Shown here: positions 1 to 52,485 of the stretch, piece by piece
How positions within the stretch are numbered: the stretch's first letter is position 1
How the letters are laid out: every line of letters begins with the position of its first letter
DNA from: a virus
Direction: 5' to 3' (one strand)
Length of the DNA stretch: 52,485 bases
IMG/VR virus record: IMGVR_UViG_3300033145_000528
Location: 1-52,485 of that record
Translations under genes and position numbers: made by a program
Notes under the pieces: generated by a model
The model's database searches: none
Told to the model about the DNA's origin: nothing
Seen by the model: only the letters and a program-made list of their open reading frames with translations

Positions 1-114
1 ATTATTGAGGGGTATATAGAAAATGAAGAAACGTGGAAAGCTATGCGTCAAACTCGGGGCTTTGTAACAATACTATTGAAGGTACTTTCTGAACTCGAGA
101 TGTGTCATGAAGTT
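1..114. repeat. Terminal direct repeat, left copy
   Basis: These 114 bases are identical to the last 114 bases of the window (52372-52485). The reading frame that starts at 52309 continues without a stop through the repeat and ends at 129, which is what a circular molecule, or an assembly that closes on itself, would give. A true short terminal redundancy of the packaged DNA cannot be excluded from sequence alone. Confidence 0.95.
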
Positions 115-129
115 GAACTCAAGGGATGA
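1..129 (+). CDS. Small hypothetical protein, 3' part (continues from window end)
   Basis: This is the C-terminal 42 codons of a 63-residue protein whose start lies at 52309 on the far side of the circular join; stop TGA at 127-129. The protein is acidic, has no transmembrane segment and no motif I recognise. The DUF4326 gene follows within a few bases. Together with the gene at 52125 it forms a two-gene insert between a truncated copy of the DUF4326 start (52056) and the intact gene. Confidence 0.6.
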   Translation: MIEGYIENEETWKAMRQTRGFVTILLKVLSELEMCHEVELKG

Positions 130-135
130 TGAATG

Positions 136-390
136 ATGAAAACAACAGTAGTCCATTGTAAGAAAGCTCCTTTTGATATCTACATTGGGCGTCCATCAAA
201 ATGGGGAAATCCATTTATTATAGGCAAGGATGGGACAAGGGAGGAGGTGATTGAGAAATATTTAGAATACATTTTGGGGAATGATAAGCTTATGGCAGCG
301 TTACCAGAACTAAAAGGGAAAAGGCTTGGATGCTGGTGTAAACCGCTGGCTTGTCATGGAGATGTGCTGGCAGAATTATGTGAAATGTAA
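136..390 (+). CDS. DUF4326 domain protein
   Basis: An 84-residue protein with the marks of DUF4326: an opening VVHCKK, then IGRPSKWGNPF, and a C-terminal KGKRLGCWCKP..CHGD segment with conserved Cys and His residues. The family is common in phages and bacteria; its biochemical role is not established, though the Cys/His cluster suggests metal or nucleotide handling. ATG also occurs at 133; I prefer 136 because a truncated paralogue of the start at 52056 aligns from there (METKVVHCKK against MKTTVVHCKK) and AAGGGA lies 9 nt upstream. The stop overlaps an ATG of the polymerase frame. Confidence 0.85.
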   Translation: MKTTVVHCKKAPFDIYIGRPSKWGNPFIIGKDGTREEVIEKYLEYILGNDKLMAALPELKGKRLGCWCKPLACHGDVLAELCEM

Positions 391-410
391 TGTGGAGGAT
401 ACGAGGAATT

Positions 411-1637
411 ATGAGAATAGTAGCTATTGACACCGAGACAATACGAGGGGGTGAGCCGTGGAGTGTGCAGATGGCGGATATGGGGCTGAGAAATACTGCA
501 CGTATGTATTACTGTGACATACCACAGGAAATGTGTATAGTCAAGGGGATATTAGAGAAGAATTATGTGCTCACTGTTCTCCACAATGCCAAGTTTGACC
601 TCCGAGTGCTGTCCCAGCTTAACATCCATCCTGCTCACTACGAGTGTACCATGCAGATGGCATACCTGTTAGGCGAACCCAGCCTTAGTCTGAAAGTGTT
701 GGCTTATCGGATAGCAGGTATAGACATGCTAACCTATGAGGATGTCACACGAGAAGCCACGCAAGATAAGGCACGAGCATATTTAATGGAAGTTGTATCA
801 CGGGAATGGGACGATCCTGAACCCGTCATCAAAACAGCCAATGATGGCACAACCAAATTATCATTCCCCAAAAACATTAAGGGAAAAGTGAAAAGATTGT
901 TGGCCAAAGAGGCGAACGACCCATCCACAGACCTGTATGCCGTGTGGAAAGCTATGGATATAACAGGTGGTAGAGGCCAGGTTGAGGCCATCATGGGCAT
1001 AATGGAACGTGCGTATCTGAACGAGATTGACCCGCAGGATGCCGAGGAATACGCCAAACTTGACTCTGAGGCGACTTTAGCCATTTACCCTTACCTACAC
1101 ACCCAAATAGAACGATACGGCTTGCAAGGGGTGTTAGAACGTGATATGGATATTGTCCCAATGGTCATGGAAATGGAAGACAATGGAATAAAACTGGATA
1201 TACCTGTATTAGAGGAATTGAGGACAGACTTAGATAGGCTGGCAGCAGATACACAAGTAGACATAAACTACCTGGCAAAGGGTTATGTTAATCCCAGAAG
1301 TTCCAAGCAAGTAGCGGCATTGCTACAGGACATGGGGATATACACGGATATGGAAACAAGTACGGATGCTCACATACTCGACCAGCATAGAGAGCATACT
1401 ATTGTCAATAAGATACAGGATTACAGAGCATATACCAAATTACAGTCTACTTATGTGGATGCTCTTATCAAGAAAGCACAGGCATCATCTGATGGCAAGA
1501 TACACACGCAGTTCTCCATGACACGAACTGAGACTGGGCGTCTTGCTTCATCCAAGCCGAATTTACAGAATATACCGGTGAGGACAGAGCTTGGACGTAG
1601 AATACGACAGGCATTTGTAAGTGAAAGGGGCGAATAA
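411..1637 (+). CDS. Family A DNA polymerase, N-terminal part (3'-5' exonuclease, motif 1)
   Basis: A 408-residue N-terminal piece of a Pol I-like polymerase. It shows exonuclease motif I (AIDTET, residues 5-10), motif II (HNAKFDLRVL), motif III (YAKLDSEA), then the start of the polymerase domain with TRTETGRLASSKPNLQNIP. It stops right after RIRQAFVSERGE, exactly where a one-piece enzyme would run on into motif A, and motif A appears instead at the start of the gene at 2208. ATG at 390 is in frame but has no ribosome site; 411 follows GAGGAT/CGAGGA. The stop TAA shares bases with the next ATG (TAATG). The two parts probably assemble into one active enzyme. Confidence 0.9.
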   Translation: MRIVAIDTETIRGGEPWSVQMADMGLRNTARMYYCDIPQEMCIVKGILEKNYVLTVLHNAKFDLRVLSQLNIHPAHYECTMQMAYLLGEPSLSLKVLAYRIAGIDMLTYEDVTREATQDKARAYLMEVVSREWDDPEPVIKTANDGTTKLSFPKNIKGKVKRLLAKEANDPSTDLYAVWKAMDITGGRGQVEAIMGIMERAYLNEIDPQDAEEYAKLDSEATLAIYPYLHTQIERYGLQGVLERDMDIVPMVMEMEDNGIKLDIPVLEELRTDLDRLAADTQVDINYLAKGYVNPRSSKQVAALLQDMGIYTDMETSTDAHILDQHREHTIVNKIQDYRAYTKLQSTYVDALIKKAQASSDGKIHTQFSMTRTETGRLASSKPNLQNIPVRTELGRRIRQAFVSERGE

Positions 1638-1801
1638 TGCGTAAAAAGAGACGGTCTAATCTGACCACGAAACAGATTGCTAAGATAGTATTATTGATGG
1701 AGCAGGGCGTAACACAAAGACATATAGCAGAGCGGTTTAACACGACATGTACTACTGTGCGTGATGCAATTAAGCGGAATAGGGAGATGCAACATGATTA
1801 A
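1637..1801 (+). CDS. Small helix-turn-helix protein inside the split polymerase locus
   Basis: A 54-residue very basic protein (starts MRKKRR) with a resolvase-type helix-turn-helix: LTTKQIAKIVLLMEQG, then VTQRHIAERFNTTCTTVRDAIKR. Its ATG overlaps the polymerase part 1 stop (TAATG) and its stop overlaps the ATG of the 18-residue remnant at 1794 (ATGATTAA), so translation is probably coupled. Similar HTH units form the tail of some phage homing endonucleases, but no nuclease motif is present here. Whether it regulates anything or is only part of an inserted cassette is unknown. Confidence 0.7.
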   Translation: MRKKRRSNLTTKQIAKIVLLMEQGVTQRHIAERFNTTCTTVRDAIKRNREMQHD

Positions 1802-1850
1802 TTGTTCCCTACTTGCCCTTGACTATTCCCAAATCGAAAGGAGAGAATAA
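1794..1850 (+). pseudogene. Truncated duplicate of polymerase part 2 start (motif A)
   Basis: An 18-residue reading frame, MINCSLLALDYSQIE then RRE and stop. Twelve residues (CSLLALDYSQIE) match the start of the real polymerase part 2 at 2208, including the catalytic motif A aspartate. The DNA differs mostly at third codon positions, so this is not a fresh copy. Homology stops at GAA; the following AGGAGAGAATAATG is the ribosome site and start of the next small gene. I read it as the old start of polymerase part 2, cut off by an insertion. Confidence 0.75.
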
Positions 1851-2215
1851 TGTCAAGAAATTTATGTAACACGGTTTGTTATTTCTGTGGTCATGAGGTT
1901 GAATTGGTTGAAGAGCCAAGAGAAATAACAAAGGGGGATGCTGGTGTTTATTACGCAGAGTATAAGGGTATGTTAGTCGCTGACGCCAGATGCCCCATCT
2001 GTTTAGCAGAATATTTAGCATGGGTTGACGATAGCAAATGTACTGGACATACAAGAAGCACGGGAGAGTACGGTAGCTTTTTTGATTTGTCGTTTCGCTC
2101 CAGTTTTGATGATGAGCCGGACGATGATGATTTACCTCAATATGATGTACAGGTAATATATCATCGTGTTAGTAGGATAAACCAGAGAATAGGGGGTAAG
2201 GTACGGAATGGTTGA
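1850..2215 (+). CDS. Zinc-ribbon-like hypothetical protein inserted before polymerase part 2
   Basis: A 121-residue protein with two Cys pairs (CYFCG near residue 10 and CPICL near 49) that could bind one zinc, and an acidic patch (DDEPDDDDL) near the C-terminus. No known nuclease or methylase motif is visible. AGGAGA precedes the ATG, which overlaps the preceding stop (TAATG); its own stop overlaps the start of polymerase part 2 (ATGGTTGA). It lies between the truncated and the intact copy of the motif A segment and is the likely payload of the insertion. Confidence 0.75.
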   Translation: MSRNLCNTVCYFCGHEVELVEEPREITKGDAGVYYAEYKGMLVADARCPICLAEYLAWVDDSKCTGHTRSTGEYGSFFDLSFRSSFDDEPDDDDLPQYDVQVIYHRVSRINQRIGGKVRNG

Positions 2216-2954
2216 TTGCAGCCTACTGGCATTAGATTATTCGCAAATCGAATTGCGTGTAGCAGCCCACGAGTCCCAAGACCCGACCATGCTTGACATA
2301 TTTCGTAATGATGGCGATATGCATATGACAACTGCCTGTCGAATGTTCGGATTGCCCCCTGAAAAGATTGATGACAAGAAACATAGACGACCTGCCAAGA
2401 CCACAAATTTCGGCACAATATATTTAATAAGTGCCAAGGGGCTGTGGCAACAATTCCAGCACGAGGGGCTGACTCAATTCACCAAAAAGGACTGCCGGCA
2501 TTTTCTTGATAGTTGGCGTGGGGCATATCCAGGGTTCTTTGATTGGGTAGAAGAGGTAAGCGCGGAAGCACGCCGTACTGGTATGGTTAGGGACATGTTT
2601 GGTAGGATACGATTCATCCCAGAGGTTAATTCATCACTCAAATATGTGAGGGAAGCTGGTATACGGCAGGCTGTTAATGCACCTATACAGTCAGGAGCAG
2701 GAGGTATATTAAAAGAGGCAATGAGGCAACTACAGCCTATAGTACACCAATGGCAAACTGACTATGGTATCGTATGTCGCCTTTTGCTTCAAGTTCACGA
2801 TGAGCTTATATTTGAAGTGGAAGATGAGTGGCTGCCAACAATAGCTCCACAATTACACGATATTATGGTAAATGCGGTAAGATTGAGCGTGCCTATTAAA
2901 GTGGATGTAGAAACAGGGTACAATTGGAAAGATTTGGGGGCATATAAATTCTAA
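2208..2954 (+). CDS. Family A DNA polymerase, C-terminal part (motifs A, B, C)
   Basis: A 248-residue protein holding the rest of the polymerase domain: motif A (LALDYSQIELR, residues 7-17), the fingers motif B (RRPAKTTNFGTIYL, with the usual Lys and Tyr but Leu in place of the glycine after Tyr) and motif C (LLLQVHDELIFEV). Parts 1 and 2 together are about 656 residues, a normal size for a phage Pol I with exonuclease. The N-terminal methionine lies just upstream of motif A. It is translated from an ATG overlapping the previous stop. Confidence 0.9.
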   Translation: MVDCSLLALDYSQIELRVAAHESQDPTMLDIFRNDGDMHMTTACRMFGLPPEKIDDKKHRRPAKTTNFGTIYLISAKGLWQQFQHEGLTQFTKKDCRHFLDSWRGAYPGFFDWVEEVSAEARRTGMVRDMFGRIRFIPEVNSSLKYVREAGIRQAVNAPIQSGAGGILKEAMRQLQPIVHQWQTDYGIVCRLLLQVHDELIFEVEDEWLPTIAPQLHDIMVNAVRLSVPIKVDVETGYNWKDLGAYKF

Positions 2955-2968
2955 CAAGGGAGTAATAT

Positions 2969-3805
2969 ATGGAACGCATCAATAACGTAATCGTAGTATC
3001 AGACACGCATTGTGGGTGCAGGCTCGGTTTATGCCCGCCTGTAGACATCCCACTCGATGATGGTGGTTTCTATAGAGCATCAGCCCTACAACAAAAGGTA
3101 TGGGCATGGTGGGTAGAGTTCTGGGGAGAGTGGGTCCCAACCGTAACAAGGAACGAGCCCTTTGTAGTGGTTATGAATGGGGATGCCATGGATGGTGTGC
3201 ATCATGACACCGTAACCCAGATTTCGCAGAACCTATCCGACCAGAGGCGTATTGCGAAGATGGTTCTTGAGCCAGTAGTAAAACAGTGTTCCGGCAATTT
3301 CTATCTGATACGTGGTACGGAAGCCCATGTTGGCAAATCTGGTCAGAATGAGGAAACACTCGCAGAGGAACTTGGAGCTTTGCCCGATAAGCAGGGAAAT
3401 TATGCACGGTGGGATTTATGGTTGAATGTCGGTGGGAAAGGCTTGGTGAATATACTACACCACATTGGGTCTACTGGAAGCCTTGCTTATGAGACCACAG
3501 CACTCATGAAAGAATATACTGAGGCTTGTAGTGATGCAGGCAGGTGGAATCGTGAAGCCCCTCAGATAGTAGTTAGGTCGCATCGCCATAGGTCGGCTGA
3601 AATAAGAGTGCCCATAGAAGAGGGTTATGGGATTTGTATAGTTACTCCAGGATGGCAATTAAAAACCCCCCTCGTGTGGCGTGTGCCAGGTGCACGTCTT
3701 ACCACGCCTCAATTTGGCGGTATTCTTATTCGTGCAGGCGATGAGGAACTATATACCCGTAGCAAGATATGGAGTGTTGATAGGACAGAAACGGAGGAGA
3801 TATGA
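2969..3805 (+). CDS. Calcineurin-like metallophosphoesterase
   Basis: A 278-residue protein with the two-metal phosphoesterase motifs in order: SDTHCG (residues 11-16), NGDAMDG, RGTEAHVG in place of the usual GNHE, HHIG, and RSHRHR near the C-terminus. The family cleaves phosphomono- or diesters; the substrate cannot be told here. It follows the polymerase by 14 nt with AAGGGAG upstream and overlaps the next gene by four bases, so it may act in nucleic acid metabolism or before packaging. Confidence 0.8.
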   Translation: MERINNVIVVSDTHCGCRLGLCPPVDIPLDDGGFYRASALQQKVWAWWVEFWGEWVPTVTRNEPFVVVMNGDAMDGVHHDTVTQISQNLSDQRRIAKMVLEPVVKQCSGNFYLIRGTEAHVGKSGQNEETLAEELGALPDKQGNYARWDLWLNVGGKGLVNILHHIGSTGSLAYETTALMKEYTEACSDAGRWNREAPQIVVRSHRHRSAEIRVPIEEGYGICIVTPGWQLKTPLVWRVPGARLTTPQFGGILIRAGDEELYTRSKIWSVDRTETEEI

Positions 3806-4047
3806 CAAAAATAACTCTTGATGAATTGATGGGTGAAATTGATGTTCTGATAAGTGAGGCTAAAATAAGACCGGCACCGCTTACTGAAGACCAGTATCGC
3901 TGCATAAAAGTGGCACGAGAGGCGGATAATCCAGTAACTTGGCGCCGCCTTGCACAATGGTGGAAAGACAGGGGATGGGGAGAAATACGTGTAAATACGT
4001 TAAAAAGTCGTTATTACGATTATAGAATTGGGAAAGGAGACAAATGA
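3802..4047 (+). CDS. Hypothetical protein upstream of terminase
   Basis: An 81-residue protein, tryptophan-rich in its second half (WRRLAQWWKDRGWGEIR) and ending in basic residues. The spacing could fit a small helix-turn-helix, but I cannot assign a family. Overlaps the metallophosphoesterase stop (ATGA) and the next small gene. Confidence 0.6.
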   Translation: MTKITLDELMGEIDVLISEAKIRPAPLTEDQYRCIKVAREADNPVTWRRLAQWWKDRGWGEIRVNTLKSRYYDYRIGKGDK

Positions 4048-4202
4048 CTTCTCGTGATTGGGATTTTGCAATAGGCGATTTGGGAGATCCCCTTGTCGAT
4101 ATAAAACACTGGATGTTGCCGCCGTATCCAAAGTGCTTAGTAGACGCAGGGGTATATAATACACAACACAATGGGGAGGATAAATGCCAAGATATAAATT
4201 AG
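4044..4202 (+). CDS. Small hypothetical protein
   Basis: A 52-residue frame starting at an ATG that overlaps the previous stop (ATGA), behind AAAGGAGA. It ends inside the start of the small terminase gene. No family recognised. The good ribosome site and the tight overlap favour a real gene. Confidence 0.5.
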   Translation: MTSRDWDFAIGDLGDPLVDIKHWMLPPYPKCLVDAGVYNTQHNGEDKCQDIN

Positions 4203-4888
4203 ACCCTAAAAGAGAACGTCAACGCCCATTCCATGCCTTCGAGGTATATCGTGATCTTGGATATGGACGCACATATAGGGCGGTAGCACGGCAGGTTGAT
4301 GCGTCCCCTGGTACTATATCTCATTGGGCAAAGGTTTACAAATGGGACGAGCGTATCAAAGAGAATGACATTATTGTGCAGCGGAAAAGGGATGCTGGGG
4401 CTATAATGCCTATTGACGATCCAGTCGCCAAGCGTCTTACAGATATAATGAACAAAATGGAGGCGATTATTGATAGTTGTTTCGTGAAAGAGCCTGGTGG
4501 TGATTTCTCGCTTAAAGATAGTCTTAAAATCACGAATGCAGAAGATTTGACCAAGATTATCGCCGAATACCGTAAATTCCTCGAAACCTACCATAAATTT
4601 GTTGCAGAATATATGCCTGATAAAAAAGGCAAAGACCGTTCTACAAAGATTGATAAACTAAACGTGTTTATGGGTGATTTGTCCCAGCAAGAGCGTATTG
4701 ATGTTATGAAGGGGATTGCAAATGAAAATGCCTCTGGAAGAAATAAGCAACCTGAGGGAAGAGTTTCGGAAGCAGATTATACAGAAGTACTTGAACGAGG
4801 GAATGAAGACAGACCTGGACGTACAGGAGTTTCTGGCAGCCCTGCAAATAGCGGTAGTAGGGACGAGGAGACTATGCGGGAATCCTGA
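4184..4888 (+). CDS. terS: Terminase small subunit (probable)
   Basis: A 234-residue protein whose N-terminal third has a TerS-type DNA-binding helix-turn-helix (YRAVARQVDASPGTISHWAK, about residues 31-50) followed by a helical, probably oligomerising region. It lies directly upstream of the large terminase, the usual place. Start ATG follows GGGGAGGA. The last 55 or so residues are charged, low in complexity and out of frame with the terminase N-terminus that overlaps them by about 167 nt, so this tail is probably disordered and shaped by the overlapping gene. Confidence 0.75.
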   Translation: MPRYKLDPKRERQRPFHAFEVYRDLGYGRTYRAVARQVDASPGTISHWAKVYKWDERIKENDIIVQRKRDAGAIMPIDDPVAKRLTDIMNKMEAIIDSCFVKEPGGDFSLKDSLKITNAEDLTKIIAEYRKFLETYHKFVAEYMPDKKGKDRSTKIDKLNVFMGDLSQQERIDVMKGIANENASGRNKQPEGRVSEADYTEVLERGNEDRPGRTGVSGSPANSGSRDEETMRES

Positions 4889-7262
4889 CCACGTATCACA
4901 GTTCGGGGTTGTATCCGACATACTCAGAGAAGCGGTGACATATTACGTTATATGGGCGTGCAGGTCAGGTAGTAAGACATTTCTGTTTGGCGGGCTGGAT
5001 TCGTGGGTAAAGAGTTGTAGTCGCCACCATTACGAGACCCGCTTATTAGGTGGGAGTAAGGATCAATCATTATTGTCTTACAAAGCCATGAGTAGGTTTC
5101 GTGACGAAACTGACCCGTTGAATACTCGCTTGGATGGGGATATTCTACAATCACGGGCAACATTCCTAAACAAATCGGAAGTGTCAATCCTTACTGCAAG
5201 TATGACTGCGGTACGTGGGCCACATCCTCAATCACTTAAACTTGATGAAGTAGATGAGATAGATGAGGAAGTATATGAAGCCGCCCTCTCGCAACCAATG
5301 GAAAATTTTGGTTACAAAGACTCACTGGGTATGTTTTCCACGAATCACAACGTCATGGGGCAAATGGATAAAGCGCTTGTAAACGCAAAAGAGCATGGCC
5401 ACGGTATCTACAAATACTGCATTTGGGAGGTCATGGCATCGTGCAGGGATTATAACTGCTCTACGTGTCCCCTTTCCGGGATATGTCCTGGCAAGCAAAT
5501 GAAAGAAGCGGATGGTTATTATTCTGTGGGGGCGTTTATTAAGAAACTCGAAACACTCTCCTATTCCATGTTGGCACGGGATTGGTTATGTATAAAAGTA
5601 GGTCTCGGGGACACGGTGTATGAGCAGGAATGGGATGAGGATACAAATCTATGTAGCGTAGCATTGCAACAAGCCCCTGTGATATTGAGTGTTGACTTTG
5701 GTGGTGTATCGCCGTTTTCTGTAGGTGTATGGCAGGAAGCACCAGATAGACTTGGCGGAAAAGGTACGTGGATACGGGTTACCGAATTGTATATGTGTTC
5801 TGAAGGGACGTATGAAGGGTCTGATAAAAAGAAGGAAACATCTGTTACCAATGCCCAGGTCATCGCACGTGCATTAAAAGCCCCCTGGGCTAAATTAGTA
5901 ACCGAAATAATACCCGACAATTCACGTCCAGACAGCATTCAAGAGTGGAGAGAGGCATTTCCACATGCTAAAATGACTATTGTGAAAAAAGATATAGATG
6001 GCATGATAGACCGTGTTAAATCGGCTCTGAAGCCTATTACTGGCACGCCTAAGATGTTGATTAATCGTATCTGTATGCACTGGCGGCAAGAGGTGCTGAT
6101 GTATGCTGTAAAGAATGATAAGCCAGTAGATAAAAACAATCACTGTTATGACGATCAAACTGAGATACTAACTGAATATGGGTGGAAACTATTTAAGGAT
6201 TTGGATAGGCAGGAAAGGGTAGCGTCCCTTGACAATGAGCGCAATCTTATATGGGCGGAGCCATCGGAGTATGTTGATTATGATTATAATGGTGATATGC
6301 TCGAATATTCTAATCGGCATTTCGGATTCTGTGTAACACCTAATCATAATATGCTTGTCGTATCACAATTCGATGCAAAGAAAACTAAGCAGTATAATCC
6401 ACGATTTGTACCTATTGAGGATATTGGGAATGCGGTGGGAAAAGAGAATAAGGGTAAGCGTAATAGAGCCTCGGTATGGTGGATACCTATGGTATGTAAT
6501 CCCCCTGAAGTTAAAGCCGAAAAGCTGATTGATGGGTATTTTCTCGGATTCTGGTTGGCAGAGGGATGTAAGTCTATTAGCGGTTTTGGGGCTAAATATG
6601 TCCATATTGACAACACTAATATACAATTCTTAGAAAAGGCTACTGCTTCTGTAGGGCATTCTCAGAAACCATACAGGACGGATTCGGGCTGTTATAGGGT
6701 GAGCATTCGTAGTGATGAGTTGTATGATATGCTTCCGAAACAGCGTAGTTGGGAAAAGCGGATTCCAAGATGGTTCATGGAAAACGCATCCACAGCGCAG
6801 TTAAAGCGATTGTATCTTGGTATGATGGATGGGGATGGATGTTGGCAGAGTGCGAGTAGCCACTATAATACTTGTAGTTACGGGTTAGCATCTGACTTTC
6901 AGGAACTTCTAATTAGAATTGGTTTGTATGGAACACTCAGAAAAATAGGTGATGCTGGTACTATAAGTTATATAAGGGGAAGAAAAGTAATATCGAAGCA
7001 TCCGCAATATAGGGTAATTATAAATATCAATAACTCAATCTACAAAGCTATACGTGGTGAGAAACTTAAACGGATTAAGTACTCTGGGAAAATCTATTGT
7101 GTAGTTGTAGAGCCATATCATACTATCATGGTGAGGCGTAATGGTAGTACGATGTGGTGCGGGCAGACAATGGATGAGACTGGTTATTTTGCACTGGCTA
7201 AGTTAGGTGAGGAAGAGGGTGTGTATGTTGGGACTACTAAACATGATGTTATGCCAAGATAG
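4722..7262 (+). CDS. terL: Terminase large subunit with in-frame intein
   Basis: An 846-residue precursor; removing the intein leaves 505 residues, normal for a packaging ATPase. The ATPase domain shows a variant Walker A (ACRSGSKT) and Walker B (LKLDEVDE). The nuclease domain shows VDFGG and the EIIPDNS region, and its third acidic motif is restored only when the exteins join: NNH plus TMDETGYFA. The intein takes up residues 475-815. I chose ATG 4722, 8 nt after AAGGGG; TTG 4716 and ATG 4803 (after GAGGGA) are alternatives. The overlap with TerS is unusually long. Confidence 0.93.
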   Translation: MKMPLEEISNLREEFRKQIIQKYLNEGMKTDLDVQEFLAALQIAVVGTRRLCGNPDHVSQFGVVSDILREAVTYYVIWACRSGSKTFLFGGLDSWVKSCSRHHYETRLLGGSKDQSLLSYKAMSRFRDETDPLNTRLDGDILQSRATFLNKSEVSILTASMTAVRGPHPQSLKLDEVDEIDEEVYEAALSQPMENFGYKDSLGMFSTNHNVMGQMDKALVNAKEHGHGIYKYCIWEVMASCRDYNCSTCPLSGICPGKQMKEADGYYSVGAFIKKLETLSYSMLARDWLCIKVGLGDTVYEQEWDEDTNLCSVALQQAPVILSVDFGGVSPFSVGVWQEAPDRLGGKGTWIRVTELYMCSEGTYEGSDKKKETSVTNAQVIARALKAPWAKLVTEIIPDNSRPDSIQEWREAFPHAKMTIVKKDIDGMIDRVKSALKPITGTPKMLINRICMHWRQEVLMYAVKNDKPVDKNNHCYDDQTEILTEYGWKLFKDLDRQERVASLDNERNLIWAEPSEYVDYDYNGDMLEYSNRHFGFCVTPNHNMLVVSQFDAKKTKQYNPRFVPIEDIGNAVGKENKGKRNRASVWWIPMVCNPPEVKAEKLIDGYFLGFWLAEGCKSISGFGAKYVHIDNTNIQFLEKATASVGHSQKPYRTDSGCYRVSIRSDELYDMLPKQRSWEKRIPRWFMENASTAQLKRLYLGMMDGDGCWQSASSHYNTCSYGLASDFQELLIRIGLYGTLRKIGDAGTISYIRGRKVISKHPQYRVIININNSIYKAIRGEKLKRIKYSGKIYCVVVEPYHTIMVRRNGSTMWCGQTMDETGYFALAKLGEEEGVYVGTTKHDVMPR
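6144..7166 (+). other. Intein with LAGLIDADG endonuclease in TerL
   Basis: A 341-residue intervening sequence. The N-terminal splice block starts at Cys (CYDDQTEILTEYGW), block B has the TxxH signature (TPNHN), the endonuclease has two dodecapeptide motifs (GYFLGFWLAEGC and LYLGMMDGDGCW) with acidic residues in place, and the C-terminal block has HTIMVRRNG and WCGQ before Thr. The last residue is Gln rather than Asn, the penultimate one Gly rather than His, and the +1 residue Thr. Insertion lies next to the catalytic Asp of the terminase nuclease, so packaging needs splicing. The endonuclease looks intact and probably drives homing. Confidence 0.92.
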
Positions 7263-7266
7263 GAGG

Positions 7267-7347
7267 ATGAATGGCGACCCAAAGTATGTAACTATGGGTG
7301 AGAAACGAATAGAGCCATATTTACAACAAATGAAAAGAGGACTATAA
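7267..7347 (+). CDS. Possible 26-residue peptide
   Basis: A short frame starting MNGDPKYVTMGEKR between TerL and the methyltransferase; its stop shares bases with the methyltransferase ATG (TAATG). AGGAGG lies directly against its ATG, too close for efficient use, so an inner ATG at 7294 or mere coupling is possible. No homology recognised. Confidence 0.25.
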   Translation: MNGDPKYVTMGEKRIEPYLQQMKRGL

Positions 7348-8126
7348 TGCTTGAAATAAACAAAATATATCAGGGTGATTGTTTGGAATTAATGCCCGAG
7401 ATACCAGATAAAAGCATTGACATGATACTTGCTGATGTACCATATGGAACTACTGCCTGTAAGTGGGATACCATTATTCCCTTAGAACCAATGTGGGAAC
7501 AATTAAAGAGAGTTATTAAACTGAATGGGGCTATTGTAATGACAGCAAGCCAGCCTTTTACAACTACATTAATAAGTTCAAATATGAAAATGTTTAAGTA
7601 TGAGTGGATATGGATGAAAAGTCGTGCCGTAGGTTTTCCAAATGCTAAAAATAAACCAATGAATAAACACGAAAATGTGCTTATTTTTAGTAAGGGCGAT
7701 TGTGCAAATCGTTGCAAATTAAGAATGAATTATTATCCGCAGGAATTAATAGAAATTAATAAACAAGTAAATGGTATCAAGGTATGTAAAGGCGATGTTG
7801 ATGGACATGGTTTTGCCCGTCCTTCTCATAAAAAGAAACGAATACAGCAATATACAAATTTTCCAAATTCTATTTTGTCAATAGCTAATGTAGGGAATAC
7901 AGTTCACCCCACTCAAAAACCAGTTGCTCTTTTTGAATATCTGATTAAAACTTATACAAACGAAGGTGATACAGTTTTGGATTTTGTGATAGGCTCAGGC
8001 ACAACCGCAGTAGCCTGTATCCGTACAAATCGAAACTTCATCGGCATGGAATTAGACAAGAACTACTATGATATAGCGTGTAAACGTGTTGAGCAGGAAC
8101 TGGCACAAACAAAACTAAAACTCTAA
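7347..8126 (+). CDS. DNA adenine-N6 or cytosine-N4 methyltransferase, beta-type order
   Basis: A 259-residue DNA methyltransferase. The catalytic motif IV is DVPYG (residues 30-34; DPPY variant) near the N-terminus and the AdoMet-binding motif I is VLDFVIGSGTT near the C-terminus, preceded by HPTQKP. This order is typical of the beta class. It probably modifies phage DNA against host restriction. The gene is clearly more A/T-rich than its neighbours, which suggests separate acquisition. It is the last gene before the head promoters. Confidence 0.9.
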   Translation: MLEINKIYQGDCLELMPEIPDKSIDMILADVPYGTTACKWDTIIPLEPMWEQLKRVIKLNGAIVMTASQPFTTTLISSNMKMFKYEWIWMKSRAVGFPNAKNKPMNKHENVLIFSKGDCANRCKLRMNYYPQELIEINKQVNGIKVCKGDVDGHGFARPSHKKKRIQQYTNFPNSILSIANVGNTVHPTQKPVALFEYLIKTYTNEGDTVLDFVIGSGTTAVACIRTNRNFIGMELDKNYYDIACKRVEQELAQTKLKL

Positions 8127-8172
8127 TAAGGAGAAATCATAGCAATAACACATCACATCTCCCACATATAGT

Positions 8173-8211
8173 AAAAAAGTACTTGACATATTCTGTATAT
8201 TGACATATCAT
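8173..8211 (+). promoter_or_regulatory. Promoter P1a upstream of head genes
   Basis: Sigma70-type promoter: -35 TTGACA at 8183-8188, 17-nt spacer, -10 TATCAT at 8206-8211. The -35 box is part of AAAAAAGTACTTGACA (8173-8188), which recurs unchanged at 36879 and 41684. It lies in the 152-nt gap before the portal gene. Confidence 0.75.
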
Positions 8212-8227
8212 TCGGGGGACGTATCAT
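8200..8227 (+). promoter_or_regulatory. Second overlapping promoter P1b
   Basis: TTGACA at 8200-8205, 16-nt spacer and TATCAT at 8222-8227. It overlaps P1a and its -10 falls inside the first operator palindrome, so a repressor bound there would block it. Confidence 0.5.
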
Positions 8228-8263
8228 TTCGATACATTTTCTACGTGTATCATTTTAGTACAC
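8221..8263. promoter_or_regulatory. Pair of operator-like palindromes
   Basis: Two related dyads: GTATC-ATTTC-GATAC at 8221-8235 and GTGTA-TCATTTTAG-TACAC at 8245-8263. Both contain TATCATTT followed by a TACA-type arm, and their TATCATTT cores are 26 nt apart. They lie over and after the -10 boxes, as expected for repressor sites controlling late head genes. The protein that would bind them is unknown. Confidence 0.5.
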
Positions 8264-8278
8264 CCGGAGGTATGTTTA

Positions 8279-9544
8279 ATGAATATGCCTACAGTATTCG
8301 CCAACTTCATCGAAAAAGCCCACCACACAAAACAATATAAAGTTCTCGCTGACGAGGCTAATTTACTTACTCGCCAAGTTCGTATTCTTCAGGATGAAAT
8401 TCAGGCATCTACCGACATAACCACTAACACCAATATTACATTAAACAAACATTACACATCTTACGATAGCCAAGTTACTCAACTCGGCAAGCTCTATGAT
8501 AATATTGCTGATTGGGGATGTATGGTAACTAAGAACATCATTGATATACGTACTGCGTTTGCAGTAGGTAATGGGATTGATGTTAAGAAACGGGACGAAT
8601 TTAGAGGGTCGGCGGAAAGGGAACTGGAGTGGGTAACAGAATTTATGCGGTATAACAACCTCGACGAGGAGATGCCGCAGGAATACGCCAAGGAAGCCGA
8701 GATAGAGGGTAAGGTATTGCTGAGGTTCTTGGTGGACGAGGAAGCTAAAAATGTCCGTATTGTCCATGTACCTTGGAGACAATTCAAATACAAAATATAC
8801 ACGCCTCCTTTTGATTTCTTTGACTATACAAGGGCTGAATATATTGGTAGTGGTGAGGCTGGTATAAAATTTGACTTGAAGCCTGAGTGGTTTGTATATA
8901 AGCGATTTGGTGGGAGTGCGAGTAAAGTAAACGAAACACCCCCAAAAACTGCTTTTATCTTGCGTGAGATAGAGGACTTGGATAAGGCGATTTGGGACTG
9001 GCGTAAAATAAACAAACTATTTTCAGTACCCACACCCGTAATTTATTGCCCTGACAAGCGAACAGCCGGAGAAGTAAATACGCGGCTTGAGGCCATTAAT
9101 TGGCGTTTGGGTAAATTGTTAATACTTGGCGGGCTCAATGTAAAATTTGAGCTTGTAGGATGGAAAGGTGATGGATATACCACGCTTAAAGAGGAGACGC
9201 AAGCTCTCGTCAAGACTATATCTGGCACTACTGGCATACCTGTCCATTTCTTTGGGTATCCAGAACTTTTATCAAATCGTGATACTGCCGAGAATTTATC
9301 CGAATTAATAGCTTTGTCTACAAGTAAAGAACGGCGCACATGGATAGGCACATATGAAGAGGTATTCCAGAAAGCTATGGTGATATATAATACAGCGTTT
9401 GAGACTAATCTCAATCCTATGGCTATCGATGCCACTATCAAAGAAACCAACATGGGTAAGGAAAATGAAACAGTATCTAACAGCAACAGTACAAGCACTG
9501 AACAGGAATCAAATAGAGGGAATAATAGACCCTCTGAGACTTGA
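8279..9544 (+). CDS. Portal protein
   Basis: A 421-residue protein with the length and build of a siphovirus portal: an N-terminal helical part, then alternating sheet and helix with a conserved middle (VPWRQFKYKIY), and a C-terminal helical region containing TGIPVHFFGYPELLSNRDTAENL, here given only as a landmark around residue 320. The tail is Ser/Thr/Asn-rich. It forms the packaging ring at the head vertex, fitting its place after terminase. GGAGG lies 8 nt before the ATG. Confidence 0.85.
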   Translation: MNMPTVFANFIEKAHHTKQYKVLADEANLLTRQVRILQDEIQASTDITTNTNITLNKHYTSYDSQVTQLGKLYDNIADWGCMVTKNIIDIRTAFAVGNGIDVKKRDEFRGSAERELEWVTEFMRYNNLDEEMPQEYAKEAEIEGKVLLRFLVDEEAKNVRIVHVPWRQFKYKIYTPPFDFFDYTRAEYIGSGEAGIKFDLKPEWFVYKRFGGSASKVNETPPKTAFILREIEDLDKAIWDWRKINKLFSVPTPVIYCPDKRTAGEVNTRLEAINWRLGKLLILGGLNVKFELVGWKGDGYTTLKEETQALVKTISGTTGIPVHFFGYPELLSNRDTAENLSELIALSTSKERRTWIGTYEEVFQKAMVIYNTAFETNLNPMAIDATIKETNMGKENETVSNSNSTSTEQESNRGNNRPSET

Positions 9545-10688
9545 GCAGTTAAAAGCTAAAGACCCCAATCCCGACATTAGAGTATATAGTGTGGGGCATG
9601 AGGGTGCAGCCAATCTGCACTTGCCTGGCATTGGCAAGAAAACATTTACATGGATACAGGCAGCCGTTCAATGGGTGGCGGATAAGCTTAATATCGGGAC
9701 TGCTGTATTCAATCAACATGACCCTAATACAAACGCCCATAAAGGGCGTATACAAATAGGTGAAGTCGTTGGCAAAGCCGTGAGGCATATAGGCGGCCGT
9801 CTTAACACACTCGCAGCCATCTATATCAAACCAGAGTTTAAGTCCAGACCCTTAGACGTGGCAAGTATAGAAGCAGACATTGAGTATGCACAGGACGGAT
9901 CTCAGGCATGGCCGACTGCTATCAATAACGTGTCGGGAGTGGCATTAGGTACTTCTGGCATTGACATCCCTGGATTTCCAGGTGCAACCCTTCTTGGCGC
10001 AGTACAGGCTTATGTGCAAGCGTTTGGAAGTGAACTAAAGGAGAAACCAATGAACTTGTCCGAAGTGAAACAAGCAGTGAAGGAGTTAGGTCTGAATCCA
10101 TCGCAGATATTTGATGTCAGCGATATTTTGTTAGATTCAAAGGTTGAGGAAAAGGTCAGAGAAGGAAAAACTAATCTTCAGAAGGGTGCGGAGCGTATCC
10201 AGAAAGAGATTGACAGTGCAAGGGACAAAATTGCGAAATTGGAGAACGAAAAGGCAGACTCAGACAAAAAGCTGCAACAATTCCAAATGCAATCCAAGAG
10301 TAGCACACTTATTGATACCTTGCTTGTTGACAAAGAACTCGATGATAAAGCAAAGGCATTTGTCAAACGCAATCTCAAGAATTTCAATACCACTGCCACC
10401 GATGAAGATGAATTGAAATCCGAGCTTAATAAATTTGTAGAAACCACTAGCAAAGAATATCAAGAATTAGCAAAAGACGTATTCGGGGTAGACATGACTA
10501 AAACCGAAGACCCCAACCAGTTTAAGCTGCCTGATGAATTTACAGTTGGTGGGCAGAAACAGATTAATACCAATTCCCAGACTCAAATTCCTGCCACTCG
10601 TGAGGGTGTGTTACGAACCGAAATGAACCCAGATGTCAACCCTTTAATTCCCGGTGGGAAAGCTGCTCAAGAAGCGCTGAGGACGTAA
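9465..10688 (+). CDS. Capsid assembly protein: probable maturation protease plus scaffold
   Basis: A 407-residue protein. The first ~200 residues form a compact domain with conserved-looking HEGAANLHLPG and GEVVGKAV segments; the C-terminal half is a charged coiled coil (KLENEKADSDKKLQQFQ) followed by a loop-rich tail. Position between portal and decoration protein, and the two-part layout, match phage protease-scaffold fusions, though I see no certain catalytic set. An upstream in-frame ATG at 9399 lies deep in the portal gene; 9465 follows TAAGGA and is preferred. It overlaps the portal end by 80 nt. Confidence 0.6.
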   Translation: MKQYLTATVQALNRNQIEGIIDPLRLEQLKAKDPNPDIRVYSVGHEGAANLHLPGIGKKTFTWIQAAVQWVADKLNIGTAVFNQHDPNTNAHKGRIQIGEVVGKAVRHIGGRLNTLAAIYIKPEFKSRPLDVASIEADIEYAQDGSQAWPTAINNVSGVALGTSGIDIPGFPGATLLGAVQAYVQAFGSELKEKPMNLSEVKQAVKELGLNPSQIFDVSDILLDSKVEEKVREGKTNLQKGAERIQKEIDSARDKIAKLENEKADSDKKLQQFQMQSKSSTLIDTLLVDKELDDKAKAFVKRNLKNFNTTATDEDELKSELNKFVETTSKEYQELAKDVFGVDMTKTEDPNQFKLPDEFTVGGQKQINTNSQTQIPATREGVLRTEMNPDVNPLIPGGKAAQEALRT

Positions 10689-10704
10689 ATAAGGGAAAGC
10701 TATT

Positions 10705-11091
10705 ATGGCTAAAACATTATTTAAGTTACATTCGTCCACATTCAATGATCCCTATGCAGTACTGGAGTTTACTGCTGCTACTGATTATACAGCAGGAGAT
10801 ATGATAGCTCTGGAGGATATTGTAGGGGTTATTGTAAACACAGTAAGTTCTGGTGGCCAGGCTGTACTTGTTTATGAGGCTGCGTGGATTGATGTTCCGT
10901 GTGCGGAAGTAACGTCAGGTAATCTCGCAAATTACGCCGAAGGGTGTAAAGTGTATTTCGATGCCGCTGATGAAGAGGTTAATACCGATTCCAGTGGTAA
11001 TACACTATGCGGAATCGTAAAGGTCCAACCCGCAGTAGGGGATGAGACCGTTGAAATTCATCTCATGGGTGCCCTCGGCATCGTATCCTAA
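10705..11091 (+). CDS. Head decoration protein, DUF2190 family
   Basis: A 128-residue protein with the DUF2190 pattern: an opening strand, YTAGDMIALEDIVGVIV, an AWIDVPCAEV strand, a KVYFDA turn and GNTLCGIVK near the C-terminus. Members are small capsid cement proteins placed just before the major capsid gene, as here. AAGGGAAAG precedes the ATG. Confidence 0.8.
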   Translation: MAKTLFKLHSSTFNDPYAVLEFTAATDYTAGDMIALEDIVGVIVNTVSSGGQAVLVYEAAWIDVPCAEVTSGNLANYAEGCKVYFDAADEEVNTDSSGNTLCGIVKVQPAVGDETVEIHLMGALGIVS

Positions 11092-11102
11092 AGGAGAGTG
11101 TA

Positions 11103-12155
11103 ATGAGAGGCAAAATTATCTCTGATTGGGCGCTTGTCGAGAAAATGGGTGGTATTGATAACCCTAAAGTATCCCATGCGCTTAGAGGGGCGTTAAACCG
11201 CTTCCTCGTAGAACCTAACAGTACACCATACAAGGCTGCGGCACAGGCATTCGCGAATACAGGTGATGTGAATACCGCACGGTCAGCCCTCATCCAGGCT
11301 TTCGGCACATCAGGTGATTTTCCCACCAGTGTGCTTGAGGTTTTGGATAAATATCGTCTCACTACCTATTTTGACACCGGTTACGAGCAAATATTTGACA
11401 TGATGGACATGAGAGGGTCGAATCGTAATGGATTTGATATTCTTGATGTTGATTCTGGTCTTACGTTTGCTAAAGTACCCGTAGGTCAAAAAGCCCAAAT
11501 ATACAAGATGTCTGGCACAAAAGCACATGTCACTCTTGATCAGTATGGTGGTGGGCTTGGTTGGTCGAGACTTTTGTTCGATGATAAGGAATATTGGACT
11601 ATTGAGGATAATGCTATATTCTTTAGGAATAAAGCGTACAGCTCCAAAGCTCAAAATTTCTATACTTTACTCGATAATGTAGACGCAACCTATGACCTTG
11701 CGTGGCAGGCTGTAACTGGTTCTATACCCGATACCAATGAAAATTATGTGCCTATCCGTGATATTAACACAATCAACAAAGCGTGTGAGAATATCTTGAT
11801 ACGGCTCAAAGACCTTGGTATGGGCATAACACCTGCAAGCGAATTTATCATACTTACTCCTATCCAGCTTGTCGGCAGAATACGGAGAGCATTGGGTATG
11901 GTGCAACAACCATTTGCAGGCAGTACCACGCAATTGAACTACAATGTTAGACCAATATACACTATGATGACGGAATCCAGCACCGAATACTATGTGGTAT
12001 TCCCCAAGCACAAAATCAAAGGGGCTATCCGTCAGGATTTGACTATATTCAGTGACTTTGACATTGAGTCTTACACTGATATAGCAGTCGGCTGGCAACG
12101 TTATGGTGGTGCAATTGGTGAAACTAAACAAATCGTGCGTTGCTCAACATCTTAA
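11103..12155 (+). CDS. Major capsid protein
   Basis: A 350-residue protein directly after the decoration gene, behind AAAGGAGAG. Its length, place and mixed sheet/helix sequence fit a HK97-fold capsid protein of the type without a long N-terminal delta domain. A strong hairpin follows the stop, as is common after highly expressed capsid genes. Confidence 0.85.
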   Translation: MRGKIISDWALVEKMGGIDNPKVSHALRGALNRFLVEPNSTPYKAAAQAFANTGDVNTARSALIQAFGTSGDFPTSVLEVLDKYRLTTYFDTGYEQIFDMMDMRGSNRNGFDILDVDSGLTFAKVPVGQKAQIYKMSGTKAHVTLDQYGGGLGWSRLLFDDKEYWTIEDNAIFFRNKAYSSKAQNFYTLLDNVDATYDLAWQAVTGSIPDTNENYVPIRDINTINKACENILIRLKDLGMGITPASEFIILTPIQLVGRIRRALGMVQQPFAGSTTQLNYNVRPIYTMMTESSTEYYVVFPKHKIKGAIRQDLTIFSDFDIESYTDIAVGWQRYGGAIGETKQIVRCSTS

Positions 12156-12180
12156 TTACCATCCCAGCAACGTCGCCCGG

Positions 12181-12208
12181 TGGGGGAGTGTTCCCAGGCA
12201 TTCCCCCA
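12181..12208 (+). terminator. Hairpin after capsid gene
   Basis: TGGGGGAGTG pairs with CATTCCCCCA (10 bp including one G-U) around an 8-nt loop. There is no T-run after it, so it may be a partial terminator or an mRNA-stabilising hairpin that sets capsid transcript levels above those of the glycan cassette downstream. Confidence 0.65.
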
Positions 12209-12227
12209 TTAAATAAATAGGCAAGAC

Positions 12228-14645
12228 ATGTTAAGAATGACTGATATACCAAAGAAGAGACGAATATTGACACCCAAAGAAGAGGCTATCAAAAATGAGG
12301 CGCAGTCCAAGAAAACATTAGTCACTATGAGCAGTTTGCCCAAAAAACCACGAGGTAGAGTACCGTTAAATCAACAGGTGTTCGTAGTGCCCACGCCATC
12401 CAAGATCCTCAGCATGAGTGATTTGACTAAACGCAGAAAACTCTTACGACATATAGAAAGACAAGCAAGAAAGAACCGTGCAAATACACATAGTTATGGT
12501 GCGGTTACCATGGGTCCAAAAATATTTGCCGATTATGTTTCTAATGGCGCATGGAAAGGCAGAAGATGTTTTATTGTTGGGGGAGGTCCAAGTATTAAAA
12601 ATCTGGACTTGAGTTTATTGAAAAGCGAGTTAACAATCGGCATTAACAGGGCATATGAGTTATTAGATCCGAGTATACTGTTTGGAGTGGATGGTCAGAT
12701 GTGGGGATGGGTAGAACAAGGCAAATTTGGTGAGGAATCCAAGCGTAAATTTAGGGAATATAAGGGATACAAAGTCTGGATGGCGTTGCATAAGATGTTC
12801 CCATCGGACTTTTATCTTATAGAGGTGGATGACAATGCAGGATATAGGATAGGGACAACTAACAGGTTAGCATTCAAGAACAACGGCGGATACGGAGCAA
12901 TTAATTTGGCAGCAGCGTTAGGAGCCAATCCCATATATTTACTTGGCTATGATATGCGGGGTACCAAGCAGGGTAAACAGAAATGGTGGCATGACGGGTA
13001 TCCAGTCGATTATGGCGAGGATGTGTATAAAGGATATATTAAAGAAATAAACAATTTCGCGCCAATATTGAGAAAAGCAGGGTTCGAGGTTGTTAATCTT
13101 AACCCTAAATCAGCTTTGAAATGTTTTACATTTGGTAAATATAGTGAAGTTGTGAAGAAGAAACCCGTTATACCAGTGGATGCTATACAATCAATGGAAA
13201 GACCCGGCACGATTACAGCTATTACACCCACAGGGGATAGACCATTGGCATTCGCACTTTGTAAACACTGGATGGAAATGCAAACACAGAGGCCTGACCA
13301 ATGGATAGTTGTGGACGACGGGAAGGTGCCATTGAAGCCATCCCCCATGATGGACTATATACGGCGAGTACCAACATCACGAGATCCAAAGCATACATTA
13401 AGTGTTAATTTAAAGACCGCTTTGCCTCATATTAAGGGGAGTAAAGTACTGATTATGGAGGATGACGAGTATTATGCACCAAACTACATAGAAGCTATGG
13501 CAAAAGAGCTGGACACCTCTGAAGTGGTTGGGATAATGCAGGCAAAATATTACCATTTGCCGTCAGGCGGGTATGTGCAGATTGGCAACACAGCACATGC
13601 TTCCCTTGCCCAGACTGGGTTTAAAAACTCGTTCGTGCCGAAGTTACGTCAAATAATCGACCATGACAAGAATATCGACTATATAGATATGCAAATGTGG
13701 TATAAGTCTATGGCGGAGCATAAAGCCCATTTGTTTTCGGATAAGCAGAAATCCTTGTACGTCGGGATAAAAGGAATGCCAGGCAGGAAAGGTATAGGAC
13801 AAGGACACAACCCAAAATTGTATGGTAAGCACATTGACAGCGATAGAAAAGTGTTGAGAGAATGGATGCCAAATGATTATAAGGTGTATTTGGATGTGCT
13901 TAACGGCAAACTTAATGATACGAATTGTGCCACATACTTTCCGCAAATAACTGGGATAACAGTTTGCTGCAATACCAAAGACCTCATACAGAGGTCGTAT
14001 GAGTCGATAAGAAAATTTCATCCAGATATGCCCATAATCATAGTTGACGGGTCTAACACAAACAACCCATGCGCAAAATATGTAATGAGCTTAAAATCCG
14101 ATATTACGACCGTGATACAAACCAGATATAACATAGGGCATGGAAGGGGCATGTGCTTGGGTATAGATCACGCCAGAACACCATATGCGTTGATATTTGA
14201 TAGTGATATTGAATTGTTAAAGTCCCCTGTAAATGATATGATGGCTGAGATGGAGCCCGATACATTCGGGATAGGCTACATAGAGCACACTGATTTTGAT
14301 GGATATGGCATCGGAGCCAGGGTAGGTCATATAGGGGAGGATATGCCCTACCTACATCCATATTTCCAATTGATTTGCATCGCTAGTTATCGTAAATATC
14401 ATCCATATGTACATCATGGGGCACCATGTTATCTTACCATGCTCGATATTTACAAGCGGGGACTGTCGGATAAGGTGTTGAAAAGTTTTCCCGGGTTGGG
14501 CCACAGCGCTGGAAAAGATTATGGATGGGAGGGTAAACCAAGAAAGTATGTACGCCACGATGTGAGAGGGACAAGAAATGAACGTAAGAAACGTGGATTG
14601 CAGGAAATAGAGGGAAATTGGGTAAAAAATAAAGGATTGATATGA
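12228..14645 (+). CDS. Three-domain glycan protein: MptE/DUF115-like domain plus two GT-A glycosyltransferases
   Basis: An 805-residue protein. After a basic N-terminal tail (1-90) comes a Rossmann-like domain with FIVGGGPS (115-122) and LFGVDGQMW, resembling the DUF115/MptE-like family linked to glycosyltransfer. A second domain starts at ITAITPTGDR (~329) and has MEDDEYY (410-416) as a DxD-type metal site. A third starts at ITGITVCCNTKD (~574) with IIVDGSN and FDSD (657-660), a GT2-like fold. It probably transfers one or more sugars to a virion or cell-surface acceptor. It starts the six-gene glycan cassette. The start codon has only a weak ribosome site. Confidence 0.75.
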   Translation: MLRMTDIPKKRRILTPKEEAIKNEAQSKKTLVTMSSLPKKPRGRVPLNQQVFVVPTPSKILSMSDLTKRRKLLRHIERQARKNRANTHSYGAVTMGPKIFADYVSNGAWKGRRCFIVGGGPSIKNLDLSLLKSELTIGINRAYELLDPSILFGVDGQMWGWVEQGKFGEESKRKFREYKGYKVWMALHKMFPSDFYLIEVDDNAGYRIGTTNRLAFKNNGGYGAINLAAALGANPIYLLGYDMRGTKQGKQKWWHDGYPVDYGEDVYKGYIKEINNFAPILRKAGFEVVNLNPKSALKCFTFGKYSEVVKKKPVIPVDAIQSMERPGTITAITPTGDRPLAFALCKHWMEMQTQRPDQWIVVDDGKVPLKPSPMMDYIRRVPTSRDPKHTLSVNLKTALPHIKGSKVLIMEDDEYYAPNYIEAMAKELDTSEVVGIMQAKYYHLPSGGYVQIGNTAHASLAQTGFKNSFVPKLRQIIDHDKNIDYIDMQMWYKSMAEHKAHLFSDKQKSLYVGIKGMPGRKGIGQGHNPKLYGKHIDSDRKVLREWMPNDYKVYLDVLNGKLNDTNCATYFPQITGITVCCNTKDLIQRSYESIRKFHPDMPIIIVDGSNTNNPCAKYVMSLKSDITTVIQTRYNIGHGRGMCLGIDHARTPYALIFDSDIELLKSPVNDMMAEMEPDTFGIGYIEHTDFDGYGIGARVGHIGEDMPYLHPYFQLICIASYRKYHPYVHHGAPCYLTMLDIYKRGLSDKVLKSFPGLGHSAGKDYGWEGKPRKYVRHDVRGTRNERKKRGLQEIEGNWVKNKGLI

Positions 14646-15226
14646 AAACGCTATGTATTGTAACAAGATGCCACCCTAAAAGACCAAATATGCTAAAAAT
14701 ATGTGTCGGTTCTGTTAAAAGGCAAACAGGCAACGATTATACCCATTTATTGGTGAAATCAGACAAAACTGAGAATGGGTATGGGGTGGCTAAGGCAAAT
14801 GAAGCTATAAGCACCATTAAAATAAAGGACGCTAAGTACGTTATGGTGCTTGATGATGATGACTTTTTTATAGATTACACTTTTGTAGATACTCTTAAGA
14901 AAATAGCCGATAAATCAGCACCAGATATTGTAATGTTTAAGGGCGTTATACCGCCATACGGTATATTGCCTCAGGGTGAATACTGGAAGAAACCACCAGT
15001 GAGGGGGAAAATAGGGTCATTTTGTTTCGCAGTGAGTATGGAGTTGTGGAATAAGTATGTAGAGTTTTGGCGTCCGAGTGATGGCTATGTTGCTATGAGC
15101 GATTTTACGTTTATCAGGGAATGTTACAAGAATACAGAAAGCATAACGTGGATGGATAAAGTAGTAGCGTGTACGCAATTTGGAGCAAGTAGGGGGAGAG
15201 GCGAATGTCAAATTGCTCAGTCGTAA
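14642..15226 (+). CDS. GT-A glycosyltransferase
   Basis: A 194-residue protein with an N-terminal Rossmann-like start (TLCIVTRCHPKRP), a strand leading to an acidic metal motif LDDDDFF (70-76) and a later FCFAVSMELW segment typical of GT2 enzymes. Shorter than usual GT2 proteins (about 230-300), so it may be minimal or act with its neighbours. Overlaps the previous stop by four bases and the next gene by 22. Confidence 0.75.
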   Translation: MKTLCIVTRCHPKRPNMLKICVGSVKRQTGNDYTHLLVKSDKTENGYGVAKANEAISTIKIKDAKYVMVLDDDDFFIDYTFVDTLKKIADKSAPDIVMFKGVIPPYGILPQGEYWKKPPVRGKIGSFCFAVSMELWNKYVEFWRPSDGYVAMSDFTFIRECYKNTESITWMDKVVACTQFGASRGRGECQIAQS

Positions 15227-15846
15227 TACCTACATATAGGCGATTAGGTACGCTTGAAGAGGTACTAAAAGGGTGGTTGGAGCAAACCGATGATGTATGG
15301 TTGGCGGATTCGTCCAATAAGTTTGAGACCAGTTTGCCCATCAATCATGTGAGATTTAATCCCGACCCTGGTAATATGAATAGACATGCAATAGCGTTAT
15401 TGACTCACGGAGATTTTGTCATTAAGGCGGATGATGATGTCGTGCCATTGCCAGGACTTGGCGAGGATTTAGTAGCTGGGTCTGTTAAGAACGATGGGAT
15501 AGTTGGTATACATGGCAGGACATTTAAGGGTGAGAATTACTACGGCGATACGGTATGCTATTCAGCGGCGAAGATTGATAAGCCGATTAAGGTGGATTTT
15601 GTTGGTATTATAACATGCTCACCCAGAAAATATCTGGCATTTGATTTGAAGGGGTGCCTGACGCCAATTGAGGATGTATTCTGGCAAATGGGGGCATTCC
15701 CGAATGTGAATAAGTACGTGGTGCCTACCCGAAATTATCGGCAATTACTCACGTCAGAAGACAATAATTGCTTGTTCTATAACAAGAAGGCACGCAAACA
15801 GCGTATGAGGTATTGTCGTGAATGGTACAGGAGTATGCACAGATGA
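15205..15846 (+). CDS. GT-A glycosyltransferase
   Basis: A 213-residue GT2-like protein opening with SVVIPTYRRLGTLEEVL, the standard nucleotide-sugar-binding start, and carrying KADDDVVPLPG (DDD at 76-78) as metal-binding DxD. The end is strongly basic. GGGGAGAGG is a good ribosome site. Third glycosyltransferase gene of the cassette. Confidence 0.82.
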   Translation: MSNCSVVIPTYRRLGTLEEVLKGWLEQTDDVWLADSSNKFETSLPINHVRFNPDPGNMNRHAIALLTHGDFVIKADDDVVPLPGLGEDLVAGSVKNDGIVGIHGRTFKGENYYGDTVCYSAAKIDKPIKVDFVGIITCSPRKYLAFDLKGCLTPIEDVFWQMGAFPNVNKYVVPTRNYRQLLTSEDNNCLFYNKKARKQRMRYCREWYRSMHR

Positions 15847-16376
15847 CAGCAGAAGAATACATAACACAGCATTGGATACCAAATAGGACTTGGGAACATC
15901 TTGGGTGGGCAAAACATCAGAAAAGGCTAAGACTGTGTACCGAGCCGTTAATAGGTACTACATTCGCTGATGTCGGTTGTGCGTGTGGGCACTCCACCAA
16001 GATAATGCAAGGATTTAAGAACGGAACATGGCATGGGGTAGACTTCTCGGAAACTGCCATAAAAATGGCAAGGGAATTGTTCCCCGAACTGACATTTTCT
16101 GTGGGACTTGATGGGGCGATATTTGATTCAATAGTCTGTTCTGAAGTTATTGAGCATGTGGAGGATAATGAAGCGTTTATAGGTTCTTTGATAAAAGCAA
16201 CAAAACATGTCCTACTATTAACCACACCGGCAACCAATGTTGACGATCCTGGACACCTGAGGTTGTATAATTTGGGTATGCTAACCGAATTAGTACAAAA
16301 ATACGGGGATTTCAATATTAGGACTGAGGATGGGTATTATTACATCATTGTTAGGAAGGATGAGCAAAATGGTTAA
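15843..16376 (+). CDS. Class I SAM-dependent methyltransferase
   Basis: A 177-residue protein with motif I DVGCACGHS (43-51), an acidic strand end GVDFSE, and SEVIEHVED (motif IV region), as in methyltransferases acting on small molecules or glycans. Within a sugar cassette it probably O-methylates a sugar. I chose ATG 15843, which overlaps the previous stop (ATGA), over 15822. Confidence 0.82.
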   Translation: MTAEEYITQHWIPNRTWEHLGWAKHQKRLRLCTEPLIGTTFADVGCACGHSTKIMQGFKNGTWHGVDFSETAIKMARELFPELTFSVGLDGAIFDSIVCSEVIEHVEDNEAFIGSLIKATKHVLLLTTPATNVDDPGHLRLYNLGMLTELVQKYGDFNIRTEDGYYYIIVRKDEQNG

Positions 16377-16911
16377 TCGTAATGCCAAGAAATTATTGTT
16401 TGCAGTAGCGGACGCCTGCGAAGAGGTAGGATTGGACTATTTCCTTTATGGGGGCACATGTCTGGGCGCAGTAAGGGAAAAGCGATTTATAAAAATAGAT
16501 AGGGATGTGGATTTCGCCTGCCTATTAGAAGACCTCGCACCGGTTGTGCTTGAATTGAACAAAATACTAATGAAAGCAGGGCTGGATACTGAAATTGTTG
16601 ACCATCGTCATTTTGCTAAATGGGATGGGAGCGTGTATGCTATGAAGTTTGCGGGATTTGGGGAACACGGGGAGATAGCCGCATTCAAACGGCACGGGGA
16701 TAAGCGTGTTATACCATCACATGCGGATAAATACTGGTTGGTGCATAATGCACGTTTCCTTGAGGAACTCAGAACTATAAAATTTTATGGGCGCGCATTC
16801 CATGTTCCTAAGGATACAGATGGGTTCTTGACTGAGAAGTATGGGGATTGGAGAACGCCGCATACGAAATTTTATAACGTATCAAAATGTAGAATGGATA
16901 AACTACCGTGA
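16369..16911 (+). CDS. LicD-like phosphotransferase/nucleotidyltransferase-fold protein
   Basis: A 180-residue protein with the LicD hallmarks: YGGTCLGAVRE (27-37) and DRDVDFA (44-50), matching the GGTxLGxxR and D-x-D pattern of the LicD/fukutin family. These enzymes move a phospho-alcohol such as phosphocholine from a CDP-activated donor onto a sugar. The partner that makes a CDP donor is encoded next door. ATG 16369 overlaps the previous stop (ATGGTTAA) and follows AAGGAT. Confidence 0.8.
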   Translation: MVNRNAKKLLFAVADACEEVGLDYFLYGGTCLGAVREKRFIKIDRDVDFACLLEDLAPVVLELNKILMKAGLDTEIVDHRHFAKWDGSVYAMKFAGFGEHGEIAAFKRHGDKRVIPSHADKYWLVHNARFLEELRTIKFYGRAFHVPKDTDGFLTEKYGDWRTPHTKFYNVSKCRMDKLP

Positions 16912-17345
16912 TATTTGGTTATACTGCAGGTGCATACGACCTATTTCATGTTGGTCACTTGAATATATTACGTACTGCCAAATCCATGTGTGACAGACTG
17001 ATAGTGGCGGTATCAACGGATGAGCTGGTAGAATTATATAAAGGGCATAAGCCAATTATACCATTTAAACAAAGGCTTGAAATAGTCAGGGGTATATGGT
17101 ATGTGGATAGTGTCGTACGCAGGAATGAACGGAACATATACAAGGAATGGACAAGAATACATTTCAATAAAGTATTTGTGGGGGATGATTGGGCGGATGA
17201 TAAGCAGTGGAATGAATGGGAAATGCAGCTTAAAGAGTATAGTGTGGATATTGTCTATTTACCCAGAACACCTGATATATCAACTACTACGATTATCCAA
17301 ACTATACTTCAACACAAGCGAAAACACCATAAGGTAAGGAGATAA
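16908..17345 (+). CDS. Cytidylyltransferase (TagD/glycerol-3-phosphate type)
   Basis: A 145-residue nucleotidyltransferase with the HxGH signature (HVGH, residues 14-17) in GAYDLFHVGHLNIL, VSTDELV, and the ISTT-type end motif (DISTTTI). These enzymes form CDP-glycerol or similar from CTP. Start is GTG overlapping the previous stop (GTGA). Together with the LicD-like protein it suggests a phospho-alcohol decoration on a phage glycan. Confidence 0.88.
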   Translation: MIFGYTAGAYDLFHVGHLNILRTAKSMCDRLIVAVSTDELVELYKGHKPIIPFKQRLEIVRGIWYVDSVVRRNERNIYKEWTRIHFNKVFVGDDWADDKQWNEWEMQLKEYSVDIVYLPRTPDISTTTIIQTILQHKRKHHKVRR

Positions 17346-17348
17346 ATA

Positions 17349-17615
17349 ATGGCAGTTAAGACAAAACTTGACCAAGCATGGAATACGAATGAGGTAATAG
17401 CTAATGTGTTTGAGGTAAGGGCACAGGCGGAGAATGTATATAATGTGCTTCAGGAGTCTATTGCAAGGATTAATGAAATTACAGCGGGTGCAAGCTTCAG
17501 TGATGTAGATGATGAGATTAAAAGTGAAGGTCGGGATATTATACAAATCTTGAATCAGGCAAAACAGGCATTTGACGGACATGCCGAATTTCTTGCATGG
17601 AGGCAGCCAAAATGA
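17349..17615 (+). CDS. Hypothetical helical protein
   Basis: An 88-residue acidic, probably all-helical protein (AENVYNVLQESIARINEI). No family recognised. AAGGAGA precedes the ATG and the stop overlaps the next small gene (ATGA). It lies between the glycan cassette and the decoration genes. Confidence 0.6.
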   Translation: MAVKTKLDQAWNTNEVIANVFEVRAQAENVYNVLQESIARINEITAGASFSDVDDEIKSEGRDIIQILNQAKQAFDGHAEFLAWRQPK

Positions 17616-17692
17616 TATGGATAATACTACTTGTATATTTAATAGTAACTTTATTCTTTTGGTCGCTTTGTGTAGTAGCAAAGGATGAATGA
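17612..17692 (+). CDS. 26-residue single-pass membrane peptide
   Basis: The whole peptide is one hydrophobic segment (IWIILLVYLIVTLFFW) with a short charged end (AKDE). ATGA overlaps at both ends tie it to its neighbours, which supports translation. Function unknown; it could be a small holin-like or membrane-anchoring peptide. Confidence 0.5.
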   Translation: MIWIILLVYLIVTLFFWSLCVVAKDE

Positions 17693-19140
17693 TGGCACTC
17701 AGTATCACAAGACCAGCAAGTGATATAATTGTTACGGGGGATTCTTCAGATATATTCGAGGATATATGGACTGAAGACCAAGCTCAAGGATGGGGCGTTT
17801 TTACAAGGCTTAGTGATGGTCAATACCATAGTACCGAGAGAATAGTATTCGGTGATGACACTACTCCTACAAACGTATCCGACATAGATTGCTGTGTTAA
17901 ATTTGGTGATGGTAAATATTTCTATACTAAGGATAATGCAAAAGTTACGCTTGGTGAGAAACTTGACAGCGAAACAGCTGTGAAGGGATGCTTTATAATC
18001 TTTGATGATTTGGGTGATGATGCAACAAGTATAGAAATGAAAGGTACGCTGAACCTGTATAATACATCTATTAAGCAAATATTGGTTGGTGGTGATATTT
18101 ATCATGCCCATCAACTAAACTTGAACGGTGCTGGTGAGTTCATTGATTCGCAGTTAAGATTTCTAAATGCAATAAATATTAGCACAGTATACACGACCTA
18201 TGGTATTCAGTATGAAGAATTTATTAACGGAATTAGAGTATTTGATGATATGACACTTACAAATTTCGTAAGTAAAAATATTAGTGCAGGTGCTTATAAT
18301 TTTGTTCCAAATAGAAGTGATATAACAGTTTATCTTGTAAACCCGAAAATAGGTGGTGGCAGCTTCTTCTATGCTTGGTCAATTATTCGTGCTGATACAT
18401 ATGTTAGAGGGTACTCAACTACTTTGACATGGCGTAGTGGTTCAACAATGCACGTAGATGCAAATACTTATCAGCAATTTCCATTTAATATTCATGTTAA
18501 AGACAAAGATGGGAATAATCTATCTGAAGTAACATGCTTGCTTGAAGATAAAGATGACGCTGAAGCTTTTAGTGTAGAAACGGCTGGCAGTGGGAAAATA
18601 GTCCAGCAATGGGTAAATTATAAAACTTATGATTCGACTAATTATACGACCGGTGGGGCAACAAAAACTCCGCATAAGCTCACCCTATCCAAAGCAGGCT
18701 ACGAAACGCTTGTAATAGATAATATCATAATAGATGAGGCAAAGGATTTGGAATTTGAACTATTGCCAGCATTGGCAGAATCAGATGTAAGATATGATAC
18801 GGACTTCGGGGAAAATAAAACTGGTAAATGTCATGTACCAGCTAAAGTCGATGTAAGGAAAGATGTAGATGTAGATGTTTCTGACAGTGGGCTTTTAGAC
18901 TTGGCGTCTGAAGACGATACAAGGTATGGCGTCACGTTTGATAATGAAACAAAAGTGGGAAACTGCGTACTTCCGCCTGAAGATAGAACAGCGGAAGGTG
19001 AAACATACGGAACTGATGGTACGGAATTTATAGGTACTTTTGTACGCAATGAGATAACTGGGGCAATAATAGAAGGTCAGGCTACAATAGGGGCAGTAGT
19101 CGGTCAAGCAACAGCAGGAATAGTGGTAGCAGGAGAATGA
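17689..19140 (+). CDS. Putative virion surface protein, beta-rich with C-terminal repeats
   Basis: A 483-residue protein, beta-strand-rich in its first ~270 residues (possible beta-helix), then an Ig-like/carboxypeptidase-regulatory-like region (NIHVKDKDGNNLSEV, ~residue 265), then two related ~50-residue repeats around VRYDTDFGENKTGKCHVP and TRYGVTFDNETKVGNCVLP. Such repeats occur in phage structural proteins. The coding sequence is more A/T-rich than its neighbours. Its place before the connectors suggests a head or neck decoration, perhaps the acceptor of the glycan. Confidence 0.5.
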   Translation: MMALSITRPASDIIVTGDSSDIFEDIWTEDQAQGWGVFTRLSDGQYHSTERIVFGDDTTPTNVSDIDCCVKFGDGKYFYTKDNAKVTLGEKLDSETAVKGCFIIFDDLGDDATSIEMKGTLNLYNTSIKQILVGGDIYHAHQLNLNGAGEFIDSQLRFLNAINISTVYTTYGIQYEEFINGIRVFDDMTLTNFVSKNISAGAYNFVPNRSDITVYLVNPKIGGGSFFYAWSIIRADTYVRGYSTTLTWRSGSTMHVDANTYQQFPFNIHVKDKDGNNLSEVTCLLEDKDDAEAFSVETAGSGKIVQQWVNYKTYDSTNYTTGGATKTPHKLTLSKAGYETLVIDNIIIDEAKDLEFELLPALAESDVRYDTDFGENKTGKCHVPAKVDVRKDVDVDVSDSGLLDLASEDDTRYGVTFDNETKVGNCVLPPEDRTAEGETYGTDGTEFIGTFVRNEITGAIIEGQATIGAVVGQATAGIVVAGE

Positions 19141-19141
19141 T

Positions 19142-19459
19142 ATGGCACTCGGAGATGCAGTAGAAGGAGCACGACATACAGCACAGAGAATAACGTGGCA
19201 GGACGAGGATGGGAATGCTTGGGTACTCACCAACTCAACTATAACAGGTACTATACGCCCAAAACGGGGTGGGACGACACGAGCCATCACAGGAACATTG
19301 GAGCTTGTGGATTCTGGCGACAATGGGCAATTTGACTGGACATATAGCGCAGCCGATATTGTTGAGGGCAAATTTTGGGTACAGTTCAAGGCAACATATG
19401 CCGACGGAACATATGATTTAACGAAGAAAGCCGAATTTAACGTATTAGAGGCAATATAG
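19142..19459 (+). CDS. BppU-N-like beta-sandwich virion protein
   Basis: A 105-residue protein resembling the N-terminal domain of baseplate protein BppU: RITWQDEDGNAWVL, then TITGTIRPKRGG, GTLELVDSGDNGQFDWTYS and FWVQFKATYADGTYDL. This fold attaches receptor-binding or decoration parts to the virion. It starts two bases after the previous stop and probably pairs with it. Confidence 0.55.
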   Translation: MALGDAVEGARHTAQRITWQDEDGNAWVLTNSTITGTIRPKRGGTTRAITGTLELVDSGDNGQFDWTYSAADIVEGKFWVQFKATYADGTYDLTKKAEFNVLEAI

Positions 19460-19467
19460 GAGGGGTC

Positions 19468-19935
19468 ATGGCTATAATAGTTGGAACAAATAGCTGGATA
19501 ACGGAAGCGGACGCTAACATCTACATGGGGAATAGACTTGATGCGGATAGTTACTGGATTGATGAGGAAGCCGATAATGAACGGGCGCTTATTACGGCGT
19601 ATCAATGGCTTAATGCGGGTAAATTTACGTTTCCGACTACAGCCACGCAAAAGATGAAAGACGCACAATGTGAGATGGCATTATTCTTGCTCCAACACCA
19701 GCCCGATATTGACCTCCGCATGGGATTGCAGGCACAGGGAGTGATAACAGCAGGGGTTGTTAAAGAGCGGTATAAGAATGATAACACGGTTGAGATGCCA
19801 ATACCACCTATCGTACAGAAATTACTTGCAGGCTATGATACGGATAAGCCGGTGTATTTGGTTAATATTGAACGTAACGAAGAAGAAGGCGTGAATTATG
19901 ACGCCTATGGAAATTTGCTCACAGACGCATCATAA
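19468..19935 (+). CDS. Head-tail connector, DnaT-like family
   Basis: A 155-residue protein opening with WITEADANIYMGNRL, typical of the small head-completion proteins often annotated as DnaT-like ssDNA-binding proteins, and with the helical QWLNAG segment that follows. It probably forms the first ring under the portal. GGAGG precedes the ATG. Confidence 0.7.
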   Translation: MAIIVGTNSWITEADANIYMGNRLDADSYWIDEEADNERALITAYQWLNAGKFTFPTTATQKMKDAQCEMALFLLQHQPDIDLRMGLQAQGVITAGVVKERYKNDNTVEMPIPPIVQKLLAGYDTDKPVYLVNIERNEEEGVNYDAYGNLLTDAS

Positions 19936-19946
19936 GGAGGTAAATT

Positions 19947-20093
19947 ATGCCTACACCAAATAAGGGTGAGACAGAGCAGCATTTTGTGAGCCGTTGTATC
20001 AGTTATTTGTTTCACAGGGAAGGGTTCAAGGATAAGAAGAAGGCGGCTGGGAGATGTTATGGTATTTATAGGTCTTGGAAGAGGAAACAATGA
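19947..20093 (+). CDS. Small basic phage protein
   Basis: A 48-residue protein starting MPTPNKGETEQHFVSRC and ending in IYRSWKRKQ. This pattern (Pro-Lys start, F.SRC, closing basic W-K/R) recurs in small phage proteins of head regions with no assigned role. AAGGAGG is an excellent ribosome site. Its stop overlaps the next ATG (ATGA). Confidence 0.65.
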   Translation: MPTPNKGETEQHFVSRCISYLFHREGFKDKKKAAGRCYGIYRSWKRKQ

Positions 20094-20425
20094 TTGGATC
20101 GTACTTAGTAGACACAATAACCCTGCGTATGGACAAGGGTAGTGACAAATGGCAAGAGCCAAATACGCCTGAGGATGTTACTGTGAAGGCGTTTATTGAT
20201 TACGGTGAACATCGTATTCAGAATGAAGCGGGGGAAGTAGTAGTGAGTATGGCAAAGGTGTACATGAGACCGCGCACACTTATCGTGAGTGGGTTTGCCA
20301 CACGGGCTGCCAACACTATCAGCTATAAAGACAAGATAATATACGACGGAATAGCACACGCTATAATGAAAATAAGCAGATCCCGAGATTTTAGTGTAAG
20401 GAGTATGGACGTATATGTCGCCTAA
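20090..20425 (+). CDS. Head-tail stopper/connector protein
   Basis: A 111-residue beta-rich protein (RTLIVSGFATRAANTISYKDKI around residue 70) in the usual place of the head-tail stopper, between the DnaT-like connector and the gp10-like protein. The start at 20090 overlaps the previous stop; an in-frame TTG at 20075 lies inside the previous gene and is less likely. Confidence 0.65.
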   Translation: MIGSYLVDTITLRMDKGSDKWQEPNTPEDVTVKAFIDYGEHRIQNEAGEVVVSMAKVYMRPRTLIVSGFATRAANTISYKDKIIYDGIAHAIMKISRSRDFSVRSMDVYVA

Positions 20426-20909
20426 AAGCTTGACAATGGAATTGGATATGTCAGAAGTTCTACGTAATATGGGGGTATTGACTAACCACGTTATGCCCAG
20501 TAAGATACGTGCGGGGTTACGACTGGCTGGTATAGAGCTTATGAAAGATGCTATAACGGTAGTGAATACTGTTCCCATTAAACGACCGGGGTATTCAAGC
20601 CCAGATCGTGTTCCTGGTGAATTGAGGGCATCTGGGGCTGTGTTCGTGGATGGTAAGAAGGTCAAGACAGCAATATCCTATGGGGAAGGAGCAACTGGTA
20701 AATACCAACCTGAAACTTATGGCGGTACTCGTATTCCTAAGAACTCACATGAGGCGTGTATAGTGTTTAATGCTCCTTATGCCGCCGAGCAGCACGAGGA
20801 ATGGCCAACCAAGACAGAACCCACAGCCGGCACTAATTATTTGGGGGGTAAATTGACCGAGAATGCTATGAAGTATACTAAGATAGTAGCAAACGGGATG
20901 AGATTATAA
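20415..20909 (+). CDS. Tail completion protein, HK97 gp10-like
   Basis: A 164-residue protein with the gp10-like order: N-terminal helix (AGLRLAGIELMKDAITVV), a Gly-rich middle loop, then FNAPYAAEQHEEWPTKT and a C-terminal helix. The Y-A-x-x-x-H-E motif is the family's best mark. It acts at the head-tail joint. Overlaps the previous gene by 11 nt. Confidence 0.75.
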   Translation: MSPKSLTMELDMSEVLRNMGVLTNHVMPSKIRAGLRLAGIELMKDAITVVNTVPIKRPGYSSPDRVPGELRASGAVFVDGKKVKTAISYGEGATGKYQPETYGGTRIPKNSHEACIVFNAPYAAEQHEEWPTKTEPTAGTNYLGGKLTENAMKYTKIVANGMRL

Positions 20910-20921
20910 TTGGAGGCAGTT

Positions 20922-21134
20922 ATGGAAACTAAATACAAAGAATGTCCAAATTGCGGAAAGCCCTTTATTACGGAAGCCGAATCAAAGACATTTATGGAGG
21001 ATAAATTCAGGTGGTTTGGGCGCTTTTGCTGGCTTGGGCAATCATTAGATGGGAATTACAGTTTGATAACAAGGTATTGTTGTAGCTGTGGTCATGCCAA
21101 TATGGTATCACTTGGTAAACTTGGTGTATTATGA
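20922..21134 (+). CDS. Zinc-ribbon protein
   Basis: A 70-residue protein with two Cys pairs, CPNCG near residue 8 and CCSCG near 57, probably binding one zinc. It contains four Trp/Phe-rich residues between them (RWFGRFCWLG). Role unknown; set among connector genes. ATG 20922 follows TTGGAGG; an upstream TTG start is unlikely. Confidence 0.65.
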   Translation: METKYKECPNCGKPFITEAESKTFMEDKFRWFGRFCWLGQSLDGNYSLITRYCCSCGHANMVSLGKLGVL

Positions 21135-21529
21135 TAAAAGAATTTGTTACATACATAGGTAACAATACAAGTTTCACGGTCGGAACAGACTTGTTCGCCA
21201 TAAGTGTGGACTCCGACGATATAGATGAATGCGTGGTAATTGCAGAATCCAGTCCTGGTCTGGCGGATGGGTTACTAATCGATTACCGCCAAATCCCCCT
21301 GAGAGCATACTCAAGGGCGCTTACAAGGTTTACGGCACGGGACAACGCCTACACCGTGTTTGATTGGTTACATGGCAGAATGCAATTTAGTCTGCCACAA
21401 ATAGGCAGTGGGTACATATACAGATGTAATGTAGAATGCAGAACGCCTTATTATATTGGTCTGGACGAGTCTGGAAGGCGACATGTGTATGTTGTGCCTA
21501 TTGATTTGACAACAACTAATATGACATGA
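21131..21529 (+). CDS. Tail terminator-like (minor capsid) protein
   Basis: A 132-residue protein in the slot of the tail terminator, directly before the tail tube. The sequence (DYRQIPLRAYSRALTRFTAR, then VFDWLHGRMQFSLP, then RCNVECRTPYYIG) fits the phage minor-capsid/tail terminator group. Overlaps the zinc-ribbon gene stop. Confidence 0.65.
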   Translation: MIKEFVTYIGNNTSFTVGTDLFAISVDSDDIDECVVIAESSPGLADGLLIDYRQIPLRAYSRALTRFTARDNAYTVFDWLHGRMQFSLPQIGSGYIYRCNVECRTPYYIGLDESGRRHVYVVPIDLTTTNMT

Positions 21530-21539
21530 GAGGTATATT

Positions 21540-22064
21540 ATGAGTATAGGAGCCTCAGGGCCGTTAGAAGATTTGGGGCCTGCAAAAGTTACATGGGGCA
21601 CAACTGTTTTGGATACTTACGAGGAAGTGAAATTCACATTGACAGGGGAGAGCGCTGATGTTTTTGAGAATGTGTATGGCGCAACCCCAGTAGATAGCAT
21701 CTTTCTCGGTTATTCTGAGTGCACAGCATTAGTGCCCGCAACCCGACTCACACTAGGGAATTTACAGAAATTACTACCCGGTGGGAGCATTTCAGGAAGT
21801 GGATTAGTTCGCACCAATTCGGACATAGCGGTGGGTATATCACATTATGATAAGGGTCACCCGCTTATTATCCAGCCTATTATTGATGGTGTGGCATCCA
21901 CTACGAAGGGGTTGAGATTAGAGCGTGTATATCCGGTGCCTAATTTTGAGATTTCATTTAATCTCACTGCACAACGGGTATATGCCATTACATTCAAAGC
22001 ACACCCAGACTCCACAGGCATTCTCTGGAGTGCGGGTGCAATCAGTACAGCAGACTATAGCTAA
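21540..22064 (+). CDS. Major tail tube protein
   Basis: A 174-residue beta-rich protein placed between terminator and tail chaperone. It has the tube-type layout: Gly-rich start, VKFTLTGESADVFENVYG and a later FEISFNLTAQRVYAITFKA strand pair. AGAGG precedes the ATG. Confidence 0.75.
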   Translation: MSIGASGPLEDLGPAKVTWGTTVLDTYEEVKFTLTGESADVFENVYGATPVDSIFLGYSECTALVPATRLTLGNLQKLLPGGSISGSGLVRTNSDIAVGISHYDKGHPLIIQPIIDGVASTTKGLRLERVYPVPNFEISFNLTAQRVYAITFKAHPDSTGILWSAGAISTADYS

Positions 22065-22076
22065 CAGGAGACAGCC

Positions 22077-22394
22077 ATGCCAAAAATTAACATTGATGAG
22101 ATTTGTGAACCCATTGAAATAACCGTAGGGGGTAAGACGTATACAGTTGCGGATATACCACCCGATACCGCCAAAAGAATGGCTGATTTGTCCAAGAAAG
22201 AGGACTACGATGAATCAGACACCACGCCTATCGTAACTATGTTGACTGAGATATTGGGTGCGACTAATGAGGACATAGCCAAATTAGGCATCCGTAAACT
22301 CGGCATCACCATGAAACAAATATTTACGGTTATTAACGATGAGGTAGAAGCAAAAAACGTCCCAAAGGTAGAAGTGAAGAAGTCCCCCAAATAG
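22077..22394 (+). CDS. Tail assembly chaperone, short form
   Basis: A 105-residue protein before the tape measure, the place of lambda gpG-type chaperones. ADIPPDTAKRMADLSKKE and a helical TMLTEILGATNEDIAKLG segment are visible. A slippery heptamer and a stem near its 3' end allow a fraction of ribosomes to enter the -1 frame and add the 98-residue extension ending at 22654. AACAGGAGA precedes the ATG. Confidence 0.82.
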   Translation: MPKINIDEICEPIEITVGGKTYTVADIPPDTAKRMADLSKKEDYDESDTTPIVTMLTEILGATNEDIAKLGIRKLGITMKQIFTVINDEVEAKNVPKVEVKKSPK

Positions 22395-22405
22395 CTTCTA
22401 CCTTT
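22352..22405 (+). promoter_or_regulatory. Programmed -1 ribosomal frameshift signal
   Basis: Slippery heptamer A AAA AAC in the correct phase (22352-22358), a 5-nt spacer, then an 11-bp perfect stem: AAAGGTAGAAG (22364-22374) pairs with CTTCTACCTTT (22395-22405) around a 20-nt loop that holds the zero-frame stop. The -1 frame is open from here to 22654. A CCCCC run in the loop could also pair with GGGG after 22440 as a pseudoknot. Confidence 0.9.
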
Positions 22406-22654
22406 CCAGGATTATTCACATTAGACGAATTGCTAAAGATGGGGATAAGGCAAAGGGGGTACTGGTTGAGGCAAGCTGGCGCTCTTAGACGGCAATTCAT
22501 AGCAGACGTGAGTTATGGTGTGAGAATTGGCATGGCTGATTCAAAAGATTATCAGAAAGCGATAGATGACTTGGAATTAACAGATAGGAAAGACGATTTG
22601 AAGGCTAATATGTGGGATATATTGAGTTTGTTAGGTGGTGGTAAGGGTGTTTAA
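22358..22654 (+). CDS. Tail assembly chaperone, frameshift extension
   Basis: The -1 frame after the slippery site encodes 98 residues including PQIASTFPGLFTLDELLK and QRGYWLRQAGALRRQF, giving a 192-residue fusion with the short form. By analogy with lambda gpGT the extension binds the tape measure or tube protein. It has no good start of its own (TTG at 22430 is the only candidate in the middle), which supports production by frameshift only. Confidence 0.82.
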   Translation, partial: RPKGRSEEVPQIASTFPGLFTLDELLKMGIRQRGYWLRQAGALRRQFIADVSYGVRIGMADSKDYQKAIDDLELTDRKDDLKANMWDILSLLGGGKGV

Positions 22655-25250
22655 TGTAGGGTCGGTACAAGGATATTTAAAGCTCAATACTACTGGATGG
22701 ACAAGTAGTATGGGGAGAGCTAATGCCTCACTGCAATCCTTATCTCGCTCATTCACACGATTCGGGGCAATGGCAGTTGGCTCTATCACACTGCTTACCC
22801 GCGAATACGGTAAATTTGACAAGGCTATACGGCATGCCACCAGTGTTAGTGAGCTAAGTGAGGCACAATTCAAAACAATGTCCAATATGGCGCTGGATGC
22901 CTCCATTAAATGGAATAAGGCTGCTACCGATACCGCACAGGCATTTTATTTTCTTGGGTCGGCGGGATTAACAGCTACCGAGCAAATGCAGGCATTTAAT
23001 GACACCATTATGCTATCACGAGCTATGGGAAGTGAATTGTCCATGACTGTCGAGGGATTGGTGGATATTGTTAGAGCATTCGGGTTGGAATTTGAGAATA
23101 CGGGTCATATTGCAGATATACTTGCCAAAACAATAGTAAGCTCCAATCAAAATTTCATGGACTTGGATAAGGCATTATCATATGCAGGCGCTACGGCTGC
23201 CTTTACCAATAACACGCTTGCCGAAACAACCGCTATGCTGGGTGTTATGGCTAACGCAGGCATAAAAGGCAGTATGGCGGGTACTGTGTTAAGGCGTGCT
23301 ATAGCTAACCTTATATCCCCTACTACAGAAATGCGGGATTTGATATATCGGCTGGGTTTGCACATATATGATACAACTGGGCAGATGAAGCCATTCATAG
23401 AAATTATAGGGGAAATAAGTGACAAAATGGCGGGCACAACCGAAGAGTTCCGCAATATGGTGTTTAAAGTGTTGTTTGGGGTTAGAGCTATTGGTGGGCA
23501 GATAGCACTGTTTAATTATGGCTCGAGAGCATTAAGACGGTATGCAGATGAGATAGAGAATGCTGGTGGGACTACGGAGCGTGTGGCAAAGAAACAAATG
23601 TTGGCATTCACGGAGCAATTAGGTCAATTATATAGGATAGCACAAAAACTGGCTATTATGCTCGGAGATACACTTGCATCATCATTGCTGAAAGTGATAG
23701 ACAGGATTAAATATAATATCAAGGCATTTGAGGATTATGTTAAAGTGAACACTAAAATAGTAGCGGAATCATTGAAGTGGGTAACGGTTTTGGGAGTATT
23801 ATCTTTGACAATCCCTCCACTGCTGCTTGTTATCACGGGGCTCACTAACCAATTCTTATTACTCACAAAAGCCATTGCTGGATCGGCATTAGCATTGGTA
23901 ACCAATCCCATTACGTGGCTTGTAGCGGCATTATATACATTAAGGGCTACTTTAATGAGTGATTTTTGGAAACAAGCATTGGAAAGTAAAATAATACCAT
24001 TCTTTGAAGACTTTGGCGATATAGGAGTACAAACTATTACCCAAATCATGTGGGAATTTTCATTATTACCGCAGTTTATTGGTAAAGTATTGAATAGAGT
24101 AAGTGATTACATAAAAGGTTCTGCAAATCAGGTTAAATTATATATAAAAGGCATAACGCATCTGGATATAGAAAGTCTGATACAGGCGGCTGGTATGAAT
24201 AAATATTTGCGTGAATTACTCTCAGGAGAACCAAAAGGGTTTATGGATGTGTTATTTGGTGGTGACGAGGAAGCACGCAAAGCATCATATCAAAGCTATG
24301 TGAATGACCTGAAAAACGTAGGAAAGGAGATAGTCTGGACAGGCAAAGACATTGTCAGCAACTTCGCAGAGACGATGGAGAAGGCAATCACGGAGGATAT
24401 TGGTAACTTGAGTAAATTATTGGCGGGACTTGCCAAGCATCTTCCTGCGCCATTTATGGCAGCTATAGAGGAGATAATAGAAGCAGTTGATGAACTTGGG
24501 AATATATACCGTATATTTATGGAAAAGCCGCCTGTATTGCCAGGCCTTGGAATACCTCCCGCACCAAGTGTTACGCCAGAGTTAACAGCCGCCTATGAAG
24601 AATATAAAGCACTTCTCATAGAGCAAATGAAGAAAGTGCAAGCCTCTATGAAACAACCATCTATATGGGCGGAAAGATGGGAAGAGGGGCTAAGAAAAGC
24701 GATATTTAATTTACGGAATTGGGAAGATGTATTTGCTGACGTGAATATGGGGATAAAAACTGGGTGGTCAGACACCATAAGCAGTTTTCTCAACGATACT
24801 TACATAGGAGCAAGGACATTTGAGAACCTTATAACCAATATGTTCACGACAGTATTACATAAGTTCAACGATTTTGTAGCAGAGGTGCTGGCAAGCGATT
24901 TGTGGTATGCTTTATTTGGTGGCGGTAAAACGATGGAGTTTGGTACTGCCACATTTCTCTTTGGGGGCAAAGTAGCCAAGAGCAGGCGGGATCCAGGTTG
25001 GTTACTTGACCTTCAGCGGACAATACCATATACTGCCCCATCGAAAGACTATTATACCCCGGAGCTATCCACTATGGGGTCACAAAAAGCTGCTGTAGGT
25101 AGTACGGTTATCAACATCACTAACAAAGGCACCCCAGTTACTTTGAAAGAAACCAGCCGTGTATTTGATGGTAGACGGTGGGTGATTAATGCGGTTATGA
25201 GTGAGCTTAATACAAATCCAGCATTTGCTAAGACGGTCAGAGGGGGATAA
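22635..25250 (+). CDS. Tail tape measure protein
   Basis: An up to 871-residue, largely helical protein with membrane-active segments in the middle (VLGVLSLTIPPLLLVITGL around 390) and a phage_tail-type domain with GSAGLTATEQMQAFN and KALSYAGATAAFTNN near residues 100-200. It sets tail length and assists DNA entry. Start is GTG at 22635 or, more like other tape measures (FNVGSVQGYL), GTG at 22647; both overlap the chaperone end. Confidence 0.9.
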   Translation: MVVRVFNVGSVQGYLKLNTTGWTSSMGRANASLQSLSRSFTRFGAMAVGSITLLTREYGKFDKAIRHATSVSELSEAQFKTMSNMALDASIKWNKAATDTAQAFYFLGSAGLTATEQMQAFNDTIMLSRAMGSELSMTVEGLVDIVRAFGLEFENTGHIADILAKTIVSSNQNFMDLDKALSYAGATAAFTNNTLAETTAMLGVMANAGIKGSMAGTVLRRAIANLISPTTEMRDLIYRLGLHIYDTTGQMKPFIEIIGEISDKMAGTTEEFRNMVFKVLFGVRAIGGQIALFNYGSRALRRYADEIENAGGTTERVAKKQMLAFTEQLGQLYRIAQKLAIMLGDTLASSLLKVIDRIKYNIKAFEDYVKVNTKIVAESLKWVTVLGVLSLTIPPLLLVITGLTNQFLLLTKAIAGSALALVTNPITWLVAALYTLRATLMSDFWKQALESKIIPFFEDFGDIGVQTITQIMWEFSLLPQFIGKVLNRVSDYIKGSANQVKLYIKGITHLDIESLIQAAGMNKYLRELLSGEPKGFMDVLFGGDEEARKASYQSYVNDLKNVGKEIVWTGKDIVSNFAETMEKAITEDIGNLSKLLAGLAKHLPAPFMAAIEEIIEAVDELGNIYRIFMEKPPVLPGLGIPPAPSVTPELTAAYEEYKALLIEQMKKVQASMKQPSIWAERWEEGLRKAIFNLRNWEDVFADVNMGIKTGWSDTISSFLNDTYIGARTFENLITNMFTTVLHKFNDFVAEVLASDLWYALFGGGKTMEFGTATFLFGGKVAKSRRDPGWLLDLQRTIPYTAPSKDYYTPELSTMGSQKAAVGSTVINITNKGTPVTLKETSRVFDGRRWVINAVMSELNTNPAFAKTVRGG

Positions 25251-25253
25251 GAG

Positions 25254-25628
25254 ATGGTAACATTCCCAACAATATATAGACATGGGACATTGGAGCAAGA
25301 ACCCATTGTGGAATACTTTGACGATACTATGGCACAAGACCCCGCAATCAGAAGCCGATCCGATGGCGGATATATAACTTCGCGGGCGAGGTTCACACGC
25401 ATAACACGGCGGTGGACAGTACGGTATGAATTTGTGTCAAAAGCTAACAAGGATATCATTCTATCATTCGAGAATGCCAGATTAGCCGGAGCAGAAAACT
25501 TCATATTCTCAAGACCGGATTATGCAACAGCTGTAAATGTTAGATTTCTCGGCCCAGTAACTTATACTCCCAGTACCCATGCTAACTTCCTATTCTGGAC
25601 TGTGGAATTTGTGTTGGAGCAGGTATGA
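25254..25628 (+). CDS. Minor tail protein, lambda gpM-like position
   Basis: A 124-residue beta-rich protein (RRWTVRYEFVSKANKDIILS) between tape measure and gpL-like protein, the usual place of gpM or DUF2460-type distal tail proteins. AAGAG lies just before the ATG. Its stop overlaps the next ATG. Confidence 0.65.
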   Translation: MVTFPTIYRHGTLEQEPIVEYFDDTMAQDPAIRSRSDGGYITSRARFTRITRRWTVRYEFVSKANKDIILSFENARLAGAENFIFSRPDYATAVNVRFLGPVTYTPSTHANFLFWTVEFVLEQV

Positions 25629-26602
25629 AAACATTAGATAATTCGTATATTACAGAACAACATAAGTTGGCTACATCTGGTGCGTGGATATGGCTACTGG
25701 AAATATCCGTAATAGGCACAAGTATGGTATTGAGATATACCAATAATAATAGTGCCGCTGGTTATATTACATGGAACGGCAATGACTATACCAATATGCC
25801 TTTTACGATGGACGATGTAAGTGCGTCATTGGAGGGTAAGTTTCCCGAATATAAATTACGGATAGAAGACTTATCACTTACTGGGGCTCTACGTACACAA
25901 GTACGAGCTACGGCAGGGCTTGTAGGGAGCATTGTACGGCTTCGTGTTGTACATTCTGCCCATTTAGAGCTTACCACACCAGCAATAGATGAGTCGGCAG
26001 AAGTATTGAGCTGTGAAGTCGACTTGAGTGCTGTAACGCTGACATTGGGCATTCCCAGTTTATTAAGTAGGCGGTTTCCTCGTGATAGATATTTACCCGG
26101 GTTCTGTAGACATAAGTTTGGGGGAGCATTATGCCAATATACGCAACCAACATCACCCGATGGCTCATTATATACAGCCACAAGCAACCACGTTATATTC
26201 ACACTCGACGTGGGGACGGTTGAAGGCTACCCAGTAAATAAAATATGGATGGAGAATGGAGATATTGTAAATAAGGTATTTATGTTTGCTGAGCCGCGGG
26301 GAGAACAGCGGGCATCTGGGAAGTGGGCATTAAGCAAAGACACGGGGTTTGTAATAAGTGGCTCGGTTTCCAACGATGGGTTCTTCGTAGCAGAGAACTA
26401 TTACGCCGTTACACCTACCACTGTTTATGTAAGAACAGCGGCAAAAGGTGGGCGTCCATTTACAGAGGAAACCGTACTTACCACAGTTACACTAACACTT
26501 GGTTATGACAATTGCGACCATACACTTGCCGCATGCAAACTACGGGATAATACGCAAAATTATGGTGGGAGTCCGGGCATCACAGGAGGGGTATATGGTT
26601 AA
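25625..26602 (+). CDS. Minor tail protein L-like (DUF2163/BR0599 type)
   Basis: A 325-residue protein with an N-terminal beta domain and a C-terminal Cys set: FCRHKFGGALCQY around residue 160 and YDNCDHTLAACKLRDN near the end, followed by NYGGSPGITGG. In lambda gpL the matching cysteines bind an iron-sulfur cluster; the four here are in comparable positions. Part of the tail tip, next to gpK- and gpJ-like proteins. Confidence 0.82.
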   Translation: MKTLDNSYITEQHKLATSGAWIWLLEISVIGTSMVLRYTNNNSAAGYITWNGNDYTNMPFTMDDVSASLEGKFPEYKLRIEDLSLTGALRTQVRATAGLVGSIVRLRVVHSAHLELTTPAIDESAEVLSCEVDLSAVTLTLGIPSLLSRRFPRDRYLPGFCRHKFGGALCQYTQPTSPDGSLYTATSNHVIFTLDVGTVEGYPVNKIWMENGDIVNKVFMFAEPRGEQRASGKWALSKDTGFVISGSVSNDGFFVAENYYAVTPTTVYVRTAAKGGRPFTEETVLTTVTLTLGYDNCDHTLAACKLRDNTQNYGGSPGITGGVYG

Positions 26603-26996
26603 TGTTAGCCACTTTGTGGGAACGCCCTTTGTGAATGGTGGAAGAAATAAAACATCGGGACTCGATTGCTGGGGGCTTGTTATGGAAGTGTTTAAGGAAT
26701 GTGGGATACAATTACCAGACTTCAGGGTTAATGCATTTGCTTCATCTAAAATAGACGAACTTGCCCATGAGGCAATAGGATTCTCACCATGGGAAGAAGT
26801 GTATAGTCCACAGGACGAAGATGCACCATTGGTCGTGTTGATGCGTATACACCCAAGTTTGATTGCGCATGCTGGGGCATACATAGGTAATAATAGGATT
26901 ATACATACTATGGAAGGCACAAACGCCGTCATATCAAGGGTTTCAAGGTTAAAAAGTCGTATTGTGGGGTATTATAGATATGTTCAAAATAACTAA
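26595..26996 (+). CDS. NlpC/P60 cysteine peptidase, lambda gpK-like
   Basis: A 133-residue peptidase with catalytic Cys25 in SGLDCWGLV, His92 in AHAGAYIG and a third polar residue at His104. The fold cleaves peptidoglycan peptide links and sits in the tail tip to help DNA entry. The start at 26595 follows AGGAGG and overlaps the gpL-like stop (ATGGTTAA). Confidence 0.85.
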   Translation: MVNVSHFVGTPFVNGGRNKTSGLDCWGLVMEVFKECGIQLPDFRVNAFASSKIDELAHEAIGFSPWEEVYSPQDEDAPLVVLMRIHPSLIAHAGAYIGNNRIIHTMEGTNAVISRVSRLKSRIVGYYRYVQNN

Positions 26997-29900
26997 TATA
27001 CTTAATCCACTTACTGGCGGAGCTACTACAACAGAATATAAGTTGGAAAAGGGCGAACCATTATCAACATACATGGGATATAGGGAAGAGTGTGTGGTTA
27101 TGTATAATGGGGGGATAATTAGCTTGCCTGTGGATGAGATATTTCCTGCCGAGAACGATGAATATTTGGTCATGCCTATACCAACTGGAGGGGATGAAGG
27201 AACATGGCGGTCACTGGGGCAAATAATGGGAACAGCCACAAGTTTCATACCGGGCGCCTGGATATTACCCCTTACATTCGCGGGAGCCAACCTACTCTTC
27301 TACTTCCTACGAGAAAAGGACAAAGACCTATCCACATCCCCATCTTATTCATGGCAGCACAGAGGCAATCCATCAGCTGCACATGGCTCGGCAATGCCAA
27401 TCATTTACGGTAAGGCAAGAATTAGACCAGTATTGAAGAATCGTTACGTGAAGATAGATGGGGACAGACAAAAATTGTATGCCCTATATTCTATTGCAGC
27501 ACACAGGGTTGATGAAAGGACAGATGTATATACGTATGCGCAATTTGTACATGAAATAGGGGTACGTGGGACTGCAGCGCTGTACGGTGTGGAATATTCT
27601 ATGCCAGTCGCTTATGGCGAGTTACCCGCAGTACCGGGTGCAACACTCTTCCACCCAACCACATATAAAAATGGCATACCGGGACACGGCATGGCATCAT
27701 TCTATAACGATATTGTGATAAACGGGCGGTCAATATCAACTTATGGCGATGATGTACAATGGGAGACACGACCCGGGCTGGCTGCACAAACTATTATTAC
27801 GGGGTTTGAAGCAACGTACAGTAACATCCCAGCAGATATAGAACTTTATTTAGAAGCACCAGAGGTAAGCATGGATGCAGTAAATTTAGTGTATAGTGCT
27901 GAGTCTGGCAGGATAAAATGGAGCGCCCACACAATAAAATTCAATGGAATAGAAGTTGATATAGTAAAGGGCAGTCGTGCTGTAGAGTTCGACCATGATT
28001 ATTACCTTCATTACCGCCCAACCATATCAGCTAATAGATACTATACATCAGATAATGTTGTACCAAGTAGTGTAGATAGTTATATAATAGCGAAGTTCCA
28101 AGTAGCGCCAGCCAGTGATAAATTTCACGTGTCAGATCGCGCTATTTATGACAGGGATACATATAAAGAGTTGCCATCTGGTAGCAATTGGATTTACCCA
28201 GTTACACTAATTCAAAACGCACACAATATAGAACTTACACTCACACTCCCGCATGGGCTATTCACCGCTGCTGCGGGGGAGAATATAATGGACGGTGAGT
28301 GTAGGATATTCGCTCAGTACAGGGTAGAAAATACAGATACATGGACTAATTTTGATTTCAATTTTGCGGAGTCAGTAGACCACTCCAGAAACTATGCAAA
28401 TAATATAAACGCCGGTATAATAACCAGAGTAACCACCAAACCCATAAATCTCTCTATAAGGGCTGTGCCAGAGACGGAACCGCTTACTTACGGGGCAAAT
28501 TACGAAATGCGGGTGGCTGCCAGCTCTACATCATTAGTGAAATTAGTTAATGTAGCAAAAATAGTTTATGGGGAAGAGGACGCCAATGGTAAAAGACAAG
28601 GATTCACGTATCCCGGTGAACCATTACTTGGTATTAAAGCTCTGGCATCTGGACAAATCAGCAGTGACCTTGACGTACAGGTAGATGTGGAAAGAAGTAA
28701 AGTATGGGTGTGGAATACACGCCTCGCAAAAATACTTACCACAGTCAAGATAACACTTTATGCAACCACTAACTACATTCGTATTAAAGGTTGGTATGGG
28801 GACTGGGACGACTTTCAGGTAGGGCAGCTTATTATGATTAGTGGTGCGGTATTAAATAATGGGGTAAACAATGGTATGTATAAAATTAAAGATAAAGCGG
28901 CAAATATGCCCGCTGGTTATCACATTCTATACCTTGATAGTGATTATAGCACTATTACGATTAATGAAAATGGCGCCATGACTACGCGGATGACACTTGC
29001 TCAGGGTTGGGTGCAGGGTGATGCGAATATTCATGCATGGGCTGTTTACGATATATTGGTAAACGGGTATTACAATAGTGATACTGGCTTTTGCCATCCC
29101 ACGTACCCCTACGCAGGGAATGAAAATGGAGAAGCGGTATATGGCTGCGGAGTCAATCCTGCCTACATTGATTACGAGTCATTTAGGGAGTGGGCAGAGT
29201 ACACAGGGTATGATGGCCTCAAGTACGAGTTAAACATCGTTTTTGATACGTTTATGACAGCGTGGGACGCTATTCTACGTATATGTCAGGAAGGTAGGGG
29301 GATTGTTTATCCAGTTGGTACTAAAATCTACGCTATGGCATATCGGGATAGTGATCCTGTACAGTTATTTACTATGGGTAATATTCACGCAGATACGTTC
29401 GCACAAAAGTATATGGAGTCAAGGCAACGAGCTAACATGCTTGAAGTTAAGTATTGGGATGAGGAACGTAATTACGAGGAGACAGTATTGGCTGCAAGGA
29501 CGGAAAATTGGGATAGTGATGCAAGTCTTAACAAGCCAACCAGCATAACACTATATGGTACTACGAATTATAGTCAGGCATATCAGACTGCCCGATTTAC
29601 CATGCTCATGGAAGAATTGCTTAATAATATTATAACATTTGGCGTAGATGTGGATTCATTAGCTTCACAGGTTGGAGATGTGGTGGAAGTAGGGCATGAC
29701 GTATTGGGAACTGGAAGCAGTGGAAGAATAGTATCATATACTGATTTGAGTGGTTCAACCAATAGCGTTACACTGGACCGTACTGTAACCGCCGCTGTTG
29801 GGGATGTGCTACAGGTTAAACACTCGGACGGCACCATCGAGTCTAATACTGTTGATGCGGCCACTACCTCAGCCACATTACACTTTGCTACAGCATGGAC

Positions 29901-30405
29901 CACGGCTCCTGCCCTTCACGATATATATTCGCTCGGTACACCACAAAAATACCGTATCATAGAAATAAGCAGGACGGATGAACTCATGCGAACCCTGACT
30001 CTTATGCAGTATGATGAGAATGCGTATATTACAATATCAGATGATGATAATGATGGGGAGTTCTCGCTGCCTAAACTTGTACCGCCAAGCACATCAGTAG
30101 GGGATGTGGCTAATATACTTAATCTTGCGTCTAATGTCAAACTACAGGAAGTCGTATCAAGGAACAGAACGACGGGCGAATATGAGCCGAGTGTGGTTGT
30201 AACATTTGATTCTATGCCGCCGCCAGCCCCCAGAGGCACGTGGGAGATATATGTTCGGGATGTAGATGCAAGCGATATTAATTGGAAAGGTACATGGGAG
30301 GACAATACGGTCTATGACACCCATGAGAAGGTAGAATTGAATGGTAAGACATTTATAAGCTTGAGTGATAACAATACGACTACACCATTTAAAGTAGGAG
30401 ATTGA
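26980..30405 (+). CDS. Tail tip/host specificity protein, gpJ-like with gpI-like N-terminus
   Basis: A 1141-residue protein. The N-terminal ~120 residues carry a hydrophobic SFIPGAWILPLTFAGANLLF stretch as in gpI-type assembly proteins; the rest is gpJ-like with YAQFVHEIG, IIYGKARIRPVL and a C-terminal part that contacts the receptor. A module with KWSAHTIKFNG (~residue 310) is related to one in the protein at 33208. ATG 26980 is preferred to TTG 26962. It overlaps the peptidase gene by 17 nt. Confidence 0.85.
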   Translation: MFKITNILNPLTGGATTTEYKLEKGEPLSTYMGYREECVVMYNGGIISLPVDEIFPAENDEYLVMPIPTGGDEGTWRSLGQIMGTATSFIPGAWILPLTFAGANLLFYFLREKDKDLSTSPSYSWQHRGNPSAAHGSAMPIIYGKARIRPVLKNRYVKIDGDRQKLYALYSIAAHRVDERTDVYTYAQFVHEIGVRGTAALYGVEYSMPVAYGELPAVPGATLFHPTTYKNGIPGHGMASFYNDIVINGRSISTYGDDVQWETRPGLAAQTIITGFEATYSNIPADIELYLEAPEVSMDAVNLVYSAESGRIKWSAHTIKFNGIEVDIVKGSRAVEFDHDYYLHYRPTISANRYYTSDNVVPSSVDSYIIAKFQVAPASDKFHVSDRAIYDRDTYKELPSGSNWIYPVTLIQNAHNIELTLTLPHGLFTAAAGENIMDGECRIFAQYRVENTDTWTNFDFNFAESVDHSRNYANNINAGIITRVTTKPINLSIRAVPETEPLTYGANYEMRVAASSTSLVKLVNVAKIVYGEEDANGKRQGFTYPGEPLLGIKALASGQISSDLDVQVDVERSKVWVWNTRLAKILTTVKITLYATTNYIRIKGWYGDWDDFQVGQLIMISGAVLNNGVNNGMYKIKDKAANMPAGYHILYLDSDYSTITINENGAMTTRMTLAQGWVQGDANIHAWAVYDILVNGYYNSDTGFCHPTYPYAGNENGEAVYGCGVNPAYIDYESFREWAEYTGYDGLKYELNIVFDTFMTAWDAILRICQEGRGIVYPVGTKIYAMAYRDSDPVQLFTMGNIHADTFAQKYMESRQRANMLEVKYWDEERNYEETVLAARTENWDSDASLNKPTSITLYGTTNYSQAYQTARFTMLMEELLNNIITFGVDVDSLASQVGDVVEVGHDVLGTGSSGRIVSYTDLSGSTNSVTLDRTVTAAVGDVLQVKHSDGTIESNTVDAATTSATLHFATAWTTAPALHDIYSLGTPQKYRIIEISRTDELMRTLTLMQYDENAYITISDDDNDGEFSLPKLVPPSTSVGDVANILNLASNVKLQEVVSRNRTTGEYEPSVVVTFDSMPPPAPRGTWEIYVRDVDASDINWKGTWEDNTVYDTHEKVELNGKTFISLSDNNTTTPFKVGD

Positions 30406-30406
30406 G

Positions 30407-30964
30407 ATGAATAACCAGATTAGGAAGAAGTTTGTTGTGTGGTTAAGGAGAAAACACCCTGGTACACTTATAAAGATAAGGGATTTTATACTGTATCTTG
30501 TGAGTGCTATGGGAGTAGTGCCTATGAGTGCCACACTCGGGGTAAGGGTGCTGCGAAAAGATGGCACAGTGGAAGATAAGGGGATAGTGAGCACGCACGA
30601 GGTTACGGACGCATTTGTGGCGTATCTTGTAGACTCATTGCAGGGGACAGAAGCCGATTGGATCAATTTTAAGTATCATGATAGCGGTGAAGACGCCACT
30701 GCAGAAGACCCATCTGATACGGCACTTGGTACGCCGTGTGGGGAAGCCAGAGATACTGGTACGCAGATTGAAGGAGCTGCTAACATCTACAAGTCGGTTG
30801 CCACCCATACCTATGCCGGTACATTTGCCATAGTGGAGCATGGACTGTTTAATGCTTCGGCCAACGGCACACTTATGGATAGGTCGGTGTTTAGCGTTAT
30901 CAATGTAAATTCTGGGGATAAGGTGGAATTCACGTACCAATTGACTTGTAACTCGGGAGGATGA
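30407..30964 (+). CDS. Tail-associated protein (probable fibre base)
   Basis: A 185-residue protein with a basic, partly hydrophobic N-terminus (KIRDFILYLVSAMGVV) and then RVLRKDGTVEDKGIVSTHEVTDAF-like sequence around residues 47-70 (written here only as a landmark), a pattern common in phage proteins encoded after gpJ. The single base between the previous stop and this ATG suggests coupling. Confidence 0.6.
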   Translation: MNNQIRKKFVVWLRRKHPGTLIKIRDFILYLVSAMGVVPMSATLGVRVLRKDGTVEDKGIVSTHEVTDAFVAYLVDSLQGTEADWINFKYHDSGEDATAEDPSDTALGTPCGEARDTGTQIEGAANIYKSVATHTYAGTFAIVEHGLFNASANGTLMDRSVFSVINVNSGDKVEFTYQLTCNSGG

Positions 30965-30969
30965 CCAAT

Positions 30970-32733
30970 ATGAGAAAATTACTATTATGTATATTGTTAT
31001 TGTTTTTGGTTGTGCCTGTTACGTCCTACGGGCAGTCGGGTTATACACTGCGTTCATTCTCCGCCAACATGGATTCATTACAAAGCGGGTTGACTGGTAA
31101 TATATCCGCAGAGAATTTAAGGGACGCTATTGCTTCATTGTGGAAAGGGGATTTGCCAGATAGCATCGACTTATTACTGAATTCTGCCAGAAACGAGTTT
31201 ACTATAGGTAATTTTGGAAACACAACGATTACAACGCTTGACAGTCTTGGCATCGGGACGGCAACTCCTGAAGCGAAGTTGCATGTTTCAGGTGGTGTGG
31301 GTTTGTATGACAGTGATAGAAGCATAACTTCTTTGCATCACATAGTAGACAAGAAGTATGTGGATGAAGCCGTAACTGCACTGGGGGCAAGGTATTATAT
31401 GCTCGACACTAACTCTGGAACAGCAGATTACAAACTCTGCTCCCTGACTCCGTCTGCTGGTGCGGAACAGGACACAAGCATGACATCTCTGTCGAATGAT
31501 GATTATATTCTCGGCTGGATTTCTCCAAACGCTAATGAACCAGAAAAGCTGATAACTGGAGTTTACAACTGGCGATTTTATGCCGAGAAAACAGCCGGCA
31601 CGGAAACGTTAAGACTATATTGGAAATTGGTTGAGCGGAAAAGCGATACTTCAGAGGTTATTGTTGGAACTTCCGTTGTTAGCAACGAGGTAACATCTGG
31701 CAAGAACTCGTATATCATTCCCCTAACCATATCGGCAGACCATGATTTAGCAAGTGATAGTTATGTTGTGGGAAAACTTTATGCTGATGTGTCTGGAAGT
31801 GGTTCAGCACCGAGTATTACTTTGTATTATGAGGGAAATTCTACTTCTCACTGGGATATACCCGTTAACACAGAGATACTTGACGGCAGGTATGTTAATG
31901 CTGATGGCGATACGATGACTGGTGCGTTGACTGTGCTTAATAATATACAGGCAATAAAATCTGGTGTAACAGGATTTATAAAAGTTGGTTCGGATGATGC
32001 GGAAAGTGGGGCATTTTATGCTTATGGTGATGACGCCAACATTGGTGGGCAATTAGTGTTATGGAACTCTCTGAATGAAGATACCAATTACGAATATTAT
32101 GATTTCTGGTCAAACGGTGACCAGCTCGATATGACAGCAGGGGGTAATGATATAGTTACATTCTATGGGAATGGCAATTTCACAATAACAGGTACAACCG
32201 CAACCAAAGCCTCTGGTACAACATGGGCAGAAGCATCTGACATACGTATTAAGCAAAATATCGCTGACATACAAGACGGATTAGAGAAATTACGCAACAT
32301 ACGACCCGTGAGCTTTAATTATACAGAAAAATGGGTAGATAATAACCCAGCTCTTGATACCACTACTCTACATCGGGGATTTGTGGCTGATGAACTGGAA
32401 ACCACACTTCCAAAATCCGTTGGGGTCATACCGAAAATATATAAGACAATTAAACAAGCAGTACTGGATTCAACAGGGAAAGTTATTGAGCCTGAAGTCC
32501 GTGAACTCCAATACACCGATTTAAAAACAATTACAACGCATGATGTAAATGTACTGGCAATCGCAGCTATCAAAGAACTTGATACCAAAGTTCAGGAGCT
32601 TGAAGAAAGAATAGAGATATTGGAAGCAAATCAAAAAGAAACATCATACACCCCAATAGCCCTTATGGTGGGGACTGGAGTGCTGGCAGGTTTAGCTGGA
32701 CTTTACAAACGGAGAAAATCCAACAATGCCTAA
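30970..32733 (+). CDS. Tail-fibre-type protein with S74 chaperone domain, signal peptide and C-terminal membrane anchor
   Basis: A 587-residue protein. It begins MRKLLLCILLLFLVVPVTSY, a convincing Sec signal peptide, continues into beta-rich repeats (GIGTATPEAKLHVSGG), and carries a C-terminal intramolecular chaperone (Peptidase_S74) starting at Ser423 in SDIRIKQNI, the expected self-cleavage point. The end is a transmembrane segment and KRRK. Start 30970 has GGGAGG 9 nt upstream; ATG 30961 lies right against it. A signal peptide on a virion fibre is odd; the protein may be exported instead, or captured from a host surface gene. Confidence 0.75.
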   Translation: MRKLLLCILLLFLVVPVTSYGQSGYTLRSFSANMDSLQSGLTGNISAENLRDAIASLWKGDLPDSIDLLLNSARNEFTIGNFGNTTITTLDSLGIGTATPEAKLHVSGGVGLYDSDRSITSLHHIVDKKYVDEAVTALGARYYMLDTNSGTADYKLCSLTPSAGAEQDTSMTSLSNDDYILGWISPNANEPEKLITGVYNWRFYAEKTAGTETLRLYWKLVERKSDTSEVIVGTSVVSNEVTSGKNSYIIPLTISADHDLASDSYVVGKLYADVSGSGSAPSITLYYEGNSTSHWDIPVNTEILDGRYVNADGDTMTGALTVLNNIQAIKSGVTGFIKVGSDDAESGAFYAYGDDANIGGQLVLWNSLNEDTNYEYYDFWSNGDQLDMTAGGNDIVTFYGNGNFTITGTTATKASGTTWAEASDIRIKQNIADIQDGLEKLRNIRPVSFNYTEKWVDNNPALDTTTLHRGFVADELETTLPKSVGVIPKIYKTIKQAVLDSTGKVIEPEVRELQYTDLKTITTHDVNVLAIAAIKELDTKVQELEERIEILEANQKETSYTPIALMVGTGVLAGLAGLYKRRKSNNA

Positions 32734-33211
32734 TGGCAGCTTTGACAGTAGTTTTGACAGTAGTTTTGAAAAAGGTGCATCACAGGCTGTAGGGGGTACG
32801 TTATCCTTCTCTGGGGATGTTGCCAGAGCATTGACTATGTATAGGGCATTTGATGGCACACTCACCCCATCTGGTGTACTAACAAAAGGCATGTATGAAG
32901 CATTTGGCGGCTCAATCTCCCCCAATGGTACGCTATCCGCTGCCATAACTATTATCCAAGCCCTCTGTGGCACGTTGGATCTTGACGGGGCATTATCGGG
33001 TCATAACCCAGATTGGCTACTTATTGACGAGGACTTAATGTGGATGGGTGAATGGTCAGCCACCCACAGTTACGATATTGACGACGTAGTTCTGCACAAA
33101 TACGGTAACGAATGGCACGTGTTTGTGAGCAAGGTGGGACATAATGTAGGGAATGCGCCAAATTCATCAGCAGTACAATGGCACAGGCTTTATCAGGAGC
33201 AATTATTATGA
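32726..33211 (+). CDS. Repeat-bearing virion protein with carbohydrate-binding-like end
   Basis: A 161-residue protein opening with a tandem FDSSFDSSFE, then four ~18-20-residue repeats built on A-x-x-G-T/S-L-x-x-x-G (GGTLSFSG, DGTLTPSG, GGSISPNG, CGTLDLDG). The end, W..THSYDIDDVVLHKYG and later QWHRL, resembles the small chitin/cellulose-binding CBM5/12 type. It may be a receptor-binding or spacer part. Overlaps the fibre gene by 8 nt. Confidence 0.6.
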   Translation: MPNGSFDSSFDSSFEKGASQAVGGTLSFSGDVARALTMYRAFDGTLTPSGVLTKGMYEAFGGSISPNGTLSAAITIIQALCGTLDLDGALSGHNPDWLLIDEDLMWMGEWSATHSYDIDDVVLHKYGNEWHVFVSKVGHNVGNAPNSSAVQWHRLYQEQLL

Positions 33212-34968
33212 ACAAGACCAATGACAAGAGTACGACTCTCAACCTTAACTTCACCAAAGACCACGAATATGAGGTGAAGGTGGTTGCAGTCGGGCCGGAC
33301 GGTACAAAACAACCTATAGACGAGGCTGCGTGCAACACAATAACCATTCAGGGCAAATTAGACACACCAGACTCCCCAAGCGGGCTTACCACTACTGGTT
33401 TTCTTAATGCAATTTCTTTGTCATGGACTAATCCGCTTGACTATGACCTCGACCATGTGGAAATATGGCGGTCTGACGTCAATAGTGCCGCATTTGCAAG
33501 CAAAATAGCAGAAGTTAAGGGTGTAACGTATTTGGATACGGTTGGGACACCCAATCTCACCTACTATTATTGGATTGAGGCAATAAACACATCAGGAACA
33601 GCGTCTGGTCTCCACCCAAGCACTACTGAGGGCGTTTCTGGGACGTCATTAGGGGTTGAGGTTACGGATATAGATGATTTCGCCATCGATGCTACCAAGA
33701 TGTTTATCAATACCATAATTTTGAGTGCGGATGTATGGACGGATAATAGCCCTGATGCGGGTAAGATAGCATGGAATGCCCACACCATTGTGTATAATGG
33801 CGCATCCTACCCTATTACGGCGGGCAATACGGCACTTAAGTACGTTTATTGGACTGTGGGTAGTACTACGTATTCGGCGTCAGCTACACACCCTGCATTA
33901 GGCACGACAGCCTTCATGATAGCCACCAATGCGGGGGGCATACACACACTTGTATGGAATAATTCCGCTAACATGGTGATTGGGTCGGCGTTCATCATGG
34001 ATTTGGACGTGGATAAACTCGTCGCCAATGCTGCCAGCACCAACGAGTTCGTGTCCAACACCGCCCAGATAAAAAATGGTATTATCAATGATGCAAAAAT
34101 CACGGGGACGTTGACTGTTGGGCATACGGACGCCAAATGTACTGACCCCGATGCTGACCAGACATCAGCTAATCCGCAGCCAGTTAGTTGGCTTACTGAT
34201 GCTGGGGCTATGGCTTATGAAGATTTGGTTGAAAAAGCAAAACTGGGAACAACAATAGTCGAGGGGGGCTACATTAAGACAGACTTGCTGACTGCTGATA
34301 ATATTGTTACGGGTACTTTGACAGGTAGGGTAGTACAGACAGCAGTAAGCGGACAAAGGGTAGTTGTAGATTCTTCTGATAATACAATAAAGTTTTATGA
34401 TTCAAGTGAAAATATTAAAGTTTTAATTGATGATTTAAGTGGTGGTTTTGTGAGAGTTGGACAATCAACTGGTGCAGATGGTGAATCGTGGGTCGACGTA
34501 GAAAGCGGGAAAATAAGTATTTATGATAGCTGGGTGTCTACACTCTTATCACTTCATTATTATAAACCTGCATATCCGGGATTTTATGATTTAATATTGT
34601 TTGAGGTGGGTGCATATGGAAACACTACGATAGGGTCGTCTGAACAGTCAAGCACACTAACTCTAAACGGTGATTTGATTGGAAAATACATTACTACAGA
34701 AAAATATCGAATAAGCCAAACTACTGGTAACATAACAACTGTTGGTACAGTTGACGGAGTGGACATATCATCCCATGACCATACAGGCGTTGCAGGGCAT
34801 GGAGTTAAGATAACTCATAGTAATTTAGACGGTATTGGTGCTAATGATCATCATAGTGAATCCCACTCACTCGGCTCACACAACAATGTAGATATAGTAT
34901 CACCCGCAAATGGGGATGTTTTAGAATATTCGATTGCTGACAGCAAATGGCATAATGTACAACCTTAA
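33208..34968 (+). CDS. Large tail-tip protein with Fn3 domain
   Basis: A 586-residue protein. A fibronectin type III-like domain (SPSGLTTTGFLNAISLSW, ~residues 50-140) leads into a module with KIAWNAHTIVYNG similar to one in the gpJ-like protein, then a gpJ-type linker (DLDVDKLVANAASTNEFVS, IKTDLLTADNIVTGTLTG) and a C-terminal beta region with His-rich loops (SSHDHTG, NDHHSESHS). Probably completes the tail tip or side fibres. The ATG overlaps the previous stop and follows CAGGAGC. Confidence 0.72.
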   Translation: MNKTNDKSTTLNLNFTKDHEYEVKVVAVGPDGTKQPIDEAACNTITIQGKLDTPDSPSGLTTTGFLNAISLSWTNPLDYDLDHVEIWRSDVNSAAFASKIAEVKGVTYLDTVGTPNLTYYYWIEAINTSGTASGLHPSTTEGVSGTSLGVEVTDIDDFAIDATKMFINTIILSADVWTDNSPDAGKIAWNAHTIVYNGASYPITAGNTALKYVYWTVGSTTYSASATHPALGTTAFMIATNAGGIHTLVWNNSANMVIGSAFIMDLDVDKLVANAASTNEFVSNTAQIKNGIINDAKITGTLTVGHTDAKCTDPDADQTSANPQPVSWLTDAGAMAYEDLVEKAKLGTTIVEGGYIKTDLLTADNIVTGTLTGRVVQTAVSGQRVVVDSSDNTIKFYDSSENIKVLIDDLSGGFVRVGQSTGADGESWVDVESGKISIYDSWVSTLLSLHYYKPAYPGFYDLILFEVGAYGNTTIGSSEQSSTLTLNGDLIGKYITTEKYRISQTTGNITTVGTVDGVDISSHDHTGVAGHGVKITHSNLDGIGANDHHSESHSLGSHNNVDIVSPANGDVLEYSIADSKWHNVQP

Positions 34969-34992
34969 GACCGGAGGATAAAGGAGGGTGCA

Positions 34993-35226
34993 ATGACCGA
35001 CGTAATAATATCCAATTTAATAACCATAGGTGTCGTTGGTGCAGGGTTCATTGGCAATGCCCTCTACCTGCGTGGCAATTTCGGAGCACGCATTAAGAAC
35101 AACGAGTCCAACATTTCCGCCTTATGGGACGAAAAACAGTCCATTACAACATGTGAAGCAAAAGCGGGCGGCATAGATACACGTGTGTCGAGGCTTGAAC
35201 GTATTAGAAACGGTGGGATAACTTGA
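34993..35226 (+). CDS. Small membrane protein, holin- or XhlA-like
   Basis: A 77-residue protein with one N-terminal membrane segment (LITIGVVGAGFIGNALYL) and a C-terminal coiled coil (NESNISALWDEKQS... VSRLERIR). This order fits lysis-associated membrane proteins. AAGGAGG sits upstream, and an amidase follows. Confidence 0.55.
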   Translation: MTDVIISNLITIGVVGAGFIGNALYLRGNFGARIKNNESNISALWDEKQSITTCEAKAGGIDTRVSRLERIRNGGIT

Positions 35227-35238
35227 AAGGCGACTCCA

Positions 35239-35679
35239 ATGATACCTAAAATGATAGTCATACATCACAGTTTAACTGCCGACAACCACACAGTCTCATG
35301 GGACAATATAAGAGATTACCATGTAAACGTTAAAGGCTGGAATGACATCGGATACCATTATGGCATCGAGCTTATTGAAGATAGGTATGAAATATTAGTA
35401 GGGCGTATGATGAATGAACAAGGCGCCCATGTCAGGTCTCATAATAACAACACACTCGGCATATGCTTTATTGGGGATTATGACCATTCAGAAGTCCCAC
35501 CAGCCATGTGGAGAAAAGGGTTGCGTCTTGTGGCAAGCCTATGTTATATTCTTAAAATAGAAGCCAGTAATGTTTATGGTCATAGGGAATTTAATAATTA
35601 TAAAACGTGTCCGGGCAGAAAATTTAACATGATTGGTTTCCGTGCACAATTAACACAAAGCATCAGAGAGTTTTCATAA
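35239..35679 (+). CDS. Endolysin: N-acetylmuramoyl-L-alanine amidase (PGRP/T7 lysozyme type)
   Basis: A 146-residue single-domain amidase. Zinc ligands are visible: His9 or His10 in IVIHHS, His115 in YGHREF and Cys124 in [16 protein letters not shown] gives the catalytic Tyr. It cuts the bond between muramic acid and L-alanine of peptidoglycan. No cell-wall-binding domain and no signal peptide, so it needs a holin. The next two genes complete the lysis block. Confidence 0.92.
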
Positions 35680-35704
35680 ACTCATTAATCACAGGAGGCA
35701 TCAC

Positions 35705-35977
35705 ATGAATTGGGAAACTATAGTGGGCGTAATAACCCATCCCGTAACCGTAACCATAATCACCGCCATAGCCGGAGTATCCTTCAGGGGTTTCGTCAAG
35801 TATAAGAAGGCATTCAAAGCCTTCATAGACATCCCCAGAGCCGTGATAAACTCCCGCAGGGACGGATCAGCTGGCGGCAAACATATAACGGAGGCTGAAT
35901 ATACCCGCATCGGCAAAGAAATTGTAGAATTCATCGAAGAACTGCCACCCTTACTTAAGAAAGGGGCTCATTTATGA
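35705..35977 (+). CDS. Small membrane protein, possible holin
   Basis: A 90-residue protein with one membrane segment (PVTVTIITAIAGVSFRGF) followed by a basic amphipathic region (KYKKAFKAFIDIPRAVI) and an acidic helix (GKEIVEFIEELPPLLKK). The same layout occurs in phage proteins beside endolysins. CAGGAGG precedes the ATG. Holin is a guess from place and shape. Confidence 0.55.
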   Translation: MNWETIVGVITHPVTVTIITAIAGVSFRGFVKYKKAFKAFIDIPRAVINSRRDGSAGGKHITEAEYTRIGKEIVEFIEELPPLLKKGAHL

Positions 35978-36276
35978 AAATCAACCTCTTAACCCCCATA
36001 ACCGACCTCGACAAAACCCCCATACCAGAAGCTGACGGCAAGCCCATGACACTACGCTCCGTAATTTGCGGCGCACTCGTATCCCAAAAACAGGGAGATA
36101 ACCCACCCGGAATAGAAAAAGTCCGCCGGTACAACCTTGCTACACGGGTATTTGCTTCCGATACAATAGACTTGGGCATCGACGACCTAAAATTAATCCG
36201 TGACCTCGTGGCAGACAGCTATGTAACACTGGTAGTAGGTCAGGTATGGGGTATTCTCGACCCGCCAACATCATAA
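35974..36276 (+). CDS. Hypothetical late protein
   Basis: A 100-residue soluble protein ending in a conserved-looking DDLKLIRDLVADSY..LVVGQVWGIL. Similar small proteins follow lysis genes in many siphoviruses; role unknown. Last gene of the late block, before a terminator. Confidence 0.6.
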   Translation: MKINLLTPITDLDKTPIPEADGKPMTLRSVICGALVSQKQGDNPPGIEKVRRYNLATRVFASDTIDLGIDDLKLIRDLVADSYVTLVVGQVWGILDPPTS

Positions 36277-36365
36277 CCGCCCGTAGACAGGACTGCCCAT
36301 TGACACTAAAGATGTAGACGGGGTAAAACACCTAAATTGCACACTACCTAATACATCAACACCAC

Positions 36366-36390
36366 GCCCGGGGTCTAACCCACCTCGGGC
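36366..36390 (+). terminator. Late operon terminator (probable)
   Basis: GCCCGGGGT pairs with ACCTCGGGC (9 bp with one G-U) around the loop CTAACCC, followed by TGCTTAATTT. It lies 90 nt after the last late gene. The T-run is interrupted, so strength is moderate. Confidence 0.65.
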
Positions 36391-36877
36391 TGCTTAATTT
36401 CCCATTCGACCCACCCAATTCCCTGCAACCCACCAACTTACCGCAAAACCACATTATTAATTAATAGTAATACTACCATACCCATTTATTGAAAACTGAA
36501 CACCGCATTTAAGTACCACCATACCATCACTATATTAGAAAGTCATAATAACCCAATAAACGCACGGGGTAGGGGACTGCCCTACGGCTCACGATGTGCG
36601 CATAATAGGCATTATGTAAACAAGTATAAACAATACGACTATTGACGCCTCTTCCCCATTGCCAGTATATTACTATAATTCTATATTCTTACTTATTCTT
36701 ATGTGTAGTGTTGCAAAATGCGTCACTTATATTATAAAAACAGTATAGACCCGCAGTTAAATATCCTGTTAGCGATCCGCCAAAACAGGGGTTGTCTGAC
36801 AACGTTATGCGGGTATTGTGATATTGTAATGGGTAACGGCTTATTAGTATTATTTTTGTAAATAATTGACATTAATT

Positions 36878-36923
36878 AAAAAAAGTACTTGACAATGATG
36901 TATTGTATGTTATATTGTATAAC
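36878..36923 (+). promoter_or_regulatory. Early promoter P2 with overlapping operator dyad
   Basis: TTGACA at 36889-36894, 16-nt spacer, TATATT at 36911-36916; preceded by the shared AAAAAAGTACTTGACA box. A perfect dyad GTTATA-TTG-TATAAC covers the -10 (36909-36923), a likely repressor site. Another TTGACA lies 23 nt upstream. It drives the early genes from 37 kb. Confidence 0.75.
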
Positions 36924-36974
36924 GGGCTATAGGAATTGGGTATTTGGTATAACAATTAGTAAGGGGGGAGGTAC

Positions 36975-37088
36975 ATGGATCACGGCAGCAGCAAGGGAAA
37001 TGGACGGGGGCTTATAAAACTAATATTAACAAGGGGGCGGTACAATGTATATCGGAAAACACATTGGGTGCAATGTCAAAGCACTTAA
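36975..37088 (+). CDS. Possible 37-residue leader peptide
   Basis: A short basic frame (MDHGSSKGNGRGLIKL) behind a very strong ribosome site (AAGGGGGGAGG). It overlaps the next gene by 44 nt in another frame. It could be a leader peptide or noise. Confidence 0.3.
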   Translation: MDHGSSKGNGRGLIKLILTRGRYNVYRKTHWVQCQST

Positions 37089-37284
37089 CAAGACTGCGTT
37101 ATGTAAGTATAGCCATGATACTTGGTTGTTCAGCAATAACGTGAAGCTGGCTGATTTCGAAAAAGTATGTGTAGAACCAGGGTCACAAATCGTTCTTAAC
37201 GGCATTGACTGGGGTGGCGATACTATACCGTCTTGGAAGATTATCTTTCGTGATGATAATGGTGAATTAGTGGTATATGAATAA
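37045..37284 (+). CDS. Hypothetical early protein
   Basis: A 79-residue protein with Trp-rich C-terminal half (IDWGGDTIPSWKIIF). No family recognised. GGGGGCGG precedes the ATG. First clear gene of the early block. Confidence 0.6.
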   Translation: MYIGKHIGCNVKALNKTALCKYSHDTWLFSNNVKLADFEKVCVEPGSQIVLNGIDWGGDTIPSWKIIFRDDNGELVVYE

Positions 37285-37310
37285 CATGAAACCACGAAAG
37301 GAGCAGTACA

Positions 37311-37586
37311 ATGAAACAGTACGAACAATTTAAATCAGCATTAGCTTTCCAAAAACATCTGCAAGCGGGAAAATATATACCCGATGAGGTAATTGTTGGC
37401 GGTATTTTATTCACTATGGATAATTATGACGATAGCGGAAAGGAAATATCATACAGCAATATAAAACATCAGAAACAAATGTTAATCATTACGGAAAATC
37501 GTTACAGCGTTAAGGGAACATCCGACGCAATAGTGGAGATTGACGAATTGTTTTCAAAACGAGTTGGTTTTCCGTATGTTGAATAA
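37311..37586 (+). CDS. Hypothetical early protein
   Basis: A 91-residue protein (MKQYEQFKSALAFQKHLQ start). No family recognised. It follows the repeated leader ATGAAACCACGAAAGGAG, which provides the ribosome site. Confidence 0.6.
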   Translation: MKQYEQFKSALAFQKHLQAGKYIPDEVIVGGILFTMDNYDDSGKEISYSNIKHQKQMLIITENRYSVKGTSDAIVEIDELFSKRVGFPYVE

Positions 37587-37603
37587 AACTACGAAAGGAT
37601 AAT

Positions 37604-37804
37604 ATGCAAGCAATCGGTAAATTAACAGTTTTTAACAAAGACTATAGAGTTCTTGTCAGACAGACAAATACTAATCGCTATTATAAGTTAGCAGCGGGAA
37701 AGATTGGAAAGTCTATGTTTTTTGACGAAGCAGACGGACTTCATTTTGAGGAAAACCCTGTGCTTTTTGCAAAATTTCTTAAAGGTGAAGTTGTTAAGAT
37801 ATGA
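37604..37804 (+). CDS. Hypothetical early protein
   Basis: A 66-residue basic protein (KLTVFNKDYRVLVRQT, then NPVLFAKFLKGEVVK). No family recognised. CGAAAGGA supplies the ribosome site. Confidence 0.6.
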   Translation: MQAIGKLTVFNKDYRVLVRQTNTNRYYKLAAGKIGKSMFFDEADGLHFEENPVLFAKFLKGEVVKI

Positions 37805-37816
37805 AAGGAAAGTACA

Positions 37817-38029
37817 ATGACAGGCAAACACACAAAAACACCGTACTCGCATGGAAAACTGGTTGAGGCGTTGGAACTTATAACACGGGGTAGTCTGGAT
37901 GAAATGAAACTGTGGCTACTGGTGCATGAACCATCACAGCCAAATGAACACGAACCATTAGTAAATTGTAATAGAGCCGTGTTAAATGCATTAATTGCTA
38001 AACGAACACTTGTTGAGGTTGGAAAATAA
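37817..38029 (+). CDS. Hypothetical early protein related at its start to the next gene
   Basis: A 70-residue protein. Its first residues (MTGKHTKTPY, then KLVEALELI) resemble the next protein (MTKHTPTPYEY and RLIEALEKI), as if it were a paralogue with an internal deletion and a different end. Ribosome site ATGAAAGGAAAGTACAATG. Confidence 0.55.
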   Translation: MTGKHTKTPYSHGKLVEALELITRGSLDEMKLWLLVHEPSQPNEHEPLVNCNRAVLNALIAKRTLVEVGK

Positions 38030-38052
38030 TGAAACCACGAAAGGAAAGTACA

Positions 38053-38322
38053 ATGACTAAACACACACCTACGCCTTATGAATATTCTGGCAATAGTGAG
38101 GTCATCTCCGTAAGAAACGTAACAACATTAAAGCCTGTATGCTTTATAAAGCCCGCAGATTATAATGATGCAGATTTTTTCGTTCGGGCTTGTAACAACC
38201 ATGATAGGCTTATTGAGGCATTGGAAAAGATTGCCAAGTACTCTGGTGAACCATGCAGGCAGGAATATGATTGTAAAAGCGCCCACATAGCCGAACAAGC
38301 ACTTAAACAAGCAAAGGAGTAG
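38053..38322 (+). CDS. Phage early protein of the HTPTPY type
   Basis: An 89-residue protein with the familiar HTPTPY start and DADFFVRACNNHDRLIEAL, seen in many phage early proteins of unknown role. ATG 38053 is chosen; 38029 lies in the repeated leader that is non-coding elsewhere. Confidence 0.7.
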   Translation: MTKHTPTPYEYSGNSEVISVRNVTTLKPVCFIKPADYNDADFFVRACNNHDRLIEALEKIAKYSGEPCRQEYDCKSAHIAEQALKQAKE

Positions 38323-38328
38323 AGCATT

Positions 38329-38526
38329 ATGAGAATCTTTATAACAACATTTATTGACGCTCCAGAAGACTCAGATGTGCAAACCGCAATTGATGATGCA
38401 GCGGATGGGGTTACAAATAACATAGTCCGGCTGAATACTTTACCGGAAGCATCATACCAGTTGTTAGACAACCTACAGTATAGTTTTTCAGACAATTCGG
38501 ATGAGGAAGGGGCTTATAATGGATGA
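38329..38526 (+). CDS. Hypothetical acidic early protein
   Basis: A 65-residue acidic protein (APEDSDVQTAIDDAADGV). No family recognised. Overlaps the next start by eight bases (ATGGATGA). Confidence 0.55.
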   Translation: MRIFITTFIDAPEDSDVQTAIDDAADGVTNNIVRLNTLPEASYQLLDNLQYSFSDNSDEEGAYNG

Positions 38527-38797
38527 CTTATGCACTGATGTATGGCAGTTTGAAACAAGCGATGAGGAAGACGCAAGTGAAGACTTGAATTACATTATTG
38601 ATAGGGCGCTCAAATTCGAAGGTTCACATGAACGGGCTTATTTGCGCAAACTCTGGGACGGTGAAAGCTGGAAATCTATTAAAGAGAAATTGTTAACAGA
38701 GGGCTCGGCGTGGCATGTCTGGTACATGGATGGAGTGCGACAGCATTTAATAAACTGTTTAGATGAGGAAAGGAAGGCGCAATTATGCAGCGGTTGA
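38519..38797 (+). CDS. Hypothetical acidic early protein
   Basis: A 92-residue protein with an acidic first third (ETSDEEDASEDLNYI) and Trp-rich middle (SAWHVWYMDG). No family recognised. ATG 38519 follows AGGAAGGGG; ATG 38501 upstream is less likely. Confidence 0.55.
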   Translation: MDDLCTDVWQFETSDEEDASEDLNYIIDRALKFEGSHERAYLRKLWDGESWKSIKEKLLTEGSAWHVWYMDGVRQHLINCLDEERKAQLCSG

Positions 38798-38997
38798 AGG
38801 CACGTAAAGAGCTATATGAACAGTTTAGTCGGGATAACCTTGAAAGAATAGCGCTTAATAAGTTCGGGGGGTTTATGAAAACTGAAACCATGACCGATGA
38901 CGCTATAGTCGAAGAATTGCTTTGCTATGATCAGTTCTACATCGAAAAATATGGGTATATAGCGCCCATAATTCACGAGGAGGATGTAACACAATGA
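38785..38997 (+). CDS. Hypothetical early protein
   Basis: A 70-residue protein with a basic start (QRLKARKELYEQFSRDN) and acidic end. No family recognised. It overlaps both neighbours (13 nt and ATGA type), supporting an operon. Confidence 0.55.
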   Translation: MQRLKARKELYEQFSRDNLERIALNKFGGFMKTETMTDDAIVEELLCYDQFYIEKYGYIAPIIHEEDVTQ

Positions 38998-39290
38998 AAA
39001 CGACTGTGAGTTTTAGTAGTTTTGCTGATAGTTTTAATGCCGCGCGCCCGGGCAGCTTTAGCTATGATGGGCTGCGAGTGTTGTTTGATTATCTACGGGA
39101 ATATGAGGAAAGCACCGGAGAAGAGCTGGAGCTTGACGTTATAGCTTTCTGTAGTGAATTTTTTGAATATAATAATATTAAGGAATTCAATGAAGATTAT
39201 GGCAGTGAATACGAAAGCTATGAAGAGGTCGAAGGGGGAGTAGACGTTGTGCCTATTGACGATAATAGGTTTATTGTAAAAATATCATAA
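38994..39290 (+). CDS. Conserved phage early protein
   Basis: A 98-residue acidic protein with FSYDGLRVLFDYLREYEE and ELELDVIAFCSEF, a pattern I know from many phage early proteins (often about 100-130 residues, role unknown). AGGAGG and ATGA overlap at the start. Confidence 0.7.
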   Translation: MKTTVSFSSFADSFNAARPGSFSYDGLRVLFDYLREYEESTGEELELDVIAFCSEFFEYNNIKEFNEDYGSEYESYEEVEGGVDVVPIDDNRFIVKIS

Positions 39291-39310
39291 ACTATGAAAG
39301 GGGCGGTATT

Positions 39311-39472
39311 ATGACAACACAAGAAAAAAGGGAGATACTTGCACAAGCTGACATTGAACAGTACGAGGATATGTTATTATACGATATCCTCATGGATGGC
39401 TGCAAGGGCTACAATAACATTGATGAGGAAGAAATTGACAAACTGTATACTGAATTTATCGGGGAGGAATAA
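39311..39472 (+). CDS. Small acidic early protein
   Basis: A 53-residue acidic helical protein (MTTQEKREILAQADIEQYED, ending FIGEE). AAAGGGGCGG precedes the ATG, and the stop lies in the AGGAATAACACAATG leader of the next gene. No family recognised. Confidence 0.55.
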   Translation: MTTQEKREILAQADIEQYEDMLLYDILMDGCKGYNNIDEEEIDKLYTEFIGEE

Positions 39473-39476
39473 CACA

Positions 39477-39638
39477 ATGAAACGTCCATATTTTAAAGTG
39501 TATGCATTATCGCAGCACGGTGTTGTTGTCGAATGTATCAGGTGTTACACACTGTCAAAGGCTTATAATATTGTGTATGGTATATTGGCGTTGGGATTGA
39601 AAGCACGGGTGTTTAACGTGCTGCAAAAACAGGTATAA
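39477..39638 (+). CDS. Small basic early protein
   Basis: A 53-residue basic protein (KRPYFKVYALSQHGVVVEC, ending VLQKQV). An overlapping frame from 39339 that ends at the same stop runs through the previous gene and is not used. GGGGAGG leads. No family recognised. Confidence 0.55.
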   Translation: MKRPYFKVYALSQHGVVVECIRCYTLSKAYNIVYGILALGLKARVFNVLQKQV

Positions 39639-39667
39639 CTATTCATTATTAACAGGAGGATAACACA

Positions 39668-39898
39668 ATGATATCAGATGCAGACAAGCAGCTATTTCAA
39701 GAGACGTTTGGAGTACCAATCACACACTTTAAAGGTACTCTTAATATATTATTACCGATTGAGGAAACTGGAATTGATATCGTTAAGTTTTGTCATTGGC
39801 TCGAACCTAATTTTGACAATATTAACAAGTCCGGGGCTCAGTTGGTTAAGGATAGGTATGGTGATGACGCTCGTATGCTTATTGAAAGGGTTATTTAA
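39668..39898 (+). CDS. Hypothetical early protein
   Basis: A 76-residue protein (SDADKQLFQETFGVPI). No family recognised. Preceded by the exact leader AGGAGGATAACACAATG. Confidence 0.6.
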   Translation: MISDADKQLFQETFGVPITHFKGTLNILLPIEETGIDIVKFCHWLEPNFDNINKSGAQLVKDRYGDDARMLIERVI

Positions 39899-39913
39899 TA
39901 GGAGGATAACACA

Positions 39914-40126
39914 ATGAAGTCCTTTAGATGCATTGTTGACCTGGACGGCTTCAGGAAAACAGAAACCGGCAAGCAAAAAATATGGCGGACTGACAACCGT
40001 ATTACTTATTGCTGTTCGTCCACACCGTCATTGTTTATCTGGGAAAAGAATACCAAGTACAACCACTATGAGGGATACAGCGGGTATGTTGATCCAAGCG
40101 TAGTTACATTAACTAATGGGAGGTAA
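39914..40126 (+). CDS. Hypothetical early protein
   Basis: A 70-residue protein with aromatic, basic middle (KIWRTDNRITYCCSST). No family recognised. Same exact 17-nt leader as the previous gene. Confidence 0.55.
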   Translation: MKSFRCIVDLDGFRKTETGKQKIWRTDNRITYCCSSTPSLFIWEKNTKYNHYEGYSGYVDPSVVTLTNGR

Positions 40127-40130
40127 CACG

Positions 40131-40721
40131 ATGAAATTACTACACAAATCAATCAAGGTATTAAGTGAATTCACGTCCACCGATGACGGCAGACCCGCTT
40201 TGAAAGGTGTCTTTGTTAAAGGCAATCGGGCGGTTGCGACAAACGGTAAAATGCTTGTTGAGACTAAACTTGCAGAATATAATGACCAATTCCCGGACGT
40301 AGACACTATGCTTGCAGATAATGACAAGCCAGTCATCATTCCAAAAGCGGTGTTTGACAAAGCACAAGCCAATGTACCCAGAAAGCCGCGGTTACCAATA
40401 TTGGAAAACGTATTGATGATATCGGATGGCGAGGATGTCGAGCTTATCGCAACCGACCTTGATAATTCGGTAAGCGTAAAGGGGAAAAGTATTGAGGGCG
40501 ATTATCCTGACATTGACCACGTAAAGCCAGCGGGTGATCCAGAATTCACCATCGCCGTTGATGCGGATCTTCTGGCAAAGTTATCAAAGCTGGCAAAAAA
40601 CCCCGGCAATATTAGTAAAGTAAAATTGCAATTTTACGGTGCGGAGCAGGCGATAGCATTTGAGACATATGGCAAGACTAAATTTACCGGGCTAATTGCT
40701 CCAATACGCTTGGATGCTTGA
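40131..40721 (+). CDS. Sliding clamp-like protein (short)
   Basis: A 196-residue protein resembling bacterial beta clamp segments: GVFVKGNRAVATNGKMLVE matches the conserved TDGHRL-type turn, and the last part (DADLLAKLSKLAKN, KVKLQFYG, GLIAPIRL) matches the clamp's closing strand with the GLIMPM-type end. Beta clamp is about 366 residues in three domains, T4 gp45 about 228 in two, so this would be a two-domain form. No clamp loader was seen; host loader use is inference. GGGAGG precedes ATG 40131. Confidence 0.55.
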   Translation: MKLLHKSIKVLSEFTSTDDGRPALKGVFVKGNRAVATNGKMLVETKLAEYNDQFPDVDTMLADNDKPVIIPKAVFDKAQANVPRKPRLPILENVLMISDGEDVELIATDLDNSVSVKGKSIEGDYPDIDHVKPAGDPEFTIAVDADLLAKLSKLAKNPGNISKVKLQFYGAEQAIAFETYGKTKFTGLIAPIRLDA

Positions 40722-40722
40722 C

Positions 40723-40830
40723 ATGGGAATACTAATAATAGTATTTGTTATCGTTTTGGCGACTGGACTTAAACGTAGTCCGGCTAATTATACAATTCAC
40801 ATACGGCGGGGCAAAGGACGATCCCGCTAA
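40723..40830 (+). CDS. Small membrane peptide
   Basis: A 35-residue frame with an N-terminal hydrophobic stretch (GILIIVFVIVLATGL) and a basic end (RRGKGRSR). It overlaps nothing but starts one base after the clamp stop; no strong ribosome site. Function unknown. Confidence 0.4.
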   Translation: MGILIIVFVIVLATGLKRSPANYTIHIRRGKGRSR

Positions 40831-40847
40831 ACAATTGGAGAGGCATT

Positions 40848-41129
40848 ATGAAGACTATTAAGAAAATCAAAGTAAGCAATATGTCAAGTGAATCATCAGG
40901 GCGTGAGGTCGCAAACCAGTTCATTATTGATACTCCAGACGGTCAATACTTTCAAAGCTACGGCGCAATAATAGCTTTCCAGAACCATACTGGTATATAC
41001 CTGGATAAAAATATGTGGGACTATTCTGTTACTACGGGAAAGTATCGCAATCAGTTCCTCGGCGAGAATATCGCAGAAACAAGGAAAAAGATTAAGTCAG
41101 GTAAATACAAACTTATTGATTTGAATTAA
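40848..41129 (+). CDS. Conserved phage early protein
   Basis: A 93-residue protein, start MKTIKKIKVSNMSSES, with FIIDTPDGQYFQSYGAIIAF, YLDKNMWDYSVTTGKYRNQF and a closing lysine-rich ETRKKIKSGKYKLIDL. This pattern (a small DUF8033-like protein) is common in phages; role unknown. TGGAGAGG precedes the ATG. A terminator follows. Confidence 0.65.
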   Translation: MKTIKKIKVSNMSSESSGREVANQFIIDTPDGQYFQSYGAIIAFQNHTGIYLDKNMWDYSVTTGKYRNQFLGENIAETRKKIKSGKYKLIDLN

Positions 41130-41150
41130 CAAACAAGTAAGGATAATTAA

Positions 41151-41175
41151 GCCCGTCTTAATCGGCGGGCTTTTT
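41151..41175 (+). terminator. Rho-independent terminator of the early operon
   Basis: GCCCG, a 10-nt loop, CGGGC, then TTTTT. A textbook terminator 22 nt after the stop of the last early gene. Confidence 0.9.
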
Positions 41176-41466
41176 ACTGCTTATACCATAAGCCGTCCGC
41201 CCGATACTATGCAGCATAATTTTTAAGCGGGTAAGCAGCCCCACAGGACACAATAAACGGTAAAGGTATAATAACATATTAGTCGACAATTAAAACGTGC
41301 TGTATGCCCGTTTACTGCAATCCTCGTCAATATCAGGAATTTACTATGTGATATGGGGCTGGTTGTAGGGATGTAGTAATATGGCGATATAGTGATGTAG
41401 TAAACATACTAATATTGCAGTGTGCTAATGTATGGACTAAACAACTGATGTATTCGGGTTGAAATA

Positions 41467-41653
41467 GCGTCTTCAAATGGGGTATGCCAGATGGCGTCTT
41501 CAAATGGCCGTTTTCAAATGGAAATTTCAAAACACCGTCTTCAAATGGGTCTTTTCAAATGGGGACTTTAGAATTGTGTTGCATTTTGCAACATGTGGGT
41601 TTCAAATGGGAAATTGCGTCTTCAAATGAAGTATGTTATAGGGGTTTCAAATG
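41467..41653 (+). repeat. Iteron array, TTCAAATG core
   Basis: Eight exact TTCAAATG copies start at 41472, 41499, 41513, 41540, 41554, 41601, 41621 and 41646, with two decayed copies at 41486 and 41526. The first seven are phased at 13-14 nt, with a unit like GCGTCTTCAAATGG. The last three are spaced wider. All have the same orientation. Iterons bind a replication or copy-control protein; which one is unknown. Confidence 0.85.
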
Positions 41654-41683
41654 TTGATGGTCAAGGGAATTAGGGCATAATTG

Positions 41684-41725
41684 AAAAAAGTACTTGACAA
41701 GAACCCCCACCATGTGCAATATTGT
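41684..41725 (+). promoter_or_regulatory. Promoter P3 upstream of the helicase block
   Basis: Shared box AAAAAAGTACTTGACA (41684-41699) with -35 TTGACA at 41694-41699. The -10 is poor: CAATAT or AATATT at 17-18 nt. Probably activator- or iteron-protein-dependent. Confidence 0.6.
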
Positions 41726-41761
41726 ATCCACAACGCACATCACGATACTGGGAAACGTTTA

Positions 41762-41854
41762 ATGCCAACAATTCACACACTAATCAAAACACTAATCCGC
41801 AAAGAGCCACCTATTAGGACTGGCTGTAAGGAGGAGCAATATGAAACCACGTAA
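41762..41854 (+). CDS. Possible 30-residue leader peptide
   Basis: A short frame (MPTIHTLIKTLIRKEPPI) right after promoter P3 with a weak GGGA site; it overlaps the next gene by 14 nt in another frame. Probably a leader or chance frame. Confidence 0.25.
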   Translation: MPTIHTLIKTLIRKEPPIRTGCKEEQYETT

Positions 41855-42023
41855 AGGCAGACGCCGTAGCAAGTCACTAAACATAAGAAACACTGATGTA
41901 ACTGGTATAGCTGGGGCGGTACGGTTATCCGATTACACTGGCAGCTACAGGGAGATATTTGATACCGCACCACGCTCTATCCCGCATATTGACTATTTAA
42001 GCCTGGGAATTCGCAATGAATAA
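41841..42023 (+). CDS. Small basic protein
   Basis: A 60-residue protein with a strongly basic start (KPRKGRRRSKSLNIR), so possibly nucleic-acid binding, ending GIRNE. Its 3' end contains GGGAATTCGCAATGA, repeated at the helicase start. AAGGAGGAG precedes the ATG. No family recognised. Confidence 0.55.
   Translation: MKPRKGRRRSKSLNIRNTDVTGIAGAVRLSDYTGSYREIFDTAPRSIPHIDYLSLGIRNE
42005..42019. repeat. Duplicated helicase-start segment, first copy
   Basis: GGGAATTCGCAATGA, identical to 42272-42286. Here the ATG leads only to a 10-codon frame (MNKPKRRKVR); in the second copy it starts the helicase. The gene at 42045 lies between the copies. Confidence 0.8.
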
Positions 42024-42044
42024 ACCAAAGAGGAGGAAAGTAAG

Positions 42045-42290
42045 ATGAAACAAATCACTAATGTACTTGCGCACACGGGTGAGAACAGCGATATATTTTC
42101 TTGGGAGGCCATTGTAGACGAGTATGGTATTCTGCGGGTATATTGCAATAATCATTCCGTACTTGTCGTGCACACGGACAGAGAGGCTCATTTCTACGCA
42201 GATGAGCTGAATGAGTTAGGGATGAAGATTGTGGTAGTAAAAAAAGAGCACACATATGTCATGGACTTTCCGGGAATTCGCAATGAGTAA
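42045..42290 (+). CDS. Hypothetical protein between helicase-start repeats
   Basis: An 81-residue acidic protein (ENSDIFSWEAIVDEYGILRVY, ending FPGIRNE). No family recognised. AGGAGG and AAG lie upstream. It occupies the insert between two copies of a 15-nt repeat and overlaps the helicase start by 8 nt. Confidence 0.6.
   Translation: MKQITNVLAHTGENSDIFSWEAIVDEYGILRVYCNNHSVLVVHTDREAHFYADELNELGMKIVVVKKEHTYVMDFPGIRNE
42272..42286. repeat. Duplicated helicase-start segment, second copy
   Basis: GGGAATTCGCAATGA, second copy, carrying the helicase start codon (42283). Both upstream genes end in GIRNE because they read through the same repeat. Confidence 0.8.
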
Positions 42291-43650
42291 TAGGCTCACT
42301 GAAACGGGTAATGCCAATACCCTTGTTGATATGTTCGGCGATACCATACGTTACTGTCCCCCAATGAAGGCATGGTATGTGTGGGGCGGGCGCAGATGGC
42401 ACGAGGACACTGATAAGGAGCTGTATCGTATGGCGAAAGCAGTAGCAGCCTCCTACTTCAAATTGTTAGAGGAAATGGATATTGACGACTCCAATAGAAA
42501 CCGCCTGCTCCGACATGCATACTTTAGCGAACGCCTAAGCAGCCTACAAAATATGATAACCATAGCCCAATCGGCAGATGGTATATGTGTGGACGTGGAT
42601 GATTTCGACCGTAATCCCATGCAACTCAACGTAGAAAATGGTACAATCGACCTGGACACACTTAAATTCCACAAGTTTGATAAGCAAGACTACATAACCA
42701 AACTTGCCCCCGTAACCTACACAAAGGGCGCCCGGAGTAATGTCTGGGAGGGCTTTCTGCACGATATAATACCCGACCATGCCACACGTACTTTTCTACA
42801 AACAGCAGTGGGGTATAGTCTCACGTCTGATATGAGTGAGGACAAAATGTTCCTGCTTCACGGTAGAGGGCGTAATGGCAAAACTACATTCGTATCCACT
42901 ATACTTAATATGTTAGGTGATTATGGCGCACAAGCGGCATCTAATATGCTTATGCACAAAAAGAATAGTGGTCCCAGTAACGAGTTATTCGTACTTATTG
43001 GTAAGAGGTTTGTAGCTGCTACCGAAACCGCTGAGTCCCATCGCCTTGATGAAAACCTCATTAAACAGATGACTGGTATGGATCGCATCAGTATCAACCC
43101 GAAATACCGTTCTCAAATGGAATTTACGCCCACATGGAAGATATGGCTTTCCACTAACCACGAACCCATCATTACCGGCACCGACCCTGCTATATGGCGT
43201 CGTTTGCTTAAAATTCCGTTTAACGTAACTATTGCTGAGGAAGATTGCAATCCCAAACTTAAGCCATTCCTGATGAGCAATTTAAAAGAACGTAGTGGTA
43301 TACTGAATTGGGCATTGGATGGTGTTAGGCGATGGAATGATACAGGACTTGTAATTCCCCCACACATTATTGAAGCAACAAGATGGTATAGAGCAAGCCA
43401 GGATCTCACTGGGCAATTTATAGAAGATTGTTGTCAAATTCATCCCGATGTTACCATTTCCAAAAAGAAATTGTATGAGGCATATTTGAATTATTGCAAA
43501 GGAATAAATGAAAAACCGAAGAAGAAATTAGAGTTCGGAAGCCAGATTAGTGAGCGGGAAATCAGCGATGGTAGACGTGCAAATAGTAGGTACTGGAAAG
43601 GCATAAATCTGCGTAAGACAGTAAGCCTCAACCCCTTAGACTTTAATTAG
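42283..43650 (+). CDS. SF3 helicase, phage D5-like (primase/helicase C-terminal type)
   Basis: A 455-residue replicative helicase with a D5_N-type N-terminal domain, Walker A GRGRNGKT (194-201), a Walker B region FVAATETAES, and motif C LSTNHEPII. The C-terminal part is a winged-helix-type segment. Such enzymes unwind DNA at the phage origin. No primase domain (Toprim or AEP) is visible at the N-terminus. ATG 42283 overlaps the previous stop; ATG 42256 is in frame and possible. Ribosome sites are weak for both. Confidence 0.88.
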   Translation: MSNRLTETGNANTLVDMFGDTIRYCPPMKAWYVWGGRRWHEDTDKELYRMAKAVAASYFKLLEEMDIDDSNRNRLLRHAYFSERLSSLQNMITIAQSADGICVDVDDFDRNPMQLNVENGTIDLDTLKFHKFDKQDYITKLAPVTYTKGARSNVWEGFLHDIIPDHATRTFLQTAVGYSLTSDMSEDKMFLLHGRGRNGKTTFVSTILNMLGDYGAQAASNMLMHKKNSGPSNELFVLIGKRFVAATETAESHRLDENLIKQMTGMDRISINPKYRSQMEFTPTWKIWLSTNHEPIITGTDPAIWRRLLKIPFNVTIAEEDCNPKLKPFLMSNLKERSGILNWALDGVRRWNDTGLVIPPHIIEATRWYRASQDLTGQFIEDCCQIHPDVTISKKKLYEAYLNYCKGINEKPKKKLEFGSQISEREISDGRRANSRYWKGINLRKTVSLNPLDFN

Positions 43651-43876
43651 GGGAATGACGAAATGACGACCTCGCAAAAAATTTTACAGGGTGTAAACCC
43701 AATAGCAGTGGGGTTCTATGACACAATGACAACCTTTTCTACTTTATACGCACATGTATATTAATGTAATATAAAAAAGAAATAAGAAATATATTTAAAA
43801 GAAAAAGAAATATAAAAGAAAAAGAAAAGTATGTATGCGCGTATAAAACATTTCAAATTAATGAGAGGAAAATGGT
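43651..43876. other. 226-nt gap with purine-rich direct repeat
   Basis: Holds a weak stem AACCC/GGGTT, then a very A-rich purine stretch (43771-43829) with the 15-nt repeat TAAAAGAAAAAGAAA at 43796 and 43813. The stretch could melt easily or act as an mRNA element. A 33-codon frame at 43663 is possible but unsupported. Confidence 0.5.
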
Positions 43877-44104
43877 ATGGCAGGAAAACGCACAAATAAA
43901 ACTTTCGTAATTAAAACACTCAGGTTTGCTCCTGAGCAAGTACAAGACATTGAAAGGGTGTTAGAGTTTACACAACCACGTTACCCCAGTTTCAATAACT
44001 TTGTTGTGGTAGCATTAAGTAAACTTGTCAAAGAGGAAAGGAGGGAATTAGAAAAAGAGGGTATTGTCTGGGAACATCTCAGACATGGTAATAACAAATC
44101 ATAA
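43877..44104 (+). CDS. Ribbon-helix-helix-like DNA-binding protein (probable)
   Basis: A 75-residue basic protein: TFVIKTLRFAPEQVQDIERV then FNNFVVVALSKLVKEERREL, the strand-helix-helix layout of small Arc/MetJ-type regulators. Candidate for binding one of the palindromic operators. GAGAGG precedes the ATG. Confidence 0.55.
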   Translation: MAGKRTNKTFVIKTLRFAPEQVQDIERVLEFTQPRYPSFNNFVVVALSKLVKEERRELEKEGIVWEHLRHGNNKS

Positions 44105-44118
44105 AAAGGAGAAGTATT

Positions 44119-44862
44119 ATGGGTGGAACAGTAGATTTACGCCCCGACAGTTTTGCCGAGGGTGGAGGGTTAATTGACGATTTCGATGGAACAATATCGG
44201 ATATTCGGTTTATCATGACGAATTATGGGGGTAGAATATCAGACGCTATACCCGTAGCGTCAGTTAGATTCACTATCGAGGACATGGAATCTGACCCTAC
44301 TCTTTATTCAGTTGGCGGATCTGATGATTTCGCACCTACTACGGATGAAATGGGGTTAAATAAGCTCAAAACGAAAGATAGCCTCACCAAAACCAGCAAG
44401 TTCGGTATGTTTATGGCATCTATTGTTGATGCTGGTTTTCCTTTGAACAAGATGGAGTCTGACAATATAAGCTATCTTGTGGGGCTTGATGCACATTTTC
44501 TGCGGAAGATTGTGGAATATAGTGGGCTGAAAAAGAAAAGTGACCGTGATAACACAGTCCTGCTTTGTACCAAGATTAACACACTGCCCTGGGAAAATAA
44601 GAAAGTTGGCAAGGGTAAAAAGGGAAAGCCCGCAGCAGTGGATGAGGGGCTTGCCAATGATGTCGCAGGGATTATTCAGAGTATGCTTCGCGATACTGAT
44701 TATGGTCTTCCAAAGAAGGATTTGATTTCGGCCTTGTTTAAGAGCAAGGAAATTGCAGCATTGTCGGATAAGAAAGGAGCGCTGAAACTTGCAGTCGATG
44801 ATACATTCCTTAACGGTAGAGAGGAATGGGCATATGAGGATGGTGTGTTATTGAAGTTATAA
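44119..44862 (+). CDS. Hypothetical DNA-metabolism protein, possibly ssDNA-binding
   Basis: A 247-residue protein: N-terminal beta-rich domain (RFIMTNYGGRISDAIPVASV), then LTKTSKFGMFMASIVDAGFP, a Lys-rich linker (KKVGKGKKGKPAAV) and a C-terminal winged-helix-like part. Placed upstream of exonuclease and recombination genes, as are ssDNA-binding proteins in many phages. No diagnostic motif seen. AAGGAGA leads. Confidence 0.5.
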   Translation: MGGTVDLRPDSFAEGGGLIDDFDGTISDIRFIMTNYGGRISDAIPVASVRFTIEDMESDPTLYSVGGSDDFAPTTDEMGLNKLKTKDSLTKTSKFGMFMASIVDAGFPLNKMESDNISYLVGLDAHFLRKIVEYSGLKKKSDRDNTVLLCTKINTLPWENKKVGKGKKGKPAAVDEGLANDVAGIIQSMLRDTDYGLPKKDLISALFKSKEIAALSDKKGALKLAVDDTFLNGREEWAYEDGVLLKL

Positions 44863-44882
44863 GCCATCTAAATAGTTAATTT

Positions 44883-44959
44883 GAGTGGGCTGTGGCATGG
44901 CATTATGGGTAAGGGAAGGTAATAAACCATGATAAGAAACCGAACTTACCTGCCCACTC
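44883..44959 (+). ncRNA. Structured leader RNA candidate
   Basis: Nested inverted repeats: outer GAGTGGGC (44883-44890) with GCCCACTC (44952-44959), inner GGTAAG (44908-44913) with CTTACC (44945-44950). This would give a 77-nt stacked structure just upstream of the ribosome site of the next gene. It may regulate that gene's translation. No known riboswitch family fits. Confidence 0.4.
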
Positions 44960-44977
44960 ATTTAAAGGGAGTGGATT

Positions 44978-45316
44978 ATGGCATCAAGAAAAACAAACTT
45001 TACTGTATATGTGGATAAAGAACTTATGACAAAGCCAAGTGAGCTTGTCGATGCGGTATTGGCTCATATGATAAAAAAGGATCTGGATATCAAAAAAAGG
45101 AAACAGTTCTTGGTGGGCTTCATGCGTATCACCGATGACAAAGCTCAACTTGAGTTTATCAATGAGTGGGTGTTGGTGAGAGACGTAGCAACTTTTCCAT
45201 TCAGGTATAATAAGAAAGCAGGGGCAAAAACGGATGAGAATACGGAAGTTGAAGGAGGAGTTCCCGTGGACAACGGAACAGACGGAGAAAAGGAGTCCGG
45301 GACTTCATCTGAGTGA
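44978..45316 (+). CDS. Hypothetical protein upstream of nuclease
   Basis: A 112-residue protein (NFTVYVDKELMTKPSELVDA) with an acidic tail that is out of frame with the overlapping nuclease start. No family recognised. AAGGGAG leads. Probably part of the recombination block. Confidence 0.55.
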   Translation: MASRKTNFTVYVDKELMTKPSELVDAVLAHMIKKDLDIKKRKQFLVGFMRITDDKAQLEFINEWVLVRDVATFPFRYNKKAGAKTDENTEVEGGVPVDNGTDGEKESGTSSE

Positions 45317-45800
45317 TGTGATCCACGACATGGATAAGGAATTACTCAAGACTGGTGATAAGGAAATTGATGGGGCTACTAAGATGCAGTTCGAGAAGGG
45401 GTATTTGTGGGAAGTGGCATTGTCAAGGGCGTTTGCGGAAAAAGAAGTACCTATTTATAGGGTTCCTGAAATCAAATTGGATGGGATAGCAATGAGTCCT
45501 GATGGGGTACAAACAATTTTTGACTATTCGCATGAGAAGGTAGTCGAGGAGTATAAATGTACTTCCGCATCTTCGAGTAAGTCCCCAGCCGATAATTGGA
45601 AGTGGATTATGCAGGTGAAAGGGTATTGTAAGGCAGTCGGAGCGCTCAAATGTATTTTCCGTGTTTTCCATATTAGGGATTTCGTACCTGTGTATAACGT
45701 ATGGGAATTAGTGTTTACGCAAGCAGAATTGGATGAGAATTGGGAGGCAATATTAAATCATGCTAAAACAATGGAGAAGGGAATGGGGCATACATTGTGA
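45234..45800 (+). CDS. PD-(D/E)XK (RecB/Cas4-like) nuclease
   Basis: A 188-residue nuclease: MRIRKLKEEFPW start, PGLHLSDVIHDMDKEL, FEKGYLWEVALSRAF, KLDGIAMSPDG (catalytic Asp) and EEYKCTS (E-x-K), then QVKGYCKAVG. It is a phage recombination exonuclease candidate, with an SSB-like protein and an ATPase nearby. Start at 45234 overlaps the previous gene by 83 nt; the N-terminal sequence is typical, so I keep it. The C-terminus, ILNHAKTMEKG, is repeated at 46074. Confidence 0.78.
   Translation: MRIRKLKEEFPWTTEQTEKRSPGLHLSDVIHDMDKELLKTGDKEIDGATKMQFEKGYLWEVALSRAFAEKEVPIYRVPEIKLDGIAMSPDGVQTIFDYSHEKVVEEYKCTSASSSKSPADNWKWIMQVKGYCKAVGALKCIFRVFHIRDFVPVYNVWELVFTQAELDENWEAILNHAKTMEKGMGHTL
45753..45773. 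repeat. Duplicated nuclease-end segment, first copy
   Basis: Twenty of 21 bases equal 46074-46094 (exact core AATCATGCTAAAACAATG, 18 nt). In this copy it encodes LNHAKTM of the nuclease. The start ATG of the next gene (45760) lies inside it. Confidence 0.85.
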
Positions 45801-46053
45801 ATGTTTTACTGAACCCGACTTATATATCTGTATTAAAATAAAACAATCACTTTGGGGTGCTATCAGGGGTAAGTCAAGCATTATACTTGGTTGGAAAACA
45901 ACCGTGGAAGAAAGGGAATGTTCCATTAATAATTTTTATTCCGGTGATGATATTGTTTTGGGATATGAGGTACAAGCACTTAAAGAGCCCAAAACAGACA
46001 TTATTCCAAATGAAAGACCTGATTTAGTTTCACAAGAAGTAGCTAAAAACTAA
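45760..46053 (+). CDS. Hypothetical protein inserted after the nuclease
   Basis: A 97-residue protein (IHCECFTEPDLYICIKIKQ, ending SQEVAKN). Its start codon lies in the repeated nuclease segment and it overlaps the nuclease end by 41 nt. No family recognised. It looks like the payload of an insertion; a perfect hairpin follows its stop. Confidence 0.5.
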   Translation: MLKQWRREWGIHCECFTEPDLYICIKIKQSLWGAIRGKSSIILGWKTTVEERECSINNFYSGDDIVLGYEVQALKEPKTDIIPNERPDLVSQEVAKN

Positions 46054-46056
46054 TCT

Positions 46057-46071
46057 CCGCCAAAAAGGCGG
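46057..46071. other. Perfect hairpin at the end of the insert
   Basis: CCGCC-AAAAA-GGCGG, two bases before the second copy of the repeat. There is no T-run, so it is not a standard terminator. It could be an insertion footprint or an mRNA element. Confidence 0.6.
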
Positions 46072-46073
46072 TA

Positions 46074-46094
46074 TTGAATCATGCTAAAACAATG
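46074..46094. repeat. Duplicated nuclease-end segment, second copy
   Basis: Second copy, encoding VLNHAKTMKGE and a stop (to 46105), the probable original nuclease C-terminus left behind the insert. No start codon serves it, so it is a remnant. Confidence 0.8.
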
Positions 46095-46109
46095 AAAGGG
46101 GAATAAGCT

Positions 46110-46253
46110 ATGAAATTATTTAGGGATATAATCGTAATTGCTGCTACGCTTGCTATAGTCATCGACCATATAAAGGGTGTGACGTCTTTTGAAATAGTGA
46201 TGATTATGCTCATGCTCGTATTTATTTATAATATACTATTGGGGAGGGGATAA
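46110..46253 (+). CDS. Small two-pass membrane protein
   Basis: A 47-residue protein with two hydrophobic segments (IIVIAATLAIVI and IVMIMLMLVFIYNILL). GAAAGGGGAA leads. No family recognised; possibly membrane-linked early function. Confidence 0.5.
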   Translation: MKLFRDIIVIAATLAIVIDHIKGVTSFEIVMIMLMLVFIYNILLGRG

Positions 46254-46256
46254 ACC

Positions 46257-46955
46257 ATGGAAACAGAAGCAATTCAGGCGTACGAAAGCAAGGGTATTAA
46301 ACTGTTAGATAGTGCAAAAGACATCGTAATTATTAACCAATCGACGAGGGAATATGCGGTCGAATTTACTGCTGGGGCAAGACGTGCTATTAAGGCCATC
46401 GAAGACGAATTCCGACCAGACATCGACAAAGCTCATACACTTCACAAGGATTTATTGGCTCGGCTGAAAAAACTGACATCACCATTCAAAGAAGCAAAGG
46501 CTATTGTAGATGCGGAAATCAGCCGTGATTATATGGAGCAGGAGCAAATGCGGCGTGAAAAAGAGCGTCAAGCACGGGTAAAAGCGGACGCCGAACGTAA
46601 AAGGCAGGAAGATGCTCTCACTAAACAAGCCGAAGAAGCCATCAAAGAAGGCGATGTGGAGACCGCAGAGGCATTAGTGGACTCAAAGGTCATTACAGCG
46701 CCCATTGTGCCCGTAGCAAAGGTAGAACAGACCATAAGAACAACAGCAGGACAGGCTACGGTGAGGAAAGATATTAAAGTGGAGTTAGTGAATAAAAAAG
46801 CGGTTATCGAAGCCGTGGCTAATGGTGCATTTCCATCCACATTCTTGACTGTGGATATGGGTGTGGTGAAGCGGTATGCCAAGACAGCCGGGCTTACATT
46901 CATGCAGGGATTCCACATAACTGAGACAGCAATCGTATCAGGGAGGGCAAAGTAA
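46257..46955 (+). CDS. Coiled-coil recombination-block protein
   Basis: A 232-residue protein with a long charged coiled coil (about residues 40-135; EQEQMRREKERQARVKADAE) and a globular end (VTVDM.. VVKRYAKTAGL). Similar proteins lie between exonuclease and ATPase genes in many phages. No catalytic motif. GGGGAGGGG leads. Confidence 0.55.
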   Translation: METEAIQAYESKGIKLLDSAKDIVIINQSTREYAVEFTAGARRAIKAIEDEFRPDIDKAHTLHKDLLARLKKLTSPFKEAKAIVDAEISRDYMEQEQMRREKERQARVKADAERKRQEDALTKQAEEAIKEGDVETAEALVDSKVITAPIVPVAKVEQTIRTTAGQATVRKDIKVELVNKKAVIEAVANGAFPSTFLTVDMGVVKRYAKTAGLTFMQGFHITETAIVSGRAK

Positions 46956-47245
46956 TGGGTATGCAAAAGACAATTAAGCTGAATATGCACACTACTGAGG
47001 ACTTATGGCCATATCAGGTAGTGGATGAGATACAAAAGGTGATGGAAGAAGGGGTGAAGAAGTATCCAAAAGATGAGGGATGGGCGGTTTCAGTATATGA
47101 GCATTTGGAAAGGGCGCATGACCACCTTGCTTTAGCTCGTGAGTCACGTGAGTGCCGTGTTTTTGAATCCGAAGACCATCTTGCTCATGCCTTCACCCGC
47201 TTAATGATGGCTATAGCAATCGAAAGGGGGTATATTGATGCCTAA
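46955..47245 (+). CDS. DUF5664-like protein (possible dATP/dGTP pyrophosphohydrolase fold)
   Basis: A 96-residue helical protein with EHLERAHDHLALA and SEDHLAHAFTRLMMAIAI, the helix pattern of the small DUF5664 family. Metal-binding Glu/His residues are suggestive only. Could act in nucleotide pool control. It starts on the previous stop (TAATG) and overlaps the ATPase. Confidence 0.5.
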   Translation: MGMQKTIKLNMHTTEDLWPYQVVDEIQKVMEEGVKKYPKDEGWAVSVYEHLERAHDHLALARESRECRVFESEDHLAHAFTRLMMAIAIERGYIDA

Positions 47246-47987
47246 AGGATTTGAGAAGATAGACTCGGGTGCTATGCCCCCACATAGATTGATTATGCGC
47301 GTGGGTGGTTTGGATAAAAGTGGTAAGACACATTTTGGGCTGACTGCGCCTGGGCCGATATCTGTTATTAACGCCGATAGGGGGCTGGAAGGTGTGGTCG
47401 AGCAATTTGCCTCTTCTAAAGAAATACATGTTACACCCAGTTTTCGGGATATGCCATCAGAGACAGAAGAACAACAAGAGAAACGCTGGGAAGAGGTATA
47501 TAATTGTTATTGGTCGGCATTGGAGGATAATGAAATAAGAAGTATTGTAATTGATACTGATAGCGAATTGTGGGATATGGCGCGGTTGGCTTTGCTTGGA
47601 CGATTGGAAAAAGTCCCACCGCTCAGATACACACAGCTCAATCGTACATTCCGGGAGATGATTGATGCTGCTTTTACACATGATAAAAACGTCATATCTA
47701 TTTGTAAGTATAGGAAACAATACGTGTCGACTACGGACAGTAATGACCTTGGTCACTGGAATGGTCTTTATGAGCCAAGCGGGTTTAGTGATATGCCTTA
47801 TATTGTGCAGATGAACCTGAGAACACAAATGACCATGACTGACGATGGACCAGTACCTACTATCACGGTTGTTAATTGCCGGCAGAATATGCAGATGAAT
47901 GGGGAAGTGTTCGAAGGGGATGAGGCACGTTTCTCATGGGTAGCAGCAAACGTTATCGAGGGCACGAGCCCAGAGGACTGGGAATGA
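47238..47987 (+). CDS. P-loop ATPase, AAA_24/Sak4-like recombination protein
   Basis: A 249-residue ATPase with Walker A GLDKSGKTHFGL near residue 24, Walker B SIVIDTDSELWD around 95 and a later ISICKYRKQY. This RecA-like phage family aids homologous recombination with an SSB partner and a nuclease, as around here. ATG 47238 is preferred to TTG 47235; AAAGGGGG leads. Confidence 0.82.
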   Translation: MPKGFEKIDSGAMPPHRLIMRVGGLDKSGKTHFGLTAPGPISVINADRGLEGVVEQFASSKEIHVTPSFRDMPSETEEQQEKRWEEVYNCYWSALEDNEIRSIVIDTDSELWDMARLALLGRLEKVPPLRYTQLNRTFREMIDAAFTHDKNVISICKYRKQYVSTTDSNDLGHWNGLYEPSGFSDMPYIVQMNLRTQMTMTDDGPVPTITVVNCRQNMQMNGEVFEGDEARFSWVAANVIEGTSPEDWE

Positions 47988-48026
47988 GGATGTTTAATAA
48001 GATGATGCGGGAATAGGAGAAAAGTA

Positions 48027-48740
48027 ATGATATATATTGATAATCGCACTGGTAGTAAAGAACTCCTACCTCTATTCCCGCCTGGCAATGCTGAACTTAC
48101 ACATTTGGAATATGCCGACTTCATGTTTACAGGGCATTCTGACATCGGGAACATTGTGATAGGTATAGAACGCAAAACCATCGGGGATTTTGTGAACTCC
48201 ATGTGCAGTGGACGTCTTAGTGGGCATCAACTTATCGGCATGTTAAACTGCTACCATTACCTCTACCTCGTCATTGAGGGTATATTCAGGGCTAACCCAC
48301 GAAATGGTATATTGGAGGTGTATAGGTATGGCGGATGGCAGGAATATACTGCGGGCAAGCGGCGATTCATGGCGAGGGATATTTGGTTGTTTATGAATAC
48401 GCTCCAGGTAATATGTGGGGTGCATTGTTATCATTGTCCTCGTGAAACTGATACTGCCCACTATATCATGGCGTTACATCATTGGTGGCAGAAGGAATAT
48501 AGGGAGCACAAAGGGCATCTACAACCACATACTGGGACTACGGTGGAGTTGAGTAGGCAATCATTGGTGAGACGGGTAGCAAGTCAACTGGATGGTATAG
48601 GATGGGGGAAAGCAAAGGCAATAGATCAGAAATTCGGAACTGTGGAAGAGTTGGTGATGGCGGATGAGGAAGAATTAATGGAGATAGGGGGTATAGGGAA
48701 GAAATTGGCACACGGGATAATTGCACAACTGAGGAGCTAA
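48027..48740 (+). CDS. ERCC4-type nuclease with helix-hairpin-helix
   Basis: A 237-residue XPF-family nuclease: IDNRTGSKEL (4-13), IGIERKTIGDFVNSM (catalytic ERK region) and a C-terminal double helix-hairpin-helix (LDGIGWGKAKAI and IGGIGKKLAHGI). These enzymes cut branched DNA; role here probably recombination or replication fork processing. AGGAGAAAAG leads. Confidence 0.9.
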   Translation: MIYIDNRTGSKELLPLFPPGNAELTHLEYADFMFTGHSDIGNIVIGIERKTIGDFVNSMCSGRLSGHQLIGMLNCYHYLYLVIEGIFRANPRNGILEVYRYGGWQEYTAGKRRFMARDIWLFMNTLQVICGVHCYHCPRETDTAHYIMALHHWWQKEYREHKGHLQPHTGTTVELSRQSLVRRVASQLDGIGWGKAKAIDQKFGTVEELVMADEEELMEIGGIGKKLAHGIIAQLRS

Positions 48741-48741
48741 A

Positions 48742-48888
48742 ATGATTGAAACAGGTATATTGTTTATTTATGCATCCATATGTATCATATCAGCATCAAT
48801 AGGCTGTTGTATGGGTGCTGCGTTTGGGTTTGCGGTAGGTAGATATGTTAAAGAAATTATATTTATCTCAAACAGGGGAACAAAATAG
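48742..48888 (+). CDS. Small membrane protein
   Basis: A 48-residue protein with one long hydrophobic segment (FIYASICIISASIGCCMG) and a basic end. GAGGAG lies close before it. No family recognised. Confidence 0.5.
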   Translation: MIETGILFIYASICIISASIGCCMGAAFGFAVGRYVKEIIFISNRGTK

Positions 48889-48898
48889 AGGAAAACAG

Positions 48899-49627
48899 AT
48901 GAAAACCTACAATCTCCGTAAAGGTGAGCAGTTACAAGATGAGGGCTTGTGGTGTGTGCCGTTGAAGGAGCAACCGCCAGAATACAAATGGGATATAGAT
49001 GCTATAGGATGGTGTTATACAGATATTCCACTCCAATATCCAGTCGGCGAGATTGTTGGGATTAAGGAAAAGAAAATAAAGTGGATAAAACATATTGTTG
49101 GGGAGGGTAGTCGCAATCACGTTTTATATTATGACACTTATGGAGCGCATTGTAAAGAACCAAACTGTGAATATAATAAGCCACAAAACGCTATCCGCAA
49201 ACAGGCTAAAATAGTGGATAACACAGTTAAACAAGTGCAAAAGCTAACAATTAAGGAAGTATGTAAGATATTAGATTTTGAGTTTAGAGAAGAGTTTAAT
49301 GACCCTACTTACTTTGATACTTTTGCGTTAGTAAAAAGATTTATTGCTCAGTTTAACTCTAAGTATGCCAAGCCACGACCACACTATGAGTATGGTGTTC
49401 AAGGTATTGTGAGTGGAAAATTAGCAAAAAGGAAAGGAAGATATAAGAACAAGAAGATTGTTAGGTATGAGTGTTGGTGCTGGGATAAGCAGGCAATATT
49501 TGATTTGGCTAACAGAAACGATGATTATTTGCTTTATACTGATAGTAGGTGGAAATACAAAGGTTTGCCTCTTAAAGTCCACTATAATCCGTATGTAGAA
49601 TTGCCAAAATATGCGAGGGTGAAATGA
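48899..49627 (+). CDS. Hypothetical protein, weakly ASCH-like
   Basis: A 242-residue protein. The order PVGEIVGIKEK, WIKHIVGEG, QVQKLTIKEVCKIL, FVLA.. (ALVKRFIAQFNSKYAK) recalls the phage ASCH-domain proteins that read RxGDxLxVRE..LxxI..EDAxAEG..FxxxWNSLN, but conserved residues are poorly kept. Then an extra basic C-terminal part. Low-confidence family call. GAGGAAAA leads. Confidence 0.45.
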   Translation: MKTYNLRKGEQLQDEGLWCVPLKEQPPEYKWDIDAIGWCYTDIPLQYPVGEIVGIKEKKIKWIKHIVGEGSRNHVLYYDTYGAHCKEPNCEYNKPQNAIRKQAKIVDNTVKQVQKLTIKEVCKILDFEFREEFNDPTYFDTFALVKRFIAQFNSKYAKPRPHYEYGVQGIVSGKLAKRKGRYKNKKIVRYECWCWDKQAIFDLANRNDDYLLYTDSRWKYKGLPLKVHYNPYVELPKYARVK

Positions 49628-49845
49628 TATTTAGAAATAAAACAAAGCATATGATTTTGGAAACATATCCAAAAGAGAATAAAATTGAAATTCGTTACCC
49701 TGATGCTTCTTACAGTTTTAAACTGGTAGCCAAATGCAGACCTGATGCTTATGTGTTTCCTATCACAGAGAAATTTCTTATTAAAAAGCTTGAACAGTTT
49801 CTTAACGGATTGTCAGAAAATAAAGGATATGATGACAAAGACTGA
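49624..49845 (+). CDS. Hypothetical small protein
   Basis: A 73-residue beta-rich protein (HMILETYPKENKIEIRYPDA). No family recognised. ATGA overlap with the previous stop. Confidence 0.5.
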   Translation: MIFRNKTKHMILETYPKENKIEIRYPDASYSFKLVAKCRPDAYVFPITEKFLIKKLEQFLNGLSENKGYDDKD

Positions 49846-49851
49846 AATGAT

Positions 49852-49989
49852 GCGGGCTGTGGCGGAATGGTAGACGCAATTTGGGCTAATGATGGAGTGC
49901 GACTATCTGGTGCATTATGGAAAGTCAATGAGCCAAGGTTTGAGTCCTTATAGTCTCTGTCGTACAGGTTCGACTCCTGTCAGCTCGCA
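49852..49989 (+). tRNA. tRNA-like element with oversized middle; anticodon not assignable
   Basis: The 5' end has a Leu/Ser-type D-arm (GGCGGAATGGTAGACGC) and the 3' end a perfect T-arm ACAGG-TTCGACT-CCTGT. GCGGGCTG pairs with CAGCTCGC as an 8-bp acceptor (one G-U), then A. Between the arms lie 86 nt instead of about 30. Inside is a nested stem GACTAT (49901-49906)/ATAGTC (49950-49955) and a second T-arm-like AAGGTTTGAGTCCTT. It could be a tRNA with an insertion, two overlapping tRNAs, or a decayed one. CCA is not encoded. Confidence 0.55.
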
Positions 49990-50008
49990 TAAATGGAATG
50001 GCAATTTC

Positions 50009-50131
50009 ATGATACAAAGGAGTGAAGGTTTACTATCAGGTAATAGATTTGGTCAAAGATGCGAATGTGTAGATTGTGGAGCAACAGTAACTCACATATA
50101 CAAGTTGACTTATGAGCAGTCTGTATTTTAA
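50009..50131 (+). CDS. Small Cys-rich protein
   Basis: A 40-residue frame with GQRCECVDCGATVTHIY, a possible zinc knuckle. Weak ribosome site. A longer frame from 49889 would read through the tRNA-like element and is rejected. Confidence 0.35.
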   Translation: MIQRSEGLLSGNRFGQRCECVDCGATVTHIYKLTYEQSVF

Positions 50132-50148
50132 AAAAAAGGGAGAATGGG

Positions 50149-50694
50149 ATGAAAGATGATGTTGTTGAATTAATAAGTGAAACGTATTGCGATGCTGGTT
50201 ATGTTGTAAGGGATGAGATAAAACGAAGTCATTTTGAGGACATGAAGGTAATTCCAATATCAATTAGTAATAAGGAGACTAAAGAATTTGCGGATAAACT
50301 TTCAAAAGGATTAGATGTCCAAGAGGGGCATACAATTCAAATAGTCTCTGCGTACACAGTTGGTGGTGATTATATAGGCTCTGTCAAAACAGCAAAGTTT
50401 CTATGTGAGAAGCTTGGTATACATCCTGAATTAGCAAAGCCTTCTGATTGTGTCTGCTCAATTGGGTTTTCTCGAAAAGATGGTAAATGGTATGGCTGGA
50501 GTCATCGAGCTATTTACGGTTTTAAGGTTGGCGATAAAGTTAAGAAAGGCGATTGTTGTGCCTCCTCAGGTTGGACGGATGAATATTTACACGAACATCC
50601 TGAAGAAGATTTATCATTGCCAGTTGGGTTTGTTGCAAAAAGCATATTTGATGCAAAGAGGATGGCTATTGCTTTTGCTGAATCTGTTAGTTAG
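50149..50694 (+). CDS. Conserved phage protein of unknown function
   Basis: A 181-residue protein with AYTVGGDYIGSVKTAKFLC, then SDCVCSIGFSRKDGKWYGWSHRAIYGFKVGD around residues 100-130 (landmarks, given in part), a pattern seen in several phage proteins of unknown role. AAAGGGAGAATGGG leads. It shares the operon with the genes that follow. Confidence 0.6.
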   Translation: MKDDVVELISETYCDAGYVVRDEIKRSHFEDMKVIPISISNKETKEFADKLSKGLDVQEGHTIQIVSAYTVGGDYIGSVKTAKFLCEKLGIHPELAKPSDCVCSIGFSRKDGKWYGWSHRAIYGFKVGDKVKKGDCCASSGWTDEYLHEHPEEDLSLPVGFVAKSIFDAKRMAIAFAESVS

Positions 50695-50712
50695 ATAAAT
50701 TAAGGAGAAATT

Positions 50713-50934
50713 ATGAAACTTAATGAAATGACGATTGAGAAATTGCTTGAAGTTGTGGAAATGTGCCAATATGAGCCGCAAGGAACTTTAGCTAAGCAAC
50801 AAATTCTATCCAGATTTCACGAACAGCAGGAAGAATTGATTCTAAATTTAACAAGCTGCATACCCCCCAAACTAAAAAGGAAAACGGTTGAAAAGATGAT
50901 TGAATATTATAAAAGGAGCAATCATGAAACTTAA
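50713..50934 (+). CDS. Hypothetical helical protein
   Basis: A 73-residue helical protein (KLNEMTIEKLLEVVEMCQ). No family recognised. AAGGAGAAA leads; overlaps the next start. Confidence 0.5.
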   Translation: MKLNEMTIEKLLEVVEMCQYEPQGTLAKQQILSRFHEQQEELILNLTSCIPPKLKRKTVEKMIEYYKRSNHET

Positions 50935-51061
50935 AATAATCACCATCTTGTTAATCCTCATATCGTCCGCAATTGTGATTTGGACTGGTTGGTTTGTGAT
51001 TAAAAAAGCAAACGACATATTCTGGCGACAATACTGGGAGGAGTATAGACCAAATGGATAA
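50924..51061 (+). CDS. Small single-pass membrane protein
   Basis: A 45-residue protein with one N-terminal membrane segment (ITILLILISSAIVIWTGW) and a charged tail (WRQYWEEYRPNG). AAAGGAG leads. Function unknown. Confidence 0.5.
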   Translation: MKLKIITILLILISSAIVIWTGWFVIKKANDIFWRQYWEEYRPNG

Positions 51062-51422
51062 AGGATTTTATCAGGTAAGACTCGTGCATCCACATGCTTT
51101 ATTTGTGATTCGTGTACGTGGTAATATGGTTGTTGAGGCAGATCCAATTGGTAAGTGGATGGTTGGAAAGAGCTTTATGTATGTAGGAGAATGGATTGCC
51201 AAGAAACACGGGGATTTGATGAAAATTAGAGAAACGGATAAGGAGAATGTTCATATTAGGGTGGGGCAATCAGAGTATGATGCTCTTTGTTTTTGTGAAA
51301 AGGCATGTAGGGAGTTTGTGCGTAAAGTAGAATGTGGTAAGGCTCGGAGTAGGAAAAGTTACAAAGAAATGAAAGAGGCACTCGCATTTCTTGATAGTGC
51401 AAGGCGTTTGGAGGTAGAATAA
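51054..51422 (+). CDS. Hypothetical protein
   Basis: A 122-residue basic protein: YQVRLVHPHALFVIRVRGN, then GKWMVGKSFMYVGEWI and CFCEKACREFVRKVEC near residue 80-95. No family recognised. GGGAGGAG leads. A 16-codon frame at 51422 lies in the short gap after it and has no support. Confidence 0.5.
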   Translation: MDKGFYQVRLVHPHALFVIRVRGNMVVEADPIGKWMVGKSFMYVGEWIAKKHGDLMKIRETDKENVHIRVGQSEYDALCFCEKACREFVRKVECGKARSRKSYKEMKEALAFLDSARRLEVE

Positions 51423-51492
51423 TGATTAGGAGTGTGTTTAAGAGAAGCTGCTCCAAGAACCGAAAGATTTAATGAAAATGGGGGGAGGCATT

Positions 51493-52071
51493 ATGAGACC
51501 TTGCAAAGAACATGACGAAGTTGGTTGCCCCATGACCCGTATCAATCGTGTAAATGGTGAGGGACCGATACCGTGCCATATTATGCTTATTGGGGAAGCG
51601 CCTGGCAAGAATGAGGATAAGAAAGGGAAGCCGTTTGTTGGGAAGTCTGGTAGCGAACTTACGCATCTGTATCTTGGCAGATGTGCGAGAATTAATAGGA
51701 GCAATGTATTCATCACTAATCTCGTGCGCTGTAGAACAAATGACAAGGATAGAGACCCTACGGAGAAAGAAATTAAAGCGTGTAGCCAATTGTTACTTGC
51801 TGAGTTGGCAACTATAAAGCCACGTTTTATTGGACTGATAGGACGCATATCAACTCGATGGATGTTGGGCAATGATATACGAATGGAAAAGGTACACGGA
51901 TTTGGCTATAGTAATCTCATTTTTCCTTATTGCGATGCTCTTGTCATGCCCCTCTACCATCCAGCCTATGGTCTGCACAATACGGCTATGATGAGGCATA
52001 TTATGGAAGATTGGACGAGGTTTGGGAAGATGGTTAGGGGGGACAAGAGTGTAATATGGAAACCAAAGTAG
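51493..52071 (+). CDS. Uracil-DNA glycosylase (family 4/5 type)
   Basis: A 192-residue glycosylase with GEAPGKNED (34-42), PFVGKSGSEL (47-56), FITNLVRCR and PLYHPAY near the end, as in UDG family 4. It lacks the four obvious Cys of thermophilic family 4 enzymes, so the Fe-S cluster is doubtful. It removes uracil from phage DNA. Start 51493 follows GGGGGGAGG; ATG 51472 is less likely. Confidence 0.82.
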   Translation: MRPCKEHDEVGCPMTRINRVNGEGPIPCHIMLIGEAPGKNEDKKGKPFVGKSGSELTHLYLGRCARINRSNVFITNLVRCRTNDKDRDPTEKEIKACSQLLLAELATIKPRFIGLIGRISTRWMLGNDIRMEKVHGFGYSNLIFPYCDALVMPLYHPAYGLHNTAMMRHIMEDWTRFGKMVRGDKSVIWKPK

Positions 52072-52115
52072 TACATTGTAAGAAAGAACTCTCAGAAAAT
52101 AAATATGTTTTATGA
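52056..52115 (+). pseudogene. Truncated duplicate of the DUF4326 gene start
   Basis: A 19-residue frame: METKVVHCKK, then unrelated ELSENKYVL and stop. It matches the start of the DUF4326 gene (136). Its ATG overlaps the glycosylase end by 16 nt. I read it as the old DUF4326 start, separated from the rest by the two genes that follow. Confidence 0.75.
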
Positions 52116-52124
52116 AAGGAGTGA

Positions 52125-52316
52125 ATGATGAATACTGAAGCAGATTTATTAAATGCAATTAAAGAAATTCATTATGAACTGGCAGCATTACTTCCTGATC
52201 CATCTAATCCAGATTGGATGTCATTATTAACAAATGGTAATTCTGCTGATGCAAAGTGTTTACAAAATGTTTGGGATATTACAGAGAATATTTTGAAAGG
52301 GATGGATGATGATTAA
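52125..52316 (+). CDS. Small acidic hypothetical protein
   Basis: A 63-residue acidic protein (TEADLLNAIKEIHYELAALL). No family recognised. GAAAGGAGTGA leads. First gene of the insert between the truncated and intact DUF4326 starts; overlaps the next frame by 8 nt (ATGATTAA). Confidence 0.6.
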   Translation: MMNTEADLLNAIKEIHYELAALLPDPSNPDWMSLLTNGNSADAKCLQNVWDITENILKGMDDD

Positions 52317-52485
52317 AGCAGTCGGAAAACAAATAATTTGTGATTTAGACGGGCAGAGAGATACTATTGATATTATTGAGGGGTATATAGAAAATGAAGA
52401 AACGTGGAAAGCTATGCGTCAAACTCGGGGCTTTGTAACAATACTATTGAAGGTACTTTCTGAACTCGAGATGTGTCATGAAGTT
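52309..52485 (+). CDS. Small hypothetical protein, 5' part (continues at window start)
   Basis: ATG 52309 overlaps the previous stop. The frame is open to the window end and continues at base 115, ending at 129, for 63 residues in all. No family recognised. Confidence 0.6.
   Translation, partial: MIKAVGKQIICDLDGQRDTIDIIEGYIENEETWKAMRQTRGFVTILLKVLSELEMCHEV
52372..52485. repeat. Terminal direct repeat, right copy
   Basis: Exact copy of bases 1-114. Joining the ends at this overlap gives a circle of about 52,371 bp and restores a 63-residue reading frame across the join. Confidence 0.95.

Follow-up and report, generated by a model that had tools for sequence, protein, structure and literature searches.

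A putative polymorphic virion-glycosylation locus behind the capsid gene of an uncultured phage

The 52,485-nucleotide stretch of viral DNA analysed here (the window) carries a six-gene glycan cassette at positions 12228-17345 that is probably the form taken in this phage by a putative polymorphic locus for virion glycosylation. The enzyme set most likely builds a coat on the particle, which in this phage would be a methylated glycan with a phospho-alcohol attached, for example glycerol phosphate. The predicted enzyme classes, the gene order, the fixation behind the capsid gene, the variability of the locus, and the co-occurrence of LicD-type and CTP transferase genes can all be read from the sequence. 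The most unusual features are the hypervariable insert, the fixed lead gene and its N-terminal tag.

Results

What does the cassette encode, and what surrounds it? All features given here lie on the plus strand of a record that looks complete, judged from its ends, which carry a direct terminal repeat of 114 bp. The earlier note on this DNA described six tightly overlapped glycan genes in the head module, and the six open reading frames are indeed present, overlapping one another by 4-47 bp and starting 73 bp downstream of the major capsid gene. They encode a three-domain glycosyltransferase (GT42-like, GT-A and GT2), two GT-A enzymes, a methyltransferase, a LicD/FKRP-type phosphotransferase and a TagD-type CTP transferase. 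The note also placed the cassette between capsid and connector genes; the capsid gene does adjoin it on the left, but on the right three genes, for an 88-aa protein, a repeat-rich beta protein and a 105-aa protein, precede the gene in the head-tail connector slot (19468..19935). This slot gene, which forms the right edge of the variable insert, has no family match; its position suggests a connector role, and in 35 loci it is a homologue of this gene that delimits the insert. The fixed left neighbour, the major capsid protein (11103..12155; Pfam Phage_capsid_4, 0.0023, sub-threshold), has relatives of 37-74% identity in the same slot between cement and cassette. It and the capsid cement/decoration protein (10705..11091; Pfam Phage_cement_2, 1.5e-9; PHROG head decoration) are both possible glycan acceptors. 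A further candidate, as virion appendage and glycan acceptor, is the pair at the right end of the insert (17349..19140), the 88-aa protein (from 17349) and the repeat-rich beta protein (17689-19140), which also occurs in loci L048, L126 and L139.

Relatives of the capsid protein were sought in a contig set without regard to sugar genes, which left 63 contigs with enough DNA downstream. A gene with a GT42-like domain lies close behind the capsid gene in 62 of the 63 (median gap, 80 bp), and in 18 of 21 further loci such a gene lies 0.4-2.3 kb behind four other families of capsid or virion-structural proteins. The DNA from capsid to connector is hypervariable, spanning 1.5-11.3 kb across loci, and between phages whose capsid proteins are 60-70% identical, 74% of the flanking genes but only 10% of the insert genes are common. 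The insert enzymes include glycosyltransferases, methyltransferases, nucleotide-sugar enzymes, sulfotransferases and deacetylases, and a Pfam census of the inserts returns mostly glycan enzymes. Some inserts hold signal-peptide-bearing or collagen-like proteins, and since the insert of L107 has genes with signal-peptide-like starts, the slot can hold other cargo. Such proteins, and the strong variation of the insert genes, would suit a mere hot spot for unrelated accessory cargo, in which the sugar genes had no common purpose; with the lead gene fixed and the census made up mostly of glycan enzymes, we consider this very unlikely. The identical six-gene order, which the note suggested looking for next to capsid genes in other phages, was not found, but a run of glycosyltransferase, methyltransferase, LicD and CTP transferase genes in the same order does lie behind another capsid family (L076), and the wider pattern in the relatives is stronger than the note guessed.

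The lead gene, gene 1 (12228-14645), matches Pfam Glycos_transf_2 (1.4e-17) and a PHROG family labelled alpha-2,3-sialyltransferase (6.6e-25). Its fixed part is a conserved GT42/DUF115-like domain (aa 97-304; 12516..13139), which was aligned across 53 relatives and modelled with AF2. The C-terminal part (13215..14645), assigned through Pfam as a GT-A domain and a GT2 domain (aa 577-679), is exchangeable: L003 has a methyltransferase in its place, and L010 has Nucleotid_trans. In a Foldseek search with the model of the conserved domain, the CST-II sialyltransferase was the best match (E 4.6e-4, probability 1.0, with TM-scores of only 0.34-0.45), and profile comparison with GT42 sialyltransferases (CST-I/II) gave an E of 0.002; a GT42 fold is thus predicted for the domain. 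Filing it as a sialyltransferase was rejected for want of a CMP-sialic acid donor gene in the locus: none occurs among the window genes scanned or among the 25 families that the insert census lists, and the window shows no pathway that would supply the enzyme with sialic acid or another donor. Filing it as Maf/MptE was likewise rejected, the match to Pfam MptE-like (PF01973) scoring 19.7 bits against a cutoff of 34.6.

In an alignment of the N-terminal tail of gene 1 (12228..12437), a short motif occurs three times, as LRMTDIPKK (aa 2-10), LVTMSSLPKK (aa 31-40) and ILSMSDLTKR (aa 60-69); it was compared with shuffled tails and other proteins. Across the relatives this repeated motif stands on the lead enzyme and at times also on a second one. 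It was noticed by eye first, and the regular-expression counts are post hoc: 35 matches in 29 of 59 tails, with 0.5 expected. The held-out test gave 10/46, again with 0.5 expected, and the controls 1/395. We propose that the motif array is a capsid docking tag.

The middle of the cassette encodes a GT-A-type glycosyltransferase (14642..15226), weakly assigned (Pfam GT2, 0.0041, and GT43, 0.019; PHROG glycosyltransferase, 7e-5) and with relatives in L049 and L141, a GT2 glycosyltransferase (15205..15846; Pfam GT2, 2.7e-5), and a SAM-dependent methyltransferase (15822..16376; Pfam Methyltransf_31, 2.3e-9) that is probably a sugar O-methyltransferase, the sugar substrate being suggested by context. 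The LicD/FKRP-type phospho-alcohol transferase follows (16330..16911; Pfam LicD, 5.1e-12, 46.8 bits against a curated cutoff of 22.6); its gene probably starts at 16369 and not at 16330, since the first residue of its relatives aligns with Met14. By profile the protein matches FKRP at 4.5e-9, and its AF2 model (pLDDT 88) does so at 2.4e-8, with FKRP entries filling the top 13 Foldseek places; the FKRP structure matched was solved with CDP-ribitol. The model predicts a nucleotidyltransferase-like fold with a conserved acidic metal motif, DxDxD (D57, D59, D61), which is invariant in 16 relatives. On the best-supported reading, this enzyme is predicted to take a phospho-alcohol from a CDP donor and place it on a glycan. 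The last gene encodes a TagD/Pcyt2-type cytidylyltransferase (16908..17345; Pfam CTP_transf_like, 1.2e-21) that matches glycerol-3-P cytidylyltransferase in the PDB over its full length (8.5e-16) and Pcyt2 with a better score overall (1.7e-18), and its motifs HVGH and RTPDISTT (HxGH and an RTxxISTT-like end) align with those of 1coz, as expected of the family. LicD and CTP transferase genes co-occur in 7/7 (Fisher p=2e-9). The proposal of the note that one enzyme makes a CDP-alcohol and the other transfers the phospho-alcohol stands as the best-supported reading, favoured by this co-occurrence and by the FKRP fold, of a chemistry that is predicted from sequence.

Could the glycosyltransferases modify phage DNA and not protein? 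We regard this as exceedingly improbable: to our knowledge the pairing of a CDP-alcohol with LicD is part of no DNA modification, no base-hypermodification gene was found among the window genes scanned, and the cassette sits among head genes. Phage glycosyltransferases that decorate modified DNA bases do exist (Pyle 2024, as cited in PMC12619734).

DNA similarity searches, near and distant, gave no match to cultured phages. The only cultured relative of the capsid protein belongs to Microcystis phage MACPNOA1 (27%), and a profile search of the stretch downstream of that capsid gene gave no GT42-like gene. Dozens of uncultured relatives have an exchangeable sugar-enzyme set behind the capsid gene, which recalls the exchange of capsule types among bacteria. 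Distant relatives of the window phage are prophages of Ca. Aminicenantes; a PF07508 recombinase, searched for in the Aminicenantes genome, was not found. A bacterial host is the more likely because the window encodes a peptidoglycan amidase. A short Bathyarchaeota MAG contig carries a capsid relative with 70% identity over 165 aa. The window also has a split DNA polymerase, and the RNA intron sought there gave no Rfam match.

Discussion

On which surface would these enzymes act? The note held the virion to be a likelier target than the cell envelope, and this is the best-supported reading, in view of the fixation behind the capsid gene, the recurrence behind other capsid families and the lack of polytopic membrane proteins: none of the 239 insert genes encodes two or more hydrophobic spans, nor is there a GtrA, a flippase, a polymerase, an acyltransferase or a lipid-carrier enzyme among them. 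It is unlikely that the cassette instead changes the host envelope late in infection, for receptor masking or superinfection exclusion, with the head-gene position only giving late expression. Related phages are temperate in some hosts, and bacterial LicD- and TagD-type enzymes work on lipopolysaccharide and teichoic acid precursors; moreover, LicD-type enzymes in bacteria use lipid-linked glycans at the cytoplasmic face, so that the missing membrane proteins are not decisive. However, late expression would come too late for protecting the infected cell, and the fixed partner of the slot is the capsid gene, as opposed to an integrase or lysogeny gene.

For glycosylation of the virion, we infer an acceptor, a donor alcohol, a docking step and a benefit, which may be adsorption or evasion of virion-binding agents. 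The lead enzyme, with its GT42-like domain and N-terminal tag, would bind in the cytoplasm to the capsid or procapsid. There it would initiate a glycan, or anchor one, on one of the head proteins, which may be the capsid protein, the cement protein or the appendage encoded at 17689. The remaining glycosyltransferases would lengthen this glycan, and the methyltransferase would cap its sugars. The CTP transferase would make a CDP-alcohol, most likely CDP-glycerol, given that the host has glycerol-3-phosphate available and that the genes include no kinase. The LicD/FKRP-type enzyme would then transfer the phospho-alcohol onto the glycan.

More tentatively, the cassette may exemplify a virion serotype locus widespread in uncultured tailed phages, in which a tag-docked, capsid-linked lead glycosyltransferase would start glycans and exchangeable downstream genes would determine their structure, dressing near-identical capsids in different sugar coats, here including a phospho-alcohol. 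If the virion reading holds, capsid-linked glycan loci would be frequent among the uncultured phages of little-known phyla and would vary as fast as bacterial capsule loci, implying strong selection on the particle surface. It would also yield a capsid decorated with a phospho-alcohol, a docking motif open to study with purified proteins and, in Ca. Aminicenantes, candidate inducible prophages for a direct test.

How does the locus compare with known systems? A literature search gave nothing on point for phage virion glycan loci with LicD, for DUF115 in phages or for Aminicenantes prophages. Phage virion glycosylation is so far known from a few mycobacteriophages, so the system, which the note called a candidate for an undescribed one, is only in part new. 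Glycosylation of capsid and tail-tube proteins is described in mycobacteriophages (PMC12363180, PMC12619734), with virion glycosylation in Che8, Corndog and Myrna (Freeman 2023, via these two papers), and single glycosyltransferases are named as essential in the reports. The likeness lies in glycosyltransferases that the phage encodes and that are positioned to act on capsid or tail proteins; what sets the present locus apart is a GT42-like lead gene fixed behind the capsid gene and a hypervariable set of several genes with predicted roles in donor synthesis, methylation and phospho-alcohol transfer. Unlike seroconversion systems of the gtr type, it has no polytopic membrane flippase/transferase. 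Maf flagellin glycosyltransferases (PMC11339370, PMC3426422) are likewise soluble, directly modify a self-assembling protein and belong to a related fold superfamily (MptE-like/DUF115), whereas here the MptE-like match is below cutoff, CST-II is the best fold match and the window shows no pathway for nonulosonic acid. Those bacterial capsule and O-antigen loci that contain LicD or TagD (phosphocholine, glycerol phosphate) also combine variable glycan genes with conserved flanks and decorate through a CDP-alcohol, but the present locus lies among head genes and dispenses with polytopic membrane proteins, a polymerase and a lipid carrier step. FKRP (Fukutin-related protein), whose donor is CDP-ribitol, shares the catalytic fold and acidic motif of the LicD-type enzyme, which in the phage is a single small domain. 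The putative docking motif resembles, by eye only, the encapsulin cargo tag LTVGSLRR (PMC5959871), a short hydrophobic-polar-basic peptide that brings an enzyme to an HK97-fold shell, but the encapsulin tag is C-terminal and the phage motif N-terminal.

The locus and its lead gene

The viral record of 52,485 bases ends in a 114-bp direct terminal repeat and is therefore probably complete. Its annotation places terminase, capsid, cement, tape measure, tail and replication genes around the putative glycan cassette (12228-17345), which lies directly behind the major capsid gene (11103-12155). The six open reading frames with overlapping ends that an earlier note claimed there are all present, and they belong to the families that it named. 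Matches are firm for gene 1 (12228-14645) in its GT2 part, the methyltransferase (15822), LicD (16330) and the CTP transferase (16908), and weak for the gene at 14642.

The N-terminal third of gene 1, the lead gene, is common to its relatives, and the remainder is swapped between phages: GT-A and GT2 in the window, a methyltransferase in comparison locus L003 and a nucleotide-diphospho-sugar transferase in L010. Residues 1-323 were modelled with AlphaFold2 from an alignment of 53 relatives, and the pLDDT is mostly above 90 across the GT42-like domain. The best matches among solved structures are the CST-II sialyltransferase (E 4.6e-4), thiamin pyrophosphokinase and human sialyltransferases, with weak agreement from a profile search (E 0.002); a Pfam MptE-like match of gene 1 falls under its cutoff. 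Because the TM-scores against the solved matches are modest, the label sialyltransferase is not used and the domain is termed GT42-like.

Association with capsid genes

Searching IMG/VR with the capsid alignment, blind to sugar genes, gave 74 loci. In 62 of the 63 contigs that extend 1.3 kb or more past the capsid gene, a GT42-like gene lies close behind it, the exception being L128; the median gap is 80 bp (at most 150 bp in 49; maximum 744 bp). Wide gaps are often filled by a small gene for a cupin-like protein of about 120 amino acids and strongly conserved sequence, which is found in ten inserts (L112, L115, L054, L123, L126, L139, L141, L119, L003 and L007), several times between capsid and lead gene. 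The GT42-like domain, used as the query of a scan of its own, found 63 loci. Where the window-type capsid gene is missing and upstream sequence is available, another capsid or virion-structural family (PHROGs 617, 247, 1328 and 1623) precedes the GT42-like gene by 0.4-2.3 kb in 18 of 21 loci; none was found upstream in L083, L085 and L090, and in L083 the gene adjoins nucleotide-sugar genes. Since both genes came from independent scans, their link is not a search artefact.

A variable insert

At the 35 loci where both ends are visible, the insert between the capsid gene and the counterpart of the connector-slot gene at 19468 measures 1.5 to 11.3 kb. Pairs at 60-70% capsid identity have 74% of their flanking genes (4 kb each side) in common but only 10% of their insert genes, the lead gene being left out of the latter figure, and the window and L003, with a capsid identity of 74%, have zero insert genes in common. 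When 82 clusters of insert genes were surveyed with Pfam, the families listed were methyltransferases, GT2 and GT9 enzymes, radical SAM enzymes, sulfotransferases, GDP-mannose dehydratase, RmlD, NTP transferase and deacetylases. The L029 insert holds a dTDP-sugar set beside LicD and CTP transferase, and that of L107 has four genes with signal-peptide-like starts. At 17349-19140 in the window, an 88-amino acid protein is followed by one rich in short repeats (GxYGxxGxEFxG); the pair, also present in L048, L126 and L139, is a candidate virion appendage.

A PDB search with the profile of the cassette LicD recovers FKRP (E 4.5e-9), the acidic motif being in register, FKRP structures take the first 13 places in a structure search with its AlphaFold2 model, and D57, D59 and D61 are invariant across 16 phage relatives. 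Along its whole length, the CTP transferase can be aligned with glycerol-3-phosphate cytidylyltransferase, and it also aligns with Pcyt2. Counted in loci not fetched through LicD, LicD is present in 7 of 7 loci with a CTP transferase versus 2 of 94 without one (Fisher p 2e-9), and in most such loci the two genes touch or overlap. Behind a different capsid family, L076 carries the run glycosyltransferase-methyltransferase-LicD-CTP transferase in the order seen in the window. That two genes are enough suggests a host metabolite, most simply glycerol-3-phosphate, as the acceptor of CMP.

An N-terminal tag

Lead-gene tails carry up to three copies of a short motif that reads hydrophobic-x-[MTIL]-[SR]-D and then basic residues. 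Of 59 non-redundant tails, 29 have the motif, with 35 occurrences in all versus 0.5 expected after shuffling, a count made with an expression shaped on those same tails. Its density in tails is 9.3 per 1000 residues, whereas the bodies of other insert proteins have 0.06. When a matrix from close relatives only was scored on distant ones, 10 of 46 distant tails exceeded the 99th percentile (0.5 expected), as against 1 of 395 control N-termini. The tag is portable: in L113, L114 and L118 a second insert enzyme also opens with this motif, and L159 has a similar case. Lead genes behind PHROG 617 capsids have a different common N-terminal stretch, YRVRxGYxxH; we propose that both serve for docking, each suited to its own type of capsid.

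Hosts and other genes of the window

Within bacterial assemblies, relatives of the capsid protein were found in two Ca. Aminicenantes MAGs, Omnitrophota, Acidobacteria, Planctomycetota and Bathyarchaeota. One Aminicenantes MAG has two contigs, of 189 and 415 kb, on each of which a tyrosine integrase is present and the GT42-like gene is enclosed by exact 48-50-bp repeats, at a tRNA-Phe and a tRNA-Arg gene. This marks integrated prophages, distant relatives of the window phage (capsid about 52%). The two prophages are on contigs C10 and C30 (loci L160-L169); in C10 the distance between the repeats is 90 kb, perhaps because two elements stand in tandem.

Elsewhere in the window, 50149-50694 strongly matches Tad6 (PF25188, E 5.7e-56), which inhibits the type I Thoeris defence. 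The large terminase (4716-7262) has an insertion of about 340 amino acids with a LAGLIDADG domain, a probable intein, also in L014 and absent from L003, L004, L007 and L012. Family A DNA polymerase (390-2954) is encoded in two pieces, 390-1637 and 2208-2954, separated by a 121-amino acid ORF, and no Rfam intron was found; the gene is a single ORF in L006 and is broken at another place in L005. The product of 48027-48740 combines an ERCC4 nuclease domain with helix-hairpin-helix motifs, as is familiar from archaeal XPF-like nucleases.

Comparison with known systems

Searches of the open-licence literature turned up neither a hypervariable glycan locus linked to a capsid gene, nor a LicD/CTP transferase pair inside such a locus, nor the N-terminal tag. 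Mycobacteriophages are an established case of phage enzymes that glycosylate capsid and tail (PMC12363180, PMC12619734). In Caulobacter phage CcrColossus (L020, 7980-12602), a sialyltransferase-like gene directly behind a tail gene is followed by further glycosyltransferases, and tail modules may hold a similar glycan-gene arrangement. The likeness of the lead-gene motif to the encapsulin tag, LTVGSLRR (PMC5959871), is one seen by eye and proves nothing. Unlike capsule and O-antigen loci, the phage inserts lack proteins with at least two hydrophobic spans (0 of 239 genes in a simple hydropathy scan, which single-span proteins may escape), but the variability and enzyme content of the insert have the pattern of those loci.
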